Positions 1-64,000 of a stretch of DNA of 64,000 nucleotides are shown one piece after another. The stretch lies in contig NZ_BBJB01000065.1 in the NCBI RefSeq assembly GCF_016584665.1, forward strand, positions 1 to 64,000, given 5' to 3'. Every line of letters begins with the position of its first letter. The stretch's first letter is position 1. A program made the translations under genes and the position numbers. This DNA comes from Pseudanabaena sp. lw0831. Lineage in GTDB: Bacteria > Cyanobacteriota > Cyanobacteriia > Pseudanabaenales > Pseudanabaenaceae. The notes below the pieces were generated by a model. The model saw nothing but the letters and a program-made list of their open reading frames with translations, ran no database searches and was not told the DNA's origin.

Positions 1-98
1 CCCGCCATAACAATCTTGGGTTTGATCAAGTCATCAGAAATAAGAGCGACTCTATTTTTGCTATACAATTGCCATAGCAACAAACACATGAATTAAGT

Positions 99-1646
99 AT
101 GGATACAGCAAGTCTCAATGCTCTACTCAATAGTGGCGCGATCTTGCCAGAACTAATCGTCATTGGGACATTGGTACTCGTATTGATCGTCGATCTGATT
201 GCATCAGGGCGTAAATCGGCAAATGTTCTACCCTACATTGCGATCGCAGGTTTAGCGGTTTCAACAGGTGCTTTGGTATGGCAATGGACAAGCTTAGAAA
301 ATCCGATCGCCTTTTTGGGTAGCTTTAATAGTGACAAACTCAGCATTATTTTTCGCGGCATCATTGCTATCTCGGCACTATTCACAATCCTCGTCTCTGT
401 GCGTTATTTAGAGCAGTCAGGCGTAGTAGTAGGCGAATATCTGGTGATTTTGCTCAGTGCCACCTTGGGCGGGATGTTCCTCACTGGCGCAGACGAAATG
501 GTGATGGTATTTGTCTCACTTGAAACCTTGAGTATTTCGTCATACTTGCTGTCAGGATACACCAAGCGCGATCCCCGTTCTAACGAAGCCGCACTTAAGT
601 ACTTATTAGTCGGTGCTGCTAGCTCAGCAATTTTCCTCTATGGCATGTCTTTGCTCTACGGACTCTCTGGCGGCGAAACTTCACTAGCGGCGATCGCATC
701 GAAGATCACCGTGAGCAATACAGCCCTGATCATCTCCATGGTGTTTGTGATTGCGGGAGTTTCCTTCAAGATTTCAGCAGTACCTTTCCACCAATGGACT
801 CCTGACGTATATGAAGGTTCACCAACTCCTGTAGTTGCCTTTTTATCAATCGGCTCGAAAGTTGCAGGTTTTGGACTTGCCCTCAGATTTTTAATTACCG
901 TATTCCCTCTTGCTTCATTGCAATGGCATTATGTGTTTGTGGTCTTGACCGTTTTGAGCATGGTCTTGGGTAATGTCGTTGCGATCGCGCAAACTAGCAT
1001 CAAGCGGATGCTTGCTTATTCATCCATCGGTCAAGCAGGATTTGTGATGCTCGGCATGGCGATCGACTCCGAAGCAGGTTATGCCAGCATGATCTTTTAC
1101 TTGATCCTGTATCTATTCATGAACATGGGTGCTTTCGCCTGTGTGATTCTGTTTGCTTCTCGCACGGGAACCGATCAAATCAGCGAATACAGTGGTCTCT
1201 ACCAAAAAGACCCTCTACTCACATTGGCTCTGAGCGTTTGCTTACTCTCCCTCGGTGGTATTCCTCCTCTGGCAGGTTTCTTTGGTAAGCTCTACATTTT
1301 CTGGGCTGGTTGGCAAGCTCAAGCTTATGGCTTGGTATTGTTAGCTCTAGTCATGAGTGTAGTTTCTCTCTATTACTACATCCGCGTCGTCAAGATGATG
1401 GTAGTCAAAGAGCCTCAAGAAATGTCTGAGTCGATCAAGAACTATCCTGAGATTTCATGGACTCAGGTTGGTATGAAGCCTTTACAAGCGGCGCTCGTAT
1501 TTACACTTATATTTACTGCGATCGCAGGTATTGCTTCTAATCCTCTCTTCTCCCTATCCAATCAAGCTGTAAAAGAAACCAAGTTTCTCCAAGCTAAAGC
1601 TCCAATATCAAAACCAGTTGCAGTCTTACCAACAACTGCACAGTAA
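99..1646 (+). CDS. ndhB: NAD(P)H-quinone oxidoreductase subunit 2 (NdhB)
   Basis: Proton-pumping antiporter-like subunit of the thylakoid NDH-1 complex, which serves cyclic electron flow, respiration and CO2 uptake. The 515-residue product is hydrophobic throughout, with about 14 predicted membrane segments, and carries the proton-translocation core of the family ([20 protein letters not shown] near residues 225-245, a Lys/His-rich helix). Length fits cyanobacterial NdhB. The ATG at 99 is the only good start; no strong Shine-Dalgarno sequence precedes it. The gene stands alone, as ndhB usually does in cyanobacteria, and ends in a hairpin terminator. Family assignment is firm. Confidence 0.97.
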
Positions 1647-1675
1647 AAAAAAGGGACGCTTTGCGTCCCTTTTTT
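1647..1675 (+). terminator. Hairpin terminator of ndhB
   Basis: Perfect 13-bp arms with a TTT loop (apex GCTTTGC), A-rich on the 5' side and T-rich on the 3' side, starting directly after the ndhB stop codon. It fits a rho-independent terminator and also belongs to the GC-NNN-GC apex family. Confidence 0.85.
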
Positions 1676-1762
1676 TGCGTTGTCTGTGGCATTTTCAGAA
1701 GTATCTTGGGTGTCGATTAGACTAATACATACAAGTTATATATAGCGCAGCTTTTAGAAATA

Positions 1763-2512
1763 ATGACGACACGCTTAGAGAAAGTACGACAACTTCAAAA
1801 TATTCTTATTGCCCGTGCAACACATGAAGATACGAAAGATGATGATTATAGTATTCTCCGTTTAGAGTTATTAAGAGATAGCACAGTCAGAGATCTTCTG
1901 CCTCAATTTGTTAGAACTTGTGATGAACTATCAAAATTCTGGGGTTTTATTAAATCAAAGTTCAGTACCTACCAAGAACGGAAAAACTTTATATGGGAAG
2001 AGTTTGGTTCGTTGATTATATCTTTAGAGCAAAATATTATTGCGGCTCAACCAGCAGATGACGACATTTCCACAATCCTTGTTGAGTTTGATACTGAACA
2101 TGTGCATATTGCTTGGCAAAAAGCTCTGGAGCGCAGAGATGAAGATCCAGAAGCAGCAATTACTATGGCACGTACATTACTTGAATCAGTTTGTAAACAT
2201 ATTTTGGATGACGCAAGTATTGCTTACAGCGATAAAGATGATTTGCTTAAACTCTATAGAGAAACTGCTAAACAACTTAATATGGCTCCTGAACAGCATC
2301 AAGAAGAAGTCTTCAAGCAAATTCTTAGTGGTTGTTTTTCAGTAATTCACGGACTTGGAACCTTACGCAATAAGTTGAGTGATGCTCATGGTAAAGGGAA
2401 AAAAGCCATTAAACCATCTCCTCGACACACTACACTCGCAGTCAACTTAGCAGGGTCAATGGCTGCATTTTTGGTCACAACTTGGGAAGAAAGAGTATCG
2501 AAATCTACCTAA
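1763..2512 (+). CDS. Abortive-infection C-terminal (Abi_C) HEPN-like protein
   Basis: Soluble 249-residue protein. The C-terminal half, about residues 125-245, resembles the Abi_C family: an ARTLLESVCKHIL helix, then GTLRNKLSDAHG near 199-210 and a helix ending AAFLVTTW. R202-N-x5-H209 fits the R-x4-6-H active-site pattern of HEPN ribonucleases, so RNA cleavage during phage stress is possible but inferred. The N-terminal 110 residues, including a WGFIKSKF stretch, are unfamiliar. It lies after the ndhB terminator and before DUF433 and nuclease-like genes, in an A+T-richer patch than ndhB. No partner antitoxin is evident unless the DUF433 gene serves that role. Confidence 0.7.
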   Translation: MTTRLEKVRQLQNILIARATHEDTKDDDYSILRLELLRDSTVRDLLPQFVRTCDELSKFWGFIKSKFSTYQERKNFIWEEFGSLIISLEQNIIAAQPADDDISTILVEFDTEHVHIAWQKALERRDEDPEAAITMARTLLESVCKHILDDASIAYSDKDDLLKLYRETAKQLNMAPEQHQEEVFKQILSGCFSVIHGLGTLRNKLSDAHGKGKKAIKPSPRHTTLAVNLAGSMAAFLVTTWEERVSKST

Positions 2513-2622
2513 AAAATGGATTAAATAGTTAAAGAATACCTACAACAAACTTTAGATAGTTAATTTTCGAGGTGATCTAATTGCTTAGTTAAAATAGAAT
2601 TTACATAAAAGAGTCAACAACT

Positions 2623-2958
2623 ATGCTTTTAGAATACTATTTCGATTTTCTAAACCCTGATGACATAAGCATCAAAGGTCATCGTATAGGTATCCAAGAT
2701 GTCATCAAATACTATTTAAGCGGCTATAGTCCCGAAGAAATTTTAGAAGAACTACCAAGCTTAAACCTAGAAAAAATCTATGCCGTAATTACCTATTATT
2801 GGCGTAATCGCACTCAAGTTGATGCATATATGTTCCGCCTAGAGCAGTCTCAGGAACAATACTATCAAGAATGGCTTAAAAAAGAACCTTCAGAAGTGAT
2901 AGTAAGATTGCGATCTCATAGAGATCTGGTAAAAAAAGAACTTTTACGCATTTCATGA
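2623..2958 (+). CDS. DUF433 small protein, antitoxin-like
   Basis: 111 residues. The middle (GHRIGIQDVIKYYLSGYS, then PEEILEELPSLNLEKIYAVITYYW, residues ~19-65) matches the DUF433 helix-turn-helix-like fold. DUF433 proteins often sit beside PIN-like toxins (DUF5615) and are treated as antitoxin candidates; no PIN gene follows here. The C-terminal tail, rich in Gln, Glu and Lys (residues 66-111), is typical of cyanobacterial members. Part of this gene is copied at 3973-4040. The next gene encodes a nuclease-like protein 77 bp downstream. Family call is good, function unknown. Confidence 0.75.
   Translation: MLLEYYFDFLNPDDISIKGHRIGIQDVIKYYLSGYSPEEILEELPSLNLEKIYAVITYYWRNRTQVDAYMFRLEQSQEQYYQEWLKKEPSEVIVRLRSHRDLVKKELLRIS
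2711..2780 (+). repeat. Donor copy A1 of a partial duplication (DUF433 segment)
   Basis: About 65 bp, nearly identical to 3973-4040 apart from a few substitutions and two one-base length differences, in a T run and an A run. It codes for the LSGYSPEEILEELPSLNLEK core of the DUF433 protein. Confidence 0.85.
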
Positions 2959-3021
2959 AAAGAAAATATGACTGTTTATGCAACTTTTTTAGACAAACTG
3001 TAAAATAGCTGTATCGGTTGA

Positions 3022-3081
3022 CTGAGAATATTCCTATGGTTGTCACATTACCTATTTCTAAAACTATTTTAGCGATCGCAG
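3022..3081 (+). repeat. Donor copy A2 of the partial duplication
   Basis: About 60 bp spanning the start of the nuclease-like gene, repeated at 4045-4104. The stretch from the ATG through a GCGATCGC site is almost identical in both copies. Confidence 0.85.
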
Positions 3082-3671
3082 ATGTTGAAGACAAATTTCA
3101 ACTTTTGCCTTGCACCGCGCCTACATTTTTTAGAGAATGGCAGGAAAATTTACCAGAACTCACCGAGATTGAATACGCAGCAATCGATCGCCTATTAGTA
3201 CGATTTGCAGCACATAGAAGGCGAGGTATTTTAGCCGAAGGTGCTGTTGACAAGCTCATGATCTCACCATTGTTAGATTTGGTTGGCTTTTACGAACCTG
3301 AATACGAGGTGCGAACTGAAGAATCAGTTGAATTCGCGCTAGAAGGTGATGAAGAAGTTTTGCGCGGAAGAATTGATACTCTAATTGTGCGTGAAAAGCT
3401 ATGGATATTAGTGATTGAGGCAAAACGCACGATTATGGCTTCGTTAGCAATGCCACAAGCTTTGTCATACATGATGTGTAACCCACAACCTGATATCCCA
3501 TCTTTTGGGCTAATTACCAATGGTGATGAGTTTATTTTCCTGAAGGCGATCTCCAAGCCAACTCCCCTATACAGTGCTTCGCGATTATATTCAATATTTT
3601 TTCCCACTGGTAGTCAAGATTTAGCTGAAGTGTTCCGCGTCTTGAAGAAGATTAAGGAGCAAATAGGGTAG
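3036..3671 (+). CDS. PD-(D/E)XK nuclease-like protein (HsdR N-terminal-like)
   Basis: Stand-alone protein resembling the N-terminal nuclease domain of type I restriction R subunits and related cyanobacterial proteins. Visible motifs: GRIDTLIV then LVIEAKRT, giving the D-x13-E-x-K signature (D114, E128, K130 from this start), and a later QALSYMM helix. No helicase, HsdM or HsdS gene is near, so it is not a complete restriction system. A TTG at 3018 would add six residues. I prefer the ATG at 3036 because the duplicated copy at 4060 keeps this ATG and its context. Function beyond a likely nuclease fold is unknown. Confidence 0.65.
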   Translation: MVVTLPISKTILAIADVEDKFQLLPCTAPTFFREWQENLPELTEIEYAAIDRLLVRFAAHRRRGILAEGAVDKLMISPLLDLVGFYEPEYEVRTEESVEFALEGDEEVLRGRIDTLIVREKLWILVIEAKRTIMASLAMPQALSYMMCNPQPDIPSFGLITNGDEFIFLKAISKPTPLYSASRLYSIFFPTGSQDLAEVFRVLKKIKEQIG

Positions 3672-3685
3672 ATACAAAGTAATTT

Positions 3686-4045
3686 ATGAAACCTAAATTT
3701 CCTTTATTCTCTGAAGTTGTCTTGCTGCAAGATATACCCATGTATAACCTCAAACGGGGTTCAGTTGCTACGGTTGTAGAACATTATCCCATGACTGAAT
3801 TGGCGCAAGATGGTTATAGTCTTGAAGGGTTTAATATTCCAAATGTGACAGTCGAAGTTGCCGAATCACAAATTATCTCTGTCGAACAATGGCAAAAAGA
3901 GATGAAAATACTAGAAAAACTACATCAATTAAGCGTAGTAAAACTAGTTCATTTAGAGTTGTACATCGAGAAACTATTAAGCGGCTACAGTCCCGAAGAA
4001 ATTTTGGAAGAACTACCAAGCTTAAACCTAGAAAAATCTATTTAG
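3686..4045 (+). CDS. DUF4926 protein with a captured DUF433 tail
   Basis: 119 residues. Residues ~1-75 (FSEVVLLQDIP, LKRGSVATVVEHYP, YSLEGFNIPNVTVEVAESQI) match DUF4926, a small SH3-barrel-like family often found beside toxin-like genes. The last ~22 residues (LSGYSPEEILEELPSLNLEK) repeat the core of the upstream DUF433 protein and come from the duplicated segment, so this is a fusion created by rearrangement. The junction (residues ~76-97) has no clear family. No good ribosome site precedes the ATG. Whether the chimera is stable is unknown; the DUF4926 part looks intact. Confidence 0.6.
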   Translation: MKPKFPLFSEVVLLQDIPMYNLKRGSVATVVEHYPMTELAQDGYSLEGFNIPNVTVEVAESQIISVEQWQKEMKILEKLHQLSVVKLVHLELYIEKLLSGYSPEEILEELPSLNLEKSI

Positions 4046-4104
4046 CTGAAAATACTCTTATGGCTGTCACATTACCTATTTCTAAAACTATTTTAGCGAT
4101 CGCA
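3973..4104 (+). repeat. Rearranged copy of DUF433 and nuclease-start segments
   Basis: Composite of A1 (2711-2780) joined to A2 (3022-3081), with about 240 bp of the original order missing at the junction near 4040. One-base deletions relative to A1 shift the DUF433 frame. The simplest reading is a tandem duplication of the 2.6-3.1 kb region followed by internal deletion. Confidence 0.85.
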
Positions 4105-4143
4105 TATACTCATAATGCTTTGGAGGATCGGAATGAGAGCTAA
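4060..4143 (+). pseudogene. Vestigial start of the nuclease-like gene
   Basis: Duplicate of the first ~15 codons of the gene at 3036 (MAVTLPISKTILAIA), then 12 unrelated codons and a stop. It has no nuclease motifs. The strong ribosome site of the next gene (GGAGG at 4122-4126) lies inside it, so the short frame could couple translation, but I regard it as debris. Confidence 0.6.
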
Positions 4144-4609
4144 AGTTCTACCTTGCTTTTTTGCGATCGCGTTATCAGGCTCATTTACACAAGAACTCGT
4201 AAGTGCTCCACTAAAGAATAATTGCACATTGAAAGAAACTAATGGCGTTAAACAGGCAAGACTGTCTGGAGATGTGAGTGGAAAGCTCACATGGAATGCT
4301 TGTACCAGTATCATCCAAGTTTTTGTTTTCGAGTTCCCTACTAAGCGAGGTGTTCTATTAACACATGCGGAAGCACTCACTAAAGCAGCAAGTCTTGTAC
4401 GAGAGTGGAGGAAAGAAACACAGACAGGATTAGATCCTTATCGTGAATTCCCTGAAGCTCTCGAAAAAAGAGCAATCCAGAAAAAGCGTTATGTCTTCGG
4501 TGAAAATATTCCAGTTAGTGACTTGCGGGGCTGGGCAGGAACATCAGTTAACATTAGTTCGTCTTCCCAAACAACCCAACTTACTATTCGGTATTGGGTT
4601 AATCCCTAA
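4133..4609 (+). CDS. Exported hypothetical protein
   Basis: 158 residues from the ATG at 4133, chosen because GGAGG at 4122-4126 sits 6 bp upstream; an ATG at 4115 would lack a ribosome site. The N-terminus (MRAKVLPCFFAIALSGSFTQ) is a plausible signal peptide. The mature part has no motif I recognise; it has two Cys (in NNCTLKE and NACTSI) that could form a disulfide and a beta-rich C-terminus. It is followed 41 bp later by another secreted protein on the same strand, so the two may be co-transcribed. Function unknown. Confidence 0.6.
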   Translation: MRAKVLPCFFAIALSGSFTQELVSAPLKNNCTLKETNGVKQARLSGDVSGKLTWNACTSIIQVFVFEFPTKRGVLLTHAEALTKAASLVREWRKETQTGLDPYREFPEALEKRAIQKKRYVFGENIPVSDLRGWAGTSVNISSSSQTTQLTIRYWVNP

Positions 4610-4650
4610 TGGTTCTCCAGTTTTGCAGAAAGTCAGTTGGAATTGGATAA

Positions 4651-5448
4651 ATGATAAAAAGTCTTGGAATCGCATTAATTATAGGATTTTCATCAATTAG
4701 TTGTCTTCCTGCTTTGGCAAGCACAAAGACTAATTTAGAATTGCCAAAATCTGAAACTGTTATTAACGAAGATATTGACAACAACGGAAAACCCGATCGC
4801 ATTGTTGCTAGCTATTTTATTCGTCCAGTTTTAGTTCCCAAATATGACTCAAACGCTTGTCAGACATTATCAGGGAAGTTTGTGAGATATACCTTGTATG
4901 CTGATGGACAGCAAACAGGTAAGGTCATTCTTGAACAGTCCTATGGGACTAGTCTGGCTAGTTACTGGATTCATAAATTAACTTTGGATAAAGATCTAGA
5001 TGGCAATGGGCGAAAAGAACTATTGTTTTACATGGGTGATGACACCAGTCAAGAGAGTATGTATCTCTTTATCAAGCCAGATGGAGTAAAGACAGTTTAT
5101 CTTGGAGTTACGGATTTACCTGGAGCAAGTCTCAACGAAAATTTTGATTTGCAGTTTTTCAGAGGAGAAGTGATTGCACAATGGAATCAAATAGAACAGT
5201 TATGGAAGAGTCAAAACAAACGGTACGTATGGACGTTAGGCGATTGTGTCGAAATTCGGGAACGTCCAGATGCGCGATCAAATATTGTCAGTATGATGTC
5301 AAAGCATGAGGTTCTCACTGTTTTTCAGTCTCAAACAGATAGTGGTTGGATTGGGGTAGAGTTTCCATATGGAAAGAAAGGATGGATTAAAAAGAATAAT
5401 ATTAGTTTTACTTCGCCAGTAAGTATGATTCGTTTCGCCAAACCATAG
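4651..5448 (+). CDS. Exported protein with SH3-like C-terminal domain
   Basis: 265 residues. A signal peptide is clear (MIKSLGIALIIGFSSISCLP, cleavage near ALA-S). Two Asp/Asn-rich loops (DIDNNGKPDR at ~41-50 and DKDLDGNGRKE near 113-123) look like calcium-binding FG-GAP/EF-hand-type loops. The C-terminal ~65 residues (CVEIRERPDARSNIVS, then GWIGVEFPYGKKGWI) resemble a bacterial SH3 domain that may bind cell wall. A periplasmic or envelope role is likely, partner unknown. The gene converges with the hydrolase gene, with only 5 bp between their stop codons. Confidence 0.65.
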   Translation: MIKSLGIALIIGFSSISCLPALASTKTNLELPKSETVINEDIDNNGKPDRIVASYFIRPVLVPKYDSNACQTLSGKFVRYTLYADGQQTGKVILEQSYGTSLASYWIHKLTLDKDLDGNGRKELLFYMGDDTSQESMYLFIKPDGVKTVYLGVTDLPGASLNENFDLQFFRGEVIAQWNQIEQLWKSQNKRYVWTLGDCVEIRERPDARSNIVSMMSKHEVLTVFQSQTDSGWIGVEFPYGKKGWIKKNNISFTSPVSMIRFAKP

Positions 5449-5453
5449 AATAC

Positions 5454-6428
5454 TTAATGCTCAGCAATTTTATCGATCGCAGTTTTTACCGCGTTTACAA
5501 GTAGCTCTGGCTGGTCTACCCATACAAAATGACCACTTTGACTTGCCTCAACTTGCAGACAATCTGTGGATAATTGGCTTAGCTCTAGATGCATTTTATC
5601 TCGTAACTGATTAATGCTTCTCAGAGGAATAAATGCAGTCCAAAATGCAGGCTTAAAGAAGGAAGCGGCTTTAATGCTAACTATAGGTAATGAGCCAAAA
5701 TGTTTAGCGACACTCACTTGCGCTGAACTTTTGTCTAGATTGATGATCTCTCGGCTCATCGTAATCCAATGTTTGGGAAGACAAAAAGAACGCTTCACGC
5801 GATCGCGAGATTCTTCAGAAAAACTCCGTAACTCTGGCTTGATTAATTCAAATACTCTACATGTTTTCAATAATCGAATAACCCCAAATGCTGAGCCAAA
5901 GATAGACATCACAAAGCCTGACAGAAAAAACAACTTGAGAGCCTTTAATTGGAGCGGCATATTTAGCATCCCGATCTCATGCAGTCCATCGATGAGGACG
6001 ATACCCGAAACTTTTTGAGGAAACAAGTGTGCATATAGTCGGACATTGTAACTACCAAAGGAATCGCCAACCAAGATGTAAGGTGGCTCGATTTTGGCTT
6101 GAGTTAGCAGTATGTCAAGTTCCTTTACAATTTGCCCGCTGGTGCGAGGATGTGGGCTATGGTCGCTCCATCCATATCCTGCGCGATCGCAAATACATAC
6201 TCGTCCTAGTTTGGCTAATTCCTCTATCAGCAGATAGCCTTCTACGCCTCCTAAGCTATGGTCTAGCACGATTGTTGGTTTGGCTTCTCCTAGAGTATAA
6301 AGATGCAGCCGATATCCACCGACATCAATCAATTGACCAATAGGCGATCGCTTATCTTCTAAGTAGCTAGCGATCGCTTGATAAAGTGTCGTAAAAACCA
6401 GCAGAATAACTTGAATTGCGATCGGCAT
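5454..6428 (-). CDS. Alpha/beta hydrolase
   Basis: 324 residues. An N-terminal hydrophobic stretch (AIQVILLVFTTLYQAIA) may anchor it in the membrane. The core shows the fold-6 pattern: VLDHSLGG oxyanion loop (~55-61), CDRAGYGWSD (~80-89), nucleophile elbow G121-D-S123-F-G125, and a late His at H300 in QSGHFVWVDQP. The elbow has Asp where many relatives have His, which is common in this subfamily. A lid region lies between residues ~155 and 230. Substrate unknown; an esterase or lipase-like activity is a fair guess. It is 49 bp downstream of the cyclase-fusion gene on the same strand. Confidence 0.85.
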   Translation of the reverse strand: MPIAIQVILLVFTTLYQAIASYLEDKRSPIGQLIDVGGYRLHLYTLGEAKPTIVLDHSLGGVEGYLLIEELAKLGRVCICDRAGYGWSDHSPHPRTSGQIVKELDILLTQAKIEPPYILVGDSFGSYNVRLYAHLFPQKVSGIVLIDGLHEIGMLNMPLQLKALKLFFLSGFVMSIFGSAFGVIRLLKTCRVFELIKPELRSFSEESRDRVKRSFCLPKHWITMSREIINLDKSSAQVSVAKHFGSLPIVSIKAASFFKPAFWTAFIPLRSINQLRDKMHLELSQLSTDCLQVEASQSGHFVWVDQPELLVNAVKTAIDKIAEH

Positions 6429-6477
6429 TATCAGACCTTGCTATATCTCGCTACATTTGAAATCACACAAGCTTGGG

Positions 6478-8037
6478 TCATTCATAAACCACTTCAAAGG
6501 CTGATAGTTTGTCAGCTTTCCCTTTTAAGGATAACTCACCAACAGAACGACAGGAGATTTTGTCTTGCACAGCCGTAAAAGTTTCCTTGCTGATTAATAT
6601 CTGTTTAGCAATAGCTCTACTTTCAAGACGTGCCGCCACATTCACGACATCACCAAGGACAGTATAGTCCATTCGACGTTCGCTTCCCAAACAACCAGCT
6701 ATAACTTCTCCTGTATTGATGCCGATGCCAAGATTGATAATATCTGTGTTAATCCTCATCTTGTTGATTTCAGCTACCTTGTGTTGGATGGCGATCGCAC
6801 AACTAACTGCTCTTATTTCCTGATCGATTTGTTCGGTTGGAGCACCGAATACCAGCATAATTGAATCTCCAATAAACTTATCAATTGTGCCTTCATATTG
6901 GAAAACAATTTCAATGATGTCTTGAAAGTACCTGTTAAGTAGTGCAAAAATATCATCAGGAGAGGCAGTTTCGGCATAGGATGTGAAGTTACGAACGTCA
7001 CAGAACACACAAGTTACTTTACGTCTTTCACCTGCAACGATCTCGGCAAAATCTGAGCTGTGCATAATCCGATCCACCACCTGCCGAGTGACAAAGCGGC
7101 TGAACATGTCTTGCATTTGGGCTGAGCGATATTTTTCATGTTCGAGTAGATGTTGAACACGCAGTAAAGGGTTTTGAGTGATGAATCTCTTGTAGGTATT
7201 AACCCCAACCTGTTTCGATCTCAAAAGGCTTCGAGAAAAGTCTTGGATTGTCTGATGTTTAGTAATTGGTAAAGGTGTAAGAATACTTTTTTCTAAATAA
7301 TTCTGTAAAATTGGTCGTGTCTCATCATCAATCTGTAAAATTTCGTAGGTAGCACATCGACCTTTTGTTCCTTTTTGTTCACAGATCTCACAGCCCACTT
7401 CTTGCCATAGTTCTTCTGAGTGATGAGTACTGGGGTCTAACAATTGCATTGATTCGAGACTTACTTGAATTGGGCGCGCACAATTTGAACATAAGATAGG
7501 TAAAAGTGCCTGTGACCAAATACAAGAAAATAGCTGAAGAATTTCCGAGTAATTTATTCCTTTCCAATCTCGAAAACTGTAGACAACATCAATCCCTATA
7601 TAAGGTGTGTCAATACTAGTAAAGATCCATCGTTTTTGTTGAGCTGCAAGAAAGACTGCACGATAGTTTCTTGAGTCCATTCTGTCAAAAACAAAAATAC
7701 TAGAAGAATCTTGAATTGAATTTTCTATTGCTTCCATCCAAGCGATTTCTGTCGGTGTAACAATCTGAATTGACCAGTTTTCTGGTAGTTCACAATAGAA
7801 ATTCAGATCTTCTGTAAAAAGTTTGACTGGTAATCCTGACTTGGTAAACTCTTGTACAATTGCTAATAAAATTGTGAGCTTACCTGTTTGAGTTTGACCA
7901 GTAGTGGCAAAAATGCCAGGTGAGCATTTCAGGATTCTTTGCACAAACTCTAACTCTAAGGTTGAAGTTGATGGAATCAAGTCTAGAAATGGAATTATAC
8001 CTTGAAGTTTCGCGATTATAGGATTAGGAGGTTCCAT
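6478..8037 (-). CDS. GspE/PilB-like ATPase domain fused to class III adenylate cyclase
   Basis: 519 residues in two parts. Residues ~30-240 resemble the motor ATPases of type II secretion/type IV pili: a P-loop (G47 to T55, GQTQTGKLT), an IFVFDRMDSRN segment at the Walker B position, a TSID stretch where the family His box sits, and a four-Cys zinc motif (C183-x2-C186, C216-x2-C219) with GRCATYEIL. Residues ~335-519 are a class III cyclase: metal-binding D347 and D391, substrate residues K387 and T459, and N466/R470. Lys with Thr is the class IIIb pattern of bicarbonate-responsive cyclases. No pilus genes are near. The domain calls are firm; coupling of a pilus-type motor to cAMP synthesis is inference. 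Confidence 0.85.
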   Translation of the reverse strand: MEPPNPIIAKLQGIIPFLDLIPSTSTLELEFVQRILKCSPGIFATTGQTQTGKLTILLAIVQEFTKSGLPVKLFTEDLNFYCELPENWSIQIVTPTEIAWMEAIENSIQDSSSIFVFDRMDSRNYRAVFLAAQQKRWIFTSIDTPYIGIDVVYSFRDWKGINYSEILQLFSCIWSQALLPILCSNCARPIQVSLESMQLLDPSTHHSEELWQEVGCEICEQKGTKGRCATYEILQIDDETRPILQNYLEKSILTPLPITKHQTIQDFSRSLLRSKQVGVNTYKRFITQNPLLRVQHLLEHEKYRSAQMQDMFSRFVTRQVVDRIMHSSDFAEIVAGERRKVTCVFCDVRNFTSYAETASPDDIFALLNRYFQDIIEIVFQYEGTIDKFIGDSIMLVFGAPTEQIDQEIRAVSCAIAIQHKVAEINKMRINTDIINLGIGINTGEVIAGCLGSERRMDYTVLGDVVNVAARLESRAIAKQILISKETFTAVQDKISCRSVGELSLKGKADKLSAFEVVYE

Positions 8038-8121
8038 AGATGTTAAACCATAAATTGTTAGCTGGAATTATGTTACCCCAATTTTTAGATGCAGAAAGAC
8101 ATTGGTGATCGCTTGCCGTGA

Positions 8122-8244
8122 TTATCTAGCGATTAAGCGATCGCGGATTCCCAATTGATTAAGCCGTTGTTCAGTTTCTTGATGAATTAATGCAGTGTTA
8201 TGTTGACGTTCTAAAAGATACGCATCAACTTCAGATTTAGCTAT
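8122..8244 (-). pseudogene. DUF433 C-terminal remnant behind DUF6887
   Basis: Reading on past the DUF6887 stop in the same frame gives about 38 codons (AKSEVDAYLLERQHN up to IRDRLIAR then TAA) that resemble the C-terminal tail of cyanobacterial DUF433 proteins. It has no start codon and no DUF433 core. Most likely the scar of a deletion that joined the two small genes. Confidence 0.55.
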
Positions 8245-8451
8245 CTAGACTTTTGCTGCTTTCACTTTTCGCAAAACTGCTGCTTGAATTTTCTCGTCAA
8301 AATCAGGAGCATCTACAGTTGTAATAATCTCTCGTTTGCGATCAGCAAGTCTATCTAGATAAGCTCTGAAAGCAATCTTATCTTCACGATGCAGAAGAAA
8401 ATGTTGTCTTAATTCCTGATCTGACATAGCCTCATAGTTAACTTCACTCAT
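8245..8451 (-). CDS. DUF6887 family small protein
   Basis: 68 residues, N-terminus MSEVNYEAMSDQELRQHFL followed by a charged helix containing DRLADRKREIIT, the usual look of DUF6887. Members nearly always pair with DUF6888, as here: its ATG overlaps the TGA of the upstream gene (TGATG), so translation is probably coupled. The family has been suggested as toxin-antitoxin-like because of its size, pairing and patchy distribution, but no activity is established. The last residues may be altered, because the gene runs into a DUF433 remnant right after the stop. Confidence 0.75.
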   Translation of the reverse strand: MSEVNYEAMSDQELRQHFLLHREDKIAFRAYLDRLADRKREIITTVDAPDFDEKIQAAVLRKVKAAKV

Positions 8452-8627
8452 CAGAACACCTCTCCATTCGGCGTAATTTGGAACTCTAGATCTTCAGTAT
8501 TTCCAGCCAAAACGTACAGATTATTTGTTCGCTCATCAATGCAGGCAATATGTACAGGCTGAAGCATAATATACGTTAACCAATAGATCAGACGATATAA
8601 GCCTCTCAGTTGAGCATCAGTAGGCAT
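8451..8627 (-). CDS. DUF6888 family small protein
   Basis: 58 residues, read directly from the minus strand: ATG at 8627, ends in GEVF then TGA at 8453-8451. The text (LRGLYRLIYWLTYIML, then DERTNNLYVLAGN and ITPNGE) fits the DUF6888 pattern of an N-terminal helix and a short beta hairpin. It is the first gene of the pair and overlaps the DUF6887 start by one base. Function unknown. Confidence 0.75.
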   Translation of the reverse strand: MPTDAQLRGLYRLIYWLTYIMLQPVHIACIDERTNNLYVLAGNTEDLEFQITPNGEVF

Positions 8628-8668
8628 TTAAGTTTTTATTCCACACAATCCGATTGTAGCACTAGATT

Positions 8669-8959
8669 TTAGCGAATATATCTAATAATTTCAGCTTTAT
8701 CTGTCAACCTAACAGAATCTGTTGTTGCTTCAATCATGGTCGCATGAGGAATAACTCGTTCCACATCAGTAATAGCACTAGAAATAGCCTCGGAAACAGA
8801 CGAAGCCTCACGCATAAAATTTAGTGCAATATACCCTTTATTCCCAACACCAATTAAAGCGTCATCACACCCATTTTCATAGAGTTGCTCAACATACTCA
8901 TTGGGGTCAACTTGTGAATCTGGGAGATTAAACTTCAACGTAAAGTCATAATCTTTCAT
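8669..8959 (-). CDS. Cyanobacterial DNA-binding-family protein lacking its HTH end
   Basis: 96 residues (YDFTLKFNLPDSQVDPNEYV, GCDDALIGVGNKGYIALNF, REASSVSEAISSAITDVERV). The N-terminal ~90 residues match a cyanobacterial family whose members usually continue, after the LTD-x-AEI step, into an AlpA/MerR-type helix-turn-helix and a C-terminal segment. Here the frame stops at TAA six residues after LTDKAEI, so the DNA-binding part is missing. I found no HTH continuation in the other frames. Either the gene is a truncated relic or the N-terminal domain acts alone, for example as a dimerisation module. Confidence 0.6.
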   Translation of the reverse strand: MKDYDFTLKFNLPDSQVDPNEYVEQLYENGCDDALIGVGNKGYIALNFMREASSVSEAISSAITDVERVIPHATMIEATTDSVRLTDKAEIIRYIR

Positions 8960-8993
8960 AGCTCATTCTTTCTCTTTATACGAATTAGTTTTT

Positions 8994-9029
8994 ACAAGAA
9001 AGAGAGGGCGATCGCCCTCTCTTTCTTGT
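8994..9029. terminator. Perfect 36-bp palindrome around a HIP1 site
   Basis: Fully self-complementary, centred on GGCGATCGCC, ending in ACAAGAAAG and its complement. It sits 20 bp past the stop of the M48 protease gene on the minus strand and could terminate it. With no loop bases it differs from the triloop family. Confidence 0.65.
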
Positions 9030-9048
9030 GAGATATATGGGTTAGGAA

Positions 9049-10782
9049 CTATTTAACGAAAAATAGTAGCGTACCGATCGCTAAAAAGACGATTGACAAA
9101 ACCAAACCCCAAAAGGCAGGATGACTCGAAACTTTGTTGCCATTTTTGGTAGATAGAAGTTCTAAATCCATCCAAGATGCAACACCGCGACGGAACCAAC
9201 CTTTTGCTGTGGTTTCTGTTCCGATCAAGCCTTCTACACGCTTCATTCCGAAGAAGAAATTACCAAAAGGGCCCCAACGCGAAGCATAGAGCAGATACAT
9301 CATGCCAGTTTTGTCCTGTAACTTCAGGTCAGAACCAAACACATAACCTGCATCGCCACGACCAATCAGAGTTCCTTCCAATTGCACAGGTTGACCGCGC
9401 AAAGGGCTAGCGTAGGCATCAGACATGAGCATAATCACATCATTCGCAGGCGCATTCTTGGAACTTGGATACATGACCGATCGCTTAAAGATCATCACCG
9501 CACCAAGCAACAATAGAGGAATTGCCACAAATGCTCTCAGCCCTCCAATACTTGTGTATGTAGCAGCACCGATCGCTAAACCAACTGCGATCGCGATAAA
9601 CTCTGCGCCATAAAGCAGGACATCTTGATAGAACGTTCCATAGAGACGTTTTTTGTCGAGGCGTTTACCTTCGGCAACTACATGTCCCATATCAAATTCC
9701 ATATCTAAGCCCAGTTGCTCAGCATAGTTACTGAGAGCGCGAACTCGCTTACCCGTCAGCGGATGAGTCGAATTTAACTCCATCCACCATGCCCAAGGAT
9801 TAAATAAATCCCAGAGAAATAGGCGACCAACTTTTTCTGGAGAAGAAGAAATTTGATAGGCAGTACCAGTAGAAGCCGCAGCTTTAGCATCGTAAATACC
9901 CAGAGCGCGAGTACCTTGCATCAAACGGCTTGGTTCTTTAGACTTCTCGGTTTCCTGGACAATGCCATAGGCAATTTTAACCAGAGAGCGAGATAGAGCA
10001 TTAGGATTACCAGTCTGCTCAGCAGCAAAATGGTCAGCGAAATATTCTCTAGTGCGTGATAGGTAAAGCACCATATATGTACCAATGATGTAAAACGCAT
10101 AGGCGATAAATGCCGTAACCATCGCTGCATTTTCGGCACGTTCATCATTAATTCTTTTGCCGAGTTCACGGATGGTGACATAGAGCAAATAGGTGATCTG
10201 CACCAATGTCGAAGCCACAGTCATCACCGCAAAATCCCAATGGACAATATGTCCCAATTCATGGGCATAAACGGTAGCAGCTTCATCATCGTCAAGATAC
10301 TTAAACAAACCTGCACTGACTACTAGACGAGCGCTATCTGGCAAAGCGCCATAGGTAAAAGCAGTTGGATTATTATCATCAATGATGCCGAGGCGAGGCT
10401 GCTTCAGCTTCTTAAGACTACAGATGCGCTGAATCACACGCGCCGATTCGGGGCTGAGTCGCTCGATTTCTTCGATCTTCACCCAGCGAGTATGATAGAG
10501 CCAGCCTTGAGTCAAGTCCATGATCCAAGGCGACACAAAGAAAATAATCGCATTCACCACAATCGTGACTAGAACTGCAACGCCAAATCCAAGAATAGGG
10601 TTGGGACTATTGACGATAAAAATGGTGGCGGTAACTAGTGAAAATACAATCCCCACAAGTAAGGCGATCGTAATACTAGAGGCTAGCGCAAGGTTACCTG
10701 CGATTTTAGCTGTGGCAAGACTTGCGCCAACTTGAGCAGCCCGTCCTGCTTTTTGTGGAAGTTCTGATTCTGGTGTGGACAT
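9049..10782 (-). CDS. M48 family membrane zinc metalloprotease (HtpX-like)
   Basis: 577 residues. Two hydrophobic helices follow a short N-terminus (~25-55 and ~65-90), then the M48 catalytic motif AHELGHIVHWD (HExxH) and the later Glu in SRTREYFADHFA, so the active site looks intact. Two more helices follow, then a C-terminal ~150-residue extension absent from plain HtpX. It probably acts in membrane-protein quality control. The ATG at 10782 is preferred over the TTG at 10797 because GAGG lies 6-9 bp before it. Overall close to the M48 peptidases common in cyanobacteria. Confidence 0.9.
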   Translation of the reverse strand: MSTPESELPQKAGRAAQVGASLATAKIAGNLALASSITIALLVGIVFSLVTATIFIVNSPNPILGFGVAVLVTIVVNAIIFFVSPWIMDLTQGWLYHTRWVKIEEIERLSPESARVIQRICSLKKLKQPRLGIIDDNNPTAFTYGALPDSARLVVSAGLFKYLDDDEAATVYAHELGHIVHWDFAVMTVASTLVQITYLLYVTIRELGKRINDERAENAAMVTAFIAYAFYIIGTYMVLYLSRTREYFADHFAAEQTGNPNALSRSLVKIAYGIVQETEKSKEPSRLMQGTRALGIYDAKAAASTGTAYQISSSPEKVGRLFLWDLFNPWAWWMELNSTHPLTGKRVRALSNYAEQLGLDMEFDMGHVVAEGKRLDKKRLYGTFYQDVLLYGAEFIAIAVGLAIGAATYTSIGGLRAFVAIPLLLLGAVMIFKRSVMYPSSKNAPANDVIMLMSDAYASPLRGQPVQLEGTLIGRGDAGYVFGSDLKLQDKTGMMYLLYASRWGPFGNFFFGMKRVEGLIGTETTAKGWFRRGVASWMDLELLSTKNGNKVSSHPAFWGLVLSIVFLAIGTLLFFVK

Positions 10783-10950
10783 AAAATCCTCTATCAATTT
10801 TATTGAGACTTAGTTTGAGCCTTAGTTTGAGTATTAGTCCCGTATCATGATGTTTTTGTTGCAAGCTGCCCCAATCAACATCGACATAATTCAATACAAA
10901 TTATGATATAGCGATCGCCATAATCATGATTTTACGTAAAGATTAAATTT

Positions 10951-11003
10951 CATCTGTCCGTAATAACAATTCTCAAAATGAGAATTGTTATTACGGACAG
11001 ATG
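10951..11003. repeat. 53-bp palindrome upstream of leuC
   Basis: Perfect 25-bp arms (starting CATCTGTCCGTAATAAC) with an AAA loop. A+T-rich tip and no GC apex, so it stands outside the main hairpin family. It ends 87 bp before the leuC start and lies between divergent genes; it could be a leader hairpin or an operator. Confidence 0.75.
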
Positions 11004-11090
11004 GGGATAACTTAAAAACTTCCGATCTCGGACTATAATTTAATTTACAAAACAAGTAGGAATCAACATCTACGCAAGGACATCACAATT

Positions 11091-12410
11091 ATGGGAATGA
11101 CACTCACCGAAAAGATTTTGGCAAAAGCGTCGGGCAAAAGTCACATTAGCCCAGGCGAAAATATTTGGGTGAATGCTGACCTGCTAATGACCCATGATGT
11201 CTGTGGCCCTGGCACGATCGGTGTATTTAAGCGTGAATTTGGTCAAGATGCCAAGGTGTGGGACAAAGAAAAATTAGTATTGATCCCCGATCACTATATT
11301 TTTACCAAAGATACAAGAGCTAATCGCAATATTGATATTTTGAGAGAATTTGCCAAAGAGCAAGACATTAAGTATTTCTACGACATTACCGATCTTTCAG
11401 ATTTTAAAGCAAATCCTGACTATAAAGGTGTTTGCCATATTGCCCTTGCGCAAGAAGGTCACACGCGACCAGGTGAAGTACTATTTGGCACTGATTCACA
11501 TACCTGTAATGCGGGAGCCTTTGGACAATTTGCCACAGGCATCGGCAATACCGATGCTGCCTTTGTTTTGGGAACGGGCAAATTATTGCTAAAGGTTCCT
11601 GCCTCGATGAAGTTTGTCTTTGATGGTGAAATGCCGCCTTACTTGTTGGCTAAGGATTTGATTTTGCAAGTAATTGGTGATATCGGCGTTAGTGGTGCAA
11701 ACTATCGCGCTTTACAGATTGAAGGCGAAGCGATCGCCAAAATGACCATGGAAGAGCGGATGACGATCTGCAATATGGCGATCGAGGCTGGCGGTAAAAA
11801 TGCCGTGATTGCGCCAGATCAGACTACCTTCGACTATGTGCGATCGCGCACTGACAAGCCCTTTGAGTCGCTCTACGCCGATGCTGATGCTGAGTACTAT
11901 TACGTCAAGCATTACGATGTCTCCAAACTAGAACCCGTAGTGGCAAAGCCTCACTCTCCTGACAATCGCGCTCTTGTTCGCGAAGTGCAAGATGTGAAGA
12001 TCGATCGCGTATATATCGGCTCCTGCACTGGTGGTAAAACAGAAGACTTCTATCACGCCGCCCAATTGATCAAAGGTCAACAGGTCAAGGTTCCCACTTA
12101 CCTTGTACCAGCAACACAGAAGGTTTACAACGATCTATTCAGCTTGAAGATTGATGGCTTGACACTCTCAGAAATCTTCTTGCAAGCGGGTTGTATTGAA
12201 CCAGCTTCACCATCCTGTGCTGGTTGCTTGGGTGGACCACAAGATACATTTGGGCGCGTCAATGAAGCGGAAGTTTGTGTCTCGACGACAAACCGTAATT
12301 TTCCTGGTCGAATGGGTAATAAGCAAGCGCAAATTTACCTTGCTTCGCCCTATACGGCGGCGGCTTCTGCTTTGACAGGACATATCACCGATCCACGTGA
12401 TTTCATGTAA
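11091..12410 (+). CDS. leuC: 3-isopropylmalate dehydratase large subunit
   Basis: Catalyses the isomerisation of 2- to 3-isopropylmalate in leucine synthesis, together with a small LeuD subunit that is not in this window. The 439-residue product has the aconitase-family [4Fe-4S] ligands C312 (GSCTGG) and C376/C379 (CAGC), plus the GTDSHTCNAGAFG substrate loop. It belongs to the shorter, archaeal-like LeuC/HacA group seen in cyanobacteria. It stands alone after a 25-bp-arm palindrome. Its TAA stop abuts a small inverted-repeat element. A homoaconitase-type activity cannot be fully excluded from sequence alone. Confidence 0.92.
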   Translation: MGMTLTEKILAKASGKSHISPGENIWVNADLLMTHDVCGPGTIGVFKREFGQDAKVWDKEKLVLIPDHYIFTKDTRANRNIDILREFAKEQDIKYFYDITDLSDFKANPDYKGVCHIALAQEGHTRPGEVLFGTDSHTCNAGAFGQFATGIGNTDAAFVLGTGKLLLKVPASMKFVFDGEMPPYLLAKDLILQVIGDIGVSGANYRALQIEGEAIAKMTMEERMTICNMAIEAGGKNAVIAPDQTTFDYVRSRTDKPFESLYADADAEYYYVKHYDVSKLEPVVAKPHSPDNRALVREVQDVKIDRVYIGSCTGGKTEDFYHAAQLIKGQQVKVPTYLVPATQKVYNDLFSLKIDGLTLSEIFLQAGCIEPASPSCAGCLGGPQDTFGRVNEAEVCVSTTNRNFPGRMGNKQAQIYLASPYTAAASALTGHITDPRDFM

Positions 12411-12497
12411 TACCAATTCTCAACTAGATAGGATGGGCAGCGCTTCGCGCCGCCCATCCTATCCCTAAAATGTCAACGTCATTTTGACAACTGGTAT
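12410..12497. mobile_element. Small inverted-repeat element (MITE-like) at the leuC stop
   Basis: Outer imperfect inverted repeats (ATACCAATTCTCAA at 12410-12423; TTGACAACTGGTAT at 12484-12497) enclose a hairpin of 37 bp (12427-12463, apex GCGCTTCGCGC, stem GATAGGATGGGC). The left end overlaps the final A of the leuC stop codon. No coding capacity. I read it as a non-autonomous element. Confidence 0.6.
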
Positions 12498-12532
12498 AGT
12501 TTTTTGCTTAAGGCAATGTGTCGGCAATATAA

Positions 12533-13201
12533 ATGTGTTCAAGTAGTACAAGTATTAATAGTTTGGTCAAAACAAAAGTTATTGAATGTTATGGATCCCA
12601 AGGATATGAAGTTATTCACCAACCTCATATTCAGCAGCTTCCATTCGATTTAAATGGATATAGCCCAAATTTACTGGTAAAAATATCCGAAAATCAGGGA
12701 TTTATTGTTGAGGTAAAAGATGTGGCGACAAATTTGCCAGTTTCTCACTATCGAGAGGTTGCCAAAAATGTTGCTGAGCATAGTGGCTGGCGATTTTTGC
12801 TGATCACTGGAGAAGATGCAACGCCGATCGCTGAAGAAGATATTCCAGATCATAAACTTACGCAATCACAAATCTTGCATCGCAAAGAACGGATCGCCAA
12901 ATTAATCTCGATTGGAGAACATGAGGCTGCTTTTCTATCGCTTTGGATATTTGCCGAGATCTTGATGCGAAGACATGCAAGACACAAATTAATTCCAATT
13001 GATCGCTTACCAACGATTTTGATGATCAATCATCTTCACGATCAGCTAGGCATTTCTAATCATCAGTTTGAGAGAGCGATCGCTTTGAACGAAATTAGAA
13101 ATCGTGTCGCCCATGGATTTCCAGTGAAGTCAATCAAACTAAATGATGCGATCGAAAGACTCCTAAATTTAGTTGATGAATTTATCTCCATGCAAACATA
13201 A
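12533..13201 (+). CDS. Predicted nuclease-HEPN-like two-domain protein
   Basis: 222 residues. The N-terminal ~100 residues look like a restriction-endonuclease-type fold: SPNLLVKI, then GFIVEVKD (E60-x-K62). The acidic residue usual in the first motif is Asn here (N46), so catalysis is doubtful. The C-terminal half is helical and ends with an R189-N-x3-H194 motif (NEIRNRVAHGF), as in HEPN proteins. A pairing of this kind is known from the REase_AHJR-like group; I infer, but cannot confirm, membership. The start follows a MITE-like element; no clear ribosome site. A stress or defence role is possible. Confidence 0.6.
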   Translation: MCSSSTSINSLVKTKVIECYGSQGYEVIHQPHIQQLPFDLNGYSPNLLVKISENQGFIVEVKDVATNLPVSHYREVAKNVAEHSGWRFLLITGEDATPIAEEDIPDHKLTQSQILHRKERIAKLISIGEHEAAFLSLWIFAEILMRRHARHKLIPIDRLPTILMINHLHDQLGISNHQFERAIALNEIRNRVAHGFPVKSIKLNDAIERLLNLVDEFISMQT

Positions 13202-13205
13202 CCGA

Positions 13206-13243
13206 GATTCGTAGGGGCAATTCATGAATTGCCCCTACGAATC
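13206..13243. repeat. 38-bp palindrome
   Basis: Arms of 18 bp (GATTCGTAGGGGCAATTC) around AT, directly after the stop of the preceding gene. This GGGGCAATTCATGAATTGCCCC core is a dispersed repeat I have seen described in several cyanobacteria. Confidence 0.75.
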
Positions 13244-13263
13244 TTGGTTAATGCGTAAGTCCT

Positions 13264-13296
13264 AATAAAAGGGCGTGCAAAGCACGTCCTTTTATT
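13264..13296 (-). terminator. Terminator of the malic enzyme gene
   Basis: 15-bp arms with one G-T mismatch and an AAA loop (apex GCAAAGC on the plus strand), adjoining the minus-strand stop codon. Confidence 0.8.
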
Positions 13297-14687
13297 TATG
13301 CGTTAGCTAGTCCTTGCTGACGTGCTACTGCATGTACTGCGGCAGCAACAGCATGAGAAACGCGGGGATCAAATACAGAAGGAATGATAAAATCAGGAGC
13401 AAGATCGCTACTGCTGACTAAAGAGGCGATCGCTTGCGCAGCACCTAAATTCATTTGAGTCGTGATTTGGGTAACCCTTGCATCAAGTGCACCACGGAAA
13501 ATCCCTGGGAACGCCAATACGTTATTGATTTGGTTGGCATAGTCACTGCGACCTGTGGCGATCACTGCGACATCGTTTTCCACTAGTTCAGGCTGAATTT
13601 CGGGATTAGGATTTGCCATTGCAAAGACAATTGGTGCAGGAGCCATACTTCTGACCATCTCAGGCGTAAGAGCGCCCTTTACACTTAAGCCGATAAACAT
13701 GTCAGCCCCTTTGATCACCTCTGCGAGAGAACCAGAGCGATCGCTAGCAAATTCTAGTTTTTCAGCCGTGAGATCGGGGCGATCTTTGCTAATACAGCCT
13801 CTAGAGTCGCACATCTCGATTCGCTTCACACCTGCTTCACGCAGAAGACGAGCTACAGCGATACCTGAGGCTCCAGCTCCATTCATCACAATTCGCACTG
13901 TGTCGATAGGTTTGCTGACAACTTTGAGGGCGTTGAGTGTAGCCGCAACTACAACGATCGCTGTGCCATGTTGGTCATCATGATAAACAGGAATATCTAA
14001 TTCGGCTTTGAGTCGTCTTTCAATTTCAAAGCAGCGTGGAGCGCTAATATCTTCGAGGTTTATGCCACCGAATGCAGGAGAAATGCGTTTTACGGTTTCC
14101 ACGATTTCATCGACATCTTTAGTATTCAAGCAAATCGGGAATGCATCTAGTCCAGCAAATTGTTTGAAGAGCATGGCTTTACCTTCCATGACAGGCATGG
14201 CAGCTTCAGGACCAATATCGCCTAGTCCCAAAACAGCCGTACCATCGGTAACTACAGCGATCGTGTTGCATTTAATCGTGTAGTCATAAACTTTGCGTTT
14301 ATCTTCCGCGATCGCCATGCAAACGCGCCCAACCCCAGGGGTATAGACCATCGCAAGATCATCTTGATTTTTTACCGCAACTTTTGCTTCGAGATGGATT
14401 TTGCCACCTTTATGAACTTGGAAAGTGCGATCGTAAACTTCAAGAATGCGAATTTCGGGGACTGCCTTGACAACGGCAATCAATTTGTCCATATGCTCGG
14501 TACTATAAGCATTTACGTTGATATCGCGCACTGAAATTTTGCGAGTCTGTTGGATGAGGTCAATCTGTCCGAGATTCCCTCCCGCTTCAGCTAGAACGCC
14601 AATGACTGAAGATAGCATTCCTGCGCGGTTGAGGAGTTGCACGCGGATGGTTAAGCTAAAGCTGGGATTAGGTGTTAGTTGTTGCAT
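13296..14687 (-). CDS. NAD(P)-dependent malic enzyme with N-terminal ACT domain
   Basis: Decarboxylates malate to pyruvate, with NAD(P) reduction, in the cytoplasm. 463 residues from the ATG at 14687. The N-terminal ~75 residues (SLTIRVQLLNRAGMLSSVIGVL) form an ACT domain, probably amino-acid sensing. The rest is the MaeB/SfcA core: VYTPGVGRV, the catalytic KCNTIAVVTDGTAVLG stretch, VYHDDQHGTA metal site, and NGAGASGIAVARLL for NAD(P). A longer reading frame to 14777 would run through a perfect palindrome (14704-14738), so I take the internal ATG. The hairpin then lies 17 bp upstream of the start codon. Confidence 0.9.
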   Translation of the reverse strand: MQQLTPNPSFSLTIRVQLLNRAGMLSSVIGVLAEAGGNLGQIDLIQQTRKISVRDINVNAYSTEHMDKLIAVVKAVPEIRILEVYDRTFQVHKGGKIHLEAKVAVKNQDDLAMVYTPGVGRVCMAIAEDKRKVYDYTIKCNTIAVVTDGTAVLGLGDIGPEAAMPVMEGKAMLFKQFAGLDAFPICLNTKDVDEIVETVKRISPAFGGINLEDISAPRCFEIERRLKAELDIPVYHDDQHGTAIVVVAATLNALKVVSKPIDTVRIVMNGAGASGIAVARLLREAGVKRIEMCDSRGCISKDRPDLTAEKLEFASDRSGSLAEVIKGADMFIGLSVKGALTPEMVRSMAPAPIVFAMANPNPEIQPELVENDVAVIATGRSDYANQINNVLAFPGIFRGALDARVTQITTQMNLGAAQAIASLVSSSDLAPDFIIPSVFDPRVSHAVAAAVHAVARQQGLANA

Positions 14688-14703
14688 CGTGAAGAGTAAG
14701 TAA

Positions 14704-14738
14704 TTGCATAGAGTCAGGCTTTGCCTGACTCTATGCAA
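14704..14738. repeat. 35-bp palindrome before the malic enzyme start
   Basis: 16-bp arms (TTGCATAGAGTCAGGC) with TTT loop, apex GCTTTGC. It lies 16 bp upstream of the chosen start codon, not at a gene end, so it would form in the mRNA leader. Confidence 0.85.
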
Positions 14739-14788
14739 TGTTACCTGATTGTTTGTTTGCATTGCGTTACAAATCACACGATTTCACG

Positions 14789-14823
14789 AAAGCAAAAGAA
14801 GCCCGTCGCGCTTCTTTTGCTTT
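14789..14823 (-). terminator. Hairpin behind the MFS gene
   Basis: About 14-bp arms (AAAGCAAAAGAAGC) with a short CCGTCGC-type loop, 19 bp past the stop of the MFS transporter on the minus strand and ending in T's. Confidence 0.75.
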
Positions 14824-14841
14824 ATCAAAGGGAGATAAAAT

Positions 14842-16236
14842 CTATGACTGCTCGACTAATTGGCGGGCAATGTACCAAGTGAGAATACCTGTGGCGATCG
14901 CGATCGCACTTAGTGCAAAAATAACCCTCTGCAATCCAAAATAGGATTCGGCAATCCCTGCAACCGATAGCGGCAAACTCAGTGCAATATTCACGGCATT
15001 ATTTTGTAAGCCAAAGACTTTACCGCGCACTTCTTCAGGGGTTTCTTCTTGAATTACCGTCTGCATCGGAATTACGCATAATCCCGCAAAAATCCCTGTA
15101 CCCGCGATCGCAATTAGCCCCAATACAAAGCGATCGCTAAAAACAGCTAGCATCCCCAAAAATGCTGACATTCCAAGGGAGCCAATTAAAGAAAGCATTT
15201 GACGGCTACAGCGATCGCCTAGTTTTGCCACGATCCCCGCTCCGATCGCCATGCCCACACTTGCCACGGCGAGCAAAAATCCAAACTGCTCAGATTTAAT
15301 TTCGGGCATTACTTCTGCTAAACGCACGGCAAGTACTGTCAGCGCCGCAATGATTGAAAAGGTACAAATTAATTGAATCAGTGCTGATAGCGAAGTTTTT
15401 TTATGCTTAAGATATTGCAAACCCTCTTTGATGTCATTCCAGAGATGAAAGCTATCACGGTGTAGATCTTCTTTGGTTTCGCCTGTTTTCAATAGAATCA
15501 GAATAATTCCTGCGACTAAATAACTACCGCCAACAAGGATTTCTTGACCGACATTATGCCAAAGATGATCGGATAGGGCTAAAAGTGGTTCGCCAAGAGC
15601 AAATCCTAAAATTAACGCCCCCATGATCGTGGTTGTGTAGAGCGAATTTGCCGATAGTAACTTTGGTTTCTCGACTACGAGCGTAATCGCTGATTGTTCG
15701 GCAGGGGTGAAGAACTGCGTGAAGGTGGAGACCAGAAAAGTAATACATAGTAATCCCCAAAAGCCAGTCGGTGCGCCCCAAGGTAGCACGCTGTTTCTCG
15801 TAACCCAGAGTAGTAGGGGAATGCTGAGAACCAATACTCCACGCAGAATATTTGAGCTAACTAAAACTGTTTTTTTATTCCAACGATCCACATATACGCC
15901 AGCGATCGATCCAAATAAAATCGCGGGAATTGTGAATGACACCATGACTGCGGAGACCCAACCGCTAATCGTTTCGCCCTCATGCTGAAATTGTGTAGAA
16001 ACGATCGCAATTACGAGTACTAAAAAGATTTTGTCTGCGATCTGCGAAAAAACCTGTCCAGTCCACAGTGATAAAAAATTAGGATTACGAAGAACCGACT
16101 TAGAATCAGTTGACAATGAATCAGTTAGCAGTTCAGGAGTGTCTACTGTATCGCCATTGTTCGCATGAGTATCAGCATGGTGGGGATCGGGAATCTCTGG
16201 CAGATTTGGTGTAGGCGGATCGAATAAATGGGTCAT
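14842..16236 (-). CDS. MFS transporter
   Basis: 464 residues with about 12 hydrophobic segments starting near residue 55; the first ~50 residues are a soluble, Asp/Pro/His-rich tail. The loop between helices 2 and 3 (AGVYVDRWNKKTVLV) is the major-facilitator signature. It resembles the MFS_3/enterobactin-exporter-like group, so a drug or siderophore efflux role is possible, substrate unknown. Its ATG overlaps the recO stop codon (ATGA), showing translational coupling to recO. A hairpin terminator follows. Confidence 0.88.
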   Translation of the reverse strand: MTHLFDPPTPNLPEIPDPHHADTHANNGDTVDTPELLTDSLSTDSKSVLRNPNFLSLWTGQVFSQIADKIFLVLVIAIVSTQFQHEGETISGWVSAVMVSFTIPAILFGSIAGVYVDRWNKKTVLVSSNILRGVLVLSIPLLLWVTRNSVLPWGAPTGFWGLLCITFLVSTFTQFFTPAEQSAITLVVEKPKLLSANSLYTTTIMGALILGFALGEPLLALSDHLWHNVGQEILVGGSYLVAGIILILLKTGETKEDLHRDSFHLWNDIKEGLQYLKHKKTSLSALIQLICTFSIIAALTVLAVRLAEVMPEIKSEQFGFLLAVASVGMAIGAGIVAKLGDRCSRQMLSLIGSLGMSAFLGMLAVFSDRFVLGLIAIAGTGIFAGLCVIPMQTVIQEETPEEVRGKVFGLQNNAVNIALSLPLSVAGIAESYFGLQRVIFALSAIAIATGILTWYIARQLVEQS

Positions 16237-17069
16237 ATATTAAAAAAACAGTTATCAATCAGAGCCGAAGACTGGATTGGTCTATCAAAATGATACTGTG
16301 CATAGGCTCGTAACAATCTTTCAACTGCAAGCCAATCTGTTGGATTAGTTTCTAAAATATTATCTGCTAAATCAGTCTGGGCAAGTTCTTGCATAGCCAG
16401 AAGTTCGGACGCTGTTAGGTAGTGACTGATGCGATTGTGTATAGCTTCACTCATGCTTGATTCAGCGCTATCAGAGTTCGGATTACCGTCACTAGCAAGA
16501 TCGGTTATTTCAAGATTAACTACGCCGCCGCCGACAATACTAAAACCTGCTTTCCATTTTTGTTGTTCGCGATTTGCCATAACTGGGCTTTGACTGATAC
16601 AACAGCTATGTACTTGGGGTGCAAATCCTGCGATCGCCAGTAAATGGTATGTCCCATGATTTAAATGCGCCAAGACATTTTGATTCTCAGCATCCTGAAT
16701 ACGATTTAGATGCTCAACTAGCACTAAAAATAGCTCTTCTTGGGGCTGAGATGATAATGCTTGCATCAGGGCAAGTTCCGACAAATATTGTGCGGCGGTA
16801 AGCTTAGCTAGAGTTTTCCCCAAACCCACAAAAGATTGCAAAACTTCAGCATGTTTAATGCGATCCATATTGCGCCCTACGGAAATCTGCAAATCATTGA
16901 CCACAAATAAGCCCGATCGCCCTGCCATTGCTGAGCGATGTTTTCGCGCTCCTGCGGCGACAGCTCTGATCAAGCCATGCTCCTTAGTGAGAATGGTTAA
17001 TAGGCGATCGTTTTCACCTAAAGGCATCCCCTTAAGATTTATTCCTGTGGCTCGATATTCTTTAGGCAA
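16233..17069 (-). CDS. recO: DNA repair protein RecO
   Basis: Helps RecR load RecA onto SSB-coated single-stranded DNA in the RecFOR pathway. 278 residues with the RecO_N OB-fold at residues ~1-80 (ATGINLKGMPLGENDRLLTI, KEHGLIRAVAAGARK) and the helical RecO_C domain after it. The zinc-binding four-Cys knob of some bacterial RecO proteins is reduced here to a CC pair in HSCCISQ. The start ATG at 17069 follows a 57-bp palindrome that ends 20 bp upstream. First gene of an overlapping pair with the MFS transporter. Confidence 0.9.
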   Translation of the reverse strand: MPKEYRATGINLKGMPLGENDRLLTILTKEHGLIRAVAAGARKHRSAMAGRSGLFVVNDLQISVGRNMDRIKHAEVLQSFVGLGKTLAKLTAAQYLSELALMQALSSQPQEELFLVLVEHLNRIQDAENQNVLAHLNHGTYHLLAIAGFAPQVHSCCISQSPVMANREQQKWKAGFSIVGGGVVNLEITDLASDGNPNSDSAESSMSEAIHNRISHYLTASELLAMQELAQTDLADNILETNPTDWLAVERLLRAYAQYHFDRPIQSSALIDNCFFNI

Positions 17070-17089
17070 TTTTGACCTCGTTAGGGTTT

Positions 17090-17146
17090 AAAGAACCAAT
17101 TTTTTGTTGGTGCAGCGAAGCCGCACCAACAAAAAATTGGTTCTTT
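17090..17146. repeat. 57-bp palindrome upstream of recO
   Basis: 24-bp perfect arms (AAAGAACCAATTTTTTGTTG...) around AGCGAAGCC, apex GCGAAGC. Lies 20 bp before the recO start codon. Confidence 0.85.
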
Positions 17147-17274
17147 ATTTTACTGTCAGTAGTTAAATGGACTAAAATAGAGATCATCTAGCAATCATCG
17201 ATTGTTTGATATCGGAATCAGTCACTGATTTGATTCTTTGCCCATCTTTTGCCGATTTAATCATTTTTTCCATA

Positions 17275-17775
17275 ATGAATCCTGCCAATCGCGATTTGAG
17301 TTTAGTTTTAAGTCGCATTACCAATAAGCTACAACAAGATCAAGTTGTTAGTGACTCTCTACACAAGCTCAGAGAGAATCTTAATGTTGATCGGGTGGTT
17401 TTGTACTATTTCTACACTAAATGGAAAGGACAAGTAACCTTTGAAGCTATAAGTGAACAGAAATATTCGATCATTGGCTCAACTGGCCCTGATGATTGCT
17501 TCAATATTGAATATGCCGCGCTTTATTTGGAGGGACGTGTACAAGCTACTGATGATATTGAGAAGGCTCCTATTAGTGCTTGTCATCAAGATTTTTTGAG
17601 AGGTATGCAAGTGCGATCAAATTTAGTTGCACCAGTTTTAAATCATGGGAAGCTCTGGGGACTATTAGTTGGACATCATTGTCAAGATATCAGAGCATGG
17701 AAAACCTCAGATATTGACACCATCCGTAAATATTCTCATGATCTGGCTTTTGCTCCTTCAATTAGCGATTCATGA
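17275..17775 (+). CDS. Stand-alone cyanobacteriochrome-like GAF protein
   Basis: A single GAF domain of 166 residues with no output domain. It carries both cysteines of DXCF-type cyanobacteriochromes: D73-D-C75-F in GPDDCF and the chromophore-anchor pair C103-H104 in SACHQDFL, with the usual MQVRSNLVAPV and GKLWGLLVGHHC strands after it. The 28-residue gap between the two cysteines equals that of the DXCF protein TePixJ. Bilin binding and blue/green or similar photocycling are therefore plausible, not shown. A TTG at 17206 would add a hydrophobic N-terminus; I prefer the ATG. Its partner is not adjacent; an Rpn-like nuclease gene follows. Confidence 0.75.
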   Translation: MNPANRDLSLVLSRITNKLQQDQVVSDSLHKLRENLNVDRVVLYYFYTKWKGQVTFEAISEQKYSIIGSTGPDDCFNIEYAALYLEGRVQATDDIEKAPISACHQDFLRGMQVRSNLVAPVLNHGKLWGLLVGHHCQDIRAWKTSDIDTIRKYSHDLAFAPSISDS

Positions 17776-17834
17776 TTTTTGGCGCAATAGTCGAGTCTTG
17801 CTAGAATGAAGCTGGGAAATATAGGCGTTAGCAT

Positions 17835-18731
17835 ATGAGATTTATTAGTCCAAAAACTGATTTTGCGTTCAAGAAAATCTTTGGCTCTGAACAAAGCCAT
17901 GATGTCTTGATCAGTTTTTTGAATGCGATGCTTTACAATGGTCAGAGCAAAATCTCGCAATTAGAAATTCTCAATCCTTATTTAGCGCCACGCATCCGAG
18001 GCGTTAAGGATACCTATCTCGATGTCAAAGCCAAGCTAGATAACGGCACAAGTGTGATTATCGAAATGCAGGTATTAAATATTGAAGGATTTGAAAAGCG
18101 GATTCTCTACAATGCCGCAAAAGCCTATTCTATTCAACTCGGTATTGGACAATCCTATTCGCTACTCAATCCCGTGATTGCCCTGACAATTACTGATTTT
18201 GAGATGTTTCCAGAACTGGAGCGATTAACTTCTCGGTTTATTTTAAAAGAGAAAGACTTTTTGATTGATTATCCCATTTACGATCTTGAGTTAGTGTTTG
18301 TCGAGTTACCAAAGTTTGATAAAGCACTCGTGGCGCTAGAAACCTTGGCGGATAAGTGGTTATATTTTCTTAAACATGCGATCGATTTAGATGTTGTGCC
18401 AGAGAGTATGAATCTTGTTCCAGAAATTAAGCAAGCCTTTGAATTTGCGAGAGAAGGAAATCTGTCGCCTGAAGAATTAGACGAGTTAGAGCATCAGGAG
18501 TTCTTTATCCAAGATCAACATAATGCGATCATTAAGGCTTTGAAGCAAGGAGAGAAAAAAGGCTTGGAGCAAGGCTTGGAGCAAGGTTTGGAGCAAGGTA
18601 AAACGGAGGCAACGCTGGCAATGGCTACAAAATTACTCGATCTTATTGATGACGTGGCGGTTAGTCATGCTACTGGGCTGAGCTTGCCAGAAATAGCGGA
18701 ATTGCGAAGTACGCGATCACAAGATCAATAA
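17835..18731 (+). CDS. Rpn family nuclease / PD-(D/E)XK transposase-like protein
   Basis: 298 residues. Opening MRFISPKTDFAFKKIFGSE and the later KDTYLDVKAKLDNGTSVIIEMQV (Asp and E-x-Q of the PD-(D/E)XK core) identify the Rpn family, whose members cut DNA and promote RecA-independent recombination. The C-terminus has a short tandem repeat (GLEQ three times, residues ~243-254) typical of these proteins and variable between strains. The repeat is visible in the DNA as 12-bp units at about 18559-18600. Probably stand-alone; the upstream neighbour is the GAF gene. Confidence 0.85.
   Translation: MRFISPKTDFAFKKIFGSEQSHDVLISFLNAMLYNGQSKISQLEILNPYLAPRIRGVKDTYLDVKAKLDNGTSVIIEMQVLNIEGFEKRILYNAAKAYSIQLGIGQSYSLLNPVIALTITDFEMFPELERLTSRFILKEKDFLIDYPIYDLELVFVELPKFDKALVALETLADKWLYFLKHAIDLDVVPESMNLVPEIKQAFEFAREGNLSPEELDELEHQEFFIQDQHNAIIKALKQGEKKGLEQGLEQGLEQGKTEATLAMATKLLDLIDDVAVSHATGLSLPEIAELRSTRSQDQ
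18559..18600 (+). repeat. Tandem 12-bp repeat in the Rpn gene
   Basis: Three near-identical copies of a unit reading GGCTTGGAGCAA, encoding GLEQ. Length changes here would stay in frame, so this is a likely site of strain variation. Confidence 0.8.
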
Positions 18732-18766
18732 ATCCGTAGTGATCGCATGTCACCAATTTACAGCAA

Positions 18767-20842
18767 TCACCAAATTTTCCAATCACTCCAATTTAGATTA
18801 AAAATAGAAGTATCGGGAAATGCGATCGCATTATTGTTTTTTACTAACATTTGCTGTAGTTGCGTAAATTGTGGGCTTACCCTCGGTAAATTCTCAACTA
18901 GTTGGTAAGGGAGAATACCTTCAGACAAGGCAAAAGAAGCAGTTGTCCCCGCAGCGGCTCCCACAGACCACTCGTAGGAATGGACGCGATATCCTGCGGC
19001 GACGATGTAACTAAAAGCGATGTTTTTTCCAGACACGATCAGATTATCGATTTTTTGAGGAATTAGCGATCGCAATGGGATTTGACCTGGAAATGCTGGC
19101 CCATGACCATTGCGGACTCCTGTCCGTTCAGTATTTCCTGCTTTCTCGACTGGATATTCACTCAAGCAAGGATGGAAGTCTAGGTAATATTGAGCGATAC
19201 CAATCGCATCAGGATAAATCGTCGAACGGGTGCGGCGAGGAATTTTGTTTGGCTCAGTATTATTTCTAATGGTGCTAGCTGCTTCTAAACCCGACAAAGC
19301 TTTCCATAAACTGCGGTAAGTTGAATCCGAGAGGTTATTTCGATAAAGCTCAGTACTAAAATCGACCTGTGAGACATCAATTTCCGACATGCTAAAGCCT
19401 TCAGGATAGCCATAGGAAGGACGACCGATGATCCGCCTTGATTCACGAATATATGGGTATTTGGACAGCCCATGTAAAGTCCCCATGGGCGAGTCAAAGC
19501 CCGTTAGTAAACGGTGATTAGGAAATGGCTTTTTCCAGTCAGTTTTTTGTTGTGAATCTGTTGTTCCTGCGACTAGCCAATAATAGAAGCCAAGCGCGAT
19601 TTCTTCACCACTCTTAAGGGTTTCTGTGCGTAATCCTCCCATCCATCCATTTGGCTCTAATTGTCCCATTCGTTGCAATTGTTCTTGAGAATAAATGAGA
19701 TTATCTTTGTCTGTCCCTGGACGATAGTCATTGCCCCATACCCAGTTCTGCATGGAGATATCACCCGCTTGCATGGCGGAAACACCAAAGGCATTTTTTT
19801 TAGGGTTTTCTGATTCAGCGCTCCAAATACGGCGATAGGTGAAGATCGTGTCAAAGTTGGCGAGATTGGGCTTGGGGTCAGAACCGTAATAGGGTGAATA
19901 ACGATCATAAGATTCAGGCTTCTTTTGCGGTTGTGCTTCTTGGGTTTGCTCCATCGCAAAGGTATAAGTAAAACCCTGCGTGCAATAAGTATCATTCGCC
20001 GTTACGGGTGAAGAGGGATTGAGATGCGATCGCGGATCGATACCTAAGCGATAGGGAACATCGGCTAGGGCAATGATTTCCCCTGTTTCGGTGGAGTCAA
20101 CCACAAACCAATCACTTGGACGCTTTTGCTGCTGGGTCTTTTCATTAACTACAGGAACAAAGCGAATAATTTGTTTTTGTAAGCGTGGCGAATTTTCGTA
20201 ACGATATGAGTCGTCAATAATTTGTGAAAGTGGCTCAGTATTTAGCGGTGGTGTATTTGGTGCAGGACTATGTTGAATGGCGATCGCGCTATCGATCAGT
20301 TTCCCGTCCGCACTCATTTCCAACTTTTTAATTACGGTATTCGGAAACCATTTCAACTTGCCATTCCCTTTTTGGGCTGCTTCCTGCAACATGCCCACTA
20401 GTATTTGCTGCGCGGTATTGGGGATAAAACAAGACACACTTACCCAACAATCTCCCGCATTTAGCTTTCCATAATTCTGTTCAATTCGCTTCCGAAATTC
20501 TGTGTATCCTTTAGGAAAAAACCACAGGTTGCGCTGTTTCTTGGCTTCATCTAATGCGGAAGTACCTTGAGTAGTTATCTGCCCACCCACCCAATCGGTA
20601 ATTTCAGTCATGCAGACAGTGCGTCCTGCGAGTAGACCTTCGTAGGCAGTTGCTGTACCTGCGACCCCACCACCCACGATCAGGATTTCACAATCTTCAG
20701 TGCGTACTGATGCTTTAGCAAGAGAATTTTGAGCGATCGCTAGATCGGAGATTCCTATAGATCCTACGGAAATCGCTGATATAGCGATCGCATAGGCTGA
20801 AAACCAAGTTTTAGAACTAAGCTTTTTCAATGATTTTGACAT
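18767..20842 (-). CDS. Exported FAD-dependent oxidoreductase
   Basis: 691 residues from the ATG at 20842. An N-terminal signal-like segment (residues ~11-37, ending AIAQ) precedes the FAD-binding Rossmann motif G57-G-G-V-A-G62, and the family motif VVDSTETGEIIALADVPYR. The match is to FAD-dependent oxidoreductases of the PF12831 type, here in a ~700-residue cyanobacterial/planctomycete form. Substrate unknown. A longer frame to 20902 lacks a ribosome site and would bury the signal peptide. It is divergent from PhoX with a 53-bp palindrome between them. Confidence 0.8.
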   Translation of the reverse strand: MSKSLKKLSSKTWFSAYAIAISAISVGSIGISDLAIAQNSLAKASVRTEDCEILIVGGGVAGTATAYEGLLAGRTVCMTEITDWVGGQITTQGTSALDEAKKQRNLWFFPKGYTEFRKRIEQNYGKLNAGDCWVSVSCFIPNTAQQILVGMLQEAAQKGNGKLKWFPNTVIKKLEMSADGKLIDSAIAIQHSPAPNTPPLNTEPLSQIIDDSYRYENSPRLQKQIIRFVPVVNEKTQQQKRPSDWFVVDSTETGEIIALADVPYRLGIDPRSHLNPSSPVTANDTYCTQGFTYTFAMEQTQEAQPQKKPESYDRYSPYYGSDPKPNLANFDTIFTYRRIWSAESENPKKNAFGVSAMQAGDISMQNWVWGNDYRPGTDKDNLIYSQEQLQRMGQLEPNGWMGGLRTETLKSGEEIALGFYYWLVAGTTDSQQKTDWKKPFPNHRLLTGFDSPMGTLHGLSKYPYIRESRRIIGRPSYGYPEGFSMSEIDVSQVDFSTELYRNNLSDSTYRSLWKALSGLEAASTIRNNTEPNKIPRRTRSTIYPDAIGIAQYYLDFHPCLSEYPVEKAGNTERTGVRNGHGPAFPGQIPLRSLIPQKIDNLIVSGKNIAFSYIVAAGYRVHSYEWSVGAAAGTTASFALSEGILPYQLVENLPRVSPQFTQLQQMLVKNNNAIAFPDTSIFNLNWSDWKIW

Positions 20843-20974
20843 TAGGGTAGTTTTTAGATTGCAGCATATCCTAACCATAAGTTTACCTTGCCTTAAACTC
20901 ATGACGCTAGAGTTAAATCTATAGGCAAACTATTACGAAGTTATAGCTATAGCCACTTATGTTAGGACAAAAAC

Positions 20975-21027
20975 AAAACCCAAGAGAGAGTTGCGGCGCA
21001 AAGCGCCGCAACTCTCTCTTGGGTTTT
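20975..21027. repeat. 53-bp palindrome with AAAACCCA ends
   Basis: 25-bp perfect arms from AAAACCCAAGAGAGAG to GCGGCGC, AAA loop (apex GCGCAAAGCGC). Imperfect outer arms bearing GCTATAG lie at about 20946 and 21050. Located between two divergent genes. Confidence 0.85.
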
Positions 21028-21078
21028 ATATCCTGACTTGACTGTCTACAGCTATAGCATCAGGAAATTATTAAAAAC

Positions 21079-23310
21079 ATGACCATTAACCGCAGAGATT
21101 TCCTCACTTTTATTGGTGGAATTAGTGGGGCAGTGCTACTTGGCGCATCTCCTCACGATCGCCAAATCCTCAAATATTCTATGCCTTTTATGGGATCTGA
21201 GGCAGGCAACGAGGCGTTTGCGGCAACATCTTCAAAGCTTAGCTTCAAACCCATTAAAGGCGTAATGCCACTGCTCACGGATATGATCGCTCCGTCAAAA
21301 CAGAGTCAGGCATACAAAAATGCTGAAGTAATTGACGATCTAGTTCTTCCCGAAGGATTTGCCTATGATGTGATTGCAGCATGGGGCGATCCAGTTGGAG
21401 ATTCGCGATTTGGCTATAACAATGATTATTTATCACTGGTTGAGACCAGTAAGAATGAAGGTTATCTAACCGTCAATTTTGAATACATCAGCAGCATTCC
21501 TTGGGAGCAATCTTTCTCCCAAGTTATTGGCAAGTCTTTACCATTTACTGAAGTTGCCGATCAACTCAAAGCTATGGGTAGCAAAGATATTGATGCTTGG
21601 TCATTAGCAGACAGCGATCCACTCAAAGACAAAATTAAATTGATCTCCAAAGAAGCCTTAATCGATCTCGGTATTGGCGTAATTTCAGTGAAGCGCAATG
21701 ACGATGGCAAATGGGAGCGCACTAATTCTAAGGCTGACCGTCGCGTAACTGGAATCTCAGGTTTAGAAGATGGCCGCTACCTCAAGTCAACGGGAGCCGC
21801 AGTAGATATTTTCCGTAAGGTTAAGGGTTTAGGCTATACCGACAAGCTTGGCGATCGCATTATCGGCACATTCAATAACTGTGCTGGCGGGACAACTCCT
21901 TGGGGAACTGTATTCAGCGCCGAAGAGAACTATCAATATTTTGTACCAGAGGAGGTAATGCCCGATGGAACTTCCTTCAATCCCAGCAAAAAGAAATTCA
22001 CCAAAGATGATGGCGAACTAGTTGGTGTTGCTAACGTATTTGGTCTAGCTGCTAATAAATATGGCTGGATGGTAGAGATCGATCCCGCCAATCCCAACGA
22101 TTTTGGAACTAAGCATACTTGGCTAGGGCGTTATCGCCATGAAGCCGTTGGTATTCGTGCCGAAGCAGGTAAACCTCTAGTCTTTTATTCAGGCTGCGAT
22201 CGTCGTGGTGGACATCTCTATAAATTTGTCAGTAAAAGTGTTGTTACCGATCTGAAAGACAAAGCAAATTCTAAACTTTTGGAATCGGGAATGCTCTATG
22301 CAGCCAAGTTTAATGCCGATGGTACGGGTAGCTGGATTGCTCTAAATCCTCTAACCCCGATCAATCCTCACAAAATTGATGTCCTCGCAGGAAAAATGTT
22401 GCCTCTTCCCAAACGTCCTGAAGGTGGAATTTTTAATGCAACTAAAGAAGAGGAGATTGCGGAATTTAGATCCAAATTCAAAACTTTGGGGGATCTATAC
22501 ATTGGCAGCGATCGCGAGAAGCAAGGCGCAATTTTGATCGATGCCCACTATGCGGCTAATGCCGTTGGCGCAACTTGTACGGCGCGTCCTGAAGATACCG
22601 AAGTGGCTACAGATGGGACATTATTTATTGCCTTTACTTCAGGTTCTGCTAGTGCTAGTGATGGTAGTCCAGATTTACGCATCTTTAAGGGTAAAGATGG
22701 CAAAGCATACGAATATGGCTGGATCATGCGCCTAAATGAAGAAAGCAATAAGCCTGAGGCAATGAACTTCAAATGGTCGATGATTGCTACAGGTGGCGAA
22801 CCAGCCGAAGGTGGTCTTGGTTTTACCAATCCTGACAATCTGGCGATCGATCTTGGCGGACATCTTTGGATGGTAACTGATACGTCCAGTGACAAGTACA
22901 ATCGCGCTGTTCCTAGTCGCCAAGACAAAGATGGAAAACCTGTCAGTCAATCAAATTTACGCGGACTTTACGGCAACAGTTCGATTTGGTTTGTACCAAC
23001 CTCTGGTGCAGATACTGGCAAAGCATTTCTATTTGGATTTGGTCCAATGGAATCCGAAACCACAGGTCCATTTTTCTCTAGCGATCAACAGACGCTTTTC
23101 TTGGCGGTGCAGCACCCAGGGGAAATCAATGGTACGCGCAATAATATGGCATTTGAATCCCGTAAATTTGCGATGAGAACCACTAATGGCAAAGAGTTTA
23201 CGCAAACCCGTAAGGTTCCCATTGGTTCCAATTGGCCAACACTAAAGCCAAATGATCCACCCAAGCCTGCGGTAGTTGCAATTCGGAAGATTGACAACAG
23301 TTCTATTTAA
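21079..23310 (+). CDS. phoX: Tat-exported PhoX-type alkaline phosphatase (DUF839)
   Basis: Secreted phosphatase releasing phosphate from organic esters, using iron and calcium in the characterised members. 743 residues with a twin-arginine signal (MTINRRDFLTFIGG; R5-R6), then the DUF839 beta-propeller-like body: NNCAGGTTPWGTVFSAEENY, GRYRHEAVG, GCDRRGGHLYKF, and AARPEDTEV-type motif (TCTARPEDTEV). These metal-binding motifs look complete. Expression is usually under PhoB; I could not find a convincing Pho box by eye in the 50 bp upstream. Divergent from the FAD oxidoreductase. Confidence 0.9.
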   Translation: MTINRRDFLTFIGGISGAVLLGASPHDRQILKYSMPFMGSEAGNEAFAATSSKLSFKPIKGVMPLLTDMIAPSKQSQAYKNAEVIDDLVLPEGFAYDVIAAWGDPVGDSRFGYNNDYLSLVETSKNEGYLTVNFEYISSIPWEQSFSQVIGKSLPFTEVADQLKAMGSKDIDAWSLADSDPLKDKIKLISKEALIDLGIGVISVKRNDDGKWERTNSKADRRVTGISGLEDGRYLKSTGAAVDIFRKVKGLGYTDKLGDRIIGTFNNCAGGTTPWGTVFSAEENYQYFVPEEVMPDGTSFNPSKKKFTKDDGELVGVANVFGLAANKYGWMVEIDPANPNDFGTKHTWLGRYRHEAVGIRAEAGKPLVFYSGCDRRGGHLYKFVSKSVVTDLKDKANSKLLESGMLYAAKFNADGTGSWIALNPLTPINPHKIDVLAGKMLPLPKRPEGGIFNATKEEEIAEFRSKFKTLGDLYIGSDREKQGAILIDAHYAANAVGATCTARPEDTEVATDGTLFIAFTSGSASASDGSPDLRIFKGKDGKAYEYGWIMRLNEESNKPEAMNFKWSMIATGGEPAEGGLGFTNPDNLAIDLGGHLWMVTDTSSDKYNRAVPSRQDKDGKPVSQSNLRGLYGNSSIWFVPTSGADTGKAFLFGFGPMESETTGPFFSSDQQTLFLAVQHPGEINGTRNNMAFESRKFAMRTTNGKEFTQTRKVPIGSNWPTLKPNDPPKPAVVAIRKIDNSSI

Positions 23311-23616
23311 GAAGCCATTTAAGAATTTCTTTCTGCCGTAAAAAGATCTAAGAGATTGCCCCTAAAGCCCCATTTACAAGGGAGTCATGGAGATCTAGAC
23401 AATTCTTAAATGGTTTCAAACTTACAGCCCTTAGGGACTTGCGATTTAATAAAGTCCCAAATATAAACCCAGAATCAGTGGGCGGCTTCGCCGCTCCACT
23501 TATTCTGAAAAATCTGGATTGGCACTTTATTTTTTCGCAATTCCCTTAGCACTTAAGCCATTAACGTCGGGCTTTGCGCGATCGCAGTAGTGACAATAAA
23601 AATCTTATAACCCAGC
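23311..23616. other. 306-bp spacer with an imperfect inverted-repeat element
   Basis: No gene seen. An inverted pair GCCATTTAAGAATT / AATTCTTAAATGG (23314-23412) comes first, followed by the 120-bp element listed separately. Confidence 0.6.
23430..23549. mobile_element. ~120-bp MITE-like imperfect palindrome
   Basis: Left arm CTTAGGGACTTGCGATTTAA and following AATAAAGTCCC pair, with several mismatches, with the right arm (GGCACTTTATTTTTTCGCAA then TTCCCTTAG). The centre is a hairpin with apex GGCTTCGCC. Non-coding; likely a decayed non-autonomous element. Confidence 0.6.
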
Positions 23617-24036
23617 TTAATTATCGCCATAACTGATAGCTCCTGTATATACGTAACTATAGAACGCAGCAAGAGCGATCAACATACCGATTACAAATAG
23701 CCATATCCGCAGACTTAGTGATGCTTTTGTCCATATTTGCTCTCCAGTGAGTTTACCTAGATAGCAGCCTACCAAGACTCCATATATGGGCATGTGAATG
23801 AAGTGATCGTACCAAATCCCTTTTGCATTTGCCCCTTGACTCCAATTCCATAAGGTTCCTAAAATTCCTGTCACTAGAATAGTTCCCCACAAGCACCCCA
23901 GAAAAGTCCGTCCTGTAAGGGGTAGGAATTTGAATGATCTGTGAACTACCAAGTGAAAAATTAAAATCAAACTGAATAGCAGTAATAAACCAACAACTAG
24001 ATTAAAAAAAATAGATAGAATCGCAAAGCCAAACAT
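23617..24036 (-). CDS. Hypothetical membrane protein
   Basis: 139 residues with about four hydrophobic segments (roughly 5-32, 43-62, 80-97 and 108-130). No motif or family I recognise. A GTILVTGILGTLWNW stretch and a conserved-looking WYDHFIHMPIYG loop are the only notable features. It lies downstream of the psaJ region on the same strand with about 230 bp and a palindrome between, so it is probably a separate unit. Real gene judging by length and hydrophobic pattern; function unknown. Confidence 0.55.
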   Translation of the reverse strand: MFGFAILSIFFNLVVGLLLLFSLILIFHLVVHRSFKFLPLTGRTFLGCLWGTILVTGILGTLWNWSQGANAKGIWYDHFIHMPIYGVLVGCYLGKLTGEQIWTKASLSLRIWLFVIGMLIALAAFYSYVYTGAISYGDN

Positions 24037-24164
24037 ATTGTTCTCAGAGATTCACAAAGTTAATAATTTAAATATATATCAATCCATTAATGTCATTATT
24101 TATTTACGCCCTGCCTAGATATGTAAGTAGCTAAGCAAAATCAAACCCTACAAGGCTGCTAGAA

Positions 24165-24209
24165 AACAAAAAAGAGATAGTTCGCTAAGCGAACTATCTC
24201 TTTTTTGTT
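24165..24209. terminator. 45-bp palindrome behind psaJ
   Basis: 21-bp perfect arms (AACAAAAAAGAGATAG then TTCGC) with TAA loop, apex GCTAAGC. About 58 bp past the psaJ stop on the minus strand, T-rich on its 3' side, so it may end the psaFJ transcript. Confidence 0.8.
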
Positions 24210-24266
24210 GTGAAATCTATGTTTTTAATTTAAAAGCAATGCTCTTAAGTTAAAGCTTCTAAAGAT

Positions 24267-24383
24267 TTAGAAGGGAAATGTCAAGATGTCTGGGAATAAG
24301 CGGTTAGCTTCGATCAATACACCAGCGGTGATTGTCATCCATACAGCAGCCAAGACAGGAGCAGAAGATAAAAAGCCGTTCAA
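24267..24383 (-). CDS. psaJ: Photosystem I subunit IX (PsaJ), TTG start
   Basis: 38-residue single-helix subunit of photosystem I that stabilises PsaF. Read directly: [20 protein letters not shown] followed by [18 protein letters not shown], matching PsaJ in length and in the EANR-FPD-L end. No ATG is available in frame at the right place; a TTG at 24383 is preceded by AAGGAG with about 7 bp spacing, which decides the start. Lies 101 bp downstream of psaF, the usual psaFJ operon. Confidence 0.9.
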
Positions 24384-24484
24384 TGGATTTCTCCTTTTAG
24401 ATAGTTTTAATTTTTCTCCAGAGTGCTAAAACATTTGTCGCCACACTCTGGAAAAGTTAGCAAAGCGATCGCTAGATATAGAAA

Positions 24485-25060
24485 CTAGCGAGGCGAAACG
24501 GTAACTTCATTTTCAGGAGCCAACAGTTCGCCAGTGCCAAACTCTTTAAGAGCAGCAAGGGGCCATGCAAATCCAGTTAGCATACATTTAATAGCAAGAG
24601 GAAGATCGATGATGATTTCCTTTTGAGCTGCGGTTGCTTTGTCCTTACGGATCGCGATCAAATAAGCACGACCAACCCAGCCGATCCAACCTGTGATGAA
24701 TAGAAACATCAAGGCGGGAATGGTAAATTCGCCAGCGTGACTCCAACGACCATCGCTGATCAAGTGAGGCAAGCCATCTTCACCGCAAAGCAAGCCAGAG
24801 TTGGCATATTTTGCAAAGCGAGCTTCGGTTTGGGCAATTTTACCTTTGAGGTATTCAGCAGGGCCGCTACCAGCTTTGAAATTAGCTAGACGGGCTGTGT
24901 AACCATCAACTTCACTTGTCAAGCGATCTTGAAAAGCAGAGGAGGTTGCACAAGGAGTCAAAGCATTGAATGAGAATTCTGCGTATGCAGCAGGGGTTGC
25001 AGCAAGGCTAATGCCAAACCACAGGCTAATAACTAGAATGAGAGCAAAAAGTCTTTTCAT
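24485..25060 (-). CDS. psaF: Photosystem I subunit III (PsaF)
   Basis: Lumenal/membrane subunit of photosystem I near the plastocyanin/cytochrome c6 side. 191 residues: signal peptide ([20 protein letters not shown], cleavage after AAYA), lumenal domain with two Cys (LTPCATS, LLCGEDG) that form the known disulfide, [24 protein letters not shown] before the membrane helix, and a C-terminal helix. Length fits the family. It is divergent from tsaD, an arrangement seen in other cyanobacteria, and is followed by psaJ. Confidence 0.97.
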
Positions 25061-25193
25061 GGACTGACCTTAATTTACCTTTGATAAGATAGGCAAAAAT
25101 AACGAGATTTTCGTTTGAGAACTTAGCCTCAGATCCTATATCAGCGATCGCGCCTAGGTAAAGCAATCTTCACATCCTGTAAAGTAAATTATC

Positions 25194-25242
25194 AATTAAG
25201 ATGATCTAACTGCCGCGATGCGGCAGTTAGATCATCTTAATT
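25194..25242. repeat. 49-bp palindrome 10 bp before the tsaD start
   Basis: 23-bp perfect arms (AATTAAGATGATCTAACTGC then CGC) with GAT loop, apex GCGATGC. It would occupy the ribosome-binding region of tsaD, so it may affect translation; it is also in the psaF upstream region. Confidence 0.85.
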
Positions 25243-25252
25243 TTGTTTAGTA

Positions 25253-26278
25253 ATGCCAACTATTCTTGCGATCGAATCTAGCTGTGATGAAACGGCGGCG
25301 GCGGTTGTATGCGATCGCCAAATTCTCAGTAGTGTAGTTTCATCGCAAATTTTAACTCACGCGCTTTATGGCGGTGTTGTGCCTGAGATTGCGGCGCGGC
25401 AACATGTGGAGACGATTAATCCTGCGATCGCGCAAGCATATCGCGAATCTGGCAAAACATGGGCTGAGATTGACGGGATTGCGGTGACGACTGCCCCAGG
25501 GCTGATTGGTTCGCTGATGATCGGTGTGACGGCGGCAAAAACCTTGGCAATGTTACATAAAAAGCCTTTGATAGCGGTGCATCACCTTGAGGGGCATATC
25601 TGTTCGGCTTTATTGGCTGATCCAACTTTAGAGCCACCATTTTTATGTCTATTAGTTTCAGGTGGACATAGCAGCATTATTTTGGTCAAGGACTATACCG
25701 ACTATCAGGTAATGGGCAAAACTCGCGATGATGCGGCGGGTGAGGCGTTTGATAAAGTTTCGCGGTTGCTAGGTTTAGGCTATCCAGGGGGCCCAGCAAT
25801 TGACAAGATCGCGATCGCGGGAGATCCCAAGGCTTACAAATTACCGCAAGGACGTATTCCTGATTTCCCTTATGACTCTAGCTTTAGTGGTTTAAAAACC
25901 GCAGTATTGCGCTTGACCCAAAAACTTAGTCCCAATGGCGAAGAGTTACCGATCGCCGATATTGCCGCCAGTTTTCAAGAAACCGTTGCTACTGCTCTGG
26001 TAACCCGCACGATTAAATGTGCAGTTGAACATAACTTATCGACAATCGTGGCAGTTGGCGGTGTGGCGGCAAATAGTGCTTTGCGATCGCGCCTTGTGAC
26101 CAGTGCCGCAGAGCATGACATTCGGGCAGTTTTTCCACCCTTGAGTCTTTGTACGGACAATGCCGCGATGATTGGCTGTGCAGGGGCTATTCATTTCGCT
26201 CGTGGCGAAACTTCGTCAATGAATATTGCGACGCGATCACGCCTCAATCTCGAAGATTGTCAAAGTCTGTATGCTTAA
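25253..26278 (+). CDS. tsaD: tRNA N6-adenosine threonylcarbamoyltransferase
   Basis: Transfers the threonylcarbamoyl group to A37 of ANN-decoding tRNAs, with TsaB and TsaE. 341 residues with the ASKHA fold: [16 protein letters not shown] phosphate loop, iron-binding HHLEGH (HxxxH), [12 protein letters not shown]-type SGGHSS loop, and [13 protein letters not shown]. Essential in most bacteria. The start ATG has no visible Shine-Dalgarno sequence, and a 49-bp palindrome ends 10 bp upstream. Divergent from psaF. Confidence 0.97.
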
Positions 26279-26287
26279 ATAAAAAAC

Positions 26288-26300
26288 GCCGCGAAGCGGC
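26288..26300. terminator. Short hairpin after tsaD
   Basis: GCCGC-GAA-GCGGC, 9 bp past the tsaD stop, preceded by A's. A minimal member of the GC-NNN-GC family. Confidence 0.6.
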
Positions 26301-26309
26301 ATTAGACAT

Positions 26310-26364
26310 AAAACCCAATAATTGATTGGCGGCGCGGAGCGCCGCCAATCAATTATTGGGTTTT
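26310..26364. repeat. 55-bp palindrome with AAAACCCA ends
   Basis: 26-bp perfect arms from AAAACCCAATAATTG to GCGGCGC, GGA loop (apex GCGGAGC). Between convergent tsaD and the acyltransferase gene. Flanks GACAT and GATTTGCC recur at the 40522 element, showing a shared origin of the ends. Confidence 0.85.
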
Positions 26365-26391
26365 GATTTGCCATACGAAAAGTGACTGTAG

Positions 26392-27777
26392 CTATAGAAC
26401 TGATGGCACGACCAAATCTTTCATCGCACGATGGATATCTTCAGTAAGTTTGCGGGTGCATTCCTTGGAGGCAGCTCGGCTAGATTGATATTCGGCTAGA
26501 TGCTCTGACACTGATAAAGGTTCGGCAACTGAGATCGTTAATTTGCGATCGCCAAAATTAGGAGTTTCTTTAAAAGCAGAATCTTGATTTCGCTCAGTGA
26601 CGCGCTGTAACACGCTCCACATTAATTTCAAAACTTCAATATAGCGACTAGGGCTAGGATGTTGGCGGACATAATCACTGGTGACACCGATAATGCTTTC
26701 GGCAATTCGCATATGCCAGTTGCTATAGTTAGCTTCGAGCGCTAATTGATCAGCAAAGCCACGCTCCACCCCAGATAATTGCTCAATATCATTAATGTCA
26801 TTACGAAAGATCCGATCCCATCCAGCCTGTTCGAGGCGGCGGCAGCGATCAATTGGTGAACCCTTTGCCTTGATCCCAAAACTCATTTCCGCAACACTCA
26901 AAATGCGATCGGCTAGCTCCTCCAAATTTGCTGCTAAATTATCGGGATTGGTATTTTCGATGTTAACTTTGGCGTAGTTGCCATAGAAAGCTTTGTAATA
27001 ATCGCTGACCCATTTCACTAGGTAACTACCCAAATCGTAAAGTCTTTGATAGCGGTTATCAGGTGTAATCGCGGGTTTACTAATTCCACATTCTTTTTCA
27101 ATCGTGATGATTGTTTGATCAATTTTTCCCCAAGCCTGAGTCGAATATTCGTATTGAATCCCCACAGGAATGATTAACATTTCCTCGGTACGCCCTTCTT
27201 TAAGCAAATCCTCAGCCGCCCAAAATCCAATCTGAGCAATCCCTGGTTCTAGTTCGGCAACTGTCTCACTTTTGCCATTTGTACCACCTTCAGGAGCCAT
27301 CGAAAGAGGCACATCACCATGTGTAATTTGTTTACGCATCCAGCTTAGGGCAAGGCGATCGAGCTTACCGCGAAAAATGGAAATCCCTCCTAATGCTGGA
27401 AATAACCAATTGACGTAATCTCCTGCCCATAGAGAAATGCCGCGATCGTACACAAACCCACTATGGGGCAATGTCGTTAACTTGATGCCCATATCTCTTG
27501 CCTCTTCTGGCACAGCGTAGGCGAGCAGATACAACATCGCAAAGGGATCATCCGTGCTGGGATGCCGAAAAGCAAGCATATATCGTGATTTGCCATCCTG
27601 AAACTTTTTTGTGGCTTCAACAAGGCGATCGACATAGCGGGTTTCAATCTGCTTGATGCCACATTGCCACCGCAACCAAAAGGGCGTTAACAGCCGTATG
27701 ATTTTCAATATAAATTGATTGGCTTTGGGCGGATAAACTTTGAGAGGTGGTTGAACGCGAGTCAGATCTACTGCCAT
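26392..27777 (-). CDS. 1-acyl-sn-glycerol-3-phosphate acyltransferase-like protein
   Basis: 461 residues from the ATG at 27777 (GGAAATC just before it). It holds the acyltransferase block I motif H72-PSTD-D77 and a PEGGTNG block III motif, so it is a PlsC-type enzyme that acylates a lipid or glycerol phosphate. A ~200-residue C-terminal extension, alpha-helical and charged, is typical of the long cyanobacterial form. Two upstream Met codons exist in frame but lack ribosome sites. Substrate is inferred, not known. Convergent with tsaD. Confidence 0.8.
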   Translation of the reverse strand: MAVDLTRVQPPLKVYPPKANQFILKIIRLLTPFWLRWQCGIKQIETRYVDRLVEATKKFQDGKSRYMLAFRHPSTDDPFAMLYLLAYAVPEEARDMGIKLTTLPHSGFVYDRGISLWAGDYVNWLFPALGGISIFRGKLDRLALSWMRKQITHGDVPLSMAPEGGTNGKSETVAELEPGIAQIGFWAAEDLLKEGRTEEMLIIPVGIQYEYSTQAWGKIDQTIITIEKECGISKPAITPDNRYQRLYDLGSYLVKWVSDYYKAFYGNYAKVNIENTNPDNLAANLEELADRILSVAEMSFGIKAKGSPIDRCRRLEQAGWDRIFRNDINDIEQLSGVERGFADQLALEANYSNWHMRIAESIIGVTSDYVRQHPSPSRYIEVLKLMWSVLQRVTERNQDSAFKETPNFGDRKLTISVAEPLSVSEHLAEYQSSRAASKECTRKLTEDIHRAMKDLVVPSVL

Positions 27778-27880
27778 GATTTCCAGTTGTATGTATAGCA
27801 AATACGAATTAAAACACGCAAAGCGTATCTTCGCGATTTTAGCTTTTTTGCAACCCAAATAAATATAGCTATAGGCATTC

Positions 27881-27933
27881 AAAACCAAAAAGAGAGTTGC
27901 GGGGCTCCGCGCCGCAACTCTCTTTTTGGTTTT
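27881..27933. repeat. 53-bp palindrome, slightly decayed at the apex
   Basis: 22-bp perfect arms (AAAACCAAAAAGAGAGTTGC then GG) around GGCTCCGCG. The ends resemble the AAAACCCA family and the tip has lost symmetry. An outer GCTATAG lies 14 bp to the left. Confidence 0.8.
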
Positions 27934-27987
27934 ATGTTGGTTCTAACATAATTAGAATATTCTCAGTCAAGTCAATTAATAAACTCT

Positions 27988-28293
27988 ATGCTGACAAATA
28001 TACCTTTGGTAATGAGCGATTTTGGTGCGTATTTGCAAGCTAGTGGCCGACGTTTTCAATGGATTGCCCCAAAGAAGAACACCAAGTTTCGGACGATCGC
28101 ATGGTCAAGTGGCACGATGTTACTTCTGCGGGTATTACTCCCCAATCGCAAATATGCCGTGGCAAGAATATACTGCGCCACTCATGAGATTTTAAAAAAG
28201 ACTCATCAACACCTCATCAATGGTGATCGCCTATCGGTAAAGATTGGCTTTCAGTTAACGCGATCGATGTGGTGCGCCATTCCTCAAGTATAG
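27988..28293 (+). CDS. Hypothetical protein
   Basis: 101-residue basic protein with no recognised family. It has three Trp residues and a hydrophobic strand (TMLLLRVLLPNRKYAVARIYC). HIP1-related sequence GCGATCG lies in it, as in real genes, and it fills the only coding-looking space between the acyltransferase and carbonic anhydrase genes. No ribosome site is evident. I would treat it as plausible but unproven; it could be a chance frame. Confidence 0.35.
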   Translation: MLTNIPLVMSDFGAYLQASGRRFQWIAPKKNTKFRTIAWSSGTMLLLRVLLPNRKYAVARIYCATHEILKKTHQHLINGDRLSVKIGFQLTRSMWCAIPQV

Positions 28294-28295
28294 AA

Positions 28296-28323
28296 AATCA
28301 AAAGCTTTGCAAAGCTTTTGATT
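28296..28323. repeat. 28-bp perfect palindrome
   Basis: 14-bp arms without loop (AATCAAAAGCTTTG), 5 bp after the hypothetical gene's stop. Contains GCTTTGC/GCAAAGC back to back. Confidence 0.75.
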
Positions 28324-28327
28324 AAAC

Positions 28328-28372
28328 CCAGAAAGTGAAATGCGGCGCTTCGCGCCGCATTTCACTTTCTGG
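28328..28372. repeat. 45-bp palindrome upstream of carbonic anhydrase
   Basis: 21-bp perfect arms (CCAGAAAGTGAAATGCGGCG then C) with TTC loop, apex GCGCTTCGCGC. A second mini-hairpin (AGCGCAAAGCGCT) follows at about 28373. Four palindromic units in about 100 bp make this the densest spot in the window. Confidence 0.85.
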
Positions 28373-28458
28373 AGCGCAAAGCGCTATACACTAAACAGTA
28401 AGCAATACACACAAGCAATAAAGCGATAAATTGCGGCATCCAAGGTCAACACTGGTAT

Positions 28459-29253
28459 ATGAGAAAGCTACTAAAGGGTTTACACAAGTTTCAATCGTCC
28501 TATTTCCCTGCCAATCAAGAGATTTTTGAACAACTTGCCGATGGACAAAAGCCGCGTGTGTTGTTTATTACCTGCTCCGATTCGCGGATTGTGCCGCATC
28601 TCATTACTCAGTCAGGTGTTGGCGAACTGTTTGTCATCCGTAATGCAGGGAATTTAGTGCCGCCCTTTGGTGCTGCGAATGGTGGTGAAGGCGCTGCGAT
28701 CGAATATGCGATCCATGCTCTGGGGATCGAGCAGGTAATTATCTGTGGGCATTCAAACTGTGGGGCGATGAAAGGGTTACTCAAGTTAGAAAAGCTGAGA
28801 ACCGAGATGCCTTTGGTCTATGAATGGCTGCAACATGCTGAGTCAACTCGCCGATTGATTCAAGAAAACTATGCTGATGTTAAAGGTGAAGAGCTGATGG
28901 CGATCACGATGGCAGAGAACGTCGTCACCCAGATCGAAAACCTAAAAACCTATCCCGTAATTCGCTCTAAATTGCATCAAAACAAGATGTCAATCTACGG
29001 ATGGATTTATGACATTGAGTCAGGCGAAGTACTTGCCTACAATCCTGAGACTGATGATTTTGAGGTTCCGCAAACTTTGTTAGCCAATCCAAACGGCTCG
29101 TCAAATGAACATTTTGCCCATACTGATGCCCCTCCCATACCATCGGCGTATCAGAATGGTTCCCAGCAAGTAGAGACTAAAAATGCTGGAGATCTACCTT
29201 CATGGATGTCACCTGAGCAAGCTAATCGCATCTATCGCGGTTCAGCCCGCTAA
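28459..29253 (+). CDS. ccaA: Beta-class carbonic anhydrase
   Basis: Interconverts CO2 and bicarbonate; in beta-cyanobacteria this class works in the carboxysome. 264 residues. Zinc ligands and active dyad are in place: C39-S-D41-S-R43, H98 and C101 (CGHSNCGAM). The catalytic domain covers residues ~1-200 and a ~60-residue C-terminal extension follows, as in cyanobacterial CcaA. Carboxysomal targeting is inferred from family, not shown. A cluster of palindromes precedes it; the stop is followed by another (29275). Symbol given by similarity. Confidence 0.9.
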   Translation: MRKLLKGLHKFQSSYFPANQEIFEQLADGQKPRVLFITCSDSRIVPHLITQSGVGELFVIRNAGNLVPPFGAANGGEGAAIEYAIHALGIEQVIICGHSNCGAMKGLLKLEKLRTEMPLVYEWLQHAESTRRLIQENYADVKGEELMAITMAENVVTQIENLKTYPVIRSKLHQNKMSIYGWIYDIESGEVLAYNPETDDFEVPQTLLANPNGSSNEHFAHTDAPPIPSAYQNGSQQVETKNAGDLPSWMSPEQANRIYRGSAR

Positions 29254-29274
29254 ATTACTGCATTTTGACCTCAA

Positions 29275-29339
29275 ACCCGAACCCAAAGATTTTTACAAGT
29301 GTTGCTTCGCAACACTTGTAAAAATCTTTGGGTTCGGGT
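29275..29339. terminator. 65-bp palindrome after ccaA
   Basis: 31-bp perfect arms (ACCCGAACCCAAAGATTTTT... to GTTGC) with TTC loop, apex GCTTCGC. Lies between convergent ccaA and arsR genes and could terminate both. Confidence 0.85.
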
Positions 29340-29366
29340 GATTAAAATAGTTGCAAAGCACCGCCC

Positions 29367-29669
29367 TTAATCTAGGCTATGTAAAATTGCATCTAATAAA
29401 TTTGGAAATCTAGCATCTAAATCTTCGCGTCGTAGAGAATTATGATGTTGAGTTCCTTCTAGGCGCGTATACATGATGCCTGTATCTCGCAAAACCTTAT
29501 AGTGGTGCGATTGTGTGGATTTGCTCATTTCCAAACAAAATTCGCCGCAGGTAATCTCTTTTTTGGTTGCCAACATTTTCACAATTTGTAAGCGCGTCGG
29601 ATCGCTGAGTCCATAGAGTACATCGGTTAAAGAAATATTGTCGCGATCGGGGTGGTGATATTGGCGCAT
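29367..29669 (-). CDS. ArsR family transcriptional regulator
   Basis: 100-residue winged helix protein: LYGLSDPTRLQIVKML opening, helix-turn-helix at about residues 40-62 (ITCGEFCLEMSKSTQSHHYKVL), then the wing (GIMYTRLEGTQHHNSLR). C41 and C45 could sense a thiol-reactive signal or metal; inferred. It is divergent from an old-yellow-enzyme reductase gene, and a 15-8-15 inverted repeat between them looks like its operator, so it most likely represses the reductase and perhaps itself. A 55-bp palindrome ends 12 bp before its start. Confidence 0.88.
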   Translation of the reverse strand: MRQYHHPDRDNISLTDVLYGLSDPTRLQIVKMLATKKEITCGEFCLEMSKSTQSHHYKVLRDTGIMYTRLEGTQHHNSLRREDLDARFPNLLDAILHSLD

Positions 29670-29680
29670 TACAAAAAGCC

Positions 29681-29735
29681 GAGAAAATTAAGACAATCAA
29701 AATGGCTTTGCCATTTTGATTGTCTTAATTTTCTC
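29681..29735. repeat. 55-bp palindrome in the arsR leader
   Basis: 25-bp perfect arms (GAGAAAATTAAGACAATCAA... to ATGG) with CTTTG loop, apex GGCTTTGCC. It lies between the operator and the arsR start codon, in the 5' leader. Confidence 0.85.
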
Positions 29736-29741
29736 ATAATG

Positions 29742-29786
29742 TTGCATAAATTTCTATTGTTCGCATATAATCGAACAATAGAAATT
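29742..29786 (+). promoter_or_regulatory. Probable ArsR operator and promoter of the reductase gene
   Basis: Perfect inverted repeat with 15-bp arms (AATTTCTATTGTTCG at 29749-29763; CGAACAATAGAAATT at 29772-29786) and an 8-bp spacer. The spacer holds TATAAT (29766-29771), a consensus -10 box, with TTGCAT at 29742-29747 as -35, 18 bp away. Repressor bound here would block RNA polymerase. The reductase start is 23 bp after the right arm. Pattern is plain; the regulator assignment is inferred from divergence. Confidence 0.75.
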
Positions 29787-29808
29787 CAAACACTCACACA
29801 TTAATCCT

Positions 29809-30891
29809 ATGAGCGCTCCTCTTCTCTCGACCGTCAAGCTCGGTCGTTATACATTGCCAAATCGGATTGTGATGGCTCCTTTAACTCGCAATCGTGCTGC
29901 TACTGGCAACGTCCCCACAGCTTTAAATGCCTTGCACTATGCGCAACGGGCTTCAGCAGGATTGCTAATCACAGAAGCGACACAGGTTTGTCCACAGGGT
30001 CAGGGATATCCGAATACTCCAGGGATTTATTCTGATGAACAAGTCTCAGGCTGGCGCTTGGTGACCGAAGCAGTTCATGCAAAGGGTGGGAAAATCTTTT
30101 TACAGCTTTGGCATGTAGGAAGGATTTCGCATCCAGATTTTCAGCCTAATGGCGAGTTACCTGTTGCTCCATCAGCGATCGCACCTGAAGGAGAAGTCTT
30201 TACTTATACAGGCATGAAGCCCTATGTCACGCCTCGCGCTTTGGAATTAGATGAGATTCCTCAAATTATCGAACAATATCGCATCGGCGCAAAGAATGCT
30301 CTCGAAGCTGGCTTTGATGGAGTAGAAATTCATAGTGCCAATGGATATCTATTAGATCAATTCTTGCAGGACAATACTAATCATCGCACCGATATTTATG
30401 GTGGCTCAATTGAGAATCGCGCCCGTCTATTGTTGGAAGTAACAGCAGCGGTTGTGGATGTATGGGGTAGCGATCGCGTAGGTGTGAGACTTTCTCCTAG
30501 CGGCACATTTGGTAGCGTGTATGATTCCAATCGCGCTGTGACTTTTGGGTATGCAGTTAAGGAACTAAACCGCTTTAATCTTGCCTATTTGCATTTAGTC
30601 GCTCCCAGAGTCGAAGGATTTGGTTCTGCTGAAGATCAACCCGATCTTGGAGCTGACTTCTTCCGCCCGATTTTTAATAGCACGATTATTACTGCGGGTG
30701 GTTATACCCTTGAGACTGGAAACGCCGCGATCGCATCTGGTGCTGCGGATCTGGTTGCCTTTGGTCGTCTCTACATTGCTAACCCCGACCTAGTAGAACG
30801 TTTTGCCGCCAATGCACCTTTGAATACACCCGATCGCAATACCTTCTACGGAGGCGATGAGAAAGGTTATACAGACTATCCAAGCTTATAA
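29809..30891 (+). CDS. Alkene reductase, old yellow enzyme family
   Basis: NADPH-dependent flavoenzyme that reduces activated C=C bonds. 360 residues with the TIM-barrel hallmarks: RIVMAPLTRNRA, QLWHVGRISHP, HSANGYLLDQFLQDNTNHRTD with GGSIENRARLLLE, and FGRLYIANPDLVERF. FMN and catalytic positions appear conserved. It is close to NemA-like reductases. Its promoter overlaps a probable ArsR operator, so induction by an electrophile or similar stress is likely. The stop codon TAA forms the tip of a perfect palindrome shared with the converging kinase gene. Confidence 0.92.
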   Translation: MSAPLLSTVKLGRYTLPNRIVMAPLTRNRAATGNVPTALNALHYAQRASAGLLITEATQVCPQGQGYPNTPGIYSDEQVSGWRLVTEAVHAKGGKIFLQLWHVGRISHPDFQPNGELPVAPSAIAPEGEVFTYTGMKPYVTPRALELDEIPQIIEQYRIGAKNALEAGFDGVEIHSANGYLLDQFLQDNTNHRTDIYGGSIENRARLLLEVTAAVVDVWGSDRVGVRLSPSGTFGSVYDSNRAVTFGYAVKELNRFNLAYLHLVAPRVEGFGSAEDQPDLGADFFRPIFNSTIITAGGYTLETGNAAIASGAADLVAFGRLYIANPDLVERFAANAPLNTPDRNTFYGGDEKGYTDYPSL

Positions 30892-30931
30892 ACAGTTAGA
30901 GAGTTCGCAAAGCGAACTCTCTAACTGTTTA
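30889..30931. terminator. 43-bp palindrome holding two stop codons
   Basis: 20-bp perfect arms (TAAACAGTTAGAGAGTTCGC) with AAA loop, apex GCAAAGC. The terminal TAA of each arm is the stop codon of the gene on that side. A bidirectional terminator is the obvious role. Confidence 0.9.
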
Positions 30932-33247
30932 TGACAAAAGGCGAACTTGCGATCGCTTAATGGCAGCAATTAAAGTTTCAATTTTGATAGGCTTACTAAG
31001 AAAATCATCCATTCCTGCCGCCAAGCAATGCTCTCGATCGCTAGGCATGGCATTTGCTGTCATCGCAATAATCCGAGGACGCATAGCAAAGTCCCATTCT
31101 TCTAAAATCTTTGCTGTGGCTTCTAAACCATCCATTACAGGCATTTGAATATCCATAAATACCAAATCATAAGTACGCGATCGCAGCATTTCTATTACTT
31201 CAAGACCATTATTCGCAATATCGACGATGTAGCCCAATCTTTGAAACAGCCGTGAAGCAACTTTCTGATTCACAAGGTTATCTTCGGCAAGTAAAATTTG
31301 TAAAGGATACTGCTGGGCTAATTTGGAGTCAAACCCATGCTGAGAATTTAGCACTTGAGCAGAATTTTTTGACAATAGATATTGGTGAGTATCATGATCG
31401 ATTTCACCATAGTCAATAGGATCGACAACTTCAAATGGTAATCGTAAATTAAAACAACTACCTAAACCTAATTCACTAGTTACACTAATTTCACCCCCCA
31501 AAAATTTAGCAATTTTTTGACTGATGGCTAATCCTAACCCTGTACCTTGAGATTTAAACTTATTCTCTCCCGCTTGCTCAAAGGGTAAAAAGATTTTGTT
31601 CAGTTTTTCAGAGTCAATCCCTACAGCTGTATCTGCGATCGCAAATAGTACATATACAACTTCAGGTGTAGGCGAAATGGAATGTGAAGAACAAGTGATT
31701 ACATTGATGTGGTCGGAAGATTCGAGATCAGAAATCAACTCTTGATTAGTCATTTTGCTGACCGCAAAAGTCACTGTGCCTTTATCTGTAAATTTCAAAG
31801 CATTACCCAACAAATTAAAGAGAATCTGCCGTAATCGCTTGGCATCTGTATGTATGATCTGGGGTAGATCGGGAGTAAACTCGCAAACTAAGTCTATGCC
31901 TTTTTTCTGCGCTGAAACTCGAAAACTCTCACTCACTCCATGCAATAGTTGTAAAAACTGACAATCCAGCGGCTGAATTTCCATTTTACCTGCTTCGATT
32001 TTGGAAATATCGAGAATATCTTCAATTAAAGATAGTAAATGAAATCCTGCATTGCAAATAATTTGTAAATCTTCCTTTTGTTGTGGCGAAGCACTTTCAT
32101 CGTCCTGAAGCAATTGAGTGACACCAATAATTGCATTGAGTGGAGTGCGCAACTCATGGCTCATATTAGTCAAAAAGTAACTTTTTGAACGGTTTGCGGC
32201 TTCGGCTAATTGTTTAGCTTGGGTAAGTTCTTGATTGCTCTTAGTGAGAAGTTGTGATTTCTGAAGTAGTTCTATTTGGGACTTTTTCAAATGATTGCTA
32301 TTGCGACGCTGTTCATTAATTGTTCCTGACAAAATTAATGTAAATGAAACAGTAGCGACAATAAAACTTTGTAATAACAGTAAGGATTCATTAATATTGA
32401 CTCTCGCAAATGATCCTGAGCCGTTGAGTGTACCAACAATAGCAATTATGGCAATCAACAGGATCAAATTAGTAGCTGCAAAATGACCAAAACGGAAAGT
32501 TACCCATACCAAACAGGGAATAATCAGATACTCAATAGGATAAATACCAACAAAAGCGGTTTGGGAAATTGTTAACACAATGACTAACATCACCAATGCT
32601 TCCAAAAAGTGTAAAAGCTTGGTTTTCCGATAGAAGTAGATTAGTTTATAGCTGGTAATCTCACTCCAACTTAAGAGGGTCGGAGTTAATACAAAAATAC
32701 CTGTCACATTGGACACCCACCAAGTTAGCCAGACACTTGGATAAACAGACCAAGCGATCGTGCCGCCTAAGCATAGGGCAGTTACGCCTGCTGTTGCATT
32801 CACCATCGTTCCCATTAGCCCAGTCAACCAGAAAAACTGGGAAACATTCCGAAAATTTCTGAGCGGACTTTCTCTGCCGATCGCCCGACGCAATAGATAA
32901 CTGCCCAAGCCAATTCCTGTAGTTGTACCGATCGCAATCATTGTGACTTGGGCAATAGATTGCAATAGATGGAAAGTGGTATCGGTTTTCAGAAAAGCCC
33001 AAATATTTGCCAAGAAAGAACCAATCAGGACTCCGAGGAGTAAGCGATCGCCAAATAGCAAAATGGCTGCTGATGCAAATCCATCAGGAAACCAAACAGG
33101 TGTGACATCTTGAGGAGTAGAAGCGAGGTGGCGACAAATTTCGGCAAGCCCATAGTACCCTAATGCGACGATGGTGATACCGAGGCAATTAATAAAGGTT
33201 TTCCAAATAGATTTGTGTTGACTAAAAATCACAGGAATTCTCAACAT
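30929..33247 (-). CDS. Hybrid histidine kinase with MASE1-like sensor
   Basis: 772 residues. Residues ~15-310 form about eight membrane helices resembling a MASE1 sensor (WFPDGFASAAILLFGDR, WVSNVTGIFVLTP). A coiled coil (~315-350) leads to the HisKA box with phospho-acceptor H364 (NMSHELRTPL), then the ATPase domain (LRQILFNLLGNALKFT; GTGLGLAISQKI) and a C-terminal receiver with D699 (FMDIQMPVMDG). All catalytic residues are present. The stimulus is unknown. The receiver resembles the single-domain receiver at 44135, suggesting a shared ancestor. Converges with the reductase gene. Confidence 0.92.
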   Translation of the reverse strand: MLRIPVIFSQHKSIWKTFINCLGITIVALGYYGLAEICRHLASTPQDVTPVWFPDGFASAAILLFGDRLLLGVLIGSFLANIWAFLKTDTTFHLLQSIAQVTMIAIGTTTGIGLGSYLLRRAIGRESPLRNFRNVSQFFWLTGLMGTMVNATAGVTALCLGGTIAWSVYPSVWLTWWVSNVTGIFVLTPTLLSWSEITSYKLIYFYRKTKLLHFLEALVMLVIVLTISQTAFVGIYPIEYLIIPCLVWVTFRFGHFAATNLILLIAIIAIVGTLNGSGSFARVNINESLLLLQSFIVATVSFTLILSGTINEQRRNSNHLKKSQIELLQKSQLLTKSNQELTQAKQLAEAANRSKSYFLTNMSHELRTPLNAIIGVTQLLQDDESASPQQKEDLQIICNAGFHLLSLIEDILDISKIEAGKMEIQPLDCQFLQLLHGVSESFRVSAQKKGIDLVCEFTPDLPQIIHTDAKRLRQILFNLLGNALKFTDKGTVTFAVSKMTNQELISDLESSDHINVITCSSHSISPTPEVVYVLFAIADTAVGIDSEKLNKIFLPFEQAGENKFKSQGTGLGLAISQKIAKFLGGEISVTSELGLGSCFNLRLPFEVVDPIDYGEIDHDTHQYLLSKNSAQVLNSQHGFDSKLAQQYPLQILLAEDNLVNQKVASRLFQRLGYIVDIANNGLEVIEMLRSRTYDLVFMDIQMPVMDGLEATAKILEEWDFAMRPRIIAMTANAMPSDREHCLAAGMDDFLSKPIKIETLIAAIKRSQVRLLS

Positions 33248-33676
33248 ATTGCCGTACCTAATAGCTCAATTCCGTATAGCCCTCTAACTGATTTTATGTC
33301 GTAACTAGCTACAAAACTTAAACCATAGAAGCTTGTGTCACCCGCTAAGCTCGCGGCGCAAGCTCTGACAAGGAAAGCTGGTTGGGGAATAAAGTGCATT
33401 TTTCTTGCCAAGTAAAATCAGCTATTAGAAAGATTGTATTCGGTTAATTGAGTTTATTTTTATAAAAAACGAAGAATTTTCTTGTACCTTGCAGCCTGTT
33501 TAATGTTGAGAGATCACTGTTCATTAATGATCTAGATCGTTGATTGTTGTAATTGCAATCGTAATTTTGAGTGTTGAAGATCGTTAATTTCGTATTGTTT
33601 GAATCACCAACAGATTTAGCGATCGCACCGACAATAGTGATATTCAGAAATGTTATCCAGACCGAGGGGGACTACT
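33248..33676. other. 429-bp spacer between the kinase and a small gene
   Basis: No gene seen. A decayed hairpin AGCTTG...CAAGCT (33330-33364) keeps the apex GCTAAGC. ATGATCTAGATCGT near 33526-33539 resembles the centre of a CRP site but lacks the TGTGA halves. Promoters for the divergent genes are presumably here; I could not place them. Confidence 0.5.
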
Positions 33677-33895
33677 ATGACACCTATACAAATAGCCAGA
33701 ACCCAAGAATTACTGAGCGATCAACAGTTTCAGCTTTTCTTTCAACTCAGCAAGATTCGTGGATGGATGGGAGAACTCTATTTAGAACTAGTTTTGTCCT
33801 CTGAAGATGTTGAATATATCTATCGATCAGAGACTGATATCTGCAATTACAAAGACGATCAAAATGAACTGCAATCTCCCTATCTAATGCGTTGA
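33677..33895 (+). CDS. Small hypothetical protein
   Basis: 72 residues from the ATG at 33677, chosen because GAGGGGG lies 6 bp before it; an earlier ATG at 33650 has no ribosome site. The sequence (MTPIQIARTQELLSDQQF, QLFFQLSKIRGWMGELYLEL) forms two amphipathic helices and has an acidic C-terminus. No family recognised. The strong ribosome site supports it being real. A hairpin follows 18 bp after the stop. Confidence 0.5.
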   Translation: MTPIQIARTQELLSDQQFQLFFQLSKIRGWMGELYLELVLSSEDVEYIYRSETDICNYKDDQNELQSPYLMR

Positions 33896-33912
33896 TTTAC
33901 CATGAAAACAAA

Positions 33913-33949
33913 AAAGAGAATGGCGGCGCTTCGCGCCGTCATTCTCTTT
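33913..33949. terminator. 37-bp hairpin after the small gene
   Basis: 17-bp arms with one G-T mismatch (AAAGAGAATGGCGGCGC) and TTC loop, apex GCTTCGC. A-rich before and T-rich after. Confidence 0.75.
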
Positions 33950-33953
33950 ATAT

Positions 33954-33982
33954 ACCCGTTGAATTACTGTAATTTAACGGGT
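33954..33982. promoter_or_regulatory. 13-3-13 inverted repeat before the dynamin-like gene
   Basis: ACCCGTTGAATTA / TAATTTAACGGGT with CTG between and one mismatch. It differs from the GC-apex hairpins and lies 60 bp before the next start codon. Could be an operator or leader hairpin. Confidence 0.45.
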
Positions 33983-34041
33983 GTATACATGATATATTTA
34001 GGCTAGAGCGTTAAATTTGCTTAAATCAAGGATCTGCTTGT

Positions 34042-36531
34042 ATGACTCTGCTTACTCTTTTTCCACAATGTCAAGATTTAAAAGCACAGGTTGAAGCCAT
34101 CTTACAACTTTTGCAGCAGGAGCCAAATTTGCGATCGCAGCAGGATGGTAGCGTTGTTCAGTCTTCTTTAAGAAAAGCGATCGCACCCACCTTTGAGATT
34201 GTCTTTGCAGGGGCTTTTAGCGCAGGTAAATCGATGTTGATTAACGCGCTGCTAGAAAGGGAGTTGCTGTATAGTGCCGAGGGACATGCGACGGGGACGG
34301 AATGTAAAATTGCCTTTGCCAAAACTGGCGAAGAGCGGGTTGTATTAACGTTTCTCAGTGAAGTAGAAGTACGCGAACAGGTGCAAGCGCTGTCTCAGTT
34401 AATTGGACAGGTTGCGCCAATAAATATCAATCAACCTGAAGCGCTCAAGCAGTTGCAAACTCTAGCTCTGAGTGTGATCGAGCAAGAAGGTGGTAAGAGT
34501 AAATCAAAACGAGCCAAAGATGCTGATGCTTTGAATCTTTTGCTGGAAGGGTTCACGAATAACCGCGATCGCATTAAATCGACAGCAAATGCCACCTATT
34601 CAATGGAACAGTTTGGTTTTGAGAATCTTAAAAAAGCCGCCGACTATGCTCGCCGTGGCGCAAATAGCGCCGTCCTGAAACGGGTGGAATACTATTGCAA
34701 TCATCCACTTTTAGAAGATGGCAATGTGATTATCGATACCCCAGGGATTGATGCGCCAGTTAAAAAAGATGCGGCATTGACCTTTGACAAGATTCAACAT
34801 CCCGACACTTCTGCGGTGGTATTTGTCTTGAAAACAGCGGCAACTGGGGAGATGACTTCTGAAGAAACAGAACTGAGCGAAAAAATGCAAACTAATGCAG
34901 GAATTCGCGATCGCGTATTTTATGTGTTCAATCGCATTGATGAGACTTGGACTAATGACCAGTTGCGCGATCGCCTGCAAAATACGATCAACACCCAATT
35001 CCGCAATAGCTCAAAAATCTATAAAACTAGCGGTCTGCTTGGCTTCTATGGTAGTCAGATTAAAAATACGAGTGCTAGCGATCGCTTTGGGTTAAATTCC
35101 GTATTTTCTGAAAGCATCAAATCAGTCGGTGGTCAGGAAGGGACACCGCAGTTTGTCAATGAATTCAACAGTTATTGTCTGGTTTCTGGCAAGCTTGATA
35201 TTATCAAGTTCCCAATTCCTTACAATGTTTTAGAAACGAATGTGAAGAATGAGAAGTATGTGCGCTTACTCGCGGGTTTGGGAACTGGGCTAATCGGTCA
35301 ATTGATCAAGGATAGTGGCATTGAAGAGTTTCGCACGGCAATTACTCGATATTTAACCACGGAGAAGCGTCCTTTACTGTTTGCTGATCTTGCCGATGAT
35401 TTACAGCCAATTTGTATTGCATTGCGTCAGTCCTATCTGGAAGCTTGGCTACAACTAGAAAGTCAACCTCGCGATATTGACGCGATCAAGTCACAGGAGT
35501 TGCAGAAGCTCAGTCGAGATCTCAAAGAAATTGGCGATCGCCTCTACGAAGATATTGCCAAAGAAGTAAATGTTGCTGTGGCAAGCGATCGCAATGAATT
35601 TTTGGAAGCTGATTATTTGAAGCTTAAAACCAAAATGGTTAAGCGTTTAGATGAATTGATTGTCAATTTCTCGGTTGCTGTCGTACATCAACGCGCTCAG
35701 GCTAGTCATCGCCGTAATTCTGTCGTTCCAGTGATGGGAATTTTGGCTGAGGGATTCTATTTCTTAGCAAATGAGCTAGAGGATGTTTTGGTGGAATGCT
35801 CGAAAGAGATTGTTACCAATTTCTTCCAAAATTTGATTGAGAAGCTCAAAAAGACTGATTATTACCTCGAACTATATCGATTGCTCGGTAATGATGGCGG
35901 CACTGAGAGTTATCTCCAAAGCGTGATGTTGAATGCTTCTGATGCATTAGTAAATGAAGCTAAGACGGAATGCGATCGCTATGTGCGCGAACGTCCAACA
36001 TTTTATGCTAATGATACGGGTTCATTTCAGTTGCAACAAGCTTTATTCCAAGCCTGTCGTGGCTACGATTTTCAAAGCATGATTGAGTCTGAGCCAGCAA
36101 TTCGCCAGCTTTTACAGTTAGATTTTGAATTCAAGGTCAAGGATACAGTAATTCGTACTTTCCGTCAGACGATCAATCAAACTTTGAATACGCATTTATT
36201 GGCGGGTGCGGAGAAGCAAGGTGATGAGATTTTGCAGCAGTACGATCGCGCTCGTGCGTATCTTGCTCAAACTCTCGAAAAAGAAGCTCAAGCTAAAATT
36301 GATAATAATCGCCGCTTGCAAGGTGACATAAAGCAAAATATTGATGCTTATAATGCAGCAGTTTCTAACATTAATGCTTGTTTAGAAGCGATGCAATTGT
36401 CTCGTAAGAAGTTGCCAGCGATCAGTGAATCCGATCTATCGATTGTACCAACTGTGGCGATCGATGTCACCGATGCTGAGTCAGTTGCGATCGAAGAAAC
36501 CAACGCTTCATTACTAGATGATAAGTCCTGA
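34042..36531 (+). CDS. Bacterial dynamin-like GTPase
   Basis: 829 residues. The GTPase domain is complete: P-loop G57-AFSA-GKS64 (FAGAFSAGKSMLINALL), switch-I threonine in ATGTECKI, D232-TPG, and a FNRID base motif. Long helical stretches (residues ~450-820) form the stalk, including the coiled-coil end (EKEAQAKIDNNRRLQ). It resembles cyanobacterial dynamin-like proteins, which can remodel membranes such as thylakoids; that role is known for relatives, inferred here. A likely membrane-inserting hydrophobic patch lies at ~575 (VPVMGILAEGFYFLANEL). Stand-alone gene. Confidence 0.88.
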   Translation: MTLLTLFPQCQDLKAQVEAILQLLQQEPNLRSQQDGSVVQSSLRKAIAPTFEIVFAGAFSAGKSMLINALLERELLYSAEGHATGTECKIAFAKTGEERVVLTFLSEVEVREQVQALSQLIGQVAPININQPEALKQLQTLALSVIEQEGGKSKSKRAKDADALNLLLEGFTNNRDRIKSTANATYSMEQFGFENLKKAADYARRGANSAVLKRVEYYCNHPLLEDGNVIIDTPGIDAPVKKDAALTFDKIQHPDTSAVVFVLKTAATGEMTSEETELSEKMQTNAGIRDRVFYVFNRIDETWTNDQLRDRLQNTINTQFRNSSKIYKTSGLLGFYGSQIKNTSASDRFGLNSVFSESIKSVGGQEGTPQFVNEFNSYCLVSGKLDIIKFPIPYNVLETNVKNEKYVRLLAGLGTGLIGQLIKDSGIEEFRTAITRYLTTEKRPLLFADLADDLQPICIALRQSYLEAWLQLESQPRDIDAIKSQELQKLSRDLKEIGDRLYEDIAKEVNVAVASDRNEFLEADYLKLKTKMVKRLDELIVNFSVAVVHQRAQASHRRNSVVPVMGILAEGFYFLANELEDVLVECSKEIVTNFFQNLIEKLKKTDYYLELYRLLGNDGGTESYLQSVMLNASDALVNEAKTECDRYVRERPTFYANDTGSFQLQQALFQACRGYDFQSMIESEPAIRQLLQLDFEFKVKDTVIRTFRQTINQTLNTHLLAGAEKQGDEILQQYDRARAYLAQTLEKEAQAKIDNNRRLQGDIKQNIDAYNAAVSNINACLEAMQLSRKKLPAISESDLSIVPTVAIDVTDAESVAIEETNASLLDDKS

Positions 36532-36617
36532 TAGGGCAGAAAAGTATGTAGGGTGGGGGCATCCGCCCACAATCAACATATTTGCTTAGCTCAAACATCG
36601 TGCTAAGCTAAATCGTC

Positions 36618-37481
36618 ATGAAAACGGACACCCTATTTTACCAACTTTTTCAATCCTTCCATACACTACTGTTTGAGCTAATCGATCGCCCAACATCAGA
36701 AGCCGAAGGATACAAATTTAGCTCAGCCGAAATCAAAGAAAAAGCATTTCGGTTTGACGGCATCTTCATGCCCATAGCCCAAGACAAACCCATATTTCTA
36801 GCAGAAGTCCAATTTCAACCCAAAGAAGACTTCTACTCCGAATTCCTAGCTGAAATATTCCTGTATCTCAACCAATATCGCCCCATCCAAGACTGGCAAG
36901 CCGTAGCCATATTCGCCAGACACAACTGTGAACCAGCACCCGACAAATTCTGCCAAGAACTAATCACATCAGGAAGGATCATCCGCATACATCTAGAAGA
37001 CTTTCGGGAAGAAACAAACTCCCTTGGCATAGCGATTATTCAGCTAATATTAGCCTCAGAGAAACAAGCACCCAAAATGGCAAGAAACCTAGCCCAAAAA
37101 GTCGAGAAAGAAACAAATACCGATCTGAGAGATAACGTAGTAGAATTCATAGAAGCAGTATTGGTATACAAATTCCCAAAACTAAGTCGTCAAGAGGTTG
37201 AAGCCATGTTTACCCATAGCGATCTAAAGAAAACCCGCGTCTATCAAGAGGCAGTGCTAGAGGGCGAACAACGCGGTTTGCAAATTGGCAAACAAGAGGG
37301 TTTACAAAGACAGATTGCAATACTGCTTCGCCAACTGACACGCAAGTTCGGCAAAGTAACCCCTAGGGTGAAATCTCGGATTTCCAAACTTTCTGTGGTT
37401 CAGCTAGAAGATTTAGCCGAGGCAATATTTGATTTTGAAACTGCTGCTGACCTGAATGCTTGGTTGAAAAATCAGTCGTAA
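36618..37481 (+). CDS. DUF2887/Rpn-type nuclease-like protein with DUF4351 tail
   Basis: 287 residues. MKTDTLFYQLFQSFHTLLFELID and FRFDGIFMP, then KPIFLAEVQFQP (D and E-x-Q of a PD-(D/E)XK core) define the cyanobacterial DUF2887 branch of Rpn-like proteins. The last ~60 residues (LLRQLTRKFGKVTPRVKSRI, LEDLAEAIFDFETAADLNAWL) are a DUF4351 domain that often accompanies it. These genes are numerous in cyanobacteria and probably self-mobile or recombination-linked, but activity here is not shown. It lies after the dynamin gene. Confidence 0.85.
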   Translation: MKTDTLFYQLFQSFHTLLFELIDRPTSEAEGYKFSSAEIKEKAFRFDGIFMPIAQDKPIFLAEVQFQPKEDFYSEFLAEIFLYLNQYRPIQDWQAVAIFARHNCEPAPDKFCQELITSGRIIRIHLEDFREETNSLGIAIIQLILASEKQAPKMARNLAQKVEKETNTDLRDNVVEFIEAVLVYKFPKLSRQEVEAMFTHSDLKKTRVYQEAVLEGEQRGLQIGKQEGLQRQIAILLRQLTRKFGKVTPRVKSRISKLSVVQLEDLAEAIFDFETAADLNAWLKNQS

Positions 37482-37489
37482 GATCGTCT

Positions 37490-37734
37490 GGGTAATCACT
37501 GACAAAGACGACACTATCCAGACATTTACTTATGACAAACTTCACTCAAAAACAATATTTTAGAGATTGATGTTAAAGATAATTTCGCAACTCTATTAGG
37601 TCGTCTTTCAATTGACCATCAACAAAAAGCAAATGGCTGGGAGAGTTCATGTTATTTGATGCTCTTAAAAAAGCGATCCCTGTTTCTAAACAAGTTGCCT
37701 CGCTTGCAATGATAGCCAAAGCTTTAAAGGAAAT
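37490..37734 (+). pseudogene. Frameshifted remnant before algI
   Basis: Two overlapping frames give readable protein-like text: VKDNFATLLGRLSIDHQQKANGW near 37570-37640, then MLFDALKKAIPVSKQVASLA at 37649-37708 in another frame. Joining them needs a frameshift. The second frame, 29 codons, ends with TGA overlapping the ATG of the next gene (ATGA), so it may couple translation. No family recognised. Confidence 0.4.
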
Positions 37735-39198
37735 ATGATTTTCGCCTCAGCATTATTTTTATTTTTATTTTTACCAATTACCCTAGCAGGATATTTTCTG
37801 ATTAGCCCAAAGCTACTGTATCTACGGAATATTTTTCTATTGATCGTGAGCTTAATCTTTTATGCATGGGGTGAACCAGTTTATGTTTTCCTGATGATTG
37901 CCTCTATTTTGCTGAACTATATAGCTGGGCTAATGCTACATCTTCAGCGACAAAAACTGATCGTATCCATTAAAGAACATGAAATACTTTTAATCTCTAT
38001 TGTCAGCAATTTAGGATTGTTATTCTATTTTAAATATGCCAATTTTTTCATCAACAACCTCAACACAGTTCTGCACAATCTTTCAATCCCAACGATCGCA
38101 TATTCTCAAGTCCCATTACCAATTGGGTTATCCTTTTTTACTTTTCATGCAATATCCTATGTGATCGATGTTTATCGGCAAGAAACCGATGCACAGTTAA
38201 ATCCCATTAATTGTGGATTATACCTGAGCTTATTTCCACAGCTAATTGCAGGGCCGATCATCCGCTACCATGATGTCTCCAAGCAAATTGTGTCACGGAC
38301 AGTGACTAGACCACAGTTTTCATCGGGGATTCAGAGATTTATTTTTGGATTAGCCAAAAAGACGATGATGGCAAATCCGTTAGGAGAAGTTGCCGATAAA
38401 ATCTTTGCCGTACCCGTGCATGAAGTCACCACAGGTATGGCTTGGTTAGGAATTGCTTGCTACACATTGCAAGTCTATTTTGATTTCTCAGGATATTCCG
38501 ACATGGCGATCGGATTAGGACGACTTTTTGGATTTGAGTTTCTAGAGAATTTTAATTATCCATACATTGCCCAATCTATGCGTGACTTTTGGCGAAGATG
38601 GCATATTTCCCTATCGACTTGGTTTCGAGACTACCTGTATATTCCTATGGGTGGCAATCGTGGCTCTTCACTGCGGACATATCTCAATTTGTGGATAGTG
38701 TTTTTACTATGTGGGCTATGGCATGGAGCAAGTTGGAACTTTGTGATTTGGGGAGCCTTACATGGAGCCTATTTAGTGATTGAAAGAATAGGATGGCATA
38801 AATATCTCGATCGCTTATGGATGCCATTACGACATTTGTATACGTTATTACTAGTGATGATTGGATGGGTATTTTTTCGTTCGGAATCCCTGAGTCAAGC
38901 GATCGCATATTTAGGCAGTATGATTGGTGTTACTGATGCTGATGGGATCAAATATTTTACACTTCTCTATTTTGATTTAAAAACCTTAATCATCTTAATT
39001 GTGGGCTGTATATTAGCAACCCCAATAGCAAGTTGGATAGGCATACAATTGCAAAAGAGAATTATTTCTCCCCAATTTAGTCATCTTCAGCCTGTTTTAT
39101 ATGGTGGGTATTATTCTCTTTTAGTTAGTCTATTTATGATTTCCGCCGCCAGTTTAGCAGCAGGAACTTATAATCCATTTATCTATTATCGCTTTTAA
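37735..39198 (+). CDS. MBOAT-family O-acetyltransferase (AlgI-like)
   Basis: Membrane protein that moves acetyl groups across the membrane for polysaccharide O-acetylation. 487 residues, about 10-12 hydrophobic segments, with the catalytic His H330 in LLCGLWHGASWNFVIWGALHG and the family motif YFDFSGYSDMAIGLGRLFGF, and RDFWRRWHISLSTWFRDYLYIP. AAGGA lies 4 bp before the ATG, supporting this start. It pairs with the AlgJ-like gene 20 bp downstream. The polymer acetylated is unknown, perhaps an exopolysaccharide. Confidence 0.92.
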   Translation: MIFASALFLFLFLPITLAGYFLISPKLLYLRNIFLLIVSLIFYAWGEPVYVFLMIASILLNYIAGLMLHLQRQKLIVSIKEHEILLISIVSNLGLLFYFKYANFFINNLNTVLHNLSIPTIAYSQVPLPIGLSFFTFHAISYVIDVYRQETDAQLNPINCGLYLSLFPQLIAGPIIRYHDVSKQIVSRTVTRPQFSSGIQRFIFGLAKKTMMANPLGEVADKIFAVPVHEVTTGMAWLGIACYTLQVYFDFSGYSDMAIGLGRLFGFEFLENFNYPYIAQSMRDFWRRWHISLSTWFRDYLYIPMGGNRGSSLRTYLNLWIVFLLCGLWHGASWNFVIWGALHGAYLVIERIGWHKYLDRLWMPLRHLYTLLLVMIGWVFFRSESLSQAIAYLGSMIGVTDADGIKYFTLLYFDLKTLIILIVGCILATPIASWIGIQLQKRIISPQFSHLQPVLYGGYYSLLVSLFMISAASLAAGTYNPFIYYRF

Positions 39199-39218
39199 AG
39201 CTATAGACAGATTACTCC

Positions 39219-40349
39219 ATGCACCCAGAAAATCATCAAAACAGAGTATCTCGGATATTTGACAATCTATTGATTGCGACTTTTATAATTGGTCTATTTT
39301 TGCCTTTATTACTAACCCATAATCGCAAAGAATCGGCGACGGAAAAACGTAAACTTGCTGAGTTTCCTGAACTGAATTGGGATCAAAAAACTATACTCAA
39401 ATTCCCGTCACAGTTTGAATCGTTCTTTAATGACCATTTCGGCTTACGCGATCAGCTAGCTCAGGTTTATTCTTTGTATAGCATCATCTTAAAGAACTCC
39501 TCGAATCCTAAAGTGCTGATTGGGTTAGATGATTGGCTGTTTTATGTTAACCCAGGGGAAGGGAATAGTCTTGAGGATTATCGGAGAAATGATCCTTTCA
39601 CTCCAGAAGAACTCAGAAGCTGGAAAATCGGATTAGAAGCAAAACATAAGTGGTTGAAGCAGCAAGGAATCCCCTATCTTTTTGTAGTTGTGCCCGACAA
39701 ATATTCTATTTATCCAGAATATATGCCTGAGCATATTCGTCAAGTTGGTAACCAAACTCGCCTAGATCAACTAATAGAATACATGAAAGATTCGGACGTG
39801 CCAGTCCTAGATTTAAGACCTACATTGCTTGCCGCAAAGAAACAAGGACAATTGTTTTATAAAACCGATACTCATTGGAACGATTTTGGCGCAGCGATCG
39901 CACAACATGAAATCATCCGCACTATTCAAAAATTTTATCCAAATCTTGCTCCAATTAACTACTCTTGGCAGGATTTTGGATTGACAGAATACAAGTCAGG
40001 GGATATTGCGAATATGTTAAACATTTCATATTTTCTTAAAGAGATGGTTCCTGAACTACGCAAACCATTGCCCACATGTCATAAACATATTGTAGAGAAA
40101 CACCCTGAAGATCAAATGAAGGCGACTTTTTTTACGGATTGTGGTATTGATGCGCCAAGAGCGTTGATTTTTAGAGATTCATTTTTTATTGCCTTACAGC
40201 CCTATATTTCTCAATATTTTGCTAAGACTGTTTACGTTTGGGAATGGCCAGATATTAAGTTATTGGAGCAATATCTGCAATACAATCATCCTGAGATTGT
40301 AATCGAAGCCCGCGTAGAAAGGCATTTAAAGTTCATAAACCAAAAATAA
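39219..40349 (+). CDS. AlgJ/AlgX-like O-acetyltransferase
   Basis: 376-residue protein with an N-terminal membrane anchor (LLIATFIIGLFLPLLL) and an SGNH-like periplasmic domain. The catalytic D217-T-H219-W-N motif and nucleophile S321 (FRDSFF) of the AlgJ/AlgX family are present. It would transfer acetyl groups delivered by the AlgI-like partner to polysaccharide in the periplasm. No alginate synthesis genes are near, as is usual for cyanobacterial pairs. The pair is read in the same direction with no gap for a promoter. Confidence 0.88.
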   Translation: MHPENHQNRVSRIFDNLLIATFIIGLFLPLLLTHNRKESATEKRKLAEFPELNWDQKTILKFPSQFESFFNDHFGLRDQLAQVYSLYSIILKNSSNPKVLIGLDDWLFYVNPGEGNSLEDYRRNDPFTPEELRSWKIGLEAKHKWLKQQGIPYLFVVVPDKYSIYPEYMPEHIRQVGNQTRLDQLIEYMKDSDVPVLDLRPTLLAAKKQGQLFYKTDTHWNDFGAAIAQHEIIRTIQKFYPNLAPINYSWQDFGLTEYKSGDIANMLNISYFLKEMVPELRKPLPTCHKHIVEKHPEDQMKATFFTDCGIDAPRALIFRDSFFIALQPYISQYFAKTVYVWEWPDIKLLEQYLQYNHPEIVIEARVERHLKFINQK

Positions 40350-40521
40350 TTAGAGCTTGCAGAAAAAGAGACTAAGCGGAAAGTAAGAGGCAAAGAGAAA
40401 GAGAAAAACTCTGTGCCTGTCTACTAGGAAATTGCCAAGAAAGAGAATTAAAGCTAAAGAGCGGTTTCAGCGAAGGAGGAGCAGAGATGCGAACACCCCA
40501 TTTTTATCGATAAAGTATTGG

Positions 40522-40637
40522 TATAGCAACGCAAGAGATAGCTAGGACATAAAACCCAAAAGATGAGTGGCGGTGCGAAGCACCGCCACTCATCTTTTGG
40601 GTTTTGATTTGTCCTAGCTATCTCTTGCGTTGCTATA
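40522..40637. mobile_element. 116-bp near-perfect palindrome (MITE-like)
   Basis: Outer 27-bp arm from TATAGCAACGCAAGAGATAG and its complement, then a short mismatch around the GACAT/GATTTGTC flank, then an inner 55-bp palindrome with AAAACCCA ends and apex GTGCGAAGCAC. It is non-coding. It is the largest and most complete member of the palindrome family and may show its full-length form. No target-site duplication stands out. Confidence 0.8.
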
Positions 40638-40663
40638 GATTTGGTCAATAATATTCAGTCAGA

Positions 40664-40702
40664 CAAAAATATTTCTGAACACGTTATGTACAGAAATATC
40701 TT
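40664..40702 (-). terminator. Terminator of gltA
   Basis: On the minus strand, 9-bp stem ATATTTCTG / CAGAAATAT with a 13-base loop, followed by TTTTTG, 22 bp after the gltA stop. Confidence 0.75.
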
Positions 40703-40720
40703 TGTTGATAGCTATAGCTG

Positions 40721-41857
40721 TTAGCGATCGCTAATTGGCATATAGGTTACATCATGTAGTCCTGTATAAACCTGCGTTGGACGGAAAAGGCGATTATCGG
40801 AAAGCTGCTCTTTCCAATGCGCTAGCCAACCAGGCACACGGGCGATCGCAAAAATAGTTGTAAACAAATTACTAGGAATACCCAGTTTTTTGTAAACCAA
40901 TCCAGAATAGAAATCCACATTAGGATGAATCCCTTTGCTAGCTAACTTCTCATAGGCTTGCTTTTCTAGTTCTAGAGCAATGTCATAGTAAGGATCATGA
41001 CCAAACTCATCAAACATTTTATGCACTAAGTCCTGTAAAACGAGAGCACGGGGATCTTTGACTTTATAAATACGATGTCCAAAGCCCATGAGCTTTTCTT
41101 TGCGCTCAATCTTGCGCTCAAGGTAAGCAGTCACATTCTCAACCGAGCCAATTTCTTCGAGCATCATCATTACTTGCTCATTAGCGCCGCCATGTAATGG
41201 GCCAGCAAGAGTACCGATCGCTGAAGTCATTACCGCATAGGGATCAGTCAGCGTCGAAGCCGTTACCAAAGCCGCAAAGGTCGAAGCGTTAACTGTATGT
41301 TCTGCATGAAGAGTCAAACATACATCAAAAATATAGGCTGCGAGGGGAGCGGGAACCTTCTCGTTTAACATGTACAGAAAATTAGAAGCATAGTCCAAAT
41401 CATCGCGAGGCATCACAGGATCATTGCCTTGACGCATCATATGAAAAGCCGCCACCATTGTCGGTACTTTTGCTAGCAGTCTTACTGTCGCCTGATAAAT
41501 GTAGTCTGCATCATGAAAATTACCCAGAGGATAGAACATTCCTAATGCTGCGACACTTGTTTGCAGTGCATCCATCGGATGTGCATTATCAGGAAATGAC
41601 TTAATCATGTCGCGAATGCGATACTTAATTCTTCTTCTATGTGTGAGATCGTGCTCAAATTCTTCTAATTGTGTAGCTTTTGGCAATTCACCGAAGATTA
41701 GTAAGTAGCTGGTTTCAAGGAAATGGCTATGCTTGCAAAGATCCTCAATGCGGATACCTCGATATTCAAGCAAACCTGCCTGCCCATCAACATAACTTAT
41801 ATTGGACTGGGTTGCAGGAACCCCCTCTAAACCAGGCTTATATTCTCCGATCGCCAT
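40721..41857 (-). CDS. gltA: Citrate synthase
   Basis: Condenses oxaloacetate and acetyl-CoA to citrate, the entry to the TCA pathway. 378 residues, type II-like short form. Active-site residues stand in GPLHGGANEQ, GFGHRIYKVKDPRA and NVDFYSGLVYKKLG (His, His, Asp). The window also holds genes for malic enzyme and 2-oxoglutarate decarboxylase/SSADH. Start chosen at the first ATG; no ribosome site visible. A palindrome lies in the space shared with the psbY-like gene, which is on the same strand upstream. Confidence 0.96.
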   Translation of the reverse strand: MAIGEYKPGLEGVPATQSNISYVDGQAGLLEYRGIRIEDLCKHSHFLETSYLLIFGELPKATQLEEFEHDLTHRRRIKYRIRDMIKSFPDNAHPMDALQTSVAALGMFYPLGNFHDADYIYQATVRLLAKVPTMVAAFHMMRQGNDPVMPRDDLDYASNFLYMLNEKVPAPLAAYIFDVCLTLHAEHTVNASTFAALVTASTLTDPYAVMTSAIGTLAGPLHGGANEQVMMMLEEIGSVENVTAYLERKIERKEKLMGFGHRIYKVKDPRALVLQDLVHKMFDEFGHDPYYDIALELEKQAYEKLASKGIHPNVDFYSGLVYKKLGIPSNLFTTIFAIARVPGWLAHWKEQLSDNRLFRPTQVYTGLHDVTYMPISDR

Positions 41858-41944
41858 ATCTTAGCTACCTTACAAGATTAATTTTGTTTATTTCTTAGCT
41901 TATTTTATCGTTATGTATGCTTATGAATGTACATACCTAACAAT

Positions 41945-41997
41945 AAGCCGAAATATTAAGAGAGGACGCAAAGCGTCCTCTCTTAATATTTCGGCTT
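41945..41997 (-). terminator. 53-bp palindrome after the psbY-like gene
   Basis: 25-bp perfect arms (AAGCCGAAATATTAAGAGAG... to GACGC) with AAA loop, apex GCAAAGC; 11 bp past the psbY-like stop and 88 bp upstream of gltA. Confidence 0.85.
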
Positions 41998-42007
41998 TAA
42001 GCTGAAG

Positions 42008-42142
42008 TTATTGGAAAGGATTGTTACCTTGCTTGCCAAATAGGGAAGCTTCACCCTTGATTACAGCTTTTCCAAGGTTAAAAGCTGCCCAACCAGCTAC
42101 TAAAACAATTGGTCCCAATACGACTAATACTCTCCAATCCAT
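42008..42142 (-). CDS. psbY: Photosystem II protein Y (PsbY)-like
   Basis: 44-residue single-helix protein read directly from the minus strand: MDWRVLVVLGPIVLVAGWAA, then FNLGKAVIKGEASLF. The opening MDWRV and following helix match cyanobacterial PsbY, a small subunit at the edge of photosystem II next to cytochrome b559. The tail (GKQGNNPFQ) is a little longer than the usual ~39 residues. I rate the identity as likely, not certain; another small photosystem protein is the alternative. Upstream of gltA, separated by a palindrome. Confidence 0.7.
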   Translation of the reverse strand: MDWRVLVVLGPIVLVAGWAAFNLGKAVIKGEASLFGKQGNNPFQ

Positions 42143-42206
42143 ATATTTATACCAGTTTAAATAGAAATTACTTTTAGCTTTTATTATGACAGTAAAGCTG
42201 AAAATT

Positions 42207-42263
42207 GAAACCCCAAAAGTAGATGTGCGAGCAAAATTCGCGGATCTACTTTTTGAGGGTTTC
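42207..42263. repeat. Imperfect palindrome upstream of uppP
   Basis: GAAACCCC-AAAAGTAGAT and ATCTACTTTTT-GAGGGTTTC arms with mismatches and a decayed apex. Ends resemble the AAAACCCC-type family; between divergent psbY and uppP. Confidence 0.6.
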
Positions 42264-42305
42264 GCCGGTTCGTGATATATGTCGTTTGTCTAAATTTTAA
42301 TTTTT

Positions 42306-43148
42306 ATGGAATACTGGCAAGCTTTTGTTTTGGGGATCGTGCAGGGATTAACTGAATTTTTGCCGATTAGTAGCACGGCTCATCTGAAGGTAGTTCCTGC
42401 CATTTTTGGCTGGCGAGATGCTGGTATATCCTTTGATGCTGTGATTCAGCTTGGTAGTATTGCGGCAGTTGTTGGTTACTTTTGGAAAGATCTCAGTAAT
42501 ATTACGCTAGGCAGTATCAAAGCCGTCCGATCGCAAAACTACAAGTCCCAAGAATTTAAGTTGGCAATGGCGATCGCCCTTGGGACAATCCCAATTTTAT
42601 GTGGTGGTTTGCTGATTAAAATTTTTGTCCCAGACTATGACAAATCAGCTTTGCGAAGTTTGACCGCGATCGCGATCGCCTCGATTGTGATGTCGAGTTT
42701 ACTCGCCCTAGCTGAAATATTGGGGCAGAGAGGAAAAACCGAAAAGCGCCATTTTCAAAGAGTACGGGTAATTGACGGCATTTTGATGGGCGTAGCACAA
42801 ACGATGGCACTTATGCCAGGGGTATCGCGTTCAGGCTCAACTTTAACCGCAGGCTTGTTTTTAGGATTGGATCGCGTTGCCGCAACTAGGTTTTCTTTTT
42901 TGCTAGGCATTCCCGCGATCACCATTGGTGGGCTTGTTGAGTTAATCAGCTTAATTAAGAAAGGGTTTGGTGACGTTGGCGCAGTACAGCTTGCGATCGG
43001 GCTATTCTCATCGGTGATTTTTTCGTATTTAGCGATCGCATGGCTCTTGAAATTTTTTCAAACCCATACGACTTGGGTATTTGTAATCTATCGATTAATT
43101 TTTGGAGCGTTATTACTGACAAGTGTAGGGTTGGGTTGGCTCAAATAA
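42306..43148 (+). CDS. uppP: Undecaprenyl-diphosphatase
   Basis: Recycles the lipid carrier of cell-wall synthesis by removing phosphate from undecaprenyl diphosphate. 280 residues, about 7-8 membrane segments. Catalytic motifs QGLTEFLPISSTAHL near the start and PGVSRSGSTL (~177-186) are intact, as in BacA/UppP. Good length for the family. Stand-alone gene divergent from the psbY-like gene, followed by two hairpins. Also gives bacitracin resistance in other bacteria. Confidence 0.95.
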   Translation: MEYWQAFVLGIVQGLTEFLPISSTAHLKVVPAIFGWRDAGISFDAVIQLGSIAAVVGYFWKDLSNITLGSIKAVRSQNYKSQEFKLAMAIALGTIPILCGGLLIKIFVPDYDKSALRSLTAIAIASIVMSSLLALAEILGQRGKTEKRHFQRVRVIDGILMGVAQTMALMPGVSRSGSTLTAGLFLGLDRVAATRFSFLLGIPAITIGGLVELISLIKKGFGDVGAVQLAIGLFSSVIFSYLAIAWLLKFFQTHTTWVFVIYRLIFGALLLTSVGLGWLK

Positions 43149-43153
43149 ACCCC

Positions 43154-43196
43154 AAAAAGTAAAGAATGCGCGCTGCACATGCGTTCTTTACTTTTT
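43154..43196 (+). terminator. Hairpin after uppP
   Basis: 13-bp perfect outer arms (AAAAAGTAAAGAA and complement) around GC-rich loop; starts 6 bp after the stop and ends in T's. Confidence 0.75.
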
Positions 43197-43198
43197 GA

Positions 43199-43229
43199 AA
43201 ATAAATTTTCGCTTGGCGAAAATTTATTT
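43199..43229. repeat. 31-bp palindrome in the uppP-rplU gap
   Basis: 14-bp arms (AAATAAATTTTCGC) with TTG loop, apex GCTTGGC. Immediately follows the uppP terminator hairpin. Confidence 0.8.
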
Positions 43230-43358
43230 GTTTATTTCATGTATAGTTGTAGATCGCACGATCTTTCATGCTCGGATCGGGTTATTTAAAAAATTGGTGG
43301 AACTAGGTGAAACTAATTTCCCAATACCTGTACGGCATCTACTGAATATTTAAACACC

Positions 43359-43688
43359 ATGAGTTACGCAATCATTGAAACAGGCGGTAAGCAATATCGC
43401 GTCGAAGTCGGCAGATTTTATGACGTTGAGCTACTAGAAGCCGAAGAAGATAGTAAATTGACAATTGATAAAGTTTTGTTTGTCAATATGGATGGCGACA
43501 TTTCTATTGGTCAGCCCATCGTTGATAGCGCTAGCGTAGAAGTTACCGTAATGCGCCATCACAAGGCGAAAAAAGTAATCGTATACAAAATGCGTCCTAA
43601 GAAGAAAACTCGCAGAAAGAACGGTCACCGCCAGCCATTGACTCGGATCATGGTTGAAGCAATCAATCTAAGCGGTCAAGCTGCTTAA
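43359..43688 (+). CDS. rplU: 50S ribosomal protein L21
   Basis: Binds 23S rRNA in the large ribosomal subunit. 109 residues, with the signature MSYAIIETGGKQYRVEVG start and HHKAKKVIVYKMRPKKKTRRKNGHRQ tail motif split by a KKT. Followed 79 bp later by rpmA, the standard order. A 13-bp-arm hairpin lies between the two, so part of the transcript may end before rpmA. The ~130-bp leader upstream has no motif I recognise. Confidence 0.97.
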   Translation: MSYAIIETGGKQYRVEVGRFYDVELLEAEEDSKLTIDKVLFVNMDGDISIGQPIVDSASVEVTVMRHHKAKKVIVYKMRPKKKTRRKNGHRQPLTRIMVEAINLSGQAA

Positions 43689-43701
43689 AACCAGTTATCA
43701 C

Positions 43702-43730
43702 ATACAAAAGGCGCTTTGCGCCTTTTGTAT
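43702..43730 (+). terminator. Hairpin between rplU and rpmA
   Basis: 13-bp perfect arms (ATACAAAAGGCGC) with TTT loop, apex GCTTTGC. Only weak T-run after it, so probably attenuation or none rather than full termination. Confidence 0.75.
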
Positions 43731-43767
43731 ATAAGCGTCTTTAAACTATTAGGAGGATACAAAACAA

Positions 43768-44055
43768 ATGGCACATAAGAAGGGTACAGGTAGTACAAGA
43801 AACGGACGCGACTCTAATGCTAAACGCCTCGGCGTAAAGCGTTACGGTGGTCAAGTCGTTAAGGCTGGTAGCATCCTAGTCCGTCAACGCGGCACTAAGT
43901 TTCACCCAGGCAATAACGTCGGTCGCGGTAGCGATGACACATTGTATGCAACCGTTGATGGCGTTGTGACTTTTGAGCGCTTTGGCAAAACCCGCAAGAA
44001 AATTAGCGTTTATGCACCTGTAGCTGTAGAAGTTGCAGAAGCAGAAGTTGCTTAA
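43768..44055 (+). CDS. rpmA: 50S ribosomal protein L27
   Basis: Near the peptidyl-transferase centre. 95 residues: [20 protein letters not shown] and [27 protein letters not shown] and [12 protein letters not shown] are all typical. AGGAGG at 43751-43756 precedes the ATG by 11 bp. No N-terminal extension of the Firmicute type. Followed by two hairpins that should terminate transcription. Confidence 0.97.
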
Positions 44056-44060
44056 TGCTT

Positions 44061-44105
44061 AAAACAAAAAAGAGATTGCGCAAAGCGCAATCTCTTTTTT
44101 GTTTT
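44061..44105 (+). terminator. 45-bp terminator after rpmA
   Basis: 21-bp perfect arms (AAAACAAAAAAGAGATTGCG then C) with AAA loop, apex GCAAAGC, 5 bp after the stop. Ends in T's. Confidence 0.85.
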
Positions 44106-44130
44106 AGAGGCTGTACAAAGTACAGCCTCT
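44106..44130. terminator. 25-bp hairpin, second behind rpmA
   Basis: 11-bp perfect arms (AGAGGCTGTAC) with AAA loop, directly adjoining the previous hairpin and near the stop of the converging receiver gene. Confidence 0.75.
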
Positions 44131-44134
44131 ATTT

Positions 44135-44551
44135 TTATGTTTTCGCTGATTCGTAATACTGCAAAAGGTTTTTGAGTTTCTCGATCTGAATTGGTTTACT
44201 AATGTAATCATTCATTCCTGCATCACGACAGAGATTTTGATCGTCATCGGTGGCATTTGCAGTCATAGCAACGATCGCAATTGGAGGAAGTTGTGTTTCT
44301 GATTCCTGCTTACGAATATATTTGGTTGTCTCCAAACCATCCATCTCAGGCATCTGAATATCCATCAGGATCAGATCGTAGGCTGTGTTGGCGATCGCTT
44401 TAATTGCTTCTACACCGTTATTAACTATATCGGCTTGATATCCCAAGTGATTCAACACTCGTTTGGCTACCTTTTGGTTGACTGGGTTATCTTCAGCTAA
44501 GAGTATTTTGAAACTAGATGCAGACGAATCGAGTTTGCCTGAGGTATCCAT
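44135..44551 (-). CDS. Single-domain response regulator
   Basis: 138 residues: a CheY-like receiver (KILLAEDNPVNQKVAKRVL, phospho-acceptor D64 in LILMDIQMPEMDG, MTANATDD and ISKPIQ), with no output domain. It closely resembles the receiver of the hybrid kinase at 30929, so it may form part of the same phosphorelay type; inferred. It starts 6 bp after the gatC stop on the same strand, so it is probably co-transcribed with gatC. Confidence 0.92.
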   Translation of the reverse strand: MDTSGKLDSSASSFKILLAEDNPVNQKVAKRVLNHLGYQADIVNNGVEAIKAIANTAYDLILMDIQMPEMDGLETTKYIRKQESETQLPPIAIVAMTANATDDDQNLCRDAGMNDYISKPIQIEKLKNLLQYYESAKT

Positions 44552-44557
44552 AGAGGT

Positions 44558-44848
44558 CTAACCCATAATTTGTGGTACGCGGAAAAAGTCTTCTTCTCGA
44601 TCGGGCGCACAGTTAAGCAAGACCTCGCGATCTGTAAAGGGTTGTAATATGTCGGGGCGAGTAATATTGACAGTATTAACGGCTCTAGTTGTCGGTTCAA
44701 CCCCTTCTAGCAAAGGATCGAGTTCATTTAGCTGTTGGAAGTAGTCCAAAATGCTATCTAGCTGCTTAGTAAAAGAAATTTCTTCAGCTTCAGTTAATTG
44801 TAAACGTCCTAAATGAGCTACGTGGCGAACTTGCTCTCTGTCAATCAT
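44558..44848 (-). CDS. gatC: Glutamyl-tRNA(Gln) amidotransferase subunit C
   Basis: Small subunit of the GatCAB complex that turns Glu-tRNA(Gln) into Gln-tRNA(Gln). 96 residues: MIDREQVRHVAHLGRLQLTE with the DPLLEGVEPTTRAV and DREEDFFRVPQIMG end are typical of GatC. gatA and gatB are not in the window, consistent with scattered gat genes in cyanobacteria. First gene of a pair with the receiver gene. Confidence 0.95.
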   Translation of the reverse strand: MIDREQVRHVAHLGRLQLTEAEEISFTKQLDSILDYFQQLNELDPLLEGVEPTTRAVNTVNITRPDILQPFTDREVLLNCAPDREEDFFRVPQIMG

Positions 44849-44959
44849 GATCTTTATATAATTTTTAGCTAATAATAATCTTTAAACAAGGGGCTTACGC
44901 CTTATTTAAAGATTGGGGAAAAGAACTAAGCAAATCTTATGTGAATTTCAGAAAACAGT

Positions 44960-45472
44960 CTAAAAGAATAAATTAATGTCAGCTCTACCAGTAGTTTTTA
45001 GCCAGTTTTGGGCTTCAATGTAGTTGTTCGGCGCAAGGCGAATCGCCCTCACCCAATGATCGGCAGCAATGTTGAAATATTCTTCAGATTGTTCTTCATC
45101 TTGAGCATTTTCGCCTTTATGGTGATAAATCACCGCCACGTTATTGAGAGCCTGTGGCATTCGAGGATTAAGATCGATCGCCTGTTCATAAAACTCTAGT
45201 GCCTTATCATGATCGCCGTTGCTGGCATGAATTAAGCCCATGTTGTAATACACGTAGCTGCGATCGTAGGAATTTTCCTCAAGCTTAAGAGCTTCTTCGT
45301 AGTTAGCCAATGCTTCGGCATATTCGCCATCACCTTGTGCAGACATGCCATCTCGATAGTAAGCAAAGGCCTCTTTTTCTCTCTGACTGGCAGGAAAGAG
45401 TTTTAAAATCGTGTCGGCAATAACGGTAAAAGTTTGATCGACGAAGTTGTCATTACGTTGCGATCTAGGCAT
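44960..45472 (-). CDS. ycf3: Photosystem I assembly protein Ycf3
   Basis: Chaperone-like protein needed to assemble photosystem I. 170 residues with three tandem TPR repeats ([59 protein letters not shown]) and the conserved opening [20 protein letters not shown] and ending [17 protein letters not shown]. Length agrees with cyanobacterial and plastid Ycf3. Stand-alone, on the strand of gatC. Confidence 0.96.
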
Positions 45473-45527
45473 AGTTCTTTATAAATTTGCAGTCAATTAC
45501 TAATCAGCATACCAAAAGCTTGATAAA

Positions 45528-45586
45528 TTAAAACCCATAAAGTTAAGAGGCACTCGAAGCGTGCCTCTTAACTTTATGGGTTTTAA
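45528..45586 (-). terminator. 59-bp palindrome overlapping an ABC permease stop
   Basis: 26-bp perfect arms (TTAAAACCCATAAAGTTAAG... to GGCAC) around TCGAAGC. Has AAAACCCA ends. Its right tip holds the permease TAA stop codon. Confidence 0.85.
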
Positions 45587-46374
45587 CTAGATGCACTTGT
45601 GTAAAACTTCAAGGCAAATCGCCAAAATTGATTTGAAACATAAAGTAATCCGATCGCTAAAAACATCGAACTGATGATCCAACCAGCTTCACCACGTCCC
45701 AAGAGCGTTTCGGCTGGAACCGTTGTCAAAAAAGCGATCGGCACAATGAAAGTAAAAAAGAAACGGTAAGAGGCGGGATAAGCTGCCATCGGATAGCGAC
45801 CTGCTTCCATTAATCCGCGTAACACTTCGGTAACGTTATAAATTTTTACAAACCAGATACTAGTTGCGCCGAGCATAAACCAAATGCTGTAGAGACTAAT
45901 GCAGCCAAAAGTCAGGGGAATTAAACCCAAAAGATAATTGCTCAAACTTAATCCCAGTTTGTTGCCTGCATAAATCAAAAGCCCGACACCAAAAATTAAA
46001 TTAGGAAATCCCCAAGGTGAGATCGCTCTTGCCGATAGCCAAAACTGGCTACTGATCGGTTTTAAAAGCACAAAATCTAATGTCCCTTTCTGGACATGAT
46101 CCACGATTTTGCTTAAGTTAGGCGCGAGAAAGGTGCTGGAAAATCCTTCGAGAATCGTAAATATACCAAGCACAACGATCGCTTCTTCCCATCGCCAACC
46201 TGCGAAAGTGTAACCAGTGCGATAAAACAAAAATAGTCCAAACAAACTTCCTGCCAAATTGCCAATACTGCCTAGGGCAGCGATCGCAAAGTTAATCCGA
46301 TATTCGAGTTCGGCGGCGATCGCCGTTGACCAGAAAAGCTTTAAGGCTCTTAAATATCTACTCGTATTGGTCAT
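45583..46374 (-). CDS. ABC-2 type transporter permease (DUF990 family)
   Basis: 263 residues with six hydrophobic segments. ELEYRINFAIAALGSIGNLAGSLFGLFLFYR and the later LRGLMEAGRYPMAAYP and VPIAFLTTVPAETLLGR are typical of cyanobacterial DUF990-like exporter permeases, which act with a partner permease and an ATPase. Neither partner is in the window, so substrate is unknown. The neighbouring RRM gene lies 157 bp upstream on the same strand. Function inferred from family only. Confidence 0.85.
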   Translation of the reverse strand: MTNTSRYLRALKLFWSTAIAAELEYRINFAIAALGSIGNLAGSLFGLFLFYRTGYTFAGWRWEEAIVVLGIFTILEGFSSTFLAPNLSKIVDHVQKGTLDFVLLKPISSQFWLSARAISPWGFPNLIFGVGLLIYAGNKLGLSLSNYLLGLIPLTFGCISLYSIWFMLGATSIWFVKIYNVTEVLRGLMEAGRYPMAAYPASYRFFFTFIVPIAFLTTVPAETLLGRGEAGWIISSMFLAIGLLYVSNQFWRFALKFYTSASS

Positions 46375-46400
46375 AAGTAATTGAACAAAATTAACTACCT

Positions 46401-46445
46401 AAATTTGTAAGATTGCGCCCCTCTGAAGCGCAACCTTACAAATTT
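46401..46445. repeat. 45-bp hairpin in the RRM-permease gap
   Basis: 18-bp arms, one mismatch (AAATTTGTAAGATTGCGC), around CCCTCTGAA. The stem-loop resembles the one at 47126-47178 in its GTAAG/TTGCGC core. Confidence 0.75.
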
Positions 46446-46468
46446 GGGTTTATATGGCTTACTCGCTA

Positions 46469-46507
46469 CAAATTGCGGAGAACAGCTTAGCCATTCTTCG
46501 CAATTTG
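46469..46507 (-). terminator. Hairpin after the RRM gene
   Basis: 14-bp arms (CAAATTGCGGAGAA), one mismatch, 11-base loop, 24 bp past the RRM protein stop on the minus strand. No T-run, so termination is uncertain. Confidence 0.5.
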
Positions 46508-46530
46508 CAATTTTTGCAATTAATATAGGC

Positions 46531-46815
46531 TTAGGCGTAACCACGACCCCTAGGGCGATCGTTACTACGTTCAGCACGAGGCTTAGCCTTATTAACGCGA
46601 AGGGTTCGTCCCATCCATTCGGCTTCGTTCAGCGCCGCGATCGCCGCTTCTTCTTGAGCATCGTCCTCCATGTCCACGAAGGCGAAACCCCGAACCCGAC
46701 CTGTTTCTTGGTCGGTGGGCAATTGCACACGCTTTACAGTACCGTAGTCTGAAAAGACGCTTGTTAAGTCGTCTTTAGCAGCTTGATAAGACAAATTTCC
46801 AACGTAAATAGTCAC
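46531..46815 (-). CDS. RRM-type RNA-binding protein
   Basis: 94 residues: one RRM with RNP2 (TIYVGNLSY) and RNP1 (RGFAFVDME), and a short Arg/Gly-rich tail (RPRGRGYA). Cyanobacterial Rbp proteins of this kind bind mRNA, are often cold-induced and help place photosystem transcripts at thylakoids. The start is a GTG at 46815, supported by GGAG 10 bp before it. The 390-bp upstream space may carry a cold-responsive leader; I see no clear structure. Confidence 0.93.
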   Translation of the reverse strand: MTIYVGNLSYQAAKDDLTSVFSDYGTVKRVQLPTDQETGRVRGFAFVDMEDDAQEEAAIAALNEAEWMGRTLRVNKAKPRAERSNDRPRGRGYA

Positions 46816-47208
46816 AGTCAGTTCGCTCCAAAAAAGAGATCGATATAATAATTTAGCCAGTCTTCGGAAAAGACTCGCTCGATCCGAGATCTCACAAATC
46901 CAACCTAAATTTCAGCTTTGATATAGTTTACCGTTTACCCGCAACAATTTGCGTAGGCTGTATTACAAAGCTTTATGCAACTAATGGTAAAGAGATTCCT
47001 AGGTCTTAAAAAGCTTAATAAATTCCTTGCTGAAAGCGTTACTTCTGGTGATTTGCGATCGCATTTAGCAAAATATGCCAAGATCCGACTCAAAATTTAT
47101 ATCTAAAGACATAGGCTAATTGCAAACCCAAACTTACAGGGTTGCACCCCTCAAGGGCGCAACCCTGTAAGTTTGGGTAACTTAATTTTGTACAAGTACT
47201 TAAAAAAC
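46816..47208. other. 393-bp spacer: RRM leader and the SecD-like gene's upstream region
   Basis: No gene. It holds a palindrome at 47126-47178 and, presumably, the promoter and leader of the RRM gene; I could not define boxes. Confidence 0.5.
47126..47178. repeat. 53-bp palindrome before the SecD-like gene
   Basis: 20-bp perfect arms (ACCCAAACTTACAGGGTTGC) around ACCCCTCAAGGGC. Outer ends of the AACCCA type. 31 bp before the first ATG. Confidence 0.8.
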
Positions 47209-48081
47209 ATGAACTTAAAAAATATGAACAATCGACAACAGTTACTTGCTTTGTTATTGACAGCTAGCTTAGGAACTTGCGTTTCACCATCATTTAGTCA
47301 GCCACCAAAACCGAGCCTAACCCAGCAAAGTGGTGTAAAGATTACATTGCAAGCAAAAATCAATCCTGCACAAGGTATTAACACAATTACGCCACAAATG
47401 ATGGAAAGAGCCAAACTCGTTTTGGAGAAGCGTATTAATGGTTTAGGAATTTCTGGAGCATCTGTTGAAATCTCTGGTAACAATCAGTTAGTTGTGAAAT
47501 TACCAAGCATAAAAGATCCTACTCAAGCTAATCGTGTGGTTGAGACAACTGGTCAACTTGATTTTCGCAAACAGAAAAAAGGTACGGAAGGTAAGTTAAA
47601 CGAAAGATTGCAGATCTATCAAATGATAATCGCTCAGCGTGAAGCTCTTAAAAATTCTACCGATCAAAAGGCGATCGCGGCAAATGAGGCAATCTATAAA
47701 AAGAGTGTTCAAGCTCTTAAGGACATCTTTGAAAACACAGGCTTAAGTGGCAATATGATCAAAGATGCCTATGCTACCCCGCTATTCAAAGGTTCTAGTG
47801 CTTGGCAAATTACGCTAACGTTTGATGATAAAGGTGGTGCTTTATTTGCTAAGACTACTAGCGAAATTGCGGGAACAGGTCGCGCTTTAGGCATTTTTCT
47901 AGACGATAAATTCATTAGTGCGCCAATAGTGGGAGCCGAATTTCAAAGTCAAGGCATTACAGGTGGGCGAGCTGTCATTACTGGACAATTTACTGTAGAT
48001 TCGGCAACTGAACTCGCTTTACAGTTGCGATCAGGTGCATTGCCTGTCTCCTTTGAAGTTGTCAAAACTCATTCGTTTTAA
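47209..48081 (+). CDS. Soluble exported paralogue of the SecD periplasmic domain
   Basis: 290 residues from the ATG at 47209 (47224 is also possible; the two start regions are a 15-bp tandem repeat). N-terminal signal-like segment (LLALLLTASLGTCVSPSFSQ), possibly a lipoprotein with a weak lipobox LGTC. The rest aligns with SecD residues ~40-285 just downstream: LTLQAKINP-type start, ERAKLVLEKRINGLGIS, GTGRALGIFLDDKFIS, GGRAVITGQFT. It lacks SecD's first helix and all its C-terminal membrane domain. Sequence similarity to the adjacent secD is high, including a 31-bp identical stretch. A role helping or modulating SecDF is inferred. Confidence 0.8.
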   Translation: MNLKNMNNRQQLLALLLTASLGTCVSPSFSQPPKPSLTQQSGVKITLQAKINPAQGINTITPQMMERAKLVLEKRINGLGISGASVEISGNNQLVVKLPSIKDPTQANRVVETTGQLDFRKQKKGTEGKLNERLQIYQMIIAQREALKNSTDQKAIAANEAIYKKSVQALKDIFENTGLSGNMIKDAYATPLFKGSSAWQITLTFDDKGGALFAKTTSEIAGTGRALGIFLDDKFISAPIVGAEFQSQGITGGRAVITGQFTVDSATELALQLRSGALPVSFEVVKTHSF

Positions 48082-48163
48082 AGTTGTTTTTCTCGATCGG
48101 CCTCATCAAATTTCTTGTAAAAATCGTGTAAAGCTGGGCTTTTATAGCTGTAGCTAGAAAAGT

Positions 48164-48220
48164 TATAGCTGTCAAAACGATTTGCGGCGCTTCGCGCCGC
48201 AAATCGTTTTGACAGCTATA
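48164..48220. repeat. 57-bp palindrome between the SecD-like gene and secD
   Basis: 27-bp perfect arms (TATAGCTGTCAAAACGATTT then GCGGCGC) with TTC loop, apex GCGCTTCGCGC. With the one at 47126 it brackets the SecD-like gene. Confidence 0.85.
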
Positions 48221-48348
48221 TAACCAATTCAGGGCTGCTATCCGTGGGGTATGATGGCAGATGTCTCAAAATATCCTCTGTTTAATCTGGCTCTAAGTAA
48301 AGCTCAACCAGCTATACAAAAAAGCTATATAAAAAGCTCAAAAAAAAT

Positions 48349-49845
48349 ATGGGTAAACAAAGCCGCCTGCTTGCCTTTGTACTGGCAATTTTAATCGGGG
48401 CTGTGTATTTAATCGTCAGTCATCCTCCTAAATTAGGTTTGGATCTCAGAGGTGGTGCACAGCTTACACTCCAAGCAAAAATTAATCCTGAGCAAGGAAT
48501 TAATGAAATTACGCCGCGTATCATGGAAACTGCCAAATTTGTGGTTGAGCAGCGCATTAATGGCTTAGGGGTTTCTGAAGCAACAATTTTGCTGTCGGGT
48601 AATGATCAACTAATCGTGCAGTTGCCAGGAGTAAACGATCCTGCTCAAGCCGAGCGCGTAATTGGTACAACTGCCCAGCTTGACTTTCGGAAGCAAAAGA
48701 AAAGTACGGAAAGTGAGCTAAGGGCAAGATTGCAAATTCAGCAGGCGGCGACAATTCAGCGTGAAGTTCTGAAAAATTCTACCGATCAAAAGGCGATCGC
48801 GGAAAACGAAGTAGCCTACAAGAAAAGTATTGAAGATTTAAAAGGGATCTTTGAACGCACTGGCTTAACAGGCAATATGCTCAAAGATGCAGTTGCTTCA
48901 CCAACAGGAAATGGTCCCGATTCTTGGCAAGTTGCACTGACCTTTGATGATAAGGGCGGCGATCTATTTGCGAAAACCACTAGCGAAATCGGTGGTACTG
49001 GTCGCGCCTTAGGAATTTTTCTAGACGATAAATTAATTAGCTCCCCATCTGTTGGCCCCGAATTTCAAGGTAAAGGTATTACGGGTGGAAGGGCTGTAAT
49101 CACAGGTAACTTTACCTTAGACTCAGCTACCGAATTAGCTTTGCAGTTACGCGCTGGAGCTTTGCCCGTGCCTGTGGAAATTGTCGAGAACCGCACTGTT
49201 GGCGCAACTCTCGGCGCAGATAGCATCCTCAGTAGTATTTATGCTGGAGTTGCGGGCTTACTACTAGTACTGATTTTCATGGTGCTGTATTACCGTATTT
49301 TGGGAATGGTCGCCGATATCGCGCTGATCACCTATGCGATTATTACTTTTTCGTTGTTTGGCTTATTGGGCGTAGTGCTCACCTTGCCAGGGATTGCAGG
49401 ATTTATCCTCAGTATCGGTATGGCAGTGGATGCGAACGTATTAATTTTTGAACGCACTAAAGAAGAATTAAAAGCGGGACGCACACTTTATAAATCCGTT
49501 GAAGCAGGTTTTTATCGAGCTTGGTCTAGCATTCTTGATAGTAATGTGACGACATTAATTGCTTGCGCCGCACTGTTTTGGCTTGGTTCGGGATTTGTAA
49601 AAGGCTTTGCAGTTACTCTTGGGGTCGGGGTGCTGACCAGTATGTTTACGGCAATCACCCTGAGCCGATCGCTAATGTTAGCAATGATTAGCAATCCGAT
49701 ATTCCGCAAGCCTGAATATTACGGAATGAAGGCTTTTGGCAAAATCTCATCGACAGCGATCGATGTAGATTCAAAAACTGAGGATGAATCGAAAGATAGT
49801 AAAAACGACAATAAAAAAGACAATACAAGTGGTGCAGTCTTATGA
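48349..49845 (+). CDS. secD: Protein translocase subunit SecD
   Basis: Couples the proton gradient to late steps of protein export through SecYEG. 498 residues: a first membrane helix (~8-25), LGLDLRGGAQLTLQ, a large periplasmic domain (~30-285) and five C-terminal helices with the SIGMAVDANVLIFERTKEEL motif and its proton-relay Asp. The C-terminus is a charged tail (KDSKNDNKKDNTSG). Overlaps secF by 4 bp (ATGA). The upstream gene duplicates its periplasmic domain. Confidence 0.96.
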   Translation: MGKQSRLLAFVLAILIGAVYLIVSHPPKLGLDLRGGAQLTLQAKINPEQGINEITPRIMETAKFVVEQRINGLGVSEATILLSGNDQLIVQLPGVNDPAQAERVIGTTAQLDFRKQKKSTESELRARLQIQQAATIQREVLKNSTDQKAIAENEVAYKKSIEDLKGIFERTGLTGNMLKDAVASPTGNGPDSWQVALTFDDKGGDLFAKTTSEIGGTGRALGIFLDDKLISSPSVGPEFQGKGITGGRAVITGNFTLDSATELALQLRAGALPVPVEIVENRTVGATLGADSILSSIYAGVAGLLLVLIFMVLYYRILGMVADIALITYAIITFSLFGLLGVVLTLPGIAGFILSIGMAVDANVLIFERTKEELKAGRTLYKSVEAGFYRAWSSILDSNVTTLIACAALFWLGSGFVKGFAVTLGVGVLTSMFTAITLSRSLMLAMISNPIFRKPEYYGMKAFGKISSTAIDVDSKTEDESKDSKNDNKKDNTSGAVL

Positions 49846-50804
49846 GATTAGATGTAATCAAAAATGCTCGTCTTTACATCACGATTTCGACAGCAGTGAT
49901 TTTGGCTGGGATCGTGGCAATGGTGTTGTCTTTTCAGCAGTTAGGTTCGCCCTTGCGATTGGGAATAGACTTTACAGGTGGCTCCAGCATCACATTGGGA
50001 TTAGCCTGTAATGCTGGCAATTGCGGCAAGCCAATTGATGTAAGTGTCGTCAGGCAAGCGATTGAAAGCAAAGGTTTTACCAACAGCGTCATTCAATTAG
50101 TTGAGGGCAAAGATCTCAAGGGTGTATCAGTACGGACGGCTCATCTCTCAACCGATGAACGCGAAAAGCTAAAAAATTCCCTCGCAGAGTCTTTGAAGCA
50201 ATATGGTGAAGTTGATCCTAAAAAGTCGCAAATAGATGAAGTCGGACCCGCGATTGGGCAGCAAGGGCTTAGAAATGGGCTACTTGCTCTTGCCTTGTCT
50301 TTTTCAGGTATTGGCATTTATTTAGCATTTCGTTTTCAACTGGATTACGCCGCCTTTGCAATTATTGCGCTGTTTCACGACATGCTCGTAACTGTTGGGG
50401 CATTTGCTGTGCTGGGGCTAACGATGGGTGTGGAGATCGATAGCTTGTTTATTGTGTCGATGCTGACGATTTGCGGCTTCTCGGTGAATGATACGGTGGT
50501 CATTTACGATCGCATTCGCGAAAATGTAAAGCTTGACGCAGGTGCTTCTAACTTTAATCAGTTGGTTAATGCTTCGGTCAATCAAACTCTAGGGAGATCG
50601 ATTAATACATCGCTAACCGCAACTCTTCCCCTTGTGGCTATTTTCTTGTTTGGCGGTGCAACCCTGAGATTTTTCTCTCTTGCCTTGATTATTGGCTTCC
50701 TTTCTGGAGCTTATTCCAGTATCTTCAATGCCAGTATTTTACTGGCATGGTGGCGTAGCCGTCAGAATCCTAAAATTAGTCAACCTCCACTAGAGGTAAA
50801 CTAA
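49842..50804 (+). CDS. secF: Protein translocase subunit SecF
   Basis: Partner of SecD in export. 320 residues: first helix (AVILAGIVAMVLSF), LGIDFTGGSSITLG motif, then a smaller periplasmic part with a two-Cys insert (CNAGNCGKP) and five helices containing GFSVNDTVVIYDRIREN. Translation coupled to secD through the ATGA overlap. The two extra cysteines, spaced CxxxC-like, are not usual for SecF and could form a disulfide; I note them only as an observation. Confidence 0.96.
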   Translation: MRLDVIKNARLYITISTAVILAGIVAMVLSFQQLGSPLRLGIDFTGGSSITLGLACNAGNCGKPIDVSVVRQAIESKGFTNSVIQLVEGKDLKGVSVRTAHLSTDEREKLKNSLAESLKQYGEVDPKKSQIDEVGPAIGQQGLRNGLLALALSFSGIGIYLAFRFQLDYAAFAIIALFHDMLVTVGAFAVLGLTMGVEIDSLFIVSMLTICGFSVNDTVVIYDRIRENVKLDAGASNFNQLVNASVNQTLGRSINTSLTATLPLVAIFLFGGATLRFFSLALIIGFLSGAYSSIFNASILLAWWRSRQNPKISQPPLEVN

Positions 50805-50840
50805 ATGATAAGGGCGGTGCAAAGCACCGCCCTTATCATT
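50804..50840 (+). terminator. 37-bp palindrome ending secDF
   Basis: 17-bp perfect arms (AATGATAAGGGCGGTGC) with AAA loop, apex GCAAAGC. It shares the last base of the secF stop codon. Confidence 0.85.
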
Positions 50841-50876
50841 AGAGCTATTATGTGAGTAAGTCTCTGGCATATAACT

Positions 50877-51443
50877 ATGACTATAACTACAAATCGGAAG
50901 CTTACATTTGACGAATATCTAACCTATGACGATGGTACTGACAAAAGATATGAATTTAACGATGGAGAATTAGTAGAAGTGACACCGCCAATAGGATTAC
51001 ATGAAAGAATTGTCACTTTTTTATTGGTCTTTTTATCTGTAACTATCAAGCAAAAATCTTATCCTTATTGTGTGCGATCCAATGGAGTCGAAATTTGGAC
51101 AGGTAATCGCACGCGCCGCCCTGATGTATGTGTGTTGAGCAAGCAACAAGAACTAGATATTTTAAGAAAAGCGGCTATCTTATTTACTCCGCCCTTATTA
51201 GTAATTGAGGTCGTTAGCCCAGATTATCGGAATGTCGATCGCCAAGAAAAATTGCACGAATATCAAAATGTTGGCGTATTTGAGTATTGGATTGTTGATG
51301 CAGGATTGGCTATCATTTCGGTTCTAAATATGGTGAATGGACAGTACCAAGAAACTGTTTTCCATCTAGGAGAGCAGATTATCTCGCCAACATTTGCCGA
51401 TCTCCAGCTTACAGTTGATGATGTTTTGAATGCAGATATATGA
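50877..51443 (+). CDS. Uma2 family endonuclease-like protein
   Basis: 188 residues, DUF820/Uma2, a PD-(D/E)XK family expanded in cyanobacteria. RYEFNDGELVEVTPP, RRPDVCV, LVIEVVSPDYRNVD and KLHEYQNVGVFEYWIVD are the family's conserved steps (Asp, Glu and Lys all present). These proteins are presumed nucleases of unknown role. Its TGA overlaps the next gene's ATG (ATGA), so the two are coupled. 72 bp after secF, past a hairpin, so probably an independent unit. Confidence 0.9.
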   Translation: MTITTNRKLTFDEYLTYDDGTDKRYEFNDGELVEVTPPIGLHERIVTFLLVFLSVTIKQKSYPYCVRSNGVEIWTGNRTRRPDVCVLSKQQELDILRKAAILFTPPLLVIEVVSPDYRNVDRQEKLHEYQNVGVFEYWIVDAGLAIISVLNMVNGQYQETVFHLGEQIISPTFADLQLTVDDVLNADI

Positions 51444-51865
51444 ATTCTGACAATAGCGATTCTCTCTCTGAAACCAGCTCTGAGGCATTAATAGACCCTT
51501 TGCTAGAACGCCAAGTCCAACGGCTGATCGAAGTACAAACCTACTTGCGATGGATATTTGATGGTTTTCTGTGGCTAACTATCGGAACTGCAAGTATTTG
51601 GGCTTTGCGAGCGGATATTGAGCTGTGGATTGCGGCTTTCACATGGGCAGGAGTACGCATAACCCTAGCTTATAATCGTTTGCCAATGATGGGGTTAGGA
51701 ATATGTGTAGCGATGACTCTAGCGACTTTAGTTTGGCAGAGTTCGATTATTTTGTGGGGAGTTAATCAACGGGAGAAGCGATCGCTAATTGATCAAGTAA
51801 AAAGGATAAAGGATAAAGGAAAAAGTCATCCATTATGGCGCTGGGTCTGTGAAGAGAAAATATAA
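51440..51865 (+). CDS. Hypothetical membrane protein coupled to Uma2
   Basis: 141 residues. An acidic start (MNSDNSDSLSETSSEALIDP) leads to an amphipathic helix and two to three hydrophobic segments (WIFDGFLWLTIGTASIWALR; MGLGICVAMTLATLVWQSSI). The C-terminus is basic. No family recognised. Translation is coupled to the Uma2 gene by an ATGA overlap. It might be a membrane anchor or partner, but nothing shows this. Confidence 0.6.
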   Translation: MNSDNSDSLSETSSEALIDPLLERQVQRLIEVQTYLRWIFDGFLWLTIGTASIWALRADIELWIAAFTWAGVRITLAYNRLPMMGLGICVAMTLATLVWQSSIILWGVNQREKRSLIDQVKRIKDKGKSHPLWRWVCEEKI

Positions 51866-51892
51866 TAGGCGGTGCGAAGCGCAGCCTATTAT
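51862..51892. terminator. 31-bp hairpin between convergent genes
   Basis: 9-bp arms ATAATAGGC / GCCTATTAT with GCGAAGC in the loop. It begins at the stop of the membrane protein and ends 3 bp before the phosphatase stop. Confidence 0.7.
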
Positions 51893-51894
51893 AG

Positions 51895-54309
51895 CTATTT
51901 TTGTTTGAGGACTAATAATGTAATGTCGTCATAAATCTTCTGAGTGCCAATATGCGATCGCAGATCGGCAATAACTGCTTGACGAATCGCGATCGCTGGG
52001 TCACCGACATGTTGACAGATGACTTCGCATAGACGCTCCAAGCCATAAAGTTGTCTTTCTTCATTCTCTGCTTCGGTAATGCCGTCGGTATACAGCACCA
52101 CGACATCTCCTTCCTCAAGGTCAATATGCTTTTGAGAGAGAAAATCAAAAATCTCTTCCTCTAATCCAATCGGAAAGCCCAAGTCAATAGTGTCAAATCT
52201 TTCTAGAGTTCCATTTTTTCGCACGACAATCATTTCTTCATGTTGACCGCTCAGGATTAATTTACCTTTCTCATAATCAATCAAAGAGAGGGTTAAGTTT
52301 TTATCAGATGACATTCTCTGAACATTGCCATAAATTGTGCGATTGAGGATATCTAAAAAGCGGACAGGATCATTTTCTTCACTTTGTAATAGGGTTCGTA
52401 CCGCAGTCTGTACCATGATCATTAACATGCCACTTTCTAGCCCATGTCCTGTTACGTCGCCAATACCGATTTTAATCCGCCCGTTTTGTTGTAGTACATC
52501 ATAATAATCACCACCTACCTCATCAGCAGGCTCCATAAATCCTGCGATATCTAACCCCACAATCAACGCTAATTCTTTGTCTCTAGGCAAAATCATCTGC
52601 TGGAGTTTGCGCGTTACATCTAGTTCACTACTCATCCGCAGATTTTCTAATTTGAGAAGATCGTTTAAAGCCAGAATTTGCTTGTTAGCTTTCTCCAGAG
52701 CAATTTCCGCAATCTTTCGCTGACTAATATCTTCAACAGTTCCTTCGTAATAAAGGATTTTGCCATTTTCATCTCGTAATGCTCGGACATTCTCGCTAAT
52801 CCAGATTGTCGTGCGATCGCGTTTATATACCTGTGACTCAAAACTAGTAATCGTGTCATTTAACTCCATTAGTTCCTGAAATTGCTGCCGACGATCGCGA
52901 TCAACATAGAGATCTCTCTGGATATCAACAATTTCTTCAAGCATTTGCTCTACTGAATCGTAGCCATAAATTCGAGCTAGGGCAGGATTAACACTTAGAT
53001 ATTTACCTTCGACTGTTGTTTGGAAAATCCCATCCACAGAATTCTCAAAGATGCTCCGATATTTTGCTTCGGACTCTCTCAGTGCGATCGCGACACTGTT
53101 AAACGATCTCACAACCATTGATAGCTCATCTTTACTATCAAGATTAATTGATATTGCTCCACCTATTGTCATTTGTTTAGAAGCTATATCTAACTGATGT
53201 ACAGTTCTCATGACCGACAAATAAAAGCCAATAAACAAATAGAGAATTGCTCCGAAAATCACTGCCACAAAAATCAATATAAATTGCTTTCGTTGCGTAA
53301 ATCCTTGGATTCGATAGATAAATAACTCATCGAGGCGATCGACAATTTGCTGCGAGAGCATAAAACTATATTTAAGAGAATTCCCTATTGCTTGTCGATA
53401 AAAGCCATCAGCTAAAGAGAACTTGTTGTCTTTGCCGACCATTTGATTTGTATTGGCGATCACCTCACTAATATTAGCGACAAAATTGCGAAGATGACTG
53501 CTCAGCGAATTACGTAAATTGCCGCGAGGATTATTTCTAAAAGCGCGTTCCAAATTTGCCGTTAAATCGTTGTTATATTCTTCCAACAAACTAAGCAAAG
53601 AAATAAGCGATTCTTTTTTTAAGTTGGTAATTTCTTTGTCAAATAAAATTTCCTTAGAAGTCTGCATCATCTTATTTAAGATCTTCTGCATCTCTGGGAG
53701 CTTAACGGCACTCGCATCCATTAGGTAGTAGGTATCTAAATCTGGATCGAGAATTAAATTCGAGTAATCAACTACGTAAACTCGGAATTGGGCGAGCTTT
53801 TCGAGTAATAAATCGTGATTACGAAAGCCTATAAACCCTGTCATGTCCTGTAAGTCTTGCCACGAAAGCTGAAGATCTTTTAGTTTCTCGCCTGTTTGAA
53901 TGGTCACACCTAGTCGCATATCAGCATTTGATAAGCTTGTGAATTCATTATCAATTAGACTTTGTAGATCATCCAATTCTCGCGTCTGCAATTGGAGTAT
54001 TTCCGATTTCTCTGTCAGGTTAATGCTTTGCTGGCTCTTGTGAAATTGGTTCTGTAAAATTAATTGTCTTTGTGGAATGTATTGCCATAGTTGACTGATT
54101 GGGCGCAGATAGGCATTCCCGTAGATTTCCTTTTGGGTAAACTCTATGCGACTATCAAGTTCTGACAACAGCAGATTCATCACCAATGCTAATGGCAACA
54201 CAAAGAGCAAACTGATCAGAAAAAACTTTTGGGGGTATTTCAGCCGATTCATAAGGGCGATCGCTGGTTTAAATAGAAGCATATTTTGCCTTAGAGTCAA
54301 GATGGGCAT
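51895..54309 (-). CDS. Membrane SpoIIE-type serine phosphatase with HAMP and PAS domains
   Basis: 804 residues. Two membrane helices (~30-50 and ~340-365) flank a ~290-residue extracellular/periplasmic sensor. A HAMP domain (~365-415), a PAS domain (~420-545, AKYRSIFENSVDGIF), a short coiled coil and a C-terminal PP2C/SpoIIE phosphatase (~600-804) follow. Metal-binding Asp in VGGDYYD, GDVTGHGLESG and LYTDGITEAEN are present. It probably dephosphorylates an anti-sigma-antagonist or similar protein; no such gene is near. A later ATG at 54282 with an AAGG box 6 bp before it could be the true start. Confidence 0.92.
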   Translation of the reverse strand: MPILTLRQNMLLFKPAIALMNRLKYPQKFFLISLLFVLPLALVMNLLLSELDSRIEFTQKEIYGNAYLRPISQLWQYIPQRQLILQNQFHKSQQSINLTEKSEILQLQTRELDDLQSLIDNEFTSLSNADMRLGVTIQTGEKLKDLQLSWQDLQDMTGFIGFRNHDLLLEKLAQFRVYVVDYSNLILDPDLDTYYLMDASAVKLPEMQKILNKMMQTSKEILFDKEITNLKKESLISLLSLLEEYNNDLTANLERAFRNNPRGNLRNSLSSHLRNFVANISEVIANTNQMVGKDNKFSLADGFYRQAIGNSLKYSFMLSQQIVDRLDELFIYRIQGFTQRKQFILIFVAVIFGAILYLFIGFYLSVMRTVHQLDIASKQMTIGGAISINLDSKDELSMVVRSFNSVAIALRESEAKYRSIFENSVDGIFQTTVEGKYLSVNPALARIYGYDSVEQMLEEIVDIQRDLYVDRDRRQQFQELMELNDTITSFESQVYKRDRTTIWISENVRALRDENGKILYYEGTVEDISQRKIAEIALEKANKQILALNDLLKLENLRMSSELDVTRKLQQMILPRDKELALIVGLDIAGFMEPADEVGGDYYDVLQQNGRIKIGIGDVTGHGLESGMLMIMVQTAVRTLLQSEENDPVRFLDILNRTIYGNVQRMSSDKNLTLSLIDYEKGKLILSGQHEEMIVVRKNGTLERFDTIDLGFPIGLEEEIFDFLSQKHIDLEEGDVVVLYTDGITEAENEERQLYGLERLCEVICQHVGDPAIAIRQAVIADLRSHIGTQKIYDDITLLVLKQK

Positions 54310-54382
54310 TACTTTGCCTTGCTAATCGACTAAGATTCTTGATCATTTACTTAAGTACCGCGGCATAAATATAAAACCAGAA

Positions 54383-54425
54383 CCAAAATCTGTACCGCCC
54401 GCTGCGCGAGCGGTACAGATTTTGG
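54383..54425. repeat. Palindrome upstream of the phosphatase gene
   Basis: 16-bp perfect arms (CCAAAATCTGTACCGC) around a GC-rich CCGCTGCGCGA centre. Outer bases AACCA/TGGGAT resemble the AAAACCCA-type ends. Confidence 0.75.
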
Positions 54426-54571
54426 GATTTTACATTTAATTAGACTTAGCTACTTACTCATTTTATAGCTCTTGCCAGTCTTGATTAGTACAGCCCCAAA
54501 ACCGAGGGGCGATTATTTTTAGTAACTCATTTTTTTATTTTGCGATTTCTTTAACCGACAACTGGCTCAAT

Positions 54572-54587
54572 TGCGATCTAGATCACA
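54572..54587. promoter_or_regulatory. Candidate cAMP-receptor (SyCRP1-type) binding site
   Basis: TGCGATCTAGATCACA differs by one base from the ideal CRP palindrome TGTGATCTAGATCACA. It lies ~223 bp before the DUF7219 start, between it and the divergent phosphatase gene. The centre AGATCT-type palindrome and both TGxGA/TCACA halves fit the known SyCRP1 consensus. Binding is predicted, not tested. Confidence 0.6.
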
Positions 54588-54809
54588 AATACTTGGGGAA
54601 CATATCACAAAGTAGACAGTCATAATAGATTAAATCTAGGTTAAGATTAGGTTAACAAAGTTAATTGCGTCTAAATTACTTATACCCATAGTCATCAAAA
54701 TATTTTTCTAACAAAGGTAATGTGTTCGGCTGCTACTCAATACAGAGCCTTTCAGGATATATAAGACTATCTAGTCTCACTCTTAGTTGTAATCTACAGA
54801 GGGAAAATT

Positions 54810-55031
54810 ATGTCCGCTACAACCAAATGTCTATTTCCTAAGTCTCGTTATTACGGCACATTTACGCCAGAGAACCTGATGTTTAATGCCAATTTACAAG
54901 AGTTTTCCCACCGTGTCAGTATCATTTGCAGTCTAGAGACTGGTGGCAAAATTTCAGCGCAAGCAGCGTATTTGCAAATCGAAGAGTTATGGCAGCAGCT
55001 CGAGCAATCTAAACGTACTCTCCTTACATGA
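54810..55031 (+). CDS. DUF7219 family conserved cyanobacterial protein
   Basis: 73 residues, matching DUF7219: LFPKSRYYGTFTPENLMFNA, NLQEFSHRVSIICSLETGGK and a helical end (AYLQIEELWQQLEQSKRTL). Widespread among cyanobacteria, function unknown. GAGGG 7 bp before the ATG is a good ribosome site. Its 500-bp upstream region is long and contains a candidate CRP site, so regulated expression is likely. A terminator hairpin follows. Confidence 0.8.
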   Translation: MSATTKCLFPKSRYYGTFTPENLMFNANLQEFSHRVSIICSLETGGKISAQAAYLQIEELWQQLEQSKRTLLT

Positions 55032-55032
55032 A

Positions 55033-55066
55033 AGAAAAAAGCGGTGCAAAGCACTGCTTTTTCTTT
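55033..55066 (+). terminator. Terminator after DUF7219
   Basis: GC-NNN-GC hairpin with AAA loop (GGTGC-AAA-GCACT core) inside A-rich/T-rich arms with a few mismatches, starting just after the stop and ending TTTTTC. Confidence 0.75.
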
Positions 55067-55157
55067 TTGAGGCGATCGCACGACCGATATGTATGGATTT
55101 GCCAACAATTTATTTAACTATTGATGTAACTTTCCCTCTTAGTGCTAATCTTATGGA

Positions 55158-55256
55158 TGGCTCGGATCTACGCGATCGCAACGCCCGAATCGTGTCAGGG
55201 TCGGAAGACAGCAGCACTAAGGGATGCTTGAGATAGGCGTAGTACCCGGGCTACTT
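55158..55256 (+). ncRNA. ffs: Signal recognition particle RNA (small, 4.5S-type)
   Basis: RNA part of SRP, which with Ffh targets membrane proteins. The conserved apical core GTCAGGGTCGGAAGACAGC at 55194-55212, followed by AGCA, matches the Ffh-binding loop of bacterial SRP RNA. The ends pair: GCTCGG-AT-CTACGC near 55160-55173 with GCGTAG-TAC-CCGGGC near 55237-55251. A T-run (55254-55260) follows. Ends are approximate. It lies just upstream of argG, in a space that has no protein gene. Confidence 0.85.
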
Positions 55257-55289
55257 TTTTAGGTTTAGCAATGGGTTCAGGAGAGATTC

Positions 55290-56489
55290 ATGGGTCGGGC
55301 GAAAAAAGTCGTACTTGCGTATTCAGGCGGCGTTGATACATCTGTTTGTATTCCTTATCTCATGCAAGAATGGGGCGTTGAAGAAGTCATTACCCTTGCA
55401 GCAGACCTAGGACAAGGCGATGAGTTAGATCCCATCAAGCAGAAGGCTCTAGATTCAGGAGCGTCCGTCTCTCTGGTTAGAGATGTAACTAAAGAATTTG
55501 TCACAGACTATGCGTTCCCAGCGATTAAAGCCAATGCGCTTTATGAAAATCGTTATCCTTTAACGACGGCTCTAGCGCGTCCCCTCATAGCCAAAATTTT
55601 GGTGGAAGCGGCGGAAGAATATGGTGCTGATGCCGTTGCTCATGGATGTACGGGTAAAGGCAATGACCAAGTAAGGTTTGATGTGTCGATCGCTGCTCTC
55701 AATCCAGATATTAAAGTCTTAGCTCCAGCCCGTGAATGGGGCATGAGCCGAGAAGAAACGATCGCCTATGGTGAAAAATTTGGGATTGCTTCACCAGTGA
55801 AGAAGTCTTCACCATTCAGCATCGATCGCAACTTGCTCGGTCGCAGCATCGAAGCAGGGCCTCTCGAAAATGCTTGGAATGAGCCGCCAGAAGAAATTTA
55901 TGCGATGACCAAAGCGATCGCCGATACCCCTGACGAGCCAACCTATACCGAAATTGGCTTCGAGAAAGGCATTCCTGTCGCGATCGATGGTAAAGCTCTT
56001 GAGCCTGTCGAGTTGATTACTGCCTTGAATGAGATCGCTGGTAACAACGGCGTTGGACGCATCGACATGGTAGAAAACCGCTTAGTGGGGATCAAGTCTC
56101 GTGAAATCTACGAAGCTCCCGCGATGTTGGTCTTGATCCATGCTCACCGCGATCTGGAAAGCCTTGCTTTGCCTTCTGACTTAGCGCAATACAAGCGCGG
56201 TCTTGAAGACACCTATGGCAAGATGATTTATAACGGTCTTTGGTACAGCCCCCTCAAGACTGCCCTCGATGCTTTCATCGACAGCAGCCAAGAGCGTGTA
56301 TCAGGAACTGTCCGCGTCAAGTTCCATAAAGGCAATGCGATCATTGTCGGTCGTCAGTCAGTCAACTCCCTTTATGACGAGGACTTGGCAACTTATACCA
56401 GTGCTGACCAATTCGATCACAAGGCTGCTGAAGGATTTATCTATGTTTGGGGTATGCCTATTCGTGTATGGGCCCAGAAAAATAGATAA
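55290..56489 (+). CDS. argG: Argininosuccinate synthase
   Basis: ATP-dependent joining of citrulline and aspartate, in arginine synthesis. 399 residues with the N-type ATP-pyrophosphatase loop [10 protein letters not shown] near the start and the [14 protein letters not shown] and [15 protein letters not shown] motifs. Length agrees with bacterial ArgG. GGAGA 7 bp before the ATG. It lies right behind the SRP RNA gene and is followed by a hairpin. Identity is firm. Confidence 0.97.
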
Positions 56490-56530
56490 GTGTAAATGAG
56501 CGCTTAGCACTGCCTTACACTTAAAAATCG

Positions 56531-56567
56531 CAAAGAGGAGTCAACGCTAAGCGTTGACTCCTCTTTG
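56531..56567 (+). terminator. Terminator after argG
   Basis: 17-bp perfect arms (CAAAGAGGAGTCAACGC) with TAA loop, apex GCTAAGC, 41 bp after the stop. Confidence 0.8.
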
Positions 56568-56616
56568 ATTACTGGTGCAAATCGCTGTAAGATGGCTCAA
56601 AATAGTAATTTTCTCT

Positions 56617-57054
56617 ATGACTAAAGTACCTCTACCCGATGAGCGCATTCTTTTTAAAGGTCATCCTGCGGTTATTGGTAGTGTGACAAGGTTGCTGATT
56701 TCGATTTTTACCCTAGGTATTGGTGCTATCTGGTATTGGTTGCAGTCGATCAATACAAAATATCTGATTACTTCACAACGAATTGTTATAGAAAGAGGAG
56801 TTTTCTCAAAAGATATTGAAATTCTAGAAATTTATCAAGTTGATGATATCCAGTTGGAAATGCCCTTAAACCAGCGCATTATGGGTACTGGAAATATGCT
56901 TTTGTTAACCCGTGATATTTCCGCCCCAAAGTTGCTCTTAAACCGTCTACCAATTAACGTGAGAGAGCTATACGAGCAGATGCGTCCATGCATTCAGCAA
57001 GCAAGATTTCGCTTTCATGTTCGTGATGAAGAAAATCCTAGAGAACTTTTTTGA
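56617..57054 (+). CDS. bPH2-domain membrane protein
   Basis: 145 residues from the ATG at 56617 (an ATG-like start at 56575 would add a less likely N-terminus). One hydrophobic helical pair at about 25-50 (TRLLISIFTLGIGAIWYWLQ) is followed by a bacterial PH-like domain (YLITSQRIVIERGVFSKDIE, EIYQVDDIQLEMPLNQRI). Such DUF304/bPH2 proteins may be membrane-stress sensors or chaperone-like; not defined here. It precedes the Lon-N gene on the same strand. Confidence 0.8.
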   Translation: MTKVPLPDERILFKGHPAVIGSVTRLLISIFTLGIGAIWYWLQSINTKYLITSQRIVIERGVFSKDIEILEIYQVDDIQLEMPLNQRIMGTGNMLLLTRDISAPKLLLNRLPINVRELYEQMRPCIQQARFRFHVRDEENPRELF

Positions 57055-57158
57055 AATTTTCTGCGCCGATGGCACAGAAAATTTCCTGATATGGCGATCG
57101 CTATAGAACTCAAGCTAAACTGGGTAGAACGTCTTAACTAGTGCCAAGCTTAGCAACA

Positions 57159-57794
57159 ATGACTTCATCATCGATTTCAGTTCGTGAATTGCCGCTGTTC
57201 CCTTTACCTGAGTTGGTACTATTTCCGGGACAGTCTCTACCGCTTCATATTTTTGAGTACCGCTATCGCATGATGATCAATACTGTGCTAGAAAGCGATC
57301 GCATGTTTGGGGTCGTAATGTGGGACTCAGAGACGGGTAAACCTGCAAATATCGGCTGTGTTGCCCAAATCGTACAGTATCATCGCTTGCCAGACGATCG
57401 CTTTAAACTTTTGACTATGGGTCAACAGCGCTTTCGAGTGTTGGAATATGTACGCGAAACTCCCTATCGGGTGGGATTGGTGGAATGGATTGAAGACGAG
57501 CCTAGTAGTGACGCACCATTTTTATTAGCCACAGAAGTACGTGAGTTGCTCAATGACGTAATCCGTCTATCGCAAAAGCTTACCGATCAAGAAATAGAGT
57601 TACCGAAGATTCCCCGTGGCCCGATCGAATTATCCTATTGGGTCGCCAGCAACTTTCAGGGTGCAAGCTTAGAACAGCAATCATTACTGGAAACACTTGA
57701 TACGGCTGGGCGTTTGCGCCGTGAGGCTGAAATTTTATCTTCAACTAGAAGTCAATTAGCAGCCCGTACAGTTTTGAAAGATACTTTTAAATAA
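57159..57794 (+). CDS. Lon N-terminal substrate-binding-domain protein
   Basis: 211 residues from the ATG at 57159 (a GTG at 57141 is an alternative). It consists only of the Lon LAN domain: LPLFPLPELVLFPGQSLPLHIFEYRYR, then GMQRF-like GQQRFRVLEYV, and a helical C-terminus. No ATPase or protease part, so it may bind unfolded or regulatory proteins rather than degrade them. Such stand-alone LAN proteins are common in cyanobacteria. Function unknown. Confidence 0.87.
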   Translation: MTSSSISVRELPLFPLPELVLFPGQSLPLHIFEYRYRMMINTVLESDRMFGVVMWDSETGKPANIGCVAQIVQYHRLPDDRFKLLTMGQQRFRVLEYVRETPYRVGLVEWIEDEPSSDAPFLLATEVRELLNDVIRLSQKLTDQEIELPKIPRGPIELSYWVASNFQGASLEQQSLLETLDTAGRLRREAEILSSTRSQLAARTVLKDTFK

Positions 57795-57810
57795 AATTAA
57801 ATCAATTTTT

Positions 57811-57843
57811 TGTTGAAAGTGCTGCGAAGTAGCACTTTCAACA
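57811..57843. terminator. 33-bp hairpin between Lon-N and ald
   Basis: 13-bp perfect arms (TGTTGAAAGTGCT) with loop GCGAAGT. Ends 28 bp before the ald start. Confidence 0.75.
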
Positions 57844-57871
57844 TAGCCTTAAATTTTCAGGAGCAATAACC

Positions 57872-58963
57872 GTGAAGATCGGTGTACCGAGCGAAATCAA
57901 AGATCGTGAGTTTCGGGTGGGAATGACACCTGCGGGTGTGGTGGCATTAACGGCGCGATCGCATCAAGTGTTTGTAGAGGCAAATGCAGGAGTTGGCTCT
58001 GGCTTTAGCGATCGGGAATATATTCAAGCTGGAGCAAAAATTGTCGCAACGCCACAGGAAGTTTATGCCCAAGAAATGGTGGTAAAGGTTAAGGAGCCTT
58101 TGCCCAGCGAATATGACTTGCTACACCCAGAATTAATTCTCTTTACCTATCTCCATCTCGCCGCCGATCGCCAATTGACGGTCGCTTTAATCAAGTCGGG
58201 CGCAACCTGTATCGCCTATGAAACTGTGCAATTAGATAATGGTCAATTGCCTTTACTAGTGCCGATGAGCATTATCGCTGGTCGTTTATCAGTTCAGTTT
58301 GGGGCGCATTATTTGACCAAGCAACAGGGTGGTAGTGGTGTGTTACTAGGCGGTATTCCTGGGGTAAGAGCAGGACATGTGGTGGTGCTAGGTGGCGGCG
58401 TAGTCGGTACTGAAGCCGCCAGAATGGCGATCGGTTTGGGAGCGAGGGTGACAATTTTAGATGTCAATCTTAATCGTCTTGGTGAATTAGAATCTCTGTT
58501 TGGTTCGCGGGTACAGTTGCTGTACAGCACTGCTAGCAATATCTCCGAGGCAGTGGTGTCGGCAGATTTGGTCATTGGAGCGGTGTTAATCACTGGCAAA
58601 CGCGCACCGACATTAGTAAAGCGTGAACTTGTCCAAAAAATGCGATCGCATTCCGTGATTGTCGATGTTGCTGTCGATCAAGGTGGTTGTATCGAAACGG
58701 TGCGAACTACTTCTCACACGACTCCTGTATATGAAGAAGAAGGAGTCTTGCATTATGGTGTGCCAAATATGCCGGGGGCTGTACCTTGGACGGCGACTCA
58801 AGCTTTGGTTAATGCTACACTTCCCTATACTTGTGCGTTGGCAGATTTTGGACTGGATGCAATAAAGCGCGATCGCGCTTTGGCAAAGGGCGTAAATATC
58901 CAGAATGGTCATATTGTTTATGCTGCTGTTGCCGAAGCATTTCCTGATTTGCCAAAAGCCTAG
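57872..58963 (+). CDS. ald: Alanine dehydrogenase
   Basis: NAD-dependent interconversion of alanine and pyruvate plus ammonia. 363 residues: [20 protein letters not shown] start, [11 protein letters not shown], and the NAD fold [20 protein letters not shown]. The start is a GTG at 57872, supported by AGGAG 9 bp before it. Length fits the family. It converges with the EcfT gene, whose stop lies in a shared hairpin 9 bp away. Role in nitrogen and carbon balance is inferred from the reaction. Confidence 0.95.
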
Positions 58964-58972
58964 ATCCTGAAG

Positions 58973-58993
58973 CCTAAAAGCAACGCTTTTAGG
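58973..58993 (-). terminator. Hairpin between convergent ald and ecfT
   Basis: 9-bp perfect arms (CCTAAAAGC) with AAC loop, apex GCAACGC. The EcfT stop codon lies in the right arm. Confidence 0.75.
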
Positions 58994-59837
58994 TGTAGAG
59001 CAGCCATGCAAATTTGCCAATCCCCAAGCTGAAATAGAGGGCGATCGCAATTATAAATATCAAACTCGAACCAATCATCAAAAAGTAATCAGCAATTGTT
59101 AGAGCCGACTCATGCAGATAAGTGCGATCGGAACTACCTGAAAAACCTTTTGACTGCAAAACTATTTCTAGTTTTTGCGATTTCGAGAGTGAATTTAGAA
59201 TTAAAGGTACAGCAACCTTGGCATAAACTCGTGCTTTTTTTAACCATCCCATCCTCTCAAAATTTAACCCGCGTAGGCGCTGTGACTCAATAATTGATTG
59301 AACTTCTTCTAATAAAAGTGGCACAAATCGCAATGTTGACGAAAAGATAAATACAACTTTGTAAGGGATTTTGGCGCGTACCATACCTACCGTCATTTGA
59401 TTTACATCCGTTGTAAAAATTGCCAATGGAATGATCAAAATCATTGTCAGAGTCTTAAAGACAATATTCAATCCATAGAGAGTTCCTTCTAAACTCATTT
59501 TTGCATTTCCTACTAACCACCATGTTTGTGGCAAGCTCAAGAGGGTTGTGAGTTCTGTTTTATGCGTCAGTAATTTAACTTGCTCCACATTAAAAAATCC
59601 CATACTCAAAATCAGAAAGATGTAAAAAGGAATCATTACTTTTAAAATGCTTCCCAAATAATTGAGCCTGACTCCAGCGAGAACGCAGGAAGCAATCACA
59701 CTCAGCATCAAAATCCCACCTGCGATCGGGCTTTCCCATAGGAAAGCAAGAATTGTGATCGAAAGCATCACTACCAACTTAGCTCGAAAATCTAAGCGGG
59801 TGAATAGAGAATCATACTTAACTGTTTGTAACTTCAT
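58989..59837 (-). CDS. Energy-coupling factor transporter T subunit (EcfT/CbiQ-like)
   Basis: 282 residues, four to five hydrophobic segments and a cytoplasmic helical hairpin. Two Arg-Gly motifs of EcfT that dock to the ATPases are visible: SQRLRGLNF (~190) and LQSKGFSG (~240). It couples substrate-binding S subunits to ATP hydrolysis. It starts 3 bp after the stop of the fused ATPase gene, same strand. No S subunit occurs in the window, so the vitamin or metal carried is unknown. Confidence 0.9.
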   Translation of the reverse strand: MKLQTVKYDSLFTRLDFRAKLVVMLSITILAFLWESPIAGGILMLSVIASCVLAGVRLNYLGSILKVMIPFYIFLILSMGFFNVEQVKLLTHKTELTTLLSLPQTWWLVGNAKMSLEGTLYGLNIVFKTLTMILIIPLAIFTTDVNQMTVGMVRAKIPYKVVFIFSSTLRFVPLLLEEVQSIIESQRLRGLNFERMGWLKKARVYAKVAVPLILNSLSKSQKLEIVLQSKGFSGSSDRTYLHESALTIADYFLMIGSSLIFIIAIALYFSLGIGKFAWLLYT

Positions 59838-59840
59838 ATT

Positions 59841-61571
59841 CTAAATTTCTGATGGCCTAAAACAATTAGCAAATTCTGAGGGGGTAATTAGAGGATATTC
59901 GCGATCGCATATTTCACTGAGCTTTTGCGATAGCTCCACCGATTGCGGCGGCGTGAGGTAGGTGGACTCTAGCAAATCAGTTTGATGATAAGCTTGGCGC
60001 AAGGGTGCATCAAGCAAAATAGTGCCTTTGCCCATGACGATCGCGCGATCGGCATAGTCAGGCATGAGATATAAATGATGTGTAATCACAATCACGGTTT
60101 TACCCATTCGGTGTAGCTGACGACTGACTTCTAAAATCGAAGAAGCTCCTTGATAGTCTTGTCCTGTGGTCGGTTCATCGAAAATGATGATCTCAGGATT
60201 CATTGCTAATAAAGCCGCAATAACGATGCGTCCGCGTTCTCCCTTTGGTAAAGATAACGGATGAGCATGGCGCTGTTCCCATAGCTGCATGGCTTTAAGA
60301 CTGCGCTCTGTTTCTTTCTTGACGATATCGGGCGCGTAACCAAGGAAAGGCAGAGCAAAAGCAACTTCTTTCTCAACGGAAGTATTAAAAATTTGGTTGT
60401 CGGGATTTTGAGCGAGATAGCCGATGGATTGAGCAAGATCGCTGACGGATAGATCTTTAGTATCGCGATCGCGTACTAATACTCTCCCTGATGTGGGTTT
60501 TAGCAAATTCAGGAAATGCTTCACAAGGGTGCTTTTGCCTGCACCATTCTGTCCGACGATTAGCACATATTCGCCTTCATGGATATCTAGCGAGATATTT
60601 TTGAGTGCTTCCGTGCCGTCATCGTAGGTATGTTTTAGGTTCTGAACTGAGAGAACGGGCGATTTATTGCTACGAAAGGGAGTGGTGAATATGGGCGGCT
60701 CTATTGGTTGAATTTGCGATCGCAGTTCACTTAAGGCTTTAATTCCAGCCTCCAAGGTAACAGGAATCTTGGGAATATTAATTCCCTTTTGCTGGATTTG
60801 GCTAAAAGCTTGAGCGACTTCAGGAGGACGCAGTTTATTTTGTTGCAGCAGATTCACCTTTGAATAAATTTCATCAGGAGTGCCAACTGCGATTAATTTA
60901 CCCTGTGAGAGCAAGGCAATGCGATCGCAAAATTCTGCCATTTCTTCGGCAGCATGGGAAACCATCACGATCGCTACGCCCAGTTCTTCTTTTAATTCCC
61001 TGACTGTAGCAAAGACTTCCTGGGAACCAATGGGATCGAGTTGTGAGGTTGGTTCATCGAGTATTAGTAAATCAGGTTGTAGAGCAAGTGCAGCTGCGAT
61101 CGCTAAACGTTGTTTTTGACCACCCGAAAGCTCTTGCGGATTCTTTTTTTCAAATCCTGCGAGACGGACTGATTTTAAAACGATGGGAATCCGCCGCAAA
61201 ATTTCTTCGCGGGGGACGCAGAGATTTTCGAGGGCAAAAGCGATCTCATTTTCGACAGAAGTGGCGGTAATCTGGATTTCAGGATCTTCAAAAACAATTC
61301 CCACATGACGTGCTAATTCGCTAACGGGATGGTCAAGGGTATCTAAACCCGCGATCGCAATTATGCCAAAAAACCGTCCACCATAAAACTGGGGAACGAT
61401 GCCCGTAAGTGCCAGACATAGTGTAGTTTTCCCTGCTCCTGTCGCACCAATTATGCCTAAAAATTCTCCTTTCTTAATCGTTAGCGATATATCTTTTAAT
61501 ACTGTCTCCTTAGCGTTGGGATATATATATGAAACCTTATCTAAAACTGCGATCGCCTTGATCTCATTCAT
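59841..61571 (-). CDS. Fused ECF/cobalt-type ABC ATPase (two nucleotide-binding domains)
   Basis: 576 residues, two ABC modules. The first has Walker A G42-ATGAGKT49, LSGGQ at 148-152 and LLILDEP. The second has Walker A G340-QNGAGKS347 and IIIFDEP, but its signature reads LPKGE (441-445) instead of LSGGQ. Only one composite ATP site may therefore be fully canonical, though such asymmetry occurs in related ABC pairs. It is the energising part of an ECF transporter with EcfT directly downstream. The S subunit is elsewhere. Confidence 0.9.
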   Translation of the reverse strand: MNEIKAIAVLDKVSYIYPNAKETVLKDISLTIKKGEFLGIIGATGAGKTTLCLALTGIVPQFYGGRFFGIIAIAGLDTLDHPVSELARHVGIVFEDPEIQITATSVENEIAFALENLCVPREEILRRIPIVLKSVRLAGFEKKNPQELSGGQKQRLAIAAALALQPDLLILDEPTSQLDPIGSQEVFATVRELKEELGVAIVMVSHAAEEMAEFCDRIALLSQGKLIAVGTPDEIYSKVNLLQQNKLRPPEVAQAFSQIQQKGINIPKIPVTLEAGIKALSELRSQIQPIEPPIFTTPFRSNKSPVLSVQNLKHTYDDGTEALKNISLDIHEGEYVLIVGQNGAGKSTLVKHFLNLLKPTSGRVLVRDRDTKDLSVSDLAQSIGYLAQNPDNQIFNTSVEKEVAFALPFLGYAPDIVKKETERSLKAMQLWEQRHAHPLSLPKGERGRIVIAALLAMNPEIIIFDEPTTGQDYQGASSILEVSRQLHRMGKTVIVITHHLYLMPDYADRAIVMGKGTILLDAPLRQAYHQTDLLESTYLTPPQSVELSQKLSEICDREYPLITPSEFANCFRPSEI

Positions 61572-61631
61572 GATTTTGACTGAAAATCTATTTTTGTACT
61601 AAAGTTCAAAATGGCGCAGAACTTTTAACCT

Positions 61632-61672
61632 CAGACACTGAACTGCCTGTGCAGCGGGCGTTTCAGTGTCTG
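61632..61672 (-). terminator. Hairpin between the 2-oxoglutarate decarboxylase gene and ecfA
   Basis: Arms of about 16 bp with few mismatches (CAGACACTGAACTGCC), 11 bp past the decarboxylase stop on the minus strand. Separates it from the ECF genes. Confidence 0.65.
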
Positions 61673-61682
61673 GGGTAGCTGC

Positions 61683-63323
61683 TTACAACGGGCAAGATAA
61701 CTCACCGACTTTGCGAGAAAAAAGCATGTTTTCACGGTAATCAACGGGGCAATCAATAACGGCAGGAACATCTTGCTCAAGAGCTTCCTTAAGCATAGGA
61801 ATTAAATCCATTGCTGAAGTAACACGATAACCTTTAAGTCCCATACTTTCAGCAAGTTTCACAAAATCAGGGTTGCCAAATTTGATAAAAGCCGATCGAC
61901 CGTAATGGATTTGTTGCTTCCATTCAATGAGTCCAAAACCGCCATCATTAAAGATCAGCGTCACAAAGGGCGTACCGATGCGAGTTGCAGTTTCCAGTTC
62001 CTGCATATTCATCATAAAGCCGCCATCACCTGTGACAGCGACAATCTTACGCTCAGGATTGACTAGCTTTGCGGCGATCGCACCTGGGATGGCTATCCCC
62101 ATTGCCGCAAAACCATTGGAAATAATGCAAGTGTTAGGGCGATCGCAATGGTAATGCCGTGCCATCCACATTTTATGCGCTCCCACATCGGAAATAACGA
62201 TATCTTCGGCTGCCATGACTTGGCGTAGATCGTAGATGATCTTTTGTGGCTTAATCGGAAACCCATCATCATGGGCGTACTGCTCATAGGTGGCGAGAAC
62301 TTGGGGACGCAAGGCGATCGCATGGGGATCTTGCCTTCCTGCGCGATCGCAACGGTGCATAATCTCCATTAATGAATCAGAAATATCACCAACAATTTCT
62401 ACCTGCGGCATATAGCTGCTATCAACTTCCGCCGTCAACTCCGCAATGTGAATGATCGGAATTGTACCTGTGGGATTCCATTTCTTGGGTGAGTATTCGA
62501 TTAAGTCATAGCCAACGGCTATTACCAAATCTGTTTCATCAAAAGCACAATTAATCACATCTCTTTGCTGTAAACCGATTGACCAAAGCGCCAGAGGATG
62601 ACGATAAGGAATGACACCCTTACCCATAAAGGTATTAGTAACAGGAATATTTAAGCGCGTCGCAAAGTCGGTCAAAGCTTGACTAGCTTGGGAACGAATC
62701 GCACCATTTCCCACCAAAATCAAAGGGTTTTTTGCCTGTGCAATCAGCAACGCTGCTTCCGAAAGACTGCGATAGGAGGCATACATTGAATTGCGATCGC
62801 CTTTAATCAATAATGGCTGCCCCGTCACTTCCATATCAGCAATATTTTCGGGTAAATCAATATGTACTGCCCCTGGTTTCTCAGATTTAGCCAGTTTAAA
62901 GGCTTTACGCACAATTTCAGGCGTGATACTAGGGCGGACAATTTGCGCATTCCACTTGGTTACAGGCTCGAACATAGCAACCAGATCGAGATATTGATGG
63001 GAATTAGTATGCATTCGGTCAGTTCCCACTTGCCCTGTAATAGCGATTAACGGAGCACAGTCCAAATTCGCATCGGCAACCCCCGTCATCAAATTGGTGG
63101 CTCCAGGGCCTAATGTCGATAGACATACTCCTGGCTTGCCCGTCAGTCTTCCATAGACATCCGCCATAAAGGCTGCACCCTGCTCATGGCGAGTAGTGAT
63201 AAATTTAATCGATGAGTTCTCAAGGGCATTAAGAACCGCCATATTCTCTTCCCCAGGCAGTCCAAAGATATATTCCACACCCTCATTTTCCAAACATTTG
63301 ACTAATAATTCTGCGGTGTTCAT
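61683..63323 (-). CDS. 2-oxoglutarate decarboxylase (ThDP enzyme, acetolactate-synthase-like)
   Basis: 546 residues from the ATG at 63323, with GAGGAAG just before it. ThDP motifs: GLPGEEN with catalytic Glu at ~25, and GDGGFMMNMQELETATRIG with the metal-binding Asp/Asn. It resembles acetolactate synthase and is often so annotated, but its neighbour is a succinic semialdehyde dehydrogenase and the opening MNTAELLVKCLENEGVEYIFGLPGE matches the cyanobacterial 2-oxoglutarate decarboxylase of the known two-gene TCA bypass. It would make succinic semialdehyde for the partner. This is inference from similarity plus neighbour. A hairpin lies 21 bp upstream. Confidence 0.85.
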   Translation of the reverse strand: MNTAELLVKCLENEGVEYIFGLPGEENMAVLNALENSSIKFITTRHEQGAAFMADVYGRLTGKPGVCLSTLGPGATNLMTGVADANLDCAPLIAITGQVGTDRMHTNSHQYLDLVAMFEPVTKWNAQIVRPSITPEIVRKAFKLAKSEKPGAVHIDLPENIADMEVTGQPLLIKGDRNSMYASYRSLSEAALLIAQAKNPLILVGNGAIRSQASQALTDFATRLNIPVTNTFMGKGVIPYRHPLALWSIGLQQRDVINCAFDETDLVIAVGYDLIEYSPKKWNPTGTIPIIHIAELTAEVDSSYMPQVEIVGDISDSLMEIMHRCDRAGRQDPHAIALRPQVLATYEQYAHDDGFPIKPQKIIYDLRQVMAAEDIVISDVGAHKMWMARHYHCDRPNTCIISNGFAAMGIAIPGAIAAKLVNPERKIVAVTGDGGFMMNMQELETATRIGTPFVTLIFNDGGFGLIEWKQQIHYGRSAFIKFGNPDFVKLAESMGLKGYRVTSAMDLIPMLKEALEQDVPAVIDCPVDYRENMLFSRKVGELSCPL

Positions 63324-63344
63324 AGCTTCCTCACAAATTAAGTT

Positions 63345-63373
63345 TGGATTTGCACGCTTTGCGTGCAAATCCA
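63345..63373. repeat. 29-bp palindrome between SSADH and the decarboxylase
   Basis: 13-bp perfect arms (TGGATTTGCACGC) with TTT loop, apex GCTTTGC. It lies 8 bp past the SSADH stop and 21 bp before the decarboxylase start, so within a likely operon it could act as an attenuator. Confidence 0.8.
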
Positions 63374-63381
63374 GACAGGGT

Positions 63382-64000
63382 TTATTTAATCCAAATAGTT
63401 TTGATATTCACAAATTCGCGAATACCTTCGAGTCCTAGCTCACGGCCAAAACCCGATCGCTTAATGCCCCCAAAAGGAACGCGCGGATCGGATTTGACCA
63501 TACCATTGACAAAGACTGCGCCCGCCTCGATTTGTTCGATCGCCGTCTCTATTTCTTGTTGATCATTACTCCAAAAGCTCGCCCCCAAGCCAAAATTAGT
63601 GCTATTCGCAAGGGCGATCGCCTCATCAATATTTTTGACCCGAAACACCGAAGCGACAGGACCAAAAAATTCTTCTTGATAGGGCGGCGCACCCAAGGGA
63701 ATATCGGTCAAAATCGTCGGTGCGTAGAAATTACCTTTCTCTTTAAGGCGATAACCTCCAACTAAGACCTTTGCGCCTAAATCCACAGTGTTTTTCACCT
63801 GCAAATCTAGTTCATTTAAAATTTGCGGCGTAGCAAGTGGCCCCACATCAGTTTCAGGTTGCATCGGATCGCCCACTTTTAGAGCTTTGAATTTCTCCAC
63901 AAATTTAGCAATAAACTGATCGGCGATCGCCTCTTCGACAATAAATCGCTTCGCAGCAATACAGGTCTGTCCATTGTTCATTACCCGCGCTGTTACTGCG
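63382..64000 (-). CDS. Succinic semialdehyde dehydrogenase (partial, 5' end outside window)
   Basis: C-terminal ~206 residues of an NAD(P)-dependent aldehyde dehydrogenase; the reading frame continues past the window edge. The catalytic Cys is in NGQTCIAAKRF, and the NAD-fold end has EEFFGPVASVFRV and FGGIKRSGFGRELG with the ALDH-typical terminus. With the ThDP enzyme downstream it forms the cyanobacterial route from 2-oxoglutarate to succinate, closing the TCA cycle. Substrate is inferred from the neighbour; family is firm. Confidence 0.88.
   Translation of the reverse strand, partial: AVTARVMNNGQTCIAAKRFIVEEAIADQFIAKFVEKFKALKVGDPMQPETDVGPLATPQILNELDLQVKNTVDLGAKVLVGGYRLKEKGNFYAPTILTDIPLGAPPYQEEFFGPVASVFRVKNIDEAIALANSTNFGLGASFWSNDQQEIETAIEQIEAGAVFVNGMVKSDPRVPFGGIKRSGFGRELGLEGIREFVNIKTIWIK

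Follow-up and report, generated by a model that had tools for sequence, protein, structure and literature searches.

The locus at 6478-8037 raises the question of whether a pilus or secretion motor ATPase is really joined to an adenylate cyclase in one protein and, if so, what a motor domain does in such a place. The window, the whole stretch of DNA that we analyzed, is 64,000 nucleotides long, and the gene (6478..8037) lies on its minus strand, as do all of the parts of the gene described below. The reading frame runs from 8037 to 6478, starts with ATG, has zero internal stops and encodes a 519-aa protein made up of a T2SSE C-terminal domain, a helical linker and a class IIIb adenylate cyclase, an assignment based on the intact ORF, Pfam and full-length relatives. 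In Pfam, T2SSE (PF00437) matches residues 29-254 (E 2.2e-12; score 46.7 bits, cut-off 24.9) and Guanylate_cyc (PF00211) matches residues 337-509 (E 2e-30). Both families are matched in 11/11 members of our alignment A1, where the best T2SSE E-value is 1.2e-25. Among NCBIfam models, the N-terminal half is nearest to GspE, TfpB and PilB, with scores far under their equivalog cut-offs. Including the window's own, we found 12 distinct full-length fusion proteins, and an assembly or annotation chimera is ruled out by these full-length relatives in independent genomes. The two-domain fusion protein is real and conserved, which confirms the fusion of a motor-type ATPase and a cyclase that an earlier note had read from the letters of this DNA.

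The N-terminal half (residues ~29-290, 7168..7953) is a GspE/PilB-type ATPase C-terminal domain without N1 and N2, as judged from PF00437, hmmsearch, AlphaFold and Foldseek. Its profile is collinear with residues 142-402 of EpsE (hmmsearch, 1p9r, E 5.5e-27), and the solved structures nearest to it by sequence are V. cholerae EpsE and PilF. AlphaFold predicted this half with a pLDDT of 86.7 and a pTM of 0.85, a result that depends in part on the sequence match, as GspE rows were included in the alignment. Foldseek placed EpsE, GspE-GspL, PilB and PilF at the top of the matches to this model, with E-values down to 1.9e-18 and TM scores of ~0.65-0.70 of the query. The earlier note would have been overturned by a fold other than that of GspE, and the fold we obtained is that of EpsE and PilB. 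A model of the full-length protein, made from a shallow alignment, has low confidence at the domain junction. Because the PF00437 match starts at profile position 131 (it spans positions 131-340 of 370 only, with none at positions 1-130), we consider N1/N2 to be missing; the protein starts ~25 residues ahead of the C-terminal ATPase domain, and N1/N2 are absent from every member of the family.

What is missing or replaced can be read against G. metallireducens PilB, in which E357 is a Mg ligand and E395 the catalytic Glu, R271 and R286 are arginine fingers supplied by the neighboring packing unit on the N2 domain side, T411, H413 and H420 form an inter-chain site, and R455 touches the neighboring unit (PMC5424180). 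Our mapping to this protein was anchored on H420 and recovered T327, E395, T411, H413 and R455 in five GspE/PilB sequences. The N2 domain with the arginine fingers R271/R286 is missing from the fusion. The Walker-B-like stretch IFVFD (residues 114-118, 7684..7698; residue mapping and counts) has D118 in place of the catalytic Glu, and across the family E395 is replaced by Asp in nine of the 12 members and by Thr in one, with Glu in two, so an acidic residue is found there in 11/12. The Asp-box residue E357 is Asn, Asp, Thr or Tyr and is replaced in 12/12, in a loop with indels where the register is soft. R397 has become Leu, Asp or Met, T411 is lost in all members, H413 is Arg in eight, His in three and Tyr in one, H420 of the HIS box is Asp in 11 and Glu in one, and R455 is Pro in every member. 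The altered Walker B Glu and His box suspected in the earlier note are found throughout most or all of the family, and the P-loop, Walker-B-like stretch, four zinc cysteines, K387 and T459 that it listed are all present.

Other features are retained. The P-loop (GQTQTGKLT, residues 47-55, 7873..7899; alignment A4 and residue counts) keeps its Lys, K53 (K331 of PilB), in 12/12 members. A strict Walker A ends GK[ST]. In the window's protein the GK pair with K53 is followed by L54; Leu at this position (T332) is found in 4/12 members, all in the window's clade (the window's protein and three close relatives), and the other eight have GKT or GKS. The two zinc pairs, C183 and C186 (residues 183-186, 7480..7491) and C216 and C219 (residues 216-219, 7381..7392), both assigned from residue counts, are conserved in 12/12 fusion rows and in 26/26 GspE/PilB rows. 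The family has also gained features of its own. Residue counts identify a family-specific motif, W137-I-F-T-S-I-D-T-P-Y-I-G-I-D150 (7588..7629), that replaces the HIS box; W137, P145, G148 and D150 are invariant in 12/12 members and D143 is present in 11/12, at positions where L, N, A, S and H predominate in GspE/PilB. In all, 21 positions, including these four, are invariant in 12/12 members yet unlike the GspE/PilB majority. The dN/dS ratio is 0.15-0.39 in the N-terminal half and 0.07-0.12 in the C-terminal half, so both halves are under purifying selection. Taken with the 21 new invariants, this argues that the N-domain is repurposed rather than decaying. Between the window's gene and L012, dS is 0.68 in the N half and 0.23 in the cyclase half, an inequality that suggests intragenic recombination or gene conversion.

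Residues 290-326 (7060..7170) form a linker helix and a segment like a cyclase-transducer element, based on a predicted helix at 290-313, where the prediction has low confidence, and on the resemblance of MFSRF in the window's protein to the FGRY motif; the members carry FSRF or FGRF. The class IIIb adenylate cyclase catalytic domain follows (residues 337-509, 6511..7029; PF00211, nearest structures and residue counts), with D347, K387, D391, T459, N466 and R470. The first five of these residues are conserved in 12/12 members and R470 in 11/12, and from its catalytic residues the cyclase is complete and looks active. In L044 (Aegiribacteria), the position of the catalytic Arg R470 is His, which may impair catalysis. 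Class III cyclases occur with many kinds of sensor domain, and in the others that we found GAF, PAS, CHASE2, Cache/HAMP or FHA domains stand where the fusion has its N-domain. The nearest structures are Cya2 (2w01), a Cya2-derived construct (6fht) and Pseudomonas CyaB (3r5g). The cyclase-transducer element and FGRY motif have been described before, as has the guanylate cyclase Cya2, which has Glu at the K387 position and gains adenylate cyclase activity through E488K (PMC5995499); given that difference, ATP is the predicted substrate of the fusion cyclase. Thr at the T459 position is regarded as predictive of bicarbonate regulation (the Thr rule as cited in PMC3383692). The K387/T459 pair behind the earlier label of a bicarbonate-type cyclase is present in 12/12 members, but the Thr is not specific: it also occurs in 20/20 cyclases from elsewhere and in 4/7 other cyclases checked in this genome. 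A bicarbonate response is a possibility that the fusion would share with many cyclases.

The 12 members come from a wide range of genomes. Besides the window's protein there are three congeners (G002, G021 and G008) that are 82-83% identical in alignment A1, two more congeners (G003 and G020) that are 53-54% identical, proteins of RS_10_39 (L040), Symploca SIO2C1 (L041) and Nodosilinea FACHB-131 (L042), one from the order of Nodosilinea (G509, L105), and two from Fermentibacterota-type MAGs (L043 and L044, 41% identical). The domain order, which the earlier note had proposed looking for across cyanobacteria, is therefore found in Pseudanabaena, Symploca, and Nodosilinea and a relative, and also beyond the phylum, in Fermentibacterota (two members) and one other phylum. 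We found the fusion in 6/26 Pseudanabaena genomes, in at least 2/386 genomes of a phylum sample in which six candidates were scored per genome, in 2/42 genomes of the phylum of L044, in 3/65 genomes of the order of Nodosilinea (one of the three being a broken copy), and in 1/22 and 1/7 genomes of two further sets. Five genomes of the 386 were over threshold, and three of these had ordinary GspE/PilB of 587-689 aa. Ordinary GspE/PilB score at E ~1e-27 or weaker and full-length fusion members at 1e-92 or better. In a Nodosilinea relative (L106, G507:C6), the fusion gene is broken, with its frame split over two ORFs and its 5' part unmatched. Members are scattered, and the counts are probably too low, because a peptide-pattern scan missed L105. 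No N-domain without a cyclase was found in the searches of the genus, phylum and order samples, and no copy covering 80% of the query was found among 72,556 plasmids.

In a tree of the N-domain, the 12 fusion rows form one clade against 26 GspE/PilB rows with support of 100/100, and in a tree of the cyclase the same 12 rows form one clade against 27 other cyclases with support of 100/99; finer statements are limited by the long branches in the N-domain tree. L040 groups with L043 and L044 in both trees, and in both the congeners G003 and G020 stand beside Nodosilinea and L105, away from the window's group. Based on these groupings, the trees suggest at least one transfer of the fusion between lineages.

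The surroundings of the gene vary. We saw no conserved gene neighbor and no pil or gsp genes beside the fusion in five congeners and five distant loci, and an operon with pil/gsp genes is ruled out at all loci read. The window's gene order is kept in G008 only, and in G002 and G021 the fusion gene is flanked on one side by an RNase II gene and on the other by what we take to be the ribosomal protein S4 gene. Upstream of the window's fusion gene is a 96-aa ORF (8669-8959, minus strand) with zero Pfam matches, and a 64% identical relative of it is found directly before the G002 fusion gene (L093 9415-9729); these are two loci only, and the product is a possible small partner of the fusion protein. 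Elsewhere in the window, two pairs of near-identical 60-nt direct repeats (2716-2775/3977-4036 and 3022-3083/4046-4107, 92-97%, 1.0-1.3 kb apart) look like a partial duplication of two adjoining small genes, of which the second copy appears truncated and out of frame. Ordinary motors are also encoded in this genome, with three full GspE/PilB proteins and two that are PilT-like. It gives ~20 other class III cyclase matches, and 13 cNMP-binding domains score above the Pfam cut-off and might serve as receivers of the cyclic nucleotide. Three class III cyclase genes lie in a row at G000:C82:1241-6958. Co-occurrence with pilB and pilT, another check proposed for this locus, holds to the extent that ordinary GspE/PilB are present in this genome, but it does not discriminate, as congeners without the fusion have them too.

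The reading that we favor, with somewhat better than even confidence, is that of a soluble class IIIb adenylate cyclase that acts as a homodimer and takes its input from a GspE/PilB C-terminal domain that is no longer a motor. The domain would have retained its fold, P-loop Lys and zinc finger while the parts that build and drive a hexamer were lost, and we assign it the role of input module because it occupies the slot of GAF, PAS, CHASE2 and similar domains in other cyclases. It would most likely bind nucleotide (ATP/ADP) or another ligand and change shape, and the signal would reach the cyclase dimer by way of helix 290-313 and the cyclase-transducer segment and adjust its activity. For the cyclase we infer catalytic activity, ATP preference and dimerization, together with the ability of the N-domain to bind nucleotide and the direction in which regulation runs, and coupling through the linker would follow the example of other cyclases. 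Nucleotide binding may be weak or absent, because the window's clade has Leu for the Walker A Thr and none of the 12 members keeps the Asp-box Mg ligand. Against this reading, no conserved neighbor supports a pathway at the loci read. The earlier note had suggested a pilus or secretion motor that could report its state, which would here mean that a hexamer of N-domains hydrolyzes ATP and that its turnover is reported as cAMP. The P-loop Lys of all members and the acidic Walker B residue of 11/12 would suit such a device, but N1/N2 and the arginine fingers are absent, the catalytic Glu, H420, R397 and R455 are replaced, and residues for the hexamer and for hydrolysis are lost in nearly every member. 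Class III cyclases work as dimers, with a symmetry unlike that of a hexameric motor. We reject a working motor on the missing N2 domain and the residue losses and give this reading almost no credence; of the ideas in the earlier note, its hedge that the ATPase part might serve for sensing or docking is the best fit.

If the N-domain were instead a functionless, decaying remnant, the protein would be an unregulated cyclase. In that case one could point to a dN/dS in the N half that exceeds the value for the C half by a factor of ~1.7 to 5.6, to the Walker A substitution fixed in the window's clade and to the broken copy in the Nodosilinea relative, but the ratio stays at 0.15-0.39, and the 21 family-specific invariants and four zinc cysteines are kept from Fermentibacterota to Cyanobacteria, so we find decay improbable. 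We have similarly little belief that the cyclase domain is the main sensor, of bicarbonate or CO2, with an N-domain that sets only oligomerization or location: T459, the predictive residue (PMC3383692), is universal in the family, and cyanobacterial Cya1 and CyaB1 respond to CO2/bicarbonate (PMC10117731), but a Thr shared with the outside cyclases and with most of those checked in this genome does not single out the fusion. The main rival, unlikely in our judgment and still deserving of attention, is a docking module. Here the N-domain would mainly bind a part of the T4P or T2SS machine, such as a PilB subunit, PilC or another motor partner, and cAMP would be made at the machine and regulated by its assembly state rather than by a small ligand. 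The retained PilB/GspE fold and zinc finger and the full motors of the own genome are consistent with this, and GspE/PilB-like genes were found at E<=1e-15 in 5/6 other fusion-bearing genomes checked, the exception being Symploca (G431), where only the fusion passed. In Synechocystis, cAMP controls pilus-based motility via Cya1 and SYCRP1, and PixE binds PilB1 (PMC7076178). Docking is at odds with the lack of linkage to pil or gsp genes at any locus read and with the same motors in fusion-free congeners, and R455, T411 and H420, the inter-chain residues, are lost in all members, making hexamer packing by the usual contacts unlikely. Allowing for either kind of input, we see about an even chance that a single event turned a motor ATPase domain into the allosteric input of a cyclase and that the two then spread between phyla as a unit, in a family that would turn nucleotide state, or contact with a T4P/T2SS machine, directly into cAMP.

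Apart from one mention of MshEN, a motor-derived P-loop domain is not among the cyclase sensors that we found described, and we found no description of this fusion in the open-access literature; one may have appeared in a subscription journal. The fusion illustrates how a motor domain can be retained in a regulatory role after its motor parts are gone. Given that cAMP controls cyanobacterial pilus motility, possible feedback from motor to cAMP becomes testable in a small soluble protein that combines the two. Compared to GspE/EpsE and PilB/PilF (PF00437; 1p9r, 4ksr, 5tsg, 5oiu), the fusion shares the fold, the P-loop Lys, the four-Cys zinc finger and ~265 collinear residues, but it lacks N1/N2 and the arginine fingers, has replaced the catalytic Glu, HIS box, R397 and R455, carries a C-terminal cyclase and forms a separate long-branched clade. 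With class IIIb cyclases that have N-terminal sensors (Pseudomonas CyaB, 3r5g; cyanobacterial Cya1 and CyaB1/CyaB2) it has in common the core, the Lys/Thr pair, the metal Asp pair and a transducer-like segment, whereas a GspE/PilB-like P-loop domain occupies its sensor position in place of GAF, PAS, CHASE2 or HAMP. The catalytic domain is very close to those of Synechocystis Cya2 (2w01) and the engineered phytochrome-Cya2 E488K (6fht), with phmmer E-values of 3e-38 and 8e-41, and differs from Cya2 in having K387 where Cya2 has Glu. No MshEN domain is found in the fusion protein by Pfam, and there is no room for one before residue 29. The nearest precedent found in the literature is the MshEN-cyclase fusions, which are mentioned briefly in PMC5013675 and likewise join a pilus/secretion ATPase module to an adenylate/guanylate cyclase; those use the N-terminal c-di-GMP-binding MshEN, whereas the family described here uses the C-terminal P-loop/zinc domain.
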